A program made the position numbers and the translations under genes. Under the pieces are notes generated by a model that saw nothing but the letters and a program-made list of their open reading frames with translations, did no database searches and was not told the DNA's origin. Of a DNA stretch of 27,860 bases, positions 1 through 27,860 are shown one piece after another. Numbering within the stretch: position 1 is the stretch's first letter; each line of letters begins with the position of its first letter. The DNA lies in the IMG/VR virus record IMGVR_UViG_3300036716_000902, positions 1 through 27,860 of that record, one strand, 5' to 3'. Source of the DNA: a virus.

Positions 1-84
1 TTTTCTGTTTTTCTCATTTGGCTTAGGTTCAAGACCTAAAAACTCTGCTTCACTTGGGAATAAATACTTTGCTGTTTTTGACAT
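1..84 (-). CDS. Hypothetical protein, N-terminal fragment cut by the window edge
   Basis: An ATG on the minus strand at 84 opens a frame with no stop for 28 codons to the edge of the window (begins MSKTAKYLFPSEAEF; charged Asn/Lys-rich after that). It sits 1 nt downstream of the stop of the preceding leftward gene, as expected for the tightly packed leftward early operon. Too little is visible to assign a family. The call rests on the conserved spacing and the open frame. Confidence 0.5.
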   Translation of the reverse strand, partial: MSKTAKYLFPSEAEFLGLEPKPNEKNRK

Positions 85-85
85 A

Positions 86-241
86 CTAATAAATTTTATG
101 ATTGTTTTGTAATAATTGAATTTTTATATCTTTCTTAATAGATTTTAACCTATTTATCATGATGATATTTCTGTCATCAGATTTCAACTCTTCTAAGTCG
201 AGTAATAGAGTTATATTCTCTAGGGTTTTTTCTGTTATCAT
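86..241 (-). CDS. Small hypothetical phage protein, 51 aa
   Basis: A 51-codon frame reading leftward from ATG at 241 to TAG at 86-88. The product starts MITEKTLENITLLLDLEEL and is Leu/Ile/Lys/Asp-rich, predicted mostly helical, with no cysteines and no membrane segment. It begins 1 nt after the stop of the gene at 243-410 and ends 1 nt before the start of the next gene, so it fits exactly into the leftward operon. This tiling is the main support. No family is recognised; a small cytoplasmic early protein is the most that can be inferred. Confidence 0.5.
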   Translation of the reverse strand: MITEKTLENITLLLDLEELKSDDRNIIMINRLKSIKKDIKIQLLQNNHKIY

Positions 242-242
242 A

Positions 243-410
243 TTATTCGTATAAAGTTACTTTATCAACATAAAACTCCTCTGGTAGTCCAATTTCTTCA
301 CACTTGCTGTCTTTATTCATGTGTTTACAATGATCTTCCGCTCCTTTTTCAGTTTTAAATAAACATTGAATAGTTTGGTTGTCGTCAAAAATTCCGTAAA
401 TAATCTCCAT
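243..410 (-). CDS. Small hypothetical phage protein, 55 aa
   Basis: A 55-codon frame from ATG at 410 to TAA at 243-245. The product begins MEIIYGIFDDNQTIQCLF and continues with a charged segment containing three Cys and two His (C16, C28, C37, H27, H30), then an acidic C-terminus ending VTLYE. The Cys/His set could bind metal, but the spacing matches no zinc finger I know. It lies 3 nt downstream of the gene at 414-638 and 1 nt upstream of the next one, so it is likely co-transcribed with both. Function unknown. Confidence 0.55.
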   Translation of the reverse strand: MEIIYGIFDDNQTIQCLFKTEKGAEDHCKHMNKDSKCEEIGLPEEFYVDKVTLYE

Positions 411-413
411 AAT

Positions 414-638
414 TTATAATGATTTTAATATGTGTATTGTTTTTCTAAGATCGTACTCAATCTCACAAAGCTCTAAAAGATTCTCTTTACGTATTAAATT
501 AAATACTTTAGGATGCTTTGTGGTTGTGTTTTCTAGTATATCTAAGTGTTTTTTAAATTGTCTACGTCTAGCAAATAATCTAAATAACTCTCGTCTTATC
601 TTTGTAGTTCTTGTTGGTTCTGCCTCTATTCCTTCCAT
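414..638 (-). CDS. Small basic hypothetical protein, 74 aa
   Basis: Leftward 74-codon gene, first of a run of four small genes downstream of a candidate promoter at 657-688. The product is strongly basic in its first half (RRELFRLFARRRQFKKH) and looks all-helical, with a Leu-rich, weakly heptad C-terminal half (residues 45-74), so a small nucleic-acid-binding or coiled-coil protein is possible. The overlapping rightward frame at 430-669 was rejected because all neighbouring genes read leftward. No family recognised. Confidence 0.6.
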   Translation of the reverse strand: MEGIEAEPTRTTKIRRELFRLFARRRQFKKHLDILENTTTKHPKVFNLIRKENLLELCEIEYDLRKTIHILKSL

Positions 639-656
639 GTGTTTCTTATTTGATTG

Positions 657-688
657 TAAAATTAAGTAATGTAAACGTTAAAACCAAA
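657..688 (-). promoter_or_regulatory. Candidate leftward promoter, Bacteroidota type
   Basis: On the minus strand a TTTG element (688-685) is followed after exactly 20 nt by TAATTTTA (664-657), close to the Bacteroidota sigma-A consensus TTTG / TAnnTTTG. The same N20 layout occurs at 3539-3570. It lies in the only sizeable gap between leftward genes here, 19 nt before the ATG at 638, and would drive the small genes at 1-638. The last base of the -7 box is A instead of G. Confidence 0.4.
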
Positions 689-958
689 TTATTTGAGGAT
701 ATTTAATGCAGATTCTACATCCCAAACAACATGATAAGTAACACCAACCCTTTCAATGTCTCTTTTACATTGCACTTCTCCTGGTGTTAACTTTCCGTTT
801 TTAGTTGTTTTAATCTCAACGCTGTATGTTTTACCTTTGTAGTACACCAATATATCAAATAGGTTTTTAAGTTGATATACGTGCTTTACAGTTGCCCCAT
901 ATCGCCTATAAGCCTCTACTATTTCTTTCTGATTGCTATCCACCCTTGCGTTTCTCAT
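689..958 (-). CDS. VRR-NUC/PD-(D/E)XK-like small nuclease
   Basis: An 89-aa protein with the compact layout of phage VRR-NUC-type nucleases: an N-terminal helix with a conserved-looking Glu (QKEIVEAYRRYGATV), a strand carrying D35 (LFDILVYYKG), then E48-x-K50 in YSVEIKTT. Next comes the usual LTPGE segment and a terminal strand plus helix (THVVWD-like). D35...E48-x-K50 would form the metal site that cuts DNA, often at branched or junction structures. It lies in the same leftward operon as the Rad52-like protein and the SSB, consistent with a role in recombination or replication-fork processing. It starts 1 nt after the stop of the gene at 960-1271. Fold assignment is by motif only. Confidence 0.7.
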   Translation of the reverse strand: MRNARVDSNQKEIVEAYRRYGATVKHVYQLKNLFDILVYYKGKTYSVEIKTTKNGKLTPGEVQCKRDIERVGVTYHVVWDVESALNILK

Positions 959-959
959 A

Positions 960-1271
960 TTAATCTCTTTTCATTATTGATAATTCGTTATTCATTGCAA
1001 TACTAACACCCCTTGCAGCTTCTAAAATCTTTCTAGTCATTCTAAGCTCAGGCACTAACTCATTGGCTTTTATCTCAGCCTTTGCAACGCTTGTTTTTTC
1101 ATTATGCTTTATTGAATTGTATTTATAAAAAGAATCTACATTATACTTAGTAAGGTAATATATGTTACAAGATAACTGTCTATTCATAACAACCAGGTCA
1201 TCCCTATTTATAAACTTACCACTCTCATAAGTTTCTATTATCAGAGTTATTTTTTCTAGTATTTCATTCAT
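960..1271 (-). CDS. Conserved-looking phage early protein, unknown function, 103 aa
   Basis: A 103-aa, all-helical-looking protein. The N-terminal part (EILEKITLIIETYESGKFIN) is followed by a stretch with aromatic residues, then a charged C-terminal helix pair (residues 62-103: ELRMTRKILEAARG, ELSIMKRD). I recall this C-terminal pattern from small phage early proteins of unknown function near recombination genes; that is memory, not a search. Its start at 1271 lies just downstream of a terminator-like hairpin that would end the SSB transcript, so it may depend on readthrough or on a promoter in the 1272-1394 gap. Its stop is 1 nt from the nuclease start. Confidence 0.6.
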   Translation of the reverse strand: MNEILEKITLIIETYESGKFINRDDLVVMNRQLSCNIYYLTKYNVDSFYKYNSIKHNEKTSVAKAEIKANELVPELRMTRKILEAARGVSIAMNNELSIMKRD

Positions 1272-1282
1272 GATATTAAATT

Positions 1283-1312
1283 AAAAAACCTTACCTAGTT
1301 AAAGATAAGGCT
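1283..1312 (-). terminator. Intrinsic terminator-like hairpin (leftward)
   Basis: On the minus strand CCTTA (1310-1306) and TAAGG (1293-1289) form a short stem with a 12-nt loop, extendable by flanking A-T and G-T pairs, directly followed by TTTTTT (1288-1283). It lies between the SSB gene and the next leftward gene. The stem is short, so termination may be partial; the next ATG is only 12 nt beyond the T-run. Confidence 0.45.
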
Positions 1313-1323
1313 TGTTAGTAAAT

Positions 1324-1382
1324 AACCCTCCAATTAGTTTAACCTACACAACGACGATTAAGATTAAGTTTTTAGGAGGGTT
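1324..1382. repeat. 8-bp inverted repeat, 43-nt loop, in the SSB 3' region
   Basis: AACCCTCC (1324-1331) and GGAGGGTT (1375-1382) are perfect inverted copies around a 43-nt spacer. GC-rich stems stand out in this AT-rich DNA. In the leftward transcript the stem sits right after the SSB stop codon and just before the terminator-like hairpin at 1283-1312. It could stabilise the 3' end of the mRNA, act as a protein-binding site, or form a small regulatory structure. There is no gene in 1272-1394 that I can see. Confidence 0.5.
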
Positions 1383-1394
1383 TTTAGTTAGTTG

Positions 1395-1745
1395 CTAGAA
1401 CGGTAAATCGTCTTTATCATTTGGAGATAAACTTGGTGCAGCTTGTGGTTGTGCCATTCCCTCTGCAGAAACGTCTGAGGCTTCAATTCTCCATCCTTGA
1501 ATAGAGTTAAAGTACTTTGTTTCTCCTTGTGGGTTAACCCATTCACGACCACGTAAATTAATAGATACTTTCACATCGTCGCCTACTTTAAAAGCGTTTA
1601 AAAGTTCTATTTTGTCCTTTACAAATTCAATAGCTAATACTTGTGGGTATTGCTCGTTAGTTGTAACTACCAATTCACACTTTGTAAAATCGTTTCCAAA
1701 AGTTTGTGTTGGTGTTTGTAATTTAATTTTTCCTAATACTTCCAT
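1395..1745 (-). CDS. DUF3127-type single-stranded DNA-binding protein
   Basis: A 116-aa protein with an OB-fold-like beta pattern over residues 1-90 (MEVLGKIKLQTPTQTF, FTKCELVVTT, YPQVLAIEFVKDK, VGDDVKVSINLRGREW, then the KYFNSIQGWRIE strand). A Gln/Ala/Pro/Ser linker follows, and an acidic tip ending DKDDLPF. The OB core matches the DUF3127 family, common in Bacteroidota and their phages. The tip mimics the DDDIPF tail by which bacterial SSB recruits partner proteins. It would coat single-stranded DNA during replication and hand it to the Rad52-like annealing protein encoded upstream. Family known; role inferred from fold, tail and neighbours. Confidence 0.85.
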   Translation of the reverse strand: MEVLGKIKLQTPTQTFGNDFTKCELVVTTNEQYPQVLAIEFVKDKIELLNAFKVGDDVKVSINLRGREWVNPQGETKYFNSIQGWRIEASDVSAEGMAQPQAAPSLSPNDKDDLPF

Positions 1746-1795
1746 TTATAATTGTTTTTAATTTCTGCTAAAATAATACTTATTATTGTTATATC

Positions 1796-1945
1796 CTAAT
1801 TTTCCCAATAGTATTTGCATTTATTTCCTTTAAACGGAGGTTCTGAGAAATAAGATTGCCTATGCTTGTTTGGTTCTGCTTTAAATCTGTAGCAATTATG
1901 TTTTAGCTTACAGTTTTCTCCTTTACACATTGTTATATCTGCCAT
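1796..1945 (-). CDS. Small Cys-rich conserved phage protein, 49 aa
   Basis: A 49-codon leftward gene from ATG at 1945 to TAG at 1796-1798. The product begins MADITMCKGENCKLKHNC and ends NKCKYYWEN, with Cys at 7, 12, 18 and 42. Four cysteines in so short a chain suggest one zinc site or knuckle. The layout, with an MCxGxxC-like start, a YFxEPPF-type middle and a CxYYW end, is one I recall from small conserved hypothetical proteins of Bacteroidota phages. It lies between the SSB and other small recombination-region genes. A DNA- or protein-binding accessory role is possible but only inferred. Confidence 0.65.
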   Translation of the reverse strand: MADITMCKGENCKLKHNCYRFKAEPNKHRQSYFSEPPFKGNKCKYYWEN

Positions 1946-1972
1946 GATTATTTATTTTTTTTAGTTAATAAT

Positions 1973-2173
1973 CTAAACATTAATTAAGAAGTCCTCTAAA
2001 TCTTTACTAGAGACAGTGTCTTTTTTTAACCCATGTTTTTTATATGTAATAACCCAAGAACCCCTAGTTGCGTTGTAGGATATTTGTTTGATATTGTTTC
2101 CTATACACGAAACTAATTCCTCGGTATTTGTTAACTCTATTTTACTCATTGCCTTTGTAAGTTTTTCTTTCAT
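1973..2173 (-). CDS. Small hypothetical protein, 66 aa
   Basis: A 66-aa product with an N-terminal helix (MKEKLTKAMSKIEL), two predicted beta strands (IKQISYNATRGSWVITYKK) and a short C-terminal helix ending LINV. No motif or membrane segment is visible. It starts 6 nt downstream of the stop of the gene at 2180-2428 and is followed by a 27-nt gap before the Cys-rich gene, so it belongs to the leftward operon. The start may also lie at the internal Met-9. Function unknown. Confidence 0.55.
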   Translation of the reverse strand: MKEKLTKAMSKIELTNTEELVSCIGNNIKQISYNATRGSWVITYKKHGLKKDTVSSKDLEDFLINV

Positions 2174-2179
2174 ATTTAT

Positions 2180-2428
2180 TTATTTATTTTGTTTTCTTAT
2201 TTGCTCTTTGTAAGCGTCTCTCTCTTTCTTAGCTTCTTTGACTTTTTTGTTAAGCTCTTTGAATTTAGGATCGTCTTTGTATAAATAGTAATCGTCTGGC
2301 TCTCTACTCCAATCTTTAATAAACTTGCTACACGGTTGTGTAAAGTTATTTATATACTCCAACCCTGTCATAGGGTCGGTAGTTATAAAATATGTCATTT
2401 TTTCGTGTTCTTTTTTACTTGCTCCCAT
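2180..2428 (-). CDS. Small hypothetical protein with charged C-terminal helix, 82 aa
   Basis: An 82-aa product. Residues 12-45 form a loop- and aromatic-rich segment (TYFITTDPMTGLEYI; DWSREPDDYYLY). Residues 52-82 form one long Lys/Glu helix with coiled-coil character. It starts 3 nt after the Rad52-like gene ends, so translation is probably coupled. A second possible start is Met-11. The association with the annealing protein suggests a recombination accessory role; that is inference only. Confidence 0.55.
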   Translation of the reverse strand: MGASKKEHEKMTYFITTDPMTGLEYINNFTQPCSKFIKDWSREPDDYYLYKDDPKFKELNKKVKEAKKERDAYKEQIRKQNK

Positions 2429-2431
2429 TTT

Positions 2432-3019
2432 CTAAGAATTAAATTGTTTAGTAACTATTAACGCAGCTTTTTGAATATTAGTAACAGCTCTAGTGTTTAA
2501 TGCCTCTTGTATTTGCTCTTTTGTTCCTTTCTCTACCAGGAACTTTAACCCATCGTCTTTTAGCGGTGGCAAATGTTCTGACATCAACATATTACAATGT
2601 TTGTTTATATCCCAAATCTTTTTACCTTGGTAAGCTGGAACAAATTTATTTCCGTCTCTTATAGCGTCTGTTTTTATAATATCTAATCTATACAAAAAAC
2701 GACCTACACCCCATGCAACAGCAGCACGTTTAAAAGCATCACTTGCCTCTCCTTTTTGTTTCTCTACTTGGCTTTCAGTTCCGCAGTCAGATTTCCACAC
2801 CCAACCCATTGACTCGGTATCAAATATCCCTATTGAAGCAAATAAATTGCCTTTATGCTCTTTGTATTCAACTTGCCAACCTGTTTGACCACAAACCTCA
2901 TCAAATAAATCTTGTACATCTCTAGCGTCAATATAAGCCACAAAGTTAGCGCCCCATTCCTTAACACTTTGAACCCTCCATTTGTAAGGGATTTCTTTTT
3001 TGAGTTTTTCTAAATCCAT
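2432..3019 (-). CDS. Rad52/22-family single-strand annealing protein
   Basis: A 195-aa protein whose N-terminal half matches the Rad52 core fold used by phage annealing proteins. It shows an early PYKWRVQS strand, a central sheet (residues 45-80, with WKSDCGTES) and the signature helix GEASDAFKRAAVAWGVGRFL at 90-109, followed by Y-R. This helix, with its Ala/Phe/Lys pattern and the G-x-GRFLY end, is the most diagnostic Rad52 segment. The protein would form rings that anneal complementary single strands during phage recombination or replication restart. The C-terminal part (150-195) is divergent and may contact partners. The SSB-like protein and a small nuclease in the same operon support the role; no matching 5'-3' exonuclease was found in the window. 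Confidence 0.85.
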   Translation of the reverse strand: MDLEKLKKEIPYKWRVQSVKEWGANFVAYIDARDVQDLFDEVCGQTGWQVEYKEHKGNLFASIGIFDTESMGWVWKSDCGTESQVEKQKGEASDAFKRAAVAWGVGRFLYRLDIIKTDAIRDGNKFVPAYQGKKIWDINKHCNMLMSEHLPPLKDDGLKFLVEKGTKEQIQEALNTRAVTNIQKAALIVTKQFNS

Positions 3020-3080
3020 AATTTAATTGTTTTCGCAGTATAATACCGCCATTATTAATAATAAAGTTATATATTCCATG

Positions 3081-3185
3081 TTATTCTGTTAAGTAAAGTA
3101 TAGTCATGCACAATAAAATCATAGCACAACAAAATGCAAAAGCAGTTATACAATCATCAATATCTCTTTTGTTTAGTGGTCTCAT
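3081..3185 (-). CDS. Small single-TM membrane protein, 34 aa
   Basis: A 34-codon frame whose ATG (3185-3183) overlaps the TGA of the upstream gene in an ATGA arrangement, the usual sign of translational coupling. The product has a charged N-terminus (MRPLNKRDIDD) and one hydrophobic helix from about residue 12 to 32 rich in Cys, Met and Leu. An inner-membrane micro-protein is the simplest reading. A further 18-codon frame at 3023-3079 follows but is too short to call. Function unknown. Confidence 0.5.
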   Translation of the reverse strand: MRPLNKRDIDDCITAFAFCCAMILLCMTILYLTE

Positions 3186-3511
3186 GCTTTCTCTCCGTTA
3201 AATTGTTCGTAATCGTTTACACAGCTATTTAAAGCCTCTTCATTGTTATTTACGTTAACCATCATAAAATCGTAAACTATCTCTTGCTGATCCTTATTTA
3301 ATAACACCAGTAAATCCTCGGAGCCTATGATCATGCTAATCTCACACGTAAAAGTGTCTGAATTTTTATTATATTCAGATTCTACATACACACCATTATC
3401 GTTATCATCTAAAACTAATTTAGATACACCATCTACATAACTTGTAAACTCACATCTGTTAAGAATATCTCTTAAATACTTGTTTGAAATCTCAAAATAC
3501 TGTTCTTCCAT
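3182..3511 (-). CDS. First leftward early gene, unknown, 109 aa
   Basis: A 109-aa acidic protein, predicted alpha plus beta: helix at 5-20 (FEISNKYLRDILNRC), strands around 25-65 (GVSKLVLDD, GVYVESEYN, FTCEISMIIG), then helices to the end. There is no known motif and no membrane segment. As the gene nearest the divergent control region, directly behind the strongest promoter match (3539-3570), it is probably among the first expressed. It could be an early regulator or host-takeover protein, but nothing in the sequence shows that directly. ATGA overlap with the next gene. Confidence 0.65.
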   Translation of the reverse strand: MEEQYFEISNKYLRDILNRCEFTSYVDGVSKLVLDDNDNGVYVESEYNKNSDTFTCEISMIIGSEDLLVLLNKDQQEIVYDFMMVNVNNNEEALNSCVNDYEQFNGEKA

Positions 3512-3538
3512 GTCGTTAATGTTTTTTGTTTATACTTG

Positions 3539-3570
3539 CAAATCTAATACATAATAACAACACTACCAAA
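3539..3570 (-). promoter_or_regulatory. Leftward early promoter, near-perfect Bacteroidota consensus
   Basis: On the minus strand TTTG (3570-3567), 20 nt, then TAGATTTG (3546-3539), a full match to the Bacteroidota sigma-A -7 box TAnnTTTG with a -33 TTTG at normal spacing. The box ends 28 nt before the ATG at 3511, leaving a short leader. It would drive the whole leftward early operon using host RNA polymerase. Confidence 0.7.
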
Positions 3571-3574
3571 TAAT

Positions 3575-3588
3575 TTCGTATATTTACG
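3575..3588 (+). promoter_or_regulatory. Candidate rightward promoter for the packaging genes
   Basis: TTCGTATATTTACG contains TATATTTA, one base off TAnnTTTG, and belongs to a motif repeated upstream of four other rightward genes (5891, 8146, 17623, 22769). No -33 TTTG is seen at normal distance, so it may be weak or need an activator. It is back-to-back with the leftward promoter; the two -33 regions overlap. The 3589-3661 leader carries no clear gene apart from a 9-codon ATG frame at 3601-3630. Confidence 0.4.
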
Positions 3589-3661
3589 TCATATTTTTTC
3601 ATGTTTTTGTTTTTACCTGCTCTTTACTAACGTAGGGAGTGGGTTTTAAAATTCTTATATT

Positions 3662-3871
3662 ATGGACGAAAATGAATACACATACGATTATATAGTAGAG
3701 TTTACAGAGCAACAATACATAAAGTATATAGAGTCTTTGGATAACGACGGACTGCTAAATATGATAAAAGAACTTAATTTAGAGTTAATTGAGTGCGAAA
3801 ATTTGGAGAATTACGAGGAATGTTGTATTATTAGGGACGATATAAACCAATTAAAACAATATTTATTATGA
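3662..3871 (+). CDS. Small acidic protein with UVR-like helical motif, 69 aa
   Basis: First rightward gene. The 69-aa product is highly acidic. Residues 46-67 (ENLENYEECCIIRDDINQLK) resemble the UVR motif, a helical hairpin found in UvrB/UvrC and other protein-binding modules. The N-terminal part is Tyr/Glu-rich. The stop overlaps the next ATG (ATGA), so translation is coupled. Its position before the terminase genes does not itself indicate function; a small interaction protein is the most that can be inferred. Confidence 0.6.
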   Translation: MDENEYTYDYIVEFTEQQYIKYIESLDNDGLLNMIKELNLELIECENLENYEECCIIRDDINQLKQYLL

Positions 3872-4170
3872 AAAGATTAGTATTAGTGTTATTAGCACTT
3901 TATTCGTGTGATAACTGCGATTTAAAAGAATTACAAGAGATAGAAGAACCTGTAAAAAAATATAAAGAGGTTTGTGATGAATGTTACAGACGATGGTACT
4001 CTAAAGGGGTTTTTATTAACGAGATACCTTGGGGATTTGAGGGGTGTAAAGCTGATGGTAATATTTACAGATATGAGGATAGAGACGGAACAAGTGCTAC
4101 AAACTTTTATCCTAGTAACCCAGGTTCTTATTACGTGATTAGATGCACAACTAAAAAAGTGGAGATATGA
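3868..4170 (+). CDS. Putative Cys-rich phage lipoprotein, 100 aa
   Basis: The N-terminus is a short signal peptide (MKRLVLVLLALYS) followed by Cys-14 and then Asp/Asn. This resembles a Bacteroidota lipoprotein signal with an acidic residue after the lipidated cysteine, although Tyr at position -2 is unusual in the lipobox. The mature part has CxxC (C36, C39) plus C17, C60 and C93, so disulfides are likely in the periplasm or at the surface. Strands such as GNIYRYED and SYYVIRC suggest a small beta domain. It is translationally coupled to its neighbours (ATGA at both ends). Phage lipoproteins of this kind sometimes block superinfection or alter the envelope; here that is inference. Confidence 0.55.
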   Translation: MKRLVLVLLALYSCDNCDLKELQEIEEPVKKYKEVCDECYRRWYSKGVFINEIPWGFEGCKADGNIYRYEDRDGTSATNFYPSNPGSYYVIRCTTKKVEI

Positions 4171-4556
4171 AAGAGGTAGGTAGACCTAGAATAAAATTAG
4201 AAGATTTGCCAAAAGGTTGGGATGATAAGATGATTAAGCTATCTAAACAAGGTGCTAGTATAGTAGAATTATCTGTTGAGTTAGATATTTGTAGAGATAC
4301 TTTCTACGCTTTAAGCAAGAGAGAACCTAAATTTTCCGACACCGTAAAAATGTGTAAACAATATTGTGAGGCTTGGTGGGTTAAGAAAGGACGTACTGAG
4401 TTAGACAATAAAGACTTTTCTTATACTGGTTGGTACATGAACATGAAGAACAGATTTAAGTGGACTGATAGGCAAGAGACAACTTTAGAGGGTGGAGAGA
4501 AACCGATACAAACAAACGTAATAAGTTTAGGAAGTGGAGTTAAACCTAAAGAATGA
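4167..4556 (+). CDS. terS: Terminase small subunit
   Basis: A 129-aa protein with an N-terminal basic arm (VGRPRIKLEDLPKGW) leading into a helix-turn-helix (about 22-55: MIKLSKQGASIVELSVELD, CRDTFYALSKREPKF). A helical oligomerisation region follows (about 55-105, with the WYMNMKNRFKWTDRQE signature) and then a flexible tail. This layout is typical of phage small terminases that recognise the packaging site and feed DNA to the large subunit. The ATGA overlap with the large subunit fits the standard pair. No cos or pac site could be identified by eye. Confidence 0.85.
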   Translation: MKEVGRPRIKLEDLPKGWDDKMIKLSKQGASIVELSVELDICRDTFYALSKREPKFSDTVKMCKQYCEAWWVKKGRTELDNKDFSYTGWYMNMKNRFKWTDRQETTLEGGEKPIQTNVISLGSGVKPKE

Positions 4557-5878
4557 AACTACTACCAAAACAAGAACATGCAGTATATTATTTAAAAGAC
4601 AATGAAACCAAAGAGGTTTTATATGGTGGGGCAGCAGGCGGTGGTAAGTCTGCTTTTGGTGTTTTGTGGCTTATAGAAATGTGCCAAACATACCCAGGCT
4701 CTAGGTGGTTAATGGGCAGGGCAAAGCTAAAAGCATTAAAAGAGACCACATTAAACACTTTCTTTGAGTTAACATCTAACCCAACACCAGAGAGTGATGC
4801 TTTGGGTTTGATTAGGTTAGGCATATCGGATCAATACACATTCAATGCACAAAATAACATCATATATTTCAATAATGGTAGTGAAATATTACTTAAAGAT
4901 TTGTTTCTTTATCCGTCTGACCCTAATTTTGATTCGTTAGGTTCTTTAGAGATATGTGGTGCTTTTATTGATGAATGCAACCAAATAGTCCACAAGGCAT
5001 GGCAAATAGTTTTGTCTAGGTGTAGGTATAAGCTAACAGAGTTCAATATAAAACCTAAAATGTTTGGAAGCTGTAACCCTGCTAAGAATTGGGTATATAA
5101 ACACTTTTACAATCCTAGTAAAGATGGAAGATTACCAAGGCAAAAGAAATTTATACAAGCACTTCCAACAGATAACCCTTTCTTGCCTCAGTCTTATTTA
5201 GATTCTTTACTATCTTTAGACAAGAACAGTAGAGAAAGACTATACTACGGAAATTGGGAGTACGATGATGACCCTAGTGCATTAATACATATAGATGCTA
5301 TTAACGACTACTTTAGACCTAACCACATAGAGAGAACAGGCGAAAAGTATTTAACTATGGATATTGCTCGTAAAGGAAAGGATAATACTGTGTTTAGGGT
5401 TTGGCATGGATGGGTTTGTATTTATAGATTCTCTATTGACAAAAGTGGATTGGTTGAGGTTGTTGATAAGGCAAAGGAATTACAAAGGAGATACAATATA
5501 CCATTATCTAACGTTATAGCCGATGAAGATGGTGTTGGTGGTGGTGTAGTAGATTTCTTACAATGCAAAGGTTTTGTAAACAACTCAAGAGCTTTGAACG
5601 ATGAAAACTTTAACAATCTTAAATCTCAATGTGGTTACAAGATGGCTGCAAAGATACAAGCCAGAGAAGTAGGTGAGATGGTTGCAGATAGTTCTGTTAT
5701 TGATATAGTAACGGAAGAAATGGAACAGGTAAAGCAAAAGGATATTGATAAGGATGGTAAGATAGCATTAGTATCTAAAGATATAGTTAAGCAAAACATA
5801 GGTAGGTCTCCCGATGAGTGGGATTCTATTATGATGCGTTACTGGTTTGAGTTAGCTCCAAAGTTCGGGGTTTATTAA
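4553..5878 (+). CDS. terL: Terminase large subunit (ATPase-nuclease)
   Basis: A 441-aa packaging motor. The N-terminal ATPase has Walker A GGAAGGGKS (25-33), Walker B ending in D140-E141 (GAFIDE) and a coupling motif GSCNP (172-176). The C-terminal RNase H-like nuclease has candidate metal-binding acids D270 (LTMD), D324/E325/D326 (VIADEDG) and D424 (DEWDS). Length and order are normal for a Terminase_6-type protein. It would dock on the portal, cut concatemeric DNA and pump it into the prohead using ATP. All key residues are present. It is followed by a 41-nt gap holding a promoter-like motif before the portal gene. Confidence 0.95.
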   Translation: MKLLPKQEHAVYYLKDNETKEVLYGGAAGGGKSAFGVLWLIEMCQTYPGSRWLMGRAKLKALKETTLNTFFELTSNPTPESDALGLIRLGISDQYTFNAQNNIIYFNNGSEILLKDLFLYPSDPNFDSLGSLEICGAFIDECNQIVHKAWQIVLSRCRYKLTEFNIKPKMFGSCNPAKNWVYKHFYNPSKDGRLPRQKKFIQALPTDNPFLPQSYLDSLLSLDKNSRERLYYGNWEYDDDPSALIHIDAINDYFRPNHIERTGEKYLTMDIARKGKDNTVFRVWHGWVCIYRFSIDKSGLVEVVDKAKELQRRYNIPLSNVIADEDGVGGGVVDFLQCKGFVNNSRALNDENFNNLKSQCGYKMAAKIQAREVGEMVADSSVIDIVTEEMEQVKQKDIDKDGKIALVSKDIVKQNIGRSPDEWDSIMMRYWFELAPKFGVY

Positions 5879-5890
5879 TTAATTTATAAA

Positions 5891-5903
5891 TTCGTATTTT
5901 TAC
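5891..5903 (+). promoter_or_regulatory. Promoter-like motif upstream of the portal gene
   Basis: TTCGTATTTTTAC contains TATTTTTA, a near match to the Bacteroidota -7 box TAnnTTTG, located 17 nt before the portal ATG in a 41-nt gap. The same motif recurs before other rightward genes. No TTTG at -33; the upstream bases are the 3' end of terL. Confidence 0.4.
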
Positions 5904-5919
5904 AAATAAATCTAGTATT

Positions 5920-7311
5920 ATGAAATTAGACCCTAGGACGTGGTTCAAAAATAGCAGTAGTGAAAATCAAGCAACGAATAAGTTTTACGAGCAGTTTTAT
6001 AAAATGCTAGGTGGTACTTATACATCTTATGACCCTAATAGGGTTACATACATAGACAAAGGATACAATATAAACCCTACTGTATATTCTGTAGTATCTC
6101 AAAAATCTAGAAAGTCCTCAAGCGTTCCATATTGCGTTAGAAAAATAGAAGATAAAGCAGAACATTCTAAATTAAAGATGTTCCAACGTGCTACAGGAAA
6201 CGACCTAACAATACAACAAAAAGTAAAGAAATTACTACTGGAATCTAAAGCCTACGAGGACAAAGGAGATATACCTTTCCCAATGGATAAACCAAACCCT
6301 AATCAAACATGGGTAGAGGTTATAGAGCTTTATAATACTTTCATGGATACTACAGGTAACTTTTATCTGTATATGTTTGCACCTACTGAGGGAATGAACG
6401 CAGGGCAACCAATAGAGGTTTATGTATTACCATCTCAATACACAGAGATTGTATTAAAAAACAATAGTGTTGATGTTAAGTCTATGGAAAACCCTATAGA
6501 TCATTACTTAGTTATCGTTGGTGGTTCTTATGTTGAATTTGAACAAGAAAACGTTATCCATGTTAAATTACCAAACCCTAACTTTTCAAGCAACGGAGAG
6601 CATTTATACGGTCAAGCTCCATTATCCGCTGCATTGAGAAACATACAGAGTTCAAACACTGCTATTGACTTAAACAACAAAACTCTTAAATCTGGTGGCG
6701 CTTATGGGTTGATACATGGTAAACAAACACCTTTAGCTCCAAAACAAGCTAAACAGGTAAAAGATAGATTAGTAGAAATGTCAGTGGATGAGTCTAACTT
6801 GGCTAAAATAACAGCTGTTACACATGAAATGGGATTCACTAGATTAAGCCTTACAACTGCTGAGATGCAACCGTTTGAGTATCTTAACTACGACCAAAAA
6901 CAAATATGTAATGTATTAGGATGGGATGACAAGTTATTAAATAACGATGGTGGCAGTAACTACGGAGCTTATTTAGAAACTGTTAGGAAAAGAATAATAA
7001 CAGATACTATAATGCCTAGTTTAAAGCTATTGGCTAGTGCTTTAAATGATGAGTTCCTACCTAGATTCAAAGGTTACGAGAATACAGAGTTAATATTTGA
7101 TGCTTCGGAATTACCAGAGATGCAGACAGATATGAAAGAGTTGGTTTCATGGCTTAATGATTTATTAGACAGAGGTGTTATCAATAGAGCAGAGTATAGA
7201 ATGGCTATAAACTACACAGGAACTGAACTACCTATTATGCAAGAGTACACAGTTTCTCAAAACACTATTAAATTAGAGGATGCTTTAAATGATGATTTTA
7301 ATATAGAATAA
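5920..7311 (+). CDS. Phage portal protein, HK97 type
   Basis: A 463-aa protein with the features of HK97-family portals: an N-terminal region with conserved Pro/Tyr turns (YNINPTVYSVVSQKS), a clip/stem region around LPNPNFSSNGEHLYGQAPLSA and the long helix after it (residues about 235-285). A crown region follows, with DASELPEMQ and DRGVINRAEYR near the C-terminus. It forms the dodecameric channel at one capsid vertex through which terminase pumps DNA and onto which the tail joins. Its stop overlaps the next ATG (TAATG), coupling it to the MuF-like gene. Confidence 0.9.
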   Translation: MKLDPRTWFKNSSSENQATNKFYEQFYKMLGGTYTSYDPNRVTYIDKGYNINPTVYSVVSQKSRKSSSVPYCVRKIEDKAEHSKLKMFQRATGNDLTIQQKVKKLLLESKAYEDKGDIPFPMDKPNPNQTWVEVIELYNTFMDTTGNFYLYMFAPTEGMNAGQPIEVYVLPSQYTEIVLKNNSVDVKSMENPIDHYLVIVGGSYVEFEQENVIHVKLPNPNFSSNGEHLYGQAPLSAALRNIQSSNTAIDLNNKTLKSGGAYGLIHGKQTPLAPKQAKQVKDRLVEMSVDESNLAKITAVTHEMGFTRLSLTTAEMQPFEYLNYDQKQICNVLGWDDKLLNNDGGSNYGAYLETVRKRIITDTIMPSLKLLASALNDEFLPRFKGYENTELIFDASELPEMQTDMKELVSWLNDLLDRGVINRAEYRMAINYTGTELPIMQEYTVSQNTIKLEDALNDDFNIE

Positions 7312-8129
7312 TGGGCAGGAGACAATACTATAAGAAGTGGGAAAAGTACTCTAATACTTATACTCGTAAGTCTTACCCTGAGTTTAAACGTGTTTTTAAT
7401 ACATGGGGTAAAGGCATAGACTTCACTGGACTTACAGAGAGCAGTTATAAGGCTTATCTAAATACTTACTTAAACCTAAACGAACCTCTAATGGATGAGG
7501 CTTACATGAAAGTGTACACATCTGTTGGGTTGGTACATGGTAAACGTGTTGGTGCAAGTATCAACGCACAATTAAAAAACTTTACATTTGATGAGTTTAG
7601 ATCTTCTTTTTTACGCAATATAACTACATTCTTTAATAGGTACGGTGTGTCTCGTGTTAAGTCGGTTAGAGATACTTATTTAAACGACATAATAAAGCTA
7701 TTAGATAACAGATTATCGTTAGGATTAACAATGCAAGAGGCGGCTAAGGAGGTTGAAAAGATTGTATCTAGCAATAGGTTTTATAGATGGCAGGCATTAA
7801 GAATAGCAAGAACAGAAAGCAACGCAGCGGCTAACTTCTCAGCAACACAAGCGGGGGAAGTAAGTGGTTTTGTAATGGAGAAAGAGTGGATTAGTGCGAC
7901 AGACCCAAGGACAAGAAGAAAACCACCTAATCAATTTGACCACCTACACATGAACGGCAAAAGGGTAGGGTTAAATGAGAAGTTTGTGCTTAGGTCAAGT
8001 AAAGGCACGACTGATAGGATGGAATACCCGGGAGACCCTAACGGAAGTGCTGCCGATGTTGTTAATTGTAGATGTACTGTTGCTGTTGTTCCTAAAAGAG
8101 ATGAGAACGGGGATTTAGTTAGGGTTTAA
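7311..8129 (+). CDS. MuF-like minor head protein
   Basis: A 272-aa protein with the phage Mu protein F-like domain in its C-terminal half. It shows the RIARTESN helix (about 163-170), a W-x(4)-D-x-RTR segment (EKEWISATDPRTRRK), the DHLHMNGKRV strand, a YPGDPNGSAADVVNC loop and RCTV close to the end. This domain is found in minor capsid proteins packaged with the portal and thought to help head morphogenesis or enter the host with DNA. The N-terminal half is helical and basic. No extra toxin-like C-terminal domain is fused, unlike some MuF polymorphic toxins. It is coupled to the portal by a TAATG overlap. Confidence 0.88.
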   Translation: MGRRQYYKKWEKYSNTYTRKSYPEFKRVFNTWGKGIDFTGLTESSYKAYLNTYLNLNEPLMDEAYMKVYTSVGLVHGKRVGASINAQLKNFTFDEFRSSFLRNITTFFNRYGVSRVKSVRDTYLNDIIKLLDNRLSLGLTMQEAAKEVEKIVSSNRFYRWQALRIARTESNAAANFSATQAGEVSGFVMEKEWISATDPRTRRKPPNQFDHLHMNGKRVGLNEKFVLRSSKGTTDRMEYPGDPNGSAADVVNCRCTVAVVPKRDENGDLVRV

Positions 8130-8145
8130 TCACATACAAAAATAA

Positions 8146-8157
8146 TTCGTATATTGC
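8146..8157 (+). promoter_or_regulatory. Promoter-like motif upstream of the prohead protease
   Basis: TTCGTATATTGC, preceded by ACAAAAATAA and followed by AAATAATTA, is nearly identical over some 25 bases to the motif before the tail tube gene at 17623. TATATTGC is close to TAnnTTTG. It lies 19 nt before the ATG of the protease gene, in a 47-nt gap. Confidence 0.45.
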
Positions 8158-8176
8158 AAATAATTATAGTTAAATT

Positions 8177-8887
8177 ATGAAAGGACTACAAACTAAATCA
8201 ATTTCGGGAGGATTAAAGGACTTAGACTTTAAAAACCGCATTGTTACAGGTTATTTATCGGAGACAGATACAGAGGATAAAGTTAAAGATGTTATTGTAA
8301 GTGGATCATACACAAAGACATTAAGCGAAAGAAAAGCAGATATCTATTTCCTTAACCAACATAATTGGGAACAACCTCATGGAAAGTTTAACGTGTTGCA
8401 GGAAGATAGTAAAGGATTGTATTTTGAGTCTCAGCCATTAATAGACACCAGTTATTCTAGTGATTTATTAAAGCTATATGATGCAGGGATTGTAAAAGAG
8501 CATTCTATTGGTTACCAAGTTGTAAACTCAGAAAGAGACAGCAAAGGTATTAGACATATTACAGAACTTAAACTATATGAGGGTTCTAACGTAACAATGG
8601 GAGCGCATCCTAATACACCCTTTACAGGTATGAAAGCCTTAACAGAAAAACAAATTAACGACCAAACTAAACTAATATTAAAAGCGTTTAGAAATGGCAC
8701 TTTTACAGATGAAACATTTATGTTGTTAGAGATTGCTTTAAAGCAGCTACAAACACAGTCATTTGAATTAGGTAAAAAATCACTCGATGAAAAACAAGAG
8801 CCGTTAGTAGTTAACACTCCAGAATTAGACATTGAGCCGAATAAAAAGAGTATTGAAACTATTAACGAATTTATTAAATCATTGTAA
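8177..8887 (+). CDS. Prohead maturation protease, HK97 family
   Basis: A 236-aa protein with the herpesvirus/HK97-type serine protease fold: an N-terminal strand with RIVTGYLS (21-28), candidate catalytic His-62 in LNQHNWEQPHGK, and candidate nucleophile Ser-110 in KEHSIGYQ. The GSNVTMGAHPNTPF segment (136-149) closes the domain, with Glu-135 nearby. The C-terminal 80 residues are charged and helical and may act as a scaffold tether. It would assemble inside the prohead, cleave the scaffold segment of the major capsid protein and then itself. It sits directly upstream of the capsid gene, the standard order. Confidence 0.9.
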   Translation: MKGLQTKSISGGLKDLDFKNRIVTGYLSETDTEDKVKDVIVSGSYTKTLSERKADIYFLNQHNWEQPHGKFNVLQEDSKGLYFESQPLIDTSYSSDLLKLYDAGIVKEHSIGYQVVNSERDSKGIRHITELKLYEGSNVTMGAHPNTPFTGMKALTEKQINDQTKLILKAFRNGTFTDETFMLLEIALKQLQTQSFELGKKSLDEKQEPLVVNTPELDIEPNKKSIETINEFIKSL

Positions 8888-8889
8888 AA

Positions 8890-10008
8890 ATGGAATTAAA
8901 AGAACAATTTGAAGCACTTACTGCAAAATTAGAGGGTAAGTCTTTAGAAGCAAGAAACGAAGCGTTTGCAGCGTTTGAATCAAAAATGAATGAGTCATTA
9001 GCTGGAGAAGTTAAGGCTGTAAAAGAAGCAGCAGCTGAAGAACTTAAAGCTGTTCAAGGGCACTTGGATAAATTAGATGCTAAAATGCAAGAGGCTAAAT
9101 CTAAAGAATTTGATAAAGGAGATGAGTTGAAAGGACTTATTACTAAGAACTTTGACCAAATCAAAGAAGTTAGAAACGGTAAAAATATAGAGCTTAAAGA
9201 TATGACTTTGCCAGGAAACCTTACAGGTGACCAACCAAGAGATTATAACTTTAATACTGTGATTGATCCATCTCAGAAGATTAACGTTGCTGATTTAACA
9301 GGGATGGTTTCTATTAGTGGAGGTACTTATACATTCCCTAGAGAGACAGGAAAAACAGGAGACTTTGCTACACAAGTAGAGGGGGCTAGTAAAGCACAAA
9401 TCGATTACTCTTTAGAGATGGTTGATGTAAATACTGATTTCTTAGCAGGTTTCACTCGTTATTCTCGTAAGATGAAGAACAACCTACCTTTCTTAGAGTC
9501 TTTTGTGCCTAGAGCATTACGTAGAGATTACGCTAAGAAAGAAAATGCACAGTTTTATACAAATATTGCAGCAGCGGCTACATCTTCTTCAGTTACGTCT
9601 GGTAATAAAATAGAGCGTTTAATTGCTGATATCTCAGCTTTAGAGAATACTAACTTTGATGCTAATGGTGTTGTTGTTAATGTTGCTGATTGGTGGGATA
9701 TTCAAATCACTGAAAAATCTACAGGAGCAGGCTATGGATTACCTGGTGTTGTTACTTATGAGGGTGGAGTACTTAGAATTAATGGTATTGCTATTTATAA
9801 AGCGGTGTGGGTTCCTGTAAATAAGTACATTGTTGCTGATTGGTCAAGAATCAACAAAATTGTTACTGAGGGGCTTTCTTTATCATTCTCTGACGTAGAG
9901 GGGACAAACTTTGTAGCTAATAACATTACGGCTAGAATGGAGGCACAAATTGCATTAGCAGTAGAGCAACCAGATGCAGTAATCTTAGGAGACTTTACAG
10001 CAGTATAG
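8890..10008 (+). CDS. Major capsid protein, HK97 fold
   Basis: A 372-aa protein. Residues 1 to about 75 form a long Ala/Glu/Lys coiled coil, the delta-domain type built-in scaffold that the upstream protease removes. After a linker (about 90-125) the HK97-fold body starts (DLTGMVSISGGTYTFPRETG), with E-loop and spine-helix features (TRYSRKMKNNLPFLESFVPR) and P- and A-domain strands to the end (EGTNFVANNITARME). It builds the icosahedral shell. An intrinsic terminator lies 22 nt after its stop, consistent with separate high-level expression. The cleavage site cannot be fixed by eye but should lie near residue 100. Confidence 0.93.
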   Translation: MELKEQFEALTAKLEGKSLEARNEAFAAFESKMNESLAGEVKAVKEAAAEELKAVQGHLDKLDAKMQEAKSKEFDKGDELKGLITKNFDQIKEVRNGKNIELKDMTLPGNLTGDQPRDYNFNTVIDPSQKINVADLTGMVSISGGTYTFPRETGKTGDFATQVEGASKAQIDYSLEMVDVNTDFLAGFTRYSRKMKNNLPFLESFVPRALRRDYAKKENAQFYTNIAAAATSSSVTSGNKIERLIADISALENTNFDANGVVVNVADWWDIQITEKSTGAGYGLPGVVTYEGGVLRINGIAIYKAVWVPVNKYIVADWSRINKIVTEGLSLSFSDVEGTNFVANNITARMEAQIALAVEQPDAVILGDFTAV

Positions 10009-10029
10009 TAACTGATTAAGTTTAATATA

Positions 10030-10060
10030 AAGCCTATCTATTATTTTAGGTAGGCTTTTT
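10030..10060 (+). terminator. Intrinsic terminator after the capsid gene
   Basis: AAGCCTATCTA and TAGGTAGGCTT form an 11-bp stem (one T-G wobble) around a TTATTT loop, running straight into TTTTT. It lies 22 nt after the capsid stop. Because the following connector genes lack an obvious promoter of their own, it probably lets part of the transcription through and so lowers their expression relative to capsid. Confidence 0.8.
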
Positions 10061-10072
10061 TAATATAATATT

Positions 10073-10237
10073 ATGAAAGTAATTAAACCTTTTTACTGTA
10101 TTCAATCAAAAGTATCATACAAGATAGGTGATGAGTACAAAGGAACAAGAAAAGATATAGGGCATTTGTTAGAGGCTAAAAAGAAAGCTAATAAGAAAGC
10201 ACCTATAACAAAGAAGAAAGCAATAGAGACTAAATAA
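10073..10237 (+). CDS. Small basic protein after the capsid gene, SH3-like, 54 aa
   Basis: A 54-codon gene from ATG at 10073 to TAA at 10235-10237, 1 nt before the connector gene. The product starts MKVIKPFYCIQSKVSYKIGDEY, a beta pattern I recall from the small SH3-like proteins often found just after phage capsid genes (pattern MKVxVxKPFxx...YxxGDxx). It ends in a Lys-rich tail (about residues 36-54). The tail suggests contact with DNA or with an acidic capsid surface. A head-completion or decoration role is inferred from position and pattern. Confidence 0.65.
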   Translation: MKVIKPFYCIQSKVSYKIGDEYKGTRKDIGHLLEAKKKANKKAPITKKKAIETK

Positions 10238-10238
10238 T

Positions 10239-10712
10239 ATGGCATATACAGATATAATTTCATTAAGTGATGCTAAGATATATTTAAGGATAGATGACAC
10301 GCTTACAGAGGATGACAACGATATTATTAGAATGATTAATGCGTCTTTGCGTTATGTAGAGAAATACACTAACGTTTTAGTTTATGCAAGAGACAAGAAT
10401 TATTTAGTTGAACAAGGTTTGTTAAAAGTTTATGATTACCCTATTAACACGGATTTAGATACTTTGACAGATTACACAGTAGAACGCAAGGGTTTATATA
10501 CTAATATATGTGCAAATAATACAGATACTTTTGACTTAACGCTAGATGTGGGATATTTATATTCTGATGGTGTTCCTCAAGAACTGCTAGAGGTTGCGTA
10601 TGAATTGATTGATTTGTATTACTACGGAGAAAAAGACGGCAAGCCTATTGATAAGAAGTTAAGCGAATTAAGTATAGATGCATTAAATCAAAATAAAAGG
10701 TTTTTTATATGA
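10239..10712 (+). CDS. Head-tail connector, gp6-like
   Basis: A 157-aa protein with the helical signature of the HK97 gp6/SPP1 gp15 connector family at its N-terminus: LSDAKIYLRIDDTLTEDDND, then the MINASLRYVEKYTNVLV helix. A beta segment (60-105) and a C-terminal helix pair (QELLEVAYELIDLYYYGE) follow. It would form a ring beneath the portal that extends the DNA channel and accepts the head-closure protein. It overlaps the next gene by ATGA. Confidence 0.85.
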   Translation: MAYTDIISLSDAKIYLRIDDTLTEDDNDIIRMINASLRYVEKYTNVLVYARDKNYLVEQGLLKVYDYPINTDLDTLTDYTVERKGLYTNICANNTDTFDLTLDVGYLYSDGVPQELLEVAYELIDLYYYGEKDGKPIDKKLSELSIDALNQNKRFFI

Positions 10713-11047
10713 GGTCAAGAAGTTTCAACAAAAGGATTCAGATATGGCAAACAAGCTATGTTAGTGATGGTTTTAGTGGCACAAAGACATTCGGACAAAT
10801 AATCTCTAATTCATGGGCTAAGGTAGAAACTGCCAAAAGTAATGCAAGCAACATGAATGAGATAGGTTTAGATGATATGGCTTTAAATCTGCTTATTACT
10901 GTTAGGTATAGAAACGACTTAGAATATAACGGAATCAACCAATACTTAGTATATAATGGGGTTAGATACGAATTCTCACAAGCACCTAACGAGAACAACC
11001 TAAACAGAACCTTTGTAAAACTTATTGCAACAAGACAGAAACAATAA
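10709..11047 (+). CDS. Head-tail joining (head-closure) protein, SPP1 gp16-like
   Basis: A 112-aa beta-rich protein matching the Phage_H_T_join family. It starts MRSRSFNKRIQIWQTSYVSDGFSG, has the SWAKVETAKSN strand near 38, a LLITVRYRNDL strand around 65-75, then YLVYNGVRYEFSQAPNENN and a final strand FVKLIATRQK. It would sit between connector and tail, close the channel after packaging and provide the interface for tail docking. The reading frame continues after the TAA for 44 more sense codons, see the small ORF at 11087. Confidence 0.85.
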   Translation: MRSRSFNKRIQIWQTSYVSDGFSGTKTFGQIISNSWAKVETAKSNASNMNEIGLDDMALNLLITVRYRNDLEYNGINQYLVYNGVRYEFSQAPNENNLNRTFVKLIATRQKQ

Positions 11048-11086
11048 GAGGTAGCAATACTAGAACCTATAAACCCCGATTCAAAT

Positions 11087-11182
11087 ATGTTATTTTTAAA
11101 TTACAAGAGTAGAGTTGAATCTGAGGGTGGTATTTTCGAAGCCGAACAATGCACGAAAGAATTTATACATAAACTAATTTAA
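11087..11182 (+). CDS. Small ORF in frame with, and downstream of, the head-tail joining gene
   Basis: A 31-codon ORF (begins MLFLNYKSRVESEGGIFEAE, ends HKLI) from ATG 11087 to TAA 11180-11182, 4 nt before the next gene. The Y-x-x-RV-x-x-x-GG-x-x-EA-x-x-C pattern recalls short segments I have seen in Bacteroidota phage virion proteins, so it may be a genuine micro-protein. It lies in the same frame as the preceding gene with no further stop in the 39-nt spacer. A C-terminal extension made by UAA readthrough, or a decayed remnant, are therefore alternatives. Confidence 0.45.
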   Translation: MLFLNYKSRVESEGGIFEAEQCTKEFIHKLI

Positions 11183-11185
11183 AAT

Positions 11186-11515
11186 ATGAGCCAAAGAATA
11201 ATAATGCCTCCTCAAAAAAGAGGAGATACAATAAACGGTTTTACGATACAGAATATTAAGATAGATGACGTTGACATTGATATTGACAACTATTCTATAA
11301 GAATGCAAGTTAGAGATAACTTAAATAACATTATTTTAGAGTACAACAAAGGAACAGGTATAGACAAAACAAGCGAAAACTCTATATATGTTAATAGTTT
11401 TATTATTAATGATTTAGGAAACTATAAATACGATTTGCAGTTTACAAACAATCAAGGTGTTGTTAAAACGTGGTTTTTCGGAGATATTAAGGTTCTTGAT
11501 GACGTAACTAGATAA
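11186..11515 (+). CDS. BppU_N-like beta-sandwich virion protein, 109 aa
   Basis: The product has the pattern of the N-terminal domain of baseplate upper proteins: an early KRGDTINGFTIQN strand, YSIRMQVRDN near residue 40, the NIILEYNKGTGI turn, then GNYKYDLQFTNNQG and a last strand VKTWFFGDIKVLDDVT. In lactococcal phages this domain anchors receptor-binding proteins to the virion. Here it stands alone and starts the island of surface-type genes lying between head-closure and tail-completion genes. It could be the adaptor on which the larger proteins downstream are mounted. The fold is assigned by pattern, the role by inference. Confidence 0.65.
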   Translation: MSQRIIMPPQKRGDTINGFTIQNIKIDDVDIDIDNYSIRMQVRDNLNNIILEYNKGTGIDKTSENSIYVNSFIINDLGNYKYDLQFTNNQGVVKTWFFGDIKVLDDVTR

Positions 11516-11516
11516 T

Positions 11517-11876
11517 ATGAGTAAAGTAACAGCAATAGTTGATTTAACAATACAAGAGGTAACGGCTGAATGTAGTTTAGAGACTATAAATGTGGGTTCT
11601 GAAATAGGTTTAACAACGCAAGTTGTTTCGTGTGAGTTTATCCCTACGTCTATATTAATAAACGATGATGAATGGGGTAGATACGCTTTAAACACTAAAT
11701 ACAGTATTACTACAAATGTATCTGATGGAATAGTAATACAAGGAGTAATACAGGGAGATACTTGTTATAGGTATATAACTAACTCTTTAGATGCTAACGG
11801 ATACCCTAACGAAGATTCTTTTTACAGTGATTTTGACGGAACTAATTTAACTAATTTAATAACAACAAGAGGATAA
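11517..11876 (+). CDS. Hypothetical virion-island protein, 119 aa
   Basis: A 119-aa acidic, Thr/Ile/Asn-rich protein with alternating beta pattern (VTAIVDLTIQEVTAECSL, IQGVIQGDTCYRYI) and three Cys (C19, C39, C83). No known motif. Its last part (ANGYPNEDSFYSDFDGTNL) is loop-like, as in surface-exposed structural proteins. It starts 1 nt after the preceding gene and is followed by a 63-nt very AT-rich gap (11877-11939) in which I see no gene, hairpin or clear promoter. A structural role is inferred from position. Confidence 0.55.
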   Translation: MSKVTAIVDLTIQEVTAECSLETINVGSEIGLTTQVVSCEFIPTSILINDDEWGRYALNTKYSITTNVSDGIVIQGVIQGDTCYRYITNSLDANGYPNEDSFYSDFDGTNLTNLITTRG

Positions 11877-11939
11877 GTAAACATGATATAAAATAAATAT
11901 ATATAAAAATTATATTAAATCTAACACTTAAAAAAAGCT

Positions 11940-12257
11940 ATGAAACTAAAAATTACTAACCCCACAGATTCTTTTGATATGGTGGAGATTATAGATTTTA
12001 AATACGTCGGAATACCAAGACAAAACAGTATAAAACAACTAACAATAAGAGCAATAAAATTCAAACTAAATGACGACGAAAGTTCCTCGTATTCTGATGA
12101 GCCTCCTTTTGAAATATTTATAAAGGATTTAGACGCTTATTTAGAAAGCGACCTTTTAGAAGGCAAGACACAAAGATATGGCTCTTTTGTTAGCGTAATC
12201 GAAAGCATTGGAAGTATATTAAAAGATAAATTTTCTTTAGAATATGAATTGATATGA
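11940..12257 (+). CDS. Hypothetical protein preceding the large surface protein, 105 aa
   Basis: A 105-aa protein starting with beta segments (MKLKITNPTDSFDMVEIIDF) and a central acidic Ser-rich loop (NDDESSSYSDEPPFE). It ends in helices (DLDAYLESDLLEG, VIESIGSILKDKF). No family recognised. Translation is coupled to the 754-aa gene by an ATGA overlap, so it may be an assembly factor, chaperone or attachment partner for that protein. The strand-rich first half could equally make it a small structural adaptor. Confidence 0.55.
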   Translation: MKLKITNPTDSFDMVEIIDFKYVGIPRQNSIKQLTIRAIKFKLNDDESSSYSDEPPFEIFIKDLDAYLESDLLEGKTQRYGSFVSVIESIGSILKDKFSLEYELI

Positions 12258-14518
12258 TAGGAAAACAGTACATAGAACAAATAGACCCAAACATCGCAGC
12301 AGAAGCGTTTTCTAATGGATTATTAGCACAGCTTACTTCTAATGGTGGTGTAGAGGGTGGAAACATAGGTAAAACGACTCACATTGTACTTAAAAGTACT
12401 ACAGGTATTGTTCAATTAGGTTCGGGTGGTGATGGTAACGAGGTCGTGTTTTATCAAGATGGAGATGATTTTGCTAATAACGTTGTAAAGACAAGAGTGT
12501 TTTTGTCAAAAGGTCAAGTTCATATAGAGAATGGTTGTCAAGATGGCACTGTAATAACAAGTACACAGGGTATTTGTGGAGCTTCAAGTAACGGTGTAGT
12601 AACCTCGAGTAATGTTTCCCCTATGCCGCTAGGAAATGAGGGTTTTGCAGGCAGGCAATTCTTTTTATTTGCTTTTAGAAGCTCAAACAATCCCTTATCA
12701 CAGTCAAGAGGCGAGGTTTACGTTGCAGCGGGTGCGGTTTCTTCTGAGGTTAGTTTATTGAGTGGAGACGGTCAAACCGTTGTAGATGGACCCTACACAA
12801 TACCTCCTTACGGACTAAAAACATTCTTGACCGATGGGAATAGTGAATTTCAAGTAGTAGCGTCTCAAAATGTTTTTGTAGGTATTGCTGCGAATATGGG
12901 CGCAGGAACTCCTACTTTTTATGATATGCGACTAGTTCCTCCTTTGGCAACTAATTTAATAGGTCAAAATAGAAATGCAAGACTATCGGCATTGTACGAC
13001 AATACTGAGGTTTGGTGGTATAGACAAAACGGACAGATTGGAAAATTAATCGTAAGTCCAGGTTCTCCTGTTCAGATATACAATCAAACAAGAAACCTCT
13101 TAGGAGATGTTTTTAATATTAATTCAAATACAACACCTGCAACGAGTGGAACTTTTACAATTACAGTAAACGGAGAAACAACGAGTAATATTGTTTATAA
13201 TGCAAATTCAAGTCAAATACTTACTGCCTTGTCGGGACTTGCAAGTTATAGCGAGGCTGACTTTATTGTTGAAATGACAAGAGGGGATAATTTAGGTCAA
13301 TCAAACTCACAAGCAACAATTTACTGTCAGGGTTTACTTGAAAGAGTCGTAGGTACTCCATCAATCAACAATACAAACATAGTGGGAAATTCACACGTTT
13401 ACAACCTACAACAAGCTGGTAATGTTGCTCCCAACGCAGGGAATGACGGCCTTTATTCTAAAGAAGGTGTAATTCATTTAGAAGCTAAAAACGGTGTTAT
13501 TAGTTGTCTTAGTGGAGCAGATGGTTCGGGGTTAGAAGCTACTTATTATATGCCTACGCAATCAATGACGCAAGTTGTACCTTTATATTTATGTACTACT
13601 CAATCGGGTTCGGGGGCAAGTAGTAGTATTGCAATACAATCACTTTACAAAGGTAATTTTAAAATTTACGACCAAAATAATGTTTTAAAATATTCGGGTT
13701 CTTTTGATAGAGGTATAACTGCGGATTCAGGAGCAAGACAATTAATACCTACAGGGATAACAATCGCAGGAAGTGGGCAAGACATAGCTTTTACAGAGGA
13801 CTTTTTAGGGGGGTATATTGAGTCTGATGTGCCTATAAATATAGTATTTAACTCTGACGAGAATCAGGATTTAATAACGGGAGGAATACCAACAGAGGCA
13901 GATGAGATAGTAATGTATGGAGTTACGCCAAACGATATAAGAACTGTATTTAGAAAACTATCCGATGGGTTTACCTATAAACAAGAAGTTGAAGCATTAG
14001 CAGACCCTAACCCTATTCAAGGGTTTATAGATTATAACGATACTACGGGAGCGGTGTCTTTGGTTGCTGACACTTGGACTACTATTCCGAACAATGGTGC
14101 AGGTGCTTTTAGCAATAATACTTACGCACCCAGCAACGTTAGCGATTTGATGGACGTTTCAACAGGGGAAATAGATCCAAGACAATTAGAGTTAGGCGAT
14201 ACTATATTTATACGAAATGACTACTCTATAAACCCAAACACAAATAATGCCGAGTTAGAATTTAGGTACATCTTAGGAGATGGAGCAGGAGAGTATACAT
14301 TGCAGACTACTATAGGTCGGTTAGATGATGGTTCGGGTGTTGATTATAGATTTAGCTTAAAACCCGATTTAATTTACATGGGAGACACTAATACACGAGA
14401 CAATTTAATTACATTGCAAGTAAAGTTGTCATCAAACGGAACTTTAACTAATGCAGGTAGTGTTGTGCAAGTTATAAAAGGAAACGCGAGAGGTTCGCAA
14501 AAATGGGTTAAAATATGA
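12254..14518 (+). CDS. Large multidomain virion surface protein, 754 aa
   Basis: A Gly/Ser/Thr/Asn-rich beta protein without signal peptide, typical of phage fibres and decoration proteins. Four parts can be seen. Residues 1-235 form a beta region with a VYVAAGAVSS strand and a FQVVASQNVFVGIAANMG strand. Residues 298-345 form a GTFTITVNGETTSNIVYNA module, the GxFTLxxxGxTTxxI type found repeatedly in virion proteins. Residues 395-570 form a second region that loosely repeats the first (IHLEAKNGVIS..., FLGGYIESDVPINIVF). Residues 588-754 look like a jelly-roll of the receptor-binding-head type, ending GSQKWVKI. It probably binds host surface sugars or proteins. Mounted through neck or head is suggested by gene position. 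Neighbours overlap by ATGA on both sides. Confidence 0.6.
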   Translation: MIGKQYIEQIDPNIAAEAFSNGLLAQLTSNGGVEGGNIGKTTHIVLKSTTGIVQLGSGGDGNEVVFYQDGDDFANNVVKTRVFLSKGQVHIENGCQDGTVITSTQGICGASSNGVVTSSNVSPMPLGNEGFAGRQFFLFAFRSSNNPLSQSRGEVYVAAGAVSSEVSLLSGDGQTVVDGPYTIPPYGLKTFLTDGNSEFQVVASQNVFVGIAANMGAGTPTFYDMRLVPPLATNLIGQNRNARLSALYDNTEVWWYRQNGQIGKLIVSPGSPVQIYNQTRNLLGDVFNINSNTTPATSGTFTITVNGETTSNIVYNANSSQILTALSGLASYSEADFIVEMTRGDNLGQSNSQATIYCQGLLERVVGTPSINNTNIVGNSHVYNLQQAGNVAPNAGNDGLYSKEGVIHLEAKNGVISCLSGADGSGLEATYYMPTQSMTQVVPLYLCTTQSGSGASSSIAIQSLYKGNFKIYDQNNVLKYSGSFDRGITADSGARQLIPTGITIAGSGQDIAFTEDFLGGYIESDVPINIVFNSDENQDLITGGIPTEADEIVMYGVTPNDIRTVFRKLSDGFTYKQEVEALADPNPIQGFIDYNDTTGAVSLVADTWTTIPNNGAGAFSNNTYAPSNVSDLMDVSTGEIDPRQLELGDTIFIRNDYSINPNTNNAELEFRYILGDGAGEYTLQTTIGRLDDGSGVDYRFSLKPDLIYMGDTNTRDNLITLQVKLSSNGTLTNAGSVVQVIKGNARGSQKWVKI

Positions 14519-15819
14519 GTATAAAAATATACAAAGATGTTGCTGCAAATTCTATATTTATAGAAGATAACAACGGAGCGCAGTTTATTAATAGCTTACA
14601 GGCAACTGTTCCTATCGATAAGGTAACAATAACAGACTTAGCAAGACAAATAGATTTAGTTTCTGATGTTGACCACACTGAGTTTATAGACGAAAACGAT
14701 AGTCCTTACACAGGTACGGCTACTGAGGTGTGTAATCAACTAAATGCAGTGTTCCAAAGCTCGGGAACTCCTACAGGGAACGCTCCATCTATAACAAGTA
14801 ATAACACAATAAATTTAGTTGCAGGTCAAACATTAAACTACACTTTAACTGCTGATTATGGGGTTGCTTACGAATGGGATAATCTACCAACAAGTGTAAC
14901 AACTATAGAGGGTAATGTCAGAAACATCTTAGGAGGCTCCTTACTTACGCAAGGAACTTACACGGTAACTGCAAGAGCAATAAATTATAACGGAATAGAC
15001 GAGCTTTCTATTGACATAATAGTTAGTAATCCGTCTTTTGCAAACACCAAATCTGTTCAATTTAGTCAGAATGAGTTTTTAAATGCAAACGGAGGTATAA
15101 GTCAAAGTATACTAGGAAGAAGCGGGAACGGGTCGGGTGTTTCTGATGCTTGGACTATTTCGTTTTGGTTTAAAGCAGGGTCAAGCAACAACTCAACGCA
15201 AACAATTATGTATTACGGAGGTGGTTCTGTTGCTAATGACAACGGCATACACATCTATTGGAACGGAAACAATGCAACGGCAGGCAGACAACAGCTAGTT
15301 TTTAGATACGGATCTACTAATAACAATTTAACTTTTAAAACTGCAAGTGGTACAATATCAAACAACAACGCTTGGAATCACGTTTTAATTAGTTATGATG
15401 GGGGCACAACAGGGTCTTCAAGCGCAGACATTAGTAATTATTATTCTAGATTTAAAATAAAATTAAATAACGTTTTGCAGACGACAACAAATACTCACTC
15501 TAACTATGGCAACACAACAGCACTAAACGGTTCTGTTATGGTTGTGGGGAGATATGCAACAGGCAGTGATTACATGAGGAATAACTGCAAGATAGATGAG
15601 TTAGCTATTTGGGGGTCTGATGAAAGCGCAAACAGTTCAAGCATCTACAACTCAGGACAGGCAACAGACCTAATGTCTTTGACAAACCAGCCGTCTCATT
15701 GGTGGAGGACAGGAGATAATGACACATACCCTTTTTTAAATGATAGTGGAAGCGTAGGAACAAATGTATTTTTAATGTCAAATATGACGAGCGCAGATAT
15801 TGTAAACGATGTACCTTAA
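14515..15819 (+). CDS. Virion protein with Ig-like and LamG/ConA-like lectin domains
   Basis: A 434-aa protein. Residues 1-90 form a small domain that likely anchors it. Residues 92-171 fit an Ig-like repeat (PSITSNNTINLVAGQTLNYT ... GTYTVTARAIN ... LSIDIIVSN). Residues 178-395 fit a laminin-G/concanavalin A-like sandwich: VQFSQNEFLNAN, AWTISFWFKAG, WNHVLISYDGG, FKIKLNNV and KIDELAIWGSD are its standard strands. The tail includes HWWRTGD. LamG modules in phage virions usually bind polysaccharide, so attachment to the host capsule or surface glycan is plausible. It is coupled to the 754-aa gene by ATGA and followed by a fibre-like gene. Confidence 0.75.
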   Translation: MSIKIYKDVAANSIFIEDNNGAQFINSLQATVPIDKVTITDLARQIDLVSDVDHTEFIDENDSPYTGTATEVCNQLNAVFQSSGTPTGNAPSITSNNTINLVAGQTLNYTLTADYGVAYEWDNLPTSVTTIEGNVRNILGGSLLTQGTYTVTARAINYNGIDELSIDIIVSNPSFANTKSVQFSQNEFLNANGGISQSILGRSGNGSGVSDAWTISFWFKAGSSNNSTQTIMYYGGGSVANDNGIHIYWNGNNATAGRQQLVFRYGSTNNNLTFKTASGTISNNNAWNHVLISYDGGTTGSSSADISNYYSRFKIKLNNVLQTTTNTHSNYGNTTALNGSVMVVGRYATGSDYMRNNCKIDELAIWGSDESANSSSIYNSGQATDLMSLTNQPSHWWRTGDNDTYPFLNDSGSVGTNVFLMSNMTSADIVNDVP

Positions 15820-15828
15820 AAAATAATT

Positions 15829-16740
15829 ATGGCAAACGAAATTAATATACAGTTAGACCCTTTTAATGAAACGGGGTTAATTTTATTAGGTAAAGTTTTT
15901 AATAAAAACGGAACACAACAAGGCACAAGTGTAAGTCTTACAGAAAACGCTCCTGCATTATATTCGGGAGATTTTAGTTTAGCAAGCGTAATAGATGATG
16001 CTTACTTAGTTAGGTTTGAAACAAATTTACCAGATAAACTTTACGGAACAGGTGTTTTGTACGTTAGAAACAACGCAGAGGTGTCACAAGAGAACTTTTT
16101 TAACTCTACTCTTGATGAGGTTGTTACCGATGTAGCGAGTAGAAACGCAAGTAAGGCTGATGTAAGTGGACTATCTACTTTTGACGCAGGAACAGAATCA
16201 GTAATAACAGATACAGAAAGCAGAAATGCAAGTAAGGCAGATATTAGTTCGATTGAAACTAAGACCGAGGCAGATGCAAGACAAGTTATATTGATAAACG
16301 AGCATAACCAAACGCAAACAGACATATCAAACTTAAACGACTTTGACCCTGTAAATGATGATGTTGCAAAAGTTAATTTAGTTGATGTTACCACTACTAA
16401 CTCAGATATGAGGGGAACAGACAACGCTAATACAGTTGTACCAGACAATCTTGGAATAACACAAATACAAACAGACATCTCAAACCTTAACGATGTTAGT
16501 GCTTCTGATGTTTATACAGAATTTACCTCAGGAACCAATGAAAATGCATTTAAGGCTGATGTAAGCGGTTTAAGTACTTTTGACCCTGCTACTGATGTTG
16601 TAACTACGGATAATGCTAGTAGAGAAGCAAGTAAAGCTGATGTTTCAAGCTTAGCGACTAAAGACAATCAAGACATTATAAATGATGGTGTAAAAAAATC
16701 TAGTTTAATTATACCACATACAGATAATTTACCAGATTAA
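15829..16740 (+). CDS. Repeat-rich fibre-like virion protein, 303 aa
   Basis: Residues 1-90 form a compact beta domain (INIQLDPFNETGLILLGKVF ... YLVRFETNLPDKLYGTGVLYV). The rest is built from degenerate repeats: R-N/E-ASKADVS occurs at 105, 132 and 265, with a further KADVS copy at 242. VSGLSTFD occurs at 112 and 245, and TQTDISNLND-like units at 162 and 214. TNSDMRGTDNANTVVPDNLG (190-209) matches a repeat unit I recall from marine phage fibres. Such repeats form trimeric shafts. It would be an extended fibre, perhaps carrying the neighbouring lectin-like proteins. The repeats are also visible in the DNA, so copy number could vary by recombination. Confidence 0.65.
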   Translation: MANEINIQLDPFNETGLILLGKVFNKNGTQQGTSVSLTENAPALYSGDFSLASVIDDAYLVRFETNLPDKLYGTGVLYVRNNAEVSQENFFNSTLDEVVTDVASRNASKADVSGLSTFDAGTESVITDTESRNASKADISSIETKTEADARQVILINEHNQTQTDISNLNDFDPVNDDVAKVNLVDVTTTNSDMRGTDNANTVVPDNLGITQIQTDISNLNDVSASDVYTEFTSGTNENAFKADVSGLSTFDPATDVVTTDNASREASKADVSSLATKDNQDIINDGVKKSSLIIPHTDNLPD

Positions 16741-16742
16741 AT

Positions 16743-17183
16743 ATGAAGTTAACAGCGAAAATATCGGGTACGAACGCTCTATTAAAGAAGTTTGATAAGT
16801 TTGGGAAAGCTGGTGAGAAAGAGGTAGAGTCTCTTACCCGATTAGCTGCTAACGAGATAGAGGCAGAGGCTAAAAGGTTAGCACCTGTTGATTTAGGAGG
16901 GTTGAGGCTATCCATAACCAGAGAAGAAGTCTCTAAATTAGTGCAAACGGTTGTTGCGTATGCTCCATATTCTGCTTTTATGGAGTTTGGAACAGGTGGA
17001 TTAGTTTCTATACCTAGAGGATGGGAGGCAATGGCTGCTCAATTTAGAGGTAAAGGAATAAAGAAAATAAACTTAACACCAAAACCTTTTTTGTACCCAG
17101 CATTTAAGAAAGGTGGTAAGATGTATAGAAAAGACCTTAAAAAGTCGTTAGAAATATTAATAGATAAATTTAATAAACAATGA
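16743..17183 (+). CDS. HK97 gp10-like tail completion protein
   Basis: A 146-aa protein of the HK97-gp10_like family. The N-terminal strand-helix (LTAKISGTNALLKKFDKFG) leads to the long helix LTRLAANEIEAEAKRLAPVD with the family's characteristic LAPVDLGGLRLSI segment (64-76), then AYAPYSAFMEFGTGG (80-94) and a C-terminal PKPFLYPAFKK. It takes part in joining the finished head to the tail tube. It starts 2 nt after the fibre-like gene and overlaps the next gene by ATGA. Confidence 0.88.
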   Translation: MKLTAKISGTNALLKKFDKFGKAGEKEVESLTRLAANEIEAEAKRLAPVDLGGLRLSITREEVSKLVQTVVAYAPYSAFMEFGTGGLVSIPRGWEAMAAQFRGKGIKKINLTPKPFLYPAFKKGGKMYRKDLKKSLEILIDKFNKQ

Positions 17184-17614
17184 TTAAATCGTTACCAAAT
17201 AAATGGGTTAAGAAAGCCGTATATGATGTGATTAATAATATAGTTGTAGAAGGCAAGACAATTAGATGCTATGATACAAACGTAACAGGAAATACTAAGC
17301 CTAATTACTATACTTTATTAACTACTCAATCTAATGATGTAGAAAAGGCTAATAAGTGTGAGTACTTTTGGGATTCTGATGTTTTGATAGATATAGTTAC
17401 TATTTACCCTAAAAGCGGGAACACAGGAAGTACTTTATTTGTTAGTAATATTACTGATGAGGTAAGACGGTTAACAAATAGCTTAGTGTTAAATGCTTCT
17501 AGTGGTTTAGAGATTATAAACCAAACACAATCTTTTGCTAATTCTCGTTCTTTAGATACAGATAATGAAATAGTTTTTATAAACTCGCTTAGAATTTCTA
17601 TGCGGATAAAATAA
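17180..17614 (+). CDS. Tail terminator / DUF3168-like protein (candidate)
   Basis: A 144-aa protein with the alpha-beta pattern of tail terminators: an N-terminal helix with basic residues (LPNKWVKKAVYDVINNIVVEG), a central beta region (TLLTTQSND, EYFWDSDVLIDIVTIYPKSG) and a helix (VSNITDEVRRLTNSL). A final strand follows (EIVFINSLRISMRIK). Gene position between the gp10-like protein and the tail tube is exactly where the tail terminator is found in this type of phage. It would cap the tube and stop its growth. Sequence similarity is weak, so the call rests mainly on order and secondary structure. Confidence 0.65.
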   Translation: MIKSLPNKWVKKAVYDVINNIVVEGKTIRCYDTNVTGNTKPNYYTLLTTQSNDVEKANKCEYFWDSDVLIDIVTIYPKSGNTGSTLFVSNITDEVRRLTNSLVLNASSGLEIINQTQSFANSRSLDTDNEIVFINSLRISMRIK

Positions 17615-17622
17615 ACAAAAAA

Positions 17623-17634
17623 ATCGTATATTGC
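17623..17634 (+). promoter_or_regulatory. Promoter-like motif upstream of the tail tube gene
   Basis: ATCGTATATTGC, preceded by AACAAAAAA and followed by AAATAATTAATTAATT, is the closest relative of the motif at 8146 (both share TCGTATATTGCAAATAATTA). It begins 9 nt after the stop of the preceding gene and lies 30 nt before the tube ATG, in a 50-nt non-coding gap. A promoter for the most abundant tail protein would make sense. Confidence 0.45.
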
Positions 17635-17664
17635 AAATAATTAATTAATTAAATAAAAAATATT

Positions 17665-18108
17665 ATGTCAACATTTATTAAAGGAGAGGGTTTGATACTT
17701 TACGTATGGGATTCTAGTATTTATAGACCTATCGCCTGCCTAACTTCTAATAGTTTATCGCAGACAAAAAACATCATTGAATCTCAGACTAAATGTGATC
17801 CTAGTGTAATCATTAAAGATAGTGGTTCTACTACTTACGAAATATCTTTCGAGGGTCAATATATTGACACTACATCTGTTGGTGCTGAGGTTACAAAGGC
17901 TTCACACGATTACTTATTAAGTATTTTCACAGATACAGATAAAAAGACGTGGAAGATGGACACGGGGTTAGCTGATAATGTAGCTTATTATGGTGAGGGA
18001 ATCTTTAGTGATTTGTCTTTAGATGCTGCTGCTGGTGATGAGCTAGCTACTTTTAGCGGTACTATCGCAGGAAGCGGGGTAGTTTCAACTACAGATCCTA
18101 ACGAATAA
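17665..18108 (+). CDS. Major tail tube protein, TP901-1 type
   Basis: A 147-aa protein with the TP901-1-like tube pattern: FIKGEGLILYV at the start, a PIACLTSNSLSQTKN strand-turn (22-36), TYEISFEGQYID around 67-78, then a C-terminal sandwich DLSLDAAAGDELATFSGTIA and a SGVV end. It would polymerise in hexameric rings around the tape measure to form the flexible tail. The protein at 22785 is a paralogue (shared P-[IV]-[AG]-CLT-x-NS and the C-terminal FSG-x-I-x-G). Preceded by its own promoter-like motif. Confidence 0.85.
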   Translation: MSTFIKGEGLILYVWDSSIYRPIACLTSNSLSQTKNIIESQTKCDPSVIIKDSGSTTYEISFEGQYIDTTSVGAEVTKASHDYLLSIFTDTDKKTWKMDTGLADNVAYYGEGIFSDLSLDAAAGDELATFSGTIAGSGVVSTTDPNE

Positions 18109-18120
18109 AAATTATAAAAC

Positions 18121-18492
18121 ATGAAAATAGATTTAAAATTAGACAAAAAAGACTTAACATTTTCGTTAGGTCTTGGGTTTTTAGGGGAGTTATTAGAAGA
18201 TTTAGATTGTGGTATTGAGGAATTAATGGAGGGGATACAAAAAAACCCTTTCAAGTACATTCCTAAACTAATGTTTCACTCTTATAAATACAACCAAGTT
18301 AGAAACGGACTAGAGAGTGAGTATAATTTATACACGTTTACTGACTTAATAGATAATGATGGTGGTGTTATTTCTGGAAACGTTAGCAAGTTCTTAGAAT
18401 CGTTTACTAGAAGCATGACTAAAGACGTACCTAAAGAACCTAATAAAATCCCTCAAAAGGGAAAGCAGAAAGCGGTCAGCCTAAAAAAATAG
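18121..18492 (+). CDS. Tail assembly chaperone, gpG-like
   Basis: A 123-aa, mainly helical protein (LTFSLGLGFLGELLEDLD, ELMEGIQKNPFKYIPKLMFHS, VSKFLESFTRSMT) with a basic Lys/Pro tail. It lies between tube and tape measure genes, where gpG-type chaperones occur. Its last sense codons, CTA AAA AAA before TAG, include a seven-A slippery run. Ribosomes that slip back one base continue into the overlapping frame to make a gpGT-type fusion. gpG binds the tape measure and keeps it soluble; gpGT also recruits the tube protein. Function assigned by position and frameshift architecture. Confidence 0.82.
   Translation: MKIDLKLDKKDLTFSLGLGFLGELLEDLDCGIEELMEGIQKNPFKYIPKLMFHSYKYNQVRNGLESEYNLYTFTDLIDNDGGVISGNVSKFLESFTRSMTKDVPKEPNKIPQKGKQKAVSLKK
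18483..18490 (+). promoter_or_regulatory. Programmed -1 frameshift site in the tail chaperone genes
   Basis: The run A AAA AAA (18483-18489) in the zero frame CTA-AAA-AAA-TAG fits the X-XXY-YYZ slippery rule, with the zero-frame stop directly after it. Slipping back one base gives ATA-GAT-TGG and an open frame to 18803. The +1 frame closes within a few codons (AGA TTG GGG AGC TGA). No strong downstream stem is obvious by eye. Known mechanism for gpG/gpGT in lambda-like and many other long-tailed phages. Confidence 0.8.
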
Positions 18493-18803
18493 ATTGGGGA
18501 GCTGATGTAATTTCTTTTGCACTTGGAGAGTTAAATTGTCCGTCCTTGTCTTATGTTTACAACATGACTTGGGCGGAATTTTGTATAAGGCAACACGCTT
18601 ATAGAAGGATGGACAAGGACCAATGGATGAAAGTAAGAGAAATTGCATATTCGGCTTTGGTTGGATCGCATTTAGACCCTAAGAAATTACCTAAAACAAA
18701 AAACGATTTTATAAAACTAGACGAAAAACAAGAAAAAGTTACTGATTTAATGAAAGAAGCGATTAATAATGCTAGAAATGCATTTTTTAAAAACAGTAAA
18801 TAA
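18489..18803 (+). CDS. Tail assembly chaperone T extension, made by -1 frameshift (gpGT)
   Basis: A 104-aa frame with no ATG near its beginning, read as IDWGADVISFALGELNC onward after the slip. It contains the conserved chaperone segment MTWAEFCIRQHAYRRMDKDQW and ends in a Lys-rich helix. Fused to the upstream 123 residues it would give a 227-aa gpGT-like protein. Automated callers would start it at a TTG (18546), missing 19 residues and the fusion. Its TAA overlaps the tape measure ATG (TAATG). An independently initiated T protein is possible but unlikely. Confidence 0.8.
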   Translation: MDWGADVISFALGELNCPSLSYVYNMTWAEFCIRQHAYRRMDKDQWMKVREIAYSALVGSHLDPKKLPKTKNDFIKLDEKQEKVTDLMKEAINNARNAFFKNSK

Positions 18804-20914
18804 TGACAAACGAGGATTTACAGATACAGATAGGGGCTAATATAGACAACCTAATTAAAGAGCTAAACAAGTCTAAAAATGAGCTAAGTAAGTTCAATAA
18901 TGACGTAGATAAGTTCGCTGAAAAGCTAAAAAGGTCTGGAGAAAAGATTAAAAATGTAGGTGCTTCTATGGCTAAGTACATTACATTGCCGTTAGTAGGT
19001 CTAGGTGCTTTAGCTGTTAAAACGGCTGGGGATTTTGAAAAATTGCAAACATCATTAAATACTGCTTTTCAGGGTAATGAAAAAGCGGCTAAATCCGCAT
19101 TTGACCAAATTACTAAATTTGCTGCCGAGACTCCTTTTCAAGTCGAACAAGTTGCTAGTGCTTTTATTAAACTTAAAAACATGGGTCTTGATCCGAGTCA
19201 AGCGGCTTTAAAATCTTATGGTAATACAGCTAGTGCAATGGGTAAGAGTTTAGACCAAATGGTTGAGGCGGTTGCTGATGCTGCTACGGGAGAATTTGAG
19301 CGTTTAAAAGAGTTTGGTATTAGAGCTAGTAGACAAGGAGACAAAGTTTCTTTTACATTTAAAGGTGTTACTAAGACTGTAGCTATGGAATCCGCAGCTA
19401 TAGAGGGTTACTTACAAAAAATAGGTAATGTAGATTTTGCGGGGGGTATGGAAGCTCAAAGCAAAACTTTCTTCGGGAGACTATCAACGTTAAAGGACAA
19501 TGTTTCTTTATTAATGAAAGATTTCGGGGATATTATATTTAAATATATTAACCCCATTATAGATTCTTTTTCTAGTATGATTAAGAAGTTCAGAGAATTA
19601 AGTCCAGCCACTAAACAAATAATAGTTTTGGTCGCTGCTTTTTCAGCTGCTTTAGGTCCTTTGCTTATAGCTCTAGGTGTGTTTACTACAACTATACTTC
19701 CTGCTATGTTGGCGGGTCTTAGTGTTTTAATATCTCCTATAACTCTTGTAATAGGTGCTTTGGTTGCTTTAGGTGTTGCTGTTTACAAGAACTTTGATGC
19801 TGTTGTTGAATCCGCCGCAAGTGTTTACAATTCATTTGTTGATATATATAATCAAAGTATGATTTTAAGAGGTGCTATATCTACTATTGCATTGGCTTTT
19901 AAACTTGTTTGGATCGCTGGTAAACTAGCATTTAAAAACTTATGGGATATCATAAAAGTATTTGGTAAGAATGTAAAAGAATTATTTGGCGGATTAGGAA
20001 ACCTTATAAAAGGAGCTTTAACATTTGATTTAGATGAATTTAAGAAAGGCTTAAAAAGGGTTGCTACATCTGTTTCTAGCGGATTTGGAGAGATTAAAGA
20101 AGAGTTAACAAAGAACGCAAAAGAGGCAGGAGATGAGACGGCTGATGCCTTTGGTACTGCTTTAAATGAAACAATAGGCGGTACTTTAGAGAAAACTACG
20201 CCAGAAAAAATAAAACAAAGCCTTTCTGATATGTCTGATAGTGTAGTTGGTTACGCTAAAGAGATTGGTACTAAAATATCTAATGCTTTAGGGCTAGGAG
20301 TGTCTGGAGGGGAAGAAGAAGGAGCTGAAGGAGCTGAAGGAAGTGGTGTAGTGTCTGCGGTAAAGACACAAAGCGAGGGGGTTGTTAATGAATTAAACAA
20401 TCTAAATGAACAAGCAGAAAATATAATAAATAACGGAATATCTAACACTTTTGGAGGTCTTGTAGATGCTATTGGAGGTGCTTTAGCTTCTGGCGGTAAT
20501 GTGTTAAAGGCTAGTGGATCTGTTTTATTAGGTTCTTTGGGTAGTATATTAAGTCAATTAGGGCAGATGGCTATAGGTATAGGTATAGGTATAAAAGCTA
20601 TAAAAGCATCTTTATTAACATTAAATCCCTTAGCCGCTATTGGTGCAGGTGCTGCTTTATTGGCGTTAGGCTCTGCTTTCTCGGCAGGTGCTAAAAAACT
20701 AGGGTCCACTGGTGCTAGTAGTTCTGGTTCTTTTTCATCTAACATAGGCTCTAGTACTAGCACAGGCTCTAGCACTAATTTTGGTAACTCTGGAAGCTCT
20801 AGCAATAGCTTACAAAATGTAGTATTTGAGATTCAAGGCACTAAGTTAGTAGGTGTATTGAGTAATACACTTAATAGAAATAGAAGTTTAAACGGTACAT
20901 TAAGCATAAATTAA
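18803..20914 (+). CDS. Tape measure protein
   Basis: A 703-aa protein. It opens with a coiled-coil segment (12-50) and then the typical tape-measure helical core (residues 50-240: GDFEKLQTSLNTAF, FAAETPFQVEQVASAFIKLK, AVADAATGEFERLKEFGI). A long hydrophobic stretch at 272-328 follows, then amphipathic helices, a Glu/Gly linker (about 495-508), a second hydrophobic Gly/Ala/Ile region (about 586-632) and a Ser/Gly-rich tail before a final SH3-like segment. It sets tail length by spanning the tube lumen; at the usual 0.15 nm per residue the tail would be about 100 nm. The hydrophobic regions may insert in the host membrane at DNA entry. No muralytic domain was seen. Confidence 0.92.
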   Translation: MTNEDLQIQIGANIDNLIKELNKSKNELSKFNNDVDKFAEKLKRSGEKIKNVGASMAKYITLPLVGLGALAVKTAGDFEKLQTSLNTAFQGNEKAAKSAFDQITKFAAETPFQVEQVASAFIKLKNMGLDPSQAALKSYGNTASAMGKSLDQMVEAVADAATGEFERLKEFGIRASRQGDKVSFTFKGVTKTVAMESAAIEGYLQKIGNVDFAGGMEAQSKTFFGRLSTLKDNVSLLMKDFGDIIFKYINPIIDSFSSMIKKFRELSPATKQIIVLVAAFSAALGPLLIALGVFTTTILPAMLAGLSVLISPITLVIGALVALGVAVYKNFDAVVESAASVYNSFVDIYNQSMILRGAISTIALAFKLVWIAGKLAFKNLWDIIKVFGKNVKELFGGLGNLIKGALTFDLDEFKKGLKRVATSVSSGFGEIKEELTKNAKEAGDETADAFGTALNETIGGTLEKTTPEKIKQSLSDMSDSVVGYAKEIGTKISNALGLGVSGGEEEGAEGAEGSGVVSAVKTQSEGVVNELNNLNEQAENIINNGISNTFGGLVDAIGGALASGGNVLKASGSVLLGSLGSILSQLGQMAIGIGIGIKAIKASLLTLNPLAAIGAGAALLALGSAFSAGAKKLGSTGASSSGSFSSNIGSSTSTGSSTNFGNSGSSSNSLQNVVFEIQGTKLVGVLSNTLNRNRSLNGTLSIN

Positions 20915-20915
20915 T

Positions 20916-22760
20916 ATGGCGGTAAAATATACAGTTGAGTATTTAGATGTAGTAAACATAAAGCATTTATTTAATCTTTATGATGACAATTACACAGATG
21001 ATCCGATTGAGGTTAACGGTGCTATTACTATGGACTACGGACAAGTAGATGAAAACCTAGAATCTATCAGAGGGCAAGGTTTACGTGTTAGTTTAGATGC
21101 CGATGCTAGTTTAACCTATGAAGAGTTATTTCAAGGACAAGAAAAAACATTTAGAGTTGAATACTTTAGAGATTCTGTTTTATTATTTCAAGGTTGGTTA
21201 AATCCAGAGGGGTTTTATGAGGACTATGTTAATGATAAATGGGAGGTTTCTTTTGATTGCATTGATGGTCTAGGTTATTTAAAGAATCTAGCTTTTGTTA
21301 ACAGTAATGGTACAAACATAACAGGTATAAAAACACAGTTAGAGATATTATCTTTAGCGTTGCAAAGAACAGGAATAAATGTAGATATAAACGTAGCTAT
21401 AAATATATTTTACACAGGTTTAGCGGATACAGAATCTATATTAGCTAATGTAAATGCAAACACTAAAAGATACATTAAAGACGATGAGGTTACAGTAATG
21501 AACTGTGAAGAGGTTATACGTGATGTATTAGAGCCTTACGGTGCGGTTTTAACGTCTTATAACGGGCAATGGGTAGTATACAAGCCTAATGAATTATTTA
21601 ACGATACAGAGGCGGTATTTTTTAGATATGATTATTTAGGTGCACCACTTAGTCCAACAACCGTAACTTATGATTTTGGGTTAAATATTGGTAGTGATTT
21701 AGATGGTTTTGATAGTCATTACTGTAACGCTAACCAAGGTTTCACTAATAAGCCTAGTTTTGGAGCTTATAGGATAAATTATAAGTATGGGTTGTTAAAA
21801 TCTCTGATAGGAAACGAGAGGCTTTATACTGCGGATGGGTCTAATTATGACGATTATACTATATACGATTTTACAAATTTTGTTCCTGCTAGTCCAGATA
21901 GTTACGGAATGACATTTACAAGAGCAGCTAGTGCTGTTGTAAGTTTTGAGACTGATAGTGTAACATTTCCAATAAACACAAAAGTAAAAGTTGATTTAAG
22001 TGCTGTAAGTGATTACAATGATAATACTTTAGGGGATATGGTTTGCTATCTTATAATAGATGATGGTGTTGATTATTACGTATGGGATAGGTTTAATAAT
22101 GAGTGGTCTTTAAATGCTTACCCTACTATTATATCTTCTTTTAATTTTACATTTTATTCTGACGGTCAAGAATACACTACAAACACAGTAGTGCCAGAGA
22201 CACCTATAGCGGGTGAACTTAGGTTAGAGTTTGGCAGGGTTAGGGGGTCTTATCCAGCAACAGTAACAGGTGTGTCTATATCTACAGGTAACGATAATGA
22301 TTTAGATGTAAAAGGTGAAATATTTACATTCGAGAGAGAGAACAAACCAAGTGCAAGAATAGAAAAAACAAGAGAGGTTTTTACAGGTGATTCAGATTTA
22401 GATATTTACGAGGGTACTTTGTATAAAGCAGATGGAACAACACCGACTGAAACATGGTATAGAAAAGGAGTTACAGAATCTGTGCCTATTCTTGAAATGA
22501 TGGGGAGTGAGACAATGAGAATGAACGCAAATACAATGCGTATATTTAGTGGTGATATATTTGGGTATTTTAATTATTTAAGTATTGTTGATTTAGACCA
22601 ACAATCAGGAAAATACGCTGTAACTAAATACTCTTATGACACATATAGAAATATAATAAGTATAGAGTTAAAGCAAATGTTTGGAGATGAGTTAACAGAT
22701 TTAGATGTATTTCGTACTTTAGATTACGGTAATGTGGTAGAACCAACTATTAGAGGATAA
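20916..22760 (+). CDS. Baseplate/tail-tip hub protein, Bacteroidota-phage type, 614 aa
   Basis: A 614-aa protein directly after the tape measure. The first 130 residues show a pattern I recall from tail-tip proteins of Bacteroidota phages: a YTVEYLDVVNIKHLFNLYDD start, GAITMDYGQVDENLESIRGQ, then a FRVEYFRDSVLLFQGWLNPE strand pair, and KWEVSFDCIDGLGYLKNLAFV. Residues 180-240 include a TVMNCEEVIRDVLEPYG helix and a WVVYKPNEL strand, like the hub domain of Dit/Tal proteins. The C-terminal half is beta-rich, with a MRMNANTMRIFSGDIFGY segment close to the end. It would close the tube and hold the fibres. Position is strong evidence; exact equivalence to Dit or Tal is not resolved. Confidence 0.7.
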   Translation: MAVKYTVEYLDVVNIKHLFNLYDDNYTDDPIEVNGAITMDYGQVDENLESIRGQGLRVSLDADASLTYEELFQGQEKTFRVEYFRDSVLLFQGWLNPEGFYEDYVNDKWEVSFDCIDGLGYLKNLAFVNSNGTNITGIKTQLEILSLALQRTGINVDINVAINIFYTGLADTESILANVNANTKRYIKDDEVTVMNCEEVIRDVLEPYGAVLTSYNGQWVVYKPNELFNDTEAVFFRYDYLGAPLSPTTVTYDFGLNIGSDLDGFDSHYCNANQGFTNKPSFGAYRINYKYGLLKSLIGNERLYTADGSNYDDYTIYDFTNFVPASPDSYGMTFTRAASAVVSFETDSVTFPINTKVKVDLSAVSDYNDNTLGDMVCYLIIDDGVDYYVWDRFNNEWSLNAYPTIISSFNFTFYSDGQEYTTNTVVPETPIAGELRLEFGRVRGSYPATVTGVSISTGNDNDLDVKGEIFTFERENKPSARIEKTREVFTGDSDLDIYEGTLYKADGTTPTETWYRKGVTESVPILEMMGSETMRMNANTMRIFSGDIFGYFNYLSIVDLDQQSGKYAVTKYSYDTYRNIISIELKQMFGDELTDLDVFRTLDYGNVVEPTIRG

Positions 22761-22768
22761 ATTTAATT

Positions 22769-22781
22769 TTCGTATTTTTAC
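22769..22781 (+). promoter_or_regulatory. Promoter-like motif immediately before the second tube-like gene
   Basis: TTCGTATTTTTAC, the same 13-mer as at 5891, ends only 3 nt before the ATG at 22785. If its TATTTTTA is a -7 box, transcription would begin at or next to the start codon and give a leaderless mRNA. Otherwise the motif serves another purpose here. Confidence 0.35.
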
Positions 22782-22784
22782 AAT

Positions 22785-23246
22785 ATGAGTGATTACATAA
22801 ATGGAACATATAAAGTTTTAAGCATTAAGGTAGATAAAAACTATCTGCCTGTTGGGTGTTTAACGGATAATAGCTTTGAAGAATCTGTTGATATGCTAGA
22901 TACTACTGTTAGAACAAACGCTAACGGTTGGCGAAGTAGCAGACCGATAACGCAAAGTTATAGTATTTCTTTTAGTGGTTTAGTTACTGCCGATTCCTTA
23001 ATATCTGGTATTTTAACTTATAACGATTTAAGAAATATAAAACGAGGTAGGCAGTTAATAGAATGGAAGATATCAGCAGATGTTGGTGCAGATGAGTACG
23101 GAAGTGGATATATAACAAATCTTAGCGATACAGCTCCTTTAGATGATTTTGTTTCTTTTAGTGGTGGTATTGTTGGGGTTGGTGAACCTACTGTAAACCC
23201 CAATATAGAAGGTGCTTTAGATGAAGAACTAAATTTTGAATTATAA
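22785..23246 (+). CDS. Second tail tube-like protein (paralogue), 153 aa
   Basis: A 153-aa protein sharing landmarks with the tube protein at 17665: PVGCLTDNSFEESVDM (compare PIACLTSNSLSQTKN), TQSYSISFSGLVTA (compare TTYEISFEG), and FVSFSGGIVGVGEP (compare LATFSGTIAGSGVV). It therefore has the same TP901-1 tube-like fold and probably arose by duplication. Located after the hub gene and before the fibre, it is more likely a tail-tip ring or fibre adaptor than a main tube subunit. An acidic tail (EGALDEELNFEL) is absent from the tube protein. Preceded by a promoter-like motif. Confidence 0.75.
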   Translation: MSDYINGTYKVLSIKVDKNYLPVGCLTDNSFEESVDMLDTTVRTNANGWRSSRPITQSYSISFSGLVTADSLISGILTYNDLRNIKRGRQLIEWKISADVGADEYGSGYITNLSDTAPLDDFVSFSGGIVGVGEPTVNPNIEGALDEELNFEL

Positions 23247-23255
23247 AAATATATT

Positions 23256-24836
23256 ATGTCAGATAGAATAAATTACGATGATAAAGTTGCTTTAAACGAT
23301 AAGCAAGAAATAGCGGAAATAAACAAGCATACTGCTGAAAATGACAACGAGATTAAATCCGTTGTCAACTCACACGCTGACGACATAGAGGCTAATCAAG
23401 TGGCTATACAATCGAATCAGGTAGCTATACAATCTATATCAAGCGGTCAAGGAGATGCTTTTGAGACAAGGGCTTTAGCGATGGTTTCTCCTGGTGCTGA
23501 TAACGTGCCTTTTGTTGTTTACGGAGAATCTGGGTTTAATGGACAGTATAGATATTTAGCGTCTGACCCAAATGGATATGTTTTGATTTATTTATATTTA
23601 GAATCAACAAACACAGTAGAGAAAGATAGTAGTAAAGTGGTTGAGAGCGGGTCTGTCTTTTCTGAATTAAACAACACTTATTCTGAGTTTGAACTAATAA
23701 ATGACGAGAACGATGTAACCCCTATTGACCTAACTATTAATTCTTTGGTTAATGGTTCTTTTAATATAACAAGAGGTAGAACTTATCCATGGATATTGGT
23801 AGACACTGATAAATACGAGTTTGTGTTGAATGGAAATTCTAAATACCTTGTTATAGGGTATGATTCTGATTCTGTTTTAGCGGTAACTTTAGATAGTAGT
23901 GTTAACTCTTGTAGGATTTTTAGATTTACTAATTCAGACGGGATATCTGGTGTTGTAACTAATCTTCCAAATAATTTATTCACCAACGGCTCTACTATCA
24001 CCGCTTATAGAGTAGGTACAGTTTTAACTATATACGAAGAACAAACGCTTAAATTTACTTATGATTATTCTATTAGCTCAGAGCCAGAGTTCTCTAATCC
24101 ATCTTTCGGTAATGTGTTTACAGCTGATGGCAACGTATTAACAGGTGTAAAAACCTCTTTCGAAAGTTCTGAAAATAGACTAGAAAGGCTAGAAAACGAG
24201 GTGTTTGGAGCAACGGATACTACCGAAATGCAAGGAGAGAAAATGGCAGATGTTGGGGATAGTATTATGGATCAAAACGGAATGCAGCCTATAATAATAA
24301 GTAGGTTTGGAATTGCGTCTAATCAGTCTTTAGCTGTTAGCGGCAAGAAATTTGTAAGCGGCGACCCTGATAGTATAACAGAGCAAATACAAAACATAAC
24401 AAACGACCCTAAACTAATATTAATTGGTGGAGGTACTAATGATTTTGGTTATAGTTCTCCCCTAGGTAATATAGGAAGCTCTGATACAACAGAGTTTTAT
24501 GGAGCTGTTAATTTTGTTGCAGATTACGCAACTACTAACTACCCAAATGCTAGGATAATAGCTTTGACGCTTCCTTTTGGGGATTGGCAAACAGCAGGAG
24601 GATTTGCACAAGGTCAAACAAATAGTTTAGGTTTGTCGAGATATGAATACGAAAAAGCACAAATAGAAGTTTATAGGAATTACGGAATAAGGGTTGTTAA
24701 ACAATTATCTGAACTAGATTGGAATTTAATAAACATAGACGTAAAGACATATGACAGAGTACACCCAAGCACAGAGGGAAGCGAAGATAGAGCTAATGCT
24801 GTTTCTGATGCTATAAACAAAGAGTTTAGTAGTTAA
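23256..24836 (+). CDS. Tail fibre with C-terminal SGNH/GDSL hydrolase domain
   Basis: A 526-aa protein. Residues 1-62 are helical with coiled-coil character and a short repeat (NQVAIQSNQVAIQS), likely the trimeric attachment. Residues 63-300 are beta-rich. A short coiled coil (302-316) leads to an SGNH hydrolase: block I GDSI with nucleophile S336, G363 as candidate oxyanion Gly (block II), block III GGTND with N395, and block V D500-RV-H503. All four catalytic blocks are present, so it should be an active esterase, probably removing acetyl groups from a capsular or surface polysaccharide during adsorption. This is the presumed receptor-degrading fibre at the tail tip. Confidence 0.85.
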   Translation: MSDRINYDDKVALNDKQEIAEINKHTAENDNEIKSVVNSHADDIEANQVAIQSNQVAIQSISSGQGDAFETRALAMVSPGADNVPFVVYGESGFNGQYRYLASDPNGYVLIYLYLESTNTVEKDSSKVVESGSVFSELNNTYSEFELINDENDVTPIDLTINSLVNGSFNITRGRTYPWILVDTDKYEFVLNGNSKYLVIGYDSDSVLAVTLDSSVNSCRIFRFTNSDGISGVVTNLPNNLFTNGSTITAYRVGTVLTIYEEQTLKFTYDYSISSEPEFSNPSFGNVFTADGNVLTGVKTSFESSENRLERLENEVFGATDTTEMQGEKMADVGDSIMDQNGMQPIIISRFGIASNQSLAVSGKKFVSGDPDSITEQIQNITNDPKLILIGGGTNDFGYSSPLGNIGSSDTTEFYGAVNFVADYATTNYPNARIIALTLPFGDWQTAGGFAQGQTNSLGLSRYEYEKAQIEVYRNYGIRVVKQLSELDWNLINIDVKTYDRVHPSTEGSEDRANAVSDAINKEFSS

Positions 24837-24860
24837 ATAATAAACATTAAATAAATAAAA

Positions 24861-25121
24861 ATGAATTTAAAGAGTTGGAAAACAACAGCGATTGGTGTAA
24901 TTGCTTTAATTGGATTAGGGTTTAATGCTTACACAAACGGAGGTTTTAGTGTTGCTGATTTCTTGTTGTTAATTACAGGTATTGGGTTTTTAGCCGCTAA
25001 AGACGGAAACGTAACAAATTCAAGCAATGGTAAGTTATATACAAAAGGTAGTGCCCTATCTGCTAGAATGAAAAGAAATATTGGAGGGGATAGCCCTATA
25101 GAAGAGGATGGACATGAGTAA
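24861..25121 (+). CDS. Two-TM membrane protein, holin candidate, 86 aa
   Basis: An 86-aa protein with a short charged N-terminus (MNLKSWK), two hydrophobic helices at about 8-25 and 31-46 separated by a Gly/Asn turn, then AAKDGNVTNSS and a basic-then-acidic tail. The KSWKTT start and the AKDGNVT end are marks I recall from small phage proteins encoded beside lysis genes. Its place as first gene after the tail fibre, at the head of a run of membrane proteins, suggests a holin that permeabilises the inner membrane. Not proven by sequence alone. The stop overlaps the next gene. Confidence 0.6.
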   Translation: MNLKSWKTTAIGVIALIGLGFNAYTNGGFSVADFLLLITGIGFLAAKDGNVTNSSNGKLYTKGSALSARMKRNIGGDSPIEEDGHE

Positions 25122-25506
25122 AAAAAACACTTACATATTGTTTTTTTTATCAATACTTACTTTTACAGCAGGTATACATAAATATTTTGTCGGCACAGGA
25201 TTACGTGCCGACATATTTTTATTTTTTGACCATGTAACAAAAGACGGATTGGTAGGTAGATACGTGTCTCTTATTATGTACGAGATTAATTATATGGTAA
25301 CCGCATTGGCTCTTTTGATTACATGTAAATACGTAGCATCTAGTAAACAAACTAAAAACATAATATCCCCATTTATATGGATTGCGGTACTTGATATTTT
25401 GGATTATATTTGTTTTTACAAACAGTTATCGTACTATAAACTGCCTCTGTTGATTGTATTGATATTGATATACACTTACAAATGGAAAAAATCAGACAAG
25501 AGATGA
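25114..25506 (+). CDS. Four-TM membrane protein of the lysis region, about 130 aa
   Basis: A strongly hydrophobic protein (begins MSKKNTYILFFLSILTFTAG) with predicted membrane helices near 6-22, 45-70, 82-98 and 105-122, and a basic end (KWKKSDKR). The ATG at 25114 overlaps the stop of the holin candidate; an ATG two codons upstream at 25108 is an alternative. It could be a holin partner, antiholin or transport-type accessory protein. Its coding sequence contains a GC-rich hairpin plus T-tract at 25188-25228 that looks like a transcription terminator, so expression past codon 25 may be attenuated. No family recognised. Confidence 0.6.
   Translation: MSKKNTYILFFLSILTFTAGIHKYFVGTGLRADIFLFFDHVTKDGLVGRYVSLIMYEINYMVTALALLITCKYVASSKQTKNIISPFIWIAVLDILDYICFYKQLSYYKLPLLIVLILIYTYKWKKSDKR
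25188..25228 (+). terminator. Intragenic terminator-like hairpin in the lysis operon
   Basis: TGTCGGCAC (25188-25196) and GTGCCGACA (25205-25213) form a perfect 9-bp stem around the 8-nt loop AGGATTAC. The stem is GC-rich in AT-rich DNA and is followed by TATTTTTATTTTTT. It lies inside the coding sequence of the four-TM protein. It could terminate or attenuate transcription of the genes downstream, or slow the ribosome on a membrane protein. Confidence 0.6.
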
Positions 25507-25796
25507 ACAGACAAATGACACTAGGAAGATTCTTAACGATAATATTACCTTTATTAATCGTGTTGTTAGGATGGGCGAAAGTACACGAAGAAAGACAAGA
25601 GGAAGAACTTAAAAAACTATCTGAGTCAAAGGTAGAGCATGAGCAAAGGATAAATGCTTTAGAGGACTTCAAAAACGATATTAAATTATATCAAGCTAAG
25701 CAAGATAAGAACCATATTGAAACCTTAGAAGCTATTAGTGGGTTAAACACTAATTTAGAGGTATTAGTTGAGAGAATCAAGCACACTAGCAAATGA
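25503..25796 (+). CDS. Single-TM plus coiled-coil protein, spanin-like candidate, 97 aa
   Basis: From ATG 25503, which overlaps the upstream TGA in an ATGA, the product is MNRQMTLGRFLTIILPLLIV onward. One membrane helix at about 9-25 is followed by a charged Glu/Lys/Gln coiled coil (about 30-90) and a short basic end. An upstream ATG at 25482 would add seven residues but overlap the previous gene by 25 nt. The plan, an inner-membrane anchor with an external coiled coil, is that of Rz-type inner-membrane spanins or lysis accessory proteins. No matching small lipoprotein (Rz1) was seen nested in it. Confidence 0.6.
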   Translation: MNRQMTLGRFLTIILPLLIVLLGWAKVHEERQEEELKKLSESKVEHEQRINALEDFKNDIKLYQAKQDKNHIETLEAISGLNTNLEVLVERIKHTSK

Positions 25797-26212
25797 AACC
25801 ACATAAGATAGTAATAGAAAGATATAGCCACGGAGAAGAACAGACCATAGGATCGTTGTTTATAGTCTCTAAATTCGGACACATACTATTCAAATGTGAT
25901 ACTTTAGAACTACCATGGAAAGACAACAAGAAAAAAATAAGCTGCATACCAACGGGTACTTATACAGTAAAAAAGAGATTCTCAGAGAAATACAAAAACC
26001 ATCTCCATATTACAGGGGTTACAAATCGAAGTTATATCTTGATTCACTCGGGTAACTTTAACACACATACTTTAGGATGCGTTTTAGTTGGCGAATTAGC
26101 GTATATTAACGATGATGATATAGTAGATGTAGGAAATAGCAAGAAAACGCTTAAAAACCTACTTAAACACATAAAAGAAGAGACTATAACGATAGAGGTT
26201 GTTAATGTATAA
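25793..26212 (+). CDS. DUF5675 protein, candidate cell-wall lytic enzyme
   Basis: A 139-aa soluble protein with the DUF5675 plan: an early TIGSLFIV strand, CDTLELPW (35-42), the CIPTGTYTVKKR motif (51-62), then HITGVTNRSYILIHSGN (72-88) and LGCVLVG (94-100). His-85, Asn-88 and Cys-96 lie in an H-x-GN...GC arrangement reminiscent of L,D-transpeptidase active sites, so a peptidoglycan-modifying or cleaving role is possible. No other endolysin is present in the window, and the gene sits in the lysis region behind membrane-protein genes by ATGA overlap. Family assignment is good; the enzyme activity is inference. Confidence 0.72.
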   Translation: MKPHKIVIERYSHGEEQTIGSLFIVSKFGHILFKCDTLELPWKDNKKKISCIPTGTYTVKKRFSEKYKNHLHITGVTNRSYILIHSGNFNTHTLGCVLVGELAYINDDDIVDVGNSKKTLKNLLKHIKEETITIEVVNV

Positions 26213-26256
26213 AATAAAAAAGCAACCCGTAAACGAATCACTTTTTATAATCTCTT

Positions 26257-26297
26257 AATATTGAATCTTGTCGTCGAAAATTAGATTCAATATTTTT
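26257..26297 (+). terminator. AT-rich terminator-like inverted repeat after the lysis genes
   Basis: AATATTGAATCT (26257-26268) and AGATTCAATATT (26283-26294) are a perfect 12-bp inverted repeat around a 14-nt loop, followed by TTT then AAA. It lies 44 nt after the DUF5675 stop. It may terminate the late transcript or, being a perfect palindrome-like site in front of the next gene, serve as an operator. The 26213-26327 gap holds no gene. Confidence 0.55.
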
Positions 26298-26327
26298 AAA
26301 TACACACGTCAAATATAATACTTTTTT

Positions 26328-26909
26328 ATGAAACTCAAAGACTTTATTTATATTGTTTTAATAATTATAGCTATTTTATTCTACTTTGATAAAAAAGGCG
26401 AAACCGTATATAAAAATACAACCACAACAGACACTATTTACAAGACAGTTACACTTCCTGGTGTAAAAGACACAATCTACATAACAAAGTTTAAAGAGCG
26501 TGTTTTAAAAGAATATGTTTTAGACTCTACACTAAAGGACTCAATAAGTATTTTAAACGCTTTAATAGATGCTAAAACTGTAAGAGAATACACCGAAACT
26601 CACAAAGATTCATTAATTACTATTTCTTTGTTCTCGGAAGTTGAAGGTAAGTTAATTTCTAGCCGTTTAGAGTATGATTTAAAGCCAAGAAAACTAAAAG
26701 TAATAGAAACACACACAACAGAAAAGAAATACCCTAAATATTCTTTTTTAGTTGGTGGGGGTTTTACTACTGGATCAATGTTTACTAATTCTAGTTTAAA
26801 TGTTAATTTAGGTTATCAAAATAGAAAAGGTCATATAATTGAGGGTGGAATAGACACTAACAAAAATATAACCTTTGGCTTTAAATACAATCTGTTTACA
26901 AAATATTAG
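26328..26909 (+). CDS. DUF6808-like membrane-anchored envelope protein (u-spanin-like candidate), 193 aa
   Basis: The N-terminus has one membrane helix (6-20, FIYIVLIIIAILFYF). The middle (25-130) is rich in charged Thr/Asp/Lys segments and predicted to be extended (TTDTIYKTVTLPGVKDTIYI). The C-terminus (138-193) alternates as amphipathic strands (YSFLVGGGFTTG, LNVNLGYQNRKGH, ITFGFKYNLF) ending in an aromatic residue, like outer-membrane beta strands. This layout resembles DUF6808 proteins of Bacteroides phages. A chain tied to the inner membrane at one end and able to enter the outer membrane at the other would suit a unimolecular spanin that fuses the two at lysis. Last rightward gene; its 3' end overlaps the convergent gene by 14 nt. 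Confidence 0.6.
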   Translation: MKLKDFIYIVLIIIAILFYFDKKGETVYKNTTTTDTIYKTVTLPGVKDTIYITKFKERVLKEYVLDSTLKDSISILNALIDAKTVREYTETHKDSLITISLFSEVEGKLISSRLEYDLKPRKLKVIETHTTEKKYPKYSFLVGGGFTTGSMFTNSSLNVNLGYQNRKGHIIEGGIDTNKNITFGFKYNLFTKY

Positions 26910-27144
26910 TTAATCTACAGTAAACGTTTTTGTTTACTTTTTTTATTGTGTAAATCAATGGTCTTAATTTTTTTAGAGTAGTGAATTTACCATTTATAGT
27001 GTAGCCTACAGAATAACCCTTAACTCTCTTTTTAATTATTCTACCAGTACTATTATTTACCATAACACCATCATAAGAAATATAATAATCATCATATCCT
27101 TTTATATTCCATTTTGGCACGTGTAGTAGTTGGTAGTCAGTCAT
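26896..27144 (-). CDS. NUMOD4-like domain protein, no nuclease domain, 82 aa
   Basis: The first 50 residues follow the NUMOD4 pattern of homing endonucleases and related phage proteins: P-K-WNIKGYDDYYISYDGV, then NSTGRIIKKRVKGYSVGY. The following part (KLRPLIYTIKKVNKNVYC) replaces the expected HNH nuclease, which is absent, so the gene is a remnant or a stand-alone DNA-binding protein. Its C-terminal codons cover the rightward terminator at 26919-26944 and the end of the convergent gene, which weakens confidence in the last residues. Isolated, leftward, it looks like an acquired accessory gene. Confidence 0.55.
   Translation of the reverse strand: MTDYQLLHVPKWNIKGYDDYYISYDGVMVNNSTGRIIKKRVKGYSVGYTINGKFTTLKKLRPLIYTIKKVNKNVYCRLTNIL
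26919..26944 (+). terminator. Intrinsic terminator ending the late region
   Basis: AGTAAAC (26919-26925) and GTTTACT (26932-26938) pair perfectly around GTTTTT and lead into seven T's (26938-26944). It lies 10 nt after the stop of the last rightward gene and inside the 3' coding part of the convergent gene. Confidence 0.75.
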
Positions 27145-27186
27145 TTATAAAAATTTATGTGATGTTATCATGTGTTAGGTGTAATA

Positions 27187-27522
27187 CTACTTTTCGTATT
27201 TTAATTTAAGTTCTTCATACAATGCCTTTTCTCTTGCTTTTTTTGCATTGGCTTCTGCTAATCTCTTACTTTCGGCTTCCGCAACCCTTTTTGCAAAATC
27301 TTCTTCATTTTCTAAAGTAACGTTTACAGTTTCAATATCTATATCATCTAAAGTTCCATCCCAACAACTTCCAGTAATTCTAATGTGAGTTGCATTATTT
27401 TTCTTTGCTTCATTTAAGAAGTCTTGCAACTTATCAATGCCAAAAGGCTTCGCACCATAAGTATAGTCTGTGTTTATTTCAAGGCTTTTACCTATTGATT
27501 TTTCAATTAATTTTCGTTCCAT
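27187..27522 (-). CDS. Hypothetical protein with charged coiled-coil tail, 111 aa
   Basis: The chosen start is the ATG at 27522 (MERKLIEKSIGKSLEINTDY); a GTG at 27537 would add five residues but lies in the GTTAGGTG boundary motif. Residues 1-75 look like a small alpha-beta domain (FGIDKLQDFLNEAKKNNATH, IRITGSCWDG, IETVNVTLENEED). Residues 76-111 are an Ala/Glu/Lys/Arg helix with coiled-coil character. No family recognised. The gene is flanked by 7-nt inverted boundary motifs, GTTAGGT just upstream and ACCTAAC just after its stop, see findings. Confidence 0.6.
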   Translation of the reverse strand: MERKLIEKSIGKSLEINTDYTYGAKPFGIDKLQDFLNEAKKNNATHIRITGSCWDGTLDDIDIETVNVTLENEEDFAKRVAEAESKRLAEANAKKAREKALYEELKLKYEK

Positions 27523-27534
27523 AATTCCGTACTG

Positions 27535-27666
27535 CACCTAACAATGTATAAAAACAAAAGCTAGTTAGGTATAATTTTAATCGCTTTTGCCTATTTATTA
27601 ATTTAATTCTTTACTCTAAGTTTTTTCGTACTTACACGCTTCAATTTTTATACTAAACGTTGTGTG
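27535..27666. repeat. Large imperfect inverted repeat upstream of the 27187-27522 gene
   Basis: The left arm CACCTAACAATGTATAAAAA (27535-27554) and the right arm 27645-27666 (key parts TTTTTATAC and GTTGTGTG) are imperfect inverted copies, with a 9-bp perfect core GTATAAAAA/TTTTTATAC. The spacer is about 90 nt and AT-rich, with no gene. I recall similar arms in intergenic regions of flavobacteria; this could be a recombination site, a non-autonomous mobile element end or an mRNA structure. Confidence 0.5.
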
Positions 27667-27780
27667 TAATAGGCAAAGTAAAGTTATTTCACTTTTTAGA
27701 AGTCAAGGAGTTGTTCAGTATCATTACCGTTCTACTCCAATTGTTCTATTTTGCCTACTACAAGCCTTTCGGCACACAAC
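27659..27780 (-). ncRNA. Candidate structured RNA or folded recombination site
   Basis: Read leftward, GTTGTGTG (27780-27773) pairs with CACACAAC (27666-27659). TAGTAGGCAAA (27760-27750) pairs with TTTGCCTATTA (27677-27667), 11 bp with one G-T pair. Between the two left strands sits GCC-GAAA-GGC (27773-27764), a GNRA-capped mini hairpin sharing one base with the first stem. Inside, ACTCC/GGAGT arms (27734-27738, 27707-27711) add another stem. The result is a branched structure of about 120 nt with no coding potential. Strand cannot be proven, as DNA-level folding would look the same. Confidence 0.45.
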
Positions 27781-27798
27781 AAAGGTTATAGGTAATAC

Positions 27799-27860
27799 CT
27801 AAATTAAGTCATCTTCTCCCCAGCTAACTATATCCCATGCAAAATCCATAATATATAAAT
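27799..27860 (-). CDS. C-terminal fragment or very short ORF at the right edge
   Basis: On the minus strand the frame is open from the window edge to TAG at 27799-27801. It contains an ATG at 27849 that would give a 16-residue peptide, MDFAWDIVSWGEDDLI. More likely this is the end of a gene that continues outside the window. Acidic, Trp-containing tail; no family can be named from so little. Confidence 0.35.
   Translation of the reverse strand, partial: LYIMDFAWDIVSWGEDDLI

Follow-up and report, generated by a model that had tools for sequence, protein, structure and literature searches.

The six open genes at positions 11186 to 16740 of the window, the 27,860-base viral record analyzed here, lie between the head closure gene (Hc1) and the gp10-like Neck1 gene (Ne1) and are probably (we would put it at roughly 80%) an exchangeable host-recognition module that is carried on the virion and swapped as a block into the Hc1-Ne1 junction. 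Searches for host-range determinants in marine Bacteroidota phages usually turn to the tail tip. In cultured relatives, however, no structural gene varies more than the one between two neck genes, and host-range prediction and annotation should also include this Hc1-Ne1 slot, a second site, evolving on its own, at which these phages alter their attachment.

Structural genes of the window run in the order TerL, portal, Mu-F-like protein, protease, MCP, head-tail adaptor (Ad1), Hc1, the island, Ne1, and a tail completion-like gene, followed by the MTP, two small genes, the TMP, a hub-like gene, a second MTP-like gene, a GDSL fiber, and lysis-type genes, with some of these names assigned by position and relatives. 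The left flank consists of Ad1 (10239 to 10712; phrog_40, E 9e-9) and the 112-aa Hc1 (10709 to 11047; PF05521, Phage_HCP, 28.8 bits against a cutoff of 25), and the right flank is Ne1 (16743 to 17183; PF04883, E 9e-11; phrog_5, E 1.9e-19). These flanking genes, the island genes with their domains, and the tail-tip fiber gene are on the forward strand. The six island reading frames described in a first-pass annotation were recovered intact, tightly packed and with several 4-base overlaps. Among annotated phages, the closest portals are those of Cellulophaga phage phi10:1 (51%) and, next, of Flavobacterium phage 11b (43%), so the window is likely to come from a flavobacterial siphovirus. A megablast search of the island region against known phages returned no match, and promoter and terminator scans of the island gave no excess over shuffles and no sign of separate transcription.

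The ordinary attachment site is also in place. As the first-pass annotation had it, a tail-tip fiber is encoded at 23256 to 24836, and it carries an SGNH/GDSL hydrolase-like domain (Lipase_GDSL_2, E 1.3e-7, slightly under the cutoff) and matches the tail fiber family phrog_5240. The same kind of domain sits inside the slot fiber of Cellulophaga phage phi18:1 (L084, 12115 to 13920) rather than at the tail tip. The window also encodes two tail-tube-like proteins of one family, phrog_1407 (17665 to 18108 and 22785 to 23246), the second after the hub-like gene.

The first island gene (11186 to 11515) encodes a 109-aa protein, predicted to be a beta-sandwich, that we propose as the anchor. It matches phrog_1084 (E 6.6e-12) and gives a confident AlphaFold2 (AF2) model (pLDDT 87.9). 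A likeness to BppU_N is suggested at the level of fold only, as Pfam BppU_N (PF10651) finds nothing in the window, this protein included. The model matches mostly unnamed 105- to 120-aa phage proteins, along with a phiM12 protein named BppU_N-containing in BFVD (TM 0.72) and a baseplate chain of mycobacteriophage Douge in the PDB. The next two genes, for a 119-aa linker-like protein (11517 to 11876) with profile matches in relatives and a 105-aa protein (11940 to 12257) conserved with the module in L002, L003, and L004 (L numbers denote loci compared with the window), matched no known family. At the place of the 119-aa protein, L002 and L004 have a collagen-like stalk, and in L056 such a stalk is fused to the TNF-like knob.

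The 754-aa fiber protein (12254 to 14518), which has full-length relatives in L002 to L004, had been described as multidomain; a confident model was obtained only for residues 590 to 741 (pLDDT about 96), the rest being mostly poorly modeled. This part, a knob domain placed at residues 590 to 742 (14021 to 14479), is predicted to be a jelly-roll of the TNF/C1q type. Foldseek matched it to the tail needle knobs of Sf6 (3rwn) and HS1, the N-terminal lectin of BC2L-C (2wq4), and the PLTL lectin (9ib7), with E values of about 3e-5 to 1e-4 and target TM scores of 0.46 to 0.60, a likeness of fold at only 10 to 14% identity. Matches to the IBDV capsid had better E values and were set aside, since they spanned more than 310 columns at an rmsd of about 26 Å and extended over residues modeled with low confidence.

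Immediately downstream, a 434-aa lectin-like protein (14515 to 15819) contains a LamG/ConA-like domain at residues 210 to 368 (15142 to 15618; Laminin_G_3, PF13385, 35.1 bits against a curated cutoff of 27.6). The LamG assignment in the first-pass annotation is thereby upheld, and the accompanying Ig-like domain is plausible from sequence. The idea that the N-terminal domains of the lectin and the knob protein are the same was dropped for want of a significant match. The last island gene (15829 to 16740) encodes a 303-aa fiber with a conserved N-terminal 117 aa and a variable region whose repeats, reported earlier, are real.

At the core of the island is a conserved two-gene cassette, a TNF-like-knob protein followed by an Ig-LamG lectin, that recurs across unrelated marine phages. 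The C-terminal 150 or so residues of the 754-aa protein were found in 83 open reading frames. In 74 of these, a gene related to that of the 434-aa protein comes next, at a distance of -3 to +5 bp, and in 7 the second gene is a different one. Searching from the lectin side placed a knob gene directly upstream in 55 of 56 testable new loci, the exception (L183) being a fiber fused to the lectin. Certain loci overlap, having been cut from a single contig; a count by sequence gives 108 distinct pairs, making this a conserved but unnamed element with more than 100 distinct copies in phage contigs. The knob domain and the lectin gene are missing together from L002 and L004, and in L056 the anchor is followed by linker, collagen, and knob as one reading frame and then by the lectin. 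From this pairing of genes, we suggest that knob and lectin may be in contact. Among the papers searched, none described a phage cassette of LamG and TNF-knob genes or a neck fiber in flavobacterial phages. A search of a genome collection with the lectin gave only four matches, on short MAG contigs, which we read as viral contamination of no use for assigning a host.

What precedes the knob is specific to each phage and includes tail-tip adaptor types (L148 and L096), a slot adaptor (L090), and collagen stalks (L056, L208, and L222). Across phages, the pair lies after the MCP, the portal, or a P22-gp10-type Hc3, before the TMP, or near the tail end. A distant version, annotated as hypothetical and cadherin-like, lies between Ad1 and Hc1 in Vibrio phage 1.063.O (gp25-gp26; L171, 12565 to 15356). 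Where the pair comes straight after the gene for the major capsid protein (L005, L188, and L027), it brings to mind head fibers borne on the capsid, like phi29 gp8.5 or the RcGTA spikes, instead of a neck collar; RcGTA head spikes bind host capsule, and capsid-first contact has been proposed for HFTV1 (PMC9973310). In the window's own group, however, no such pair turned up downstream of the capsid gene, the inserts lie among the connector genes, and no capsid-binding domain was identified in the island, leaving a capsid site improbable.

The interruption of the standard gene order noted in the first-pass annotation is not a matter of chance. Among the 66 loci that contain both Hc1 and Ne1, drawn from a capsid-based search, other fetched loci, and annotated phages, the two genes abut or overlap (gap of -76 to +4 bp) in 56, phi10:1 included; most contigs are fragments, so counts are lower bounds. 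Synteny in relatives thus has the slot mostly empty and otherwise filled with fiber- or adhesin-type genes. Inserts longer than 300 bp are present in the window, L002, 11b, L012, phi18:1, L120, L092, and L160, and islands that run off contig ends are present in L004, L087, L089, L090, L094, L106, and L159. The inserts differ widely, and collagen, LamG, SGNH, fiber repeats, and a marginal beta-helix mark them as fiber- or adhesin-like, a type judged by eye, with several of the genes belonging to no family.

Other structural junctions receive different cargo. Adhesin-type inserts occupy 8 of 65 Hc1-Ne1 junctions compared to 4 of about 582 junctions elsewhere among the structural genes (L034, L163, L165, and L168), for a Fisher P value of 2.5e-6 that is to be read with the relatedness of the loci and the by-eye typing of inserts in mind. 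Homing endonucleases, glycosyltransferases, and small open reading frames were found at the MuF-protease and MCP-Ad1 junctions, and the protease-MCP and Ad1-Hc1 junctions surveyed had no insert longer than 300 bp. By sequence motif, the Mu-F-to-protease genes of L103, L122, and L127 resemble GIY-YIG-type homing endonucleases. L168 has an empty Hc1-Ne1 junction and a repeat fiber like the 303-aa protein just 5' of its protease gene (204 to 1058), a second insertion site.

Several comparisons catch the slot in the act of exchange. L087 is 99.5% identical to positions 5507 to 11186 of the window, a match of 5,681 bases that stops exactly at 11186, the first base and codon of the island; beyond that breakpoint, where the window has its anchor block, L087 goes directly to a 264-aa knob protein and a lectin. 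L090 and L094 are about 96% identical to L092 to the left of the slot and differ from it within the slot after the adaptor, and to the right, L090 again matches L092 at about 96% over the 51 bases available. The whole block encoding the 119-, 105-, 754-, 434-, and 303-aa proteins is reused in L003, a phage in which most of the head genes have no match in the window. In Flavobacterium phage 11b, genes 30 to 33 begin with an anchor of the 109-aa family in the same slot and continue with fiber-like genes, without the knob-lectin pair. Taken together, the Hc1-Ne1 island behaves as a recombining, exchangeable host-recognition module that is separate from the tail-tip fiber. Upstream of the breakpoint, Hc1 of the window ends at a TAA where L087 reads GAA and runs 45 residues further, to 157 aa, and the 138-bp gap between Hc1 and the island corresponds to the remainder of that longer gene (window, 11045 to 11185; L087, 5541 to 5681).

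Cultured Cellulophaga phages of the genus Helsingorvirus, only distantly related to the window, display the same behavior and make the role and place of a slot product directly testable. Portal, MCP, Ad1, Hc1, Ne1, tail, and tape-measure proteins of phi12:1, phi17:1, and phi18:1 are mostly 93 to 100% identical over aligned residues, whereas their slot proteins are 23 to 27% identical over full length, which makes the slot gene the most variable structural gene among cultured relatives; phi12:3 and phi18:2 match their siblings. Only the collagen stalk and an adaptor with the sequence ERSxxxxETTxGANTAERVGG are kept, and the tips differ: SGNH plus LamG in phi18:1, a repeat-rich region in phi17:1 that to the eye resembles a beta-helix, and in phi12:1 a different domain, accompanied by one additional gene. 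The slot gene of these three phages therefore joins a conserved N terminus to exchangeable carbohydrate-active tips, and in the window module, the conserved N terminus is that of the 303-aa fiber. Like the island, the Helsingorvirus "tail fiber" gp50/gp52 fills the Hc1-Ne1 slot with an exchangeable-tip fiber, ending in LamG in phi18:1 gp52; unlike the island, it is one collagen-stalk protein with an ANTAxRVG adaptor and without a BppU_N-like anchor, accompanied in phi12:1 by one extra gene. The slot is not the sole variable site, as Helsingorvirus hub and tail-tip genes vary too (58 to 89% in some pairs). The hub-like gene (L257 to L260 and L084) is 66% identical between phi12:1 and phi17:1 or phi18:1 and 99% identical between the latter two, a second recombination tract.

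The slot product gp52 of phi18:1 has been detected by mass spectrometry in free virions, with modifications at R23, K108, and R580 (PMC13288928, Table 3). The rest of the free-virion list comprises the portal, minor capsid protein, MCP, connector, and structural protein gp59, together with two hypothetical proteins, gp09 and gp16, so the purity of the sample is not certain (PMC13288928). Such a detection speaks against the view that the island is cargo with no place on the virion, a moron or decaying genes in the operon; being optional and absent from most relatives would suit that view, but the fiber, lectin, and collagen domains, the long intact reading frames, and the near-obligate pairing make it highly unlikely. 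Very probably, the module is on the virion. The first-pass annotation had proposed a second attachment apparatus with glycan-binding domains, and this part is supported by a slot that takes only fiber- or adhesin-type genes, by the highest structural variability in cultured relatives, and by the presence of one product in free virions.

We propose that the small BppU_N-like protein would be the module's anchor, from which the linker proteins and the 754-aa fiber would project, ending in the knob, which a single-chain model predicts to be TNF-like and which would be trimeric. At or near the knob, the 434-aa Ig-LamG protein may bind host glycans, and the 303-aa repeat protein would form a second fiber. 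Recombination of the block into the Hc1-Ne1 junction would then let this recognition site evolve separately from the tail-tip fiber.

Where on the virion the module may sit is a separate matter. The first-pass annotation had read a neck, head, or collar site from gene position, and we rejected position as proof of a neck location because the knob-lectin pair occupies many genome positions in other phages, because a module of anchor, collagen, and fiber lies at the tail-tip end in three empty-slot relatives, and because the TP901-1 neck-passage gene ORF51 lies after the baseplate genes (PMC4493119). The neck-passage structure (NPS) of lactococcal 936 and TP901-1 phages, which has a BppU-like ring, a stalk, and exchangeable CBM, beta-helix, or esterase-CBM tips, resembles the island and its slot in its stalk, its exchangeable tips behind a conserved N terminus, its optional occurrence, and, going by the predicted model, perhaps its BppU_N-like anchor fold (PMC6669499). 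It differs in being one polypeptide (BppU_N, three-helix coiled coil, and CBM) instead of six separate genes. In the island, the tip would combine a TNF-like knob with LamG; stalks of relatives are of the collagen type, and a place at the neck is a proposal. Points in favor of a separate site such as the neck are the concentration of inserts at connector genes, the slot adaptor described below, and the precedent of the NPS with its BppU_N-like anchor, and we lean slightly, at about even odds, toward a neck or collar appendage that works like the NPS. A broader proposal, in which flavobacterial siphoviruses devote the recombining Hc1-Ne1 junction to a second host-recognition organelle mounted at the neck and in which TNF-knob plus Ig-LamG is a plug-in tip widespread among unrelated marine phages and fitted to whatever adaptor they use (neck, tail tip, or podoviral hub), we hold tentatively, at just short of an even chance.

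The products could instead be tail-tip or side-tail fibers that are encoded early and join the tail-tip apparatus, with Hc1-Ne1 being just a spot where the late operon tolerates insertions. This is a serious possibility, though one we place somewhat below even: L096, L148, and L252 (the same record as L104) fuse the same knob domain to adaptors of the tail tip, Muminvirus tooticki has it at its tail tip, BppU belongs to the baseplate, and the slot-empty relatives mentioned above (L116, L148, and L139) have the BppU_N-like anchor, collagen or linker, and fiber at the tail-tip/lysis end. It fits less well with the concentration of adhesin-type inserts at Hc1-Ne1 or with the adaptors. Slot fibers of phi12:1, phi17:1, phi18:1, L089, L090, and L092 have a common adaptor that is unlike those used at the tail tip within that phage group (hhalign probabilities of 6% and 0.2%) and matches a small protein whose gene comes after the one for the major tail protein (87%); the window island has the BppU_N-like anchor and not this adaptor. 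In ten relatives, a 143- to 172-aa protein whose gene separates the major tail gene from the tail gene that follows (for example, L098, 10090 to 10539; L148, 9006 to 9455; and 11b gene 37) starts with a slot-like adaptor and is a candidate for a small appendage on the same dock.
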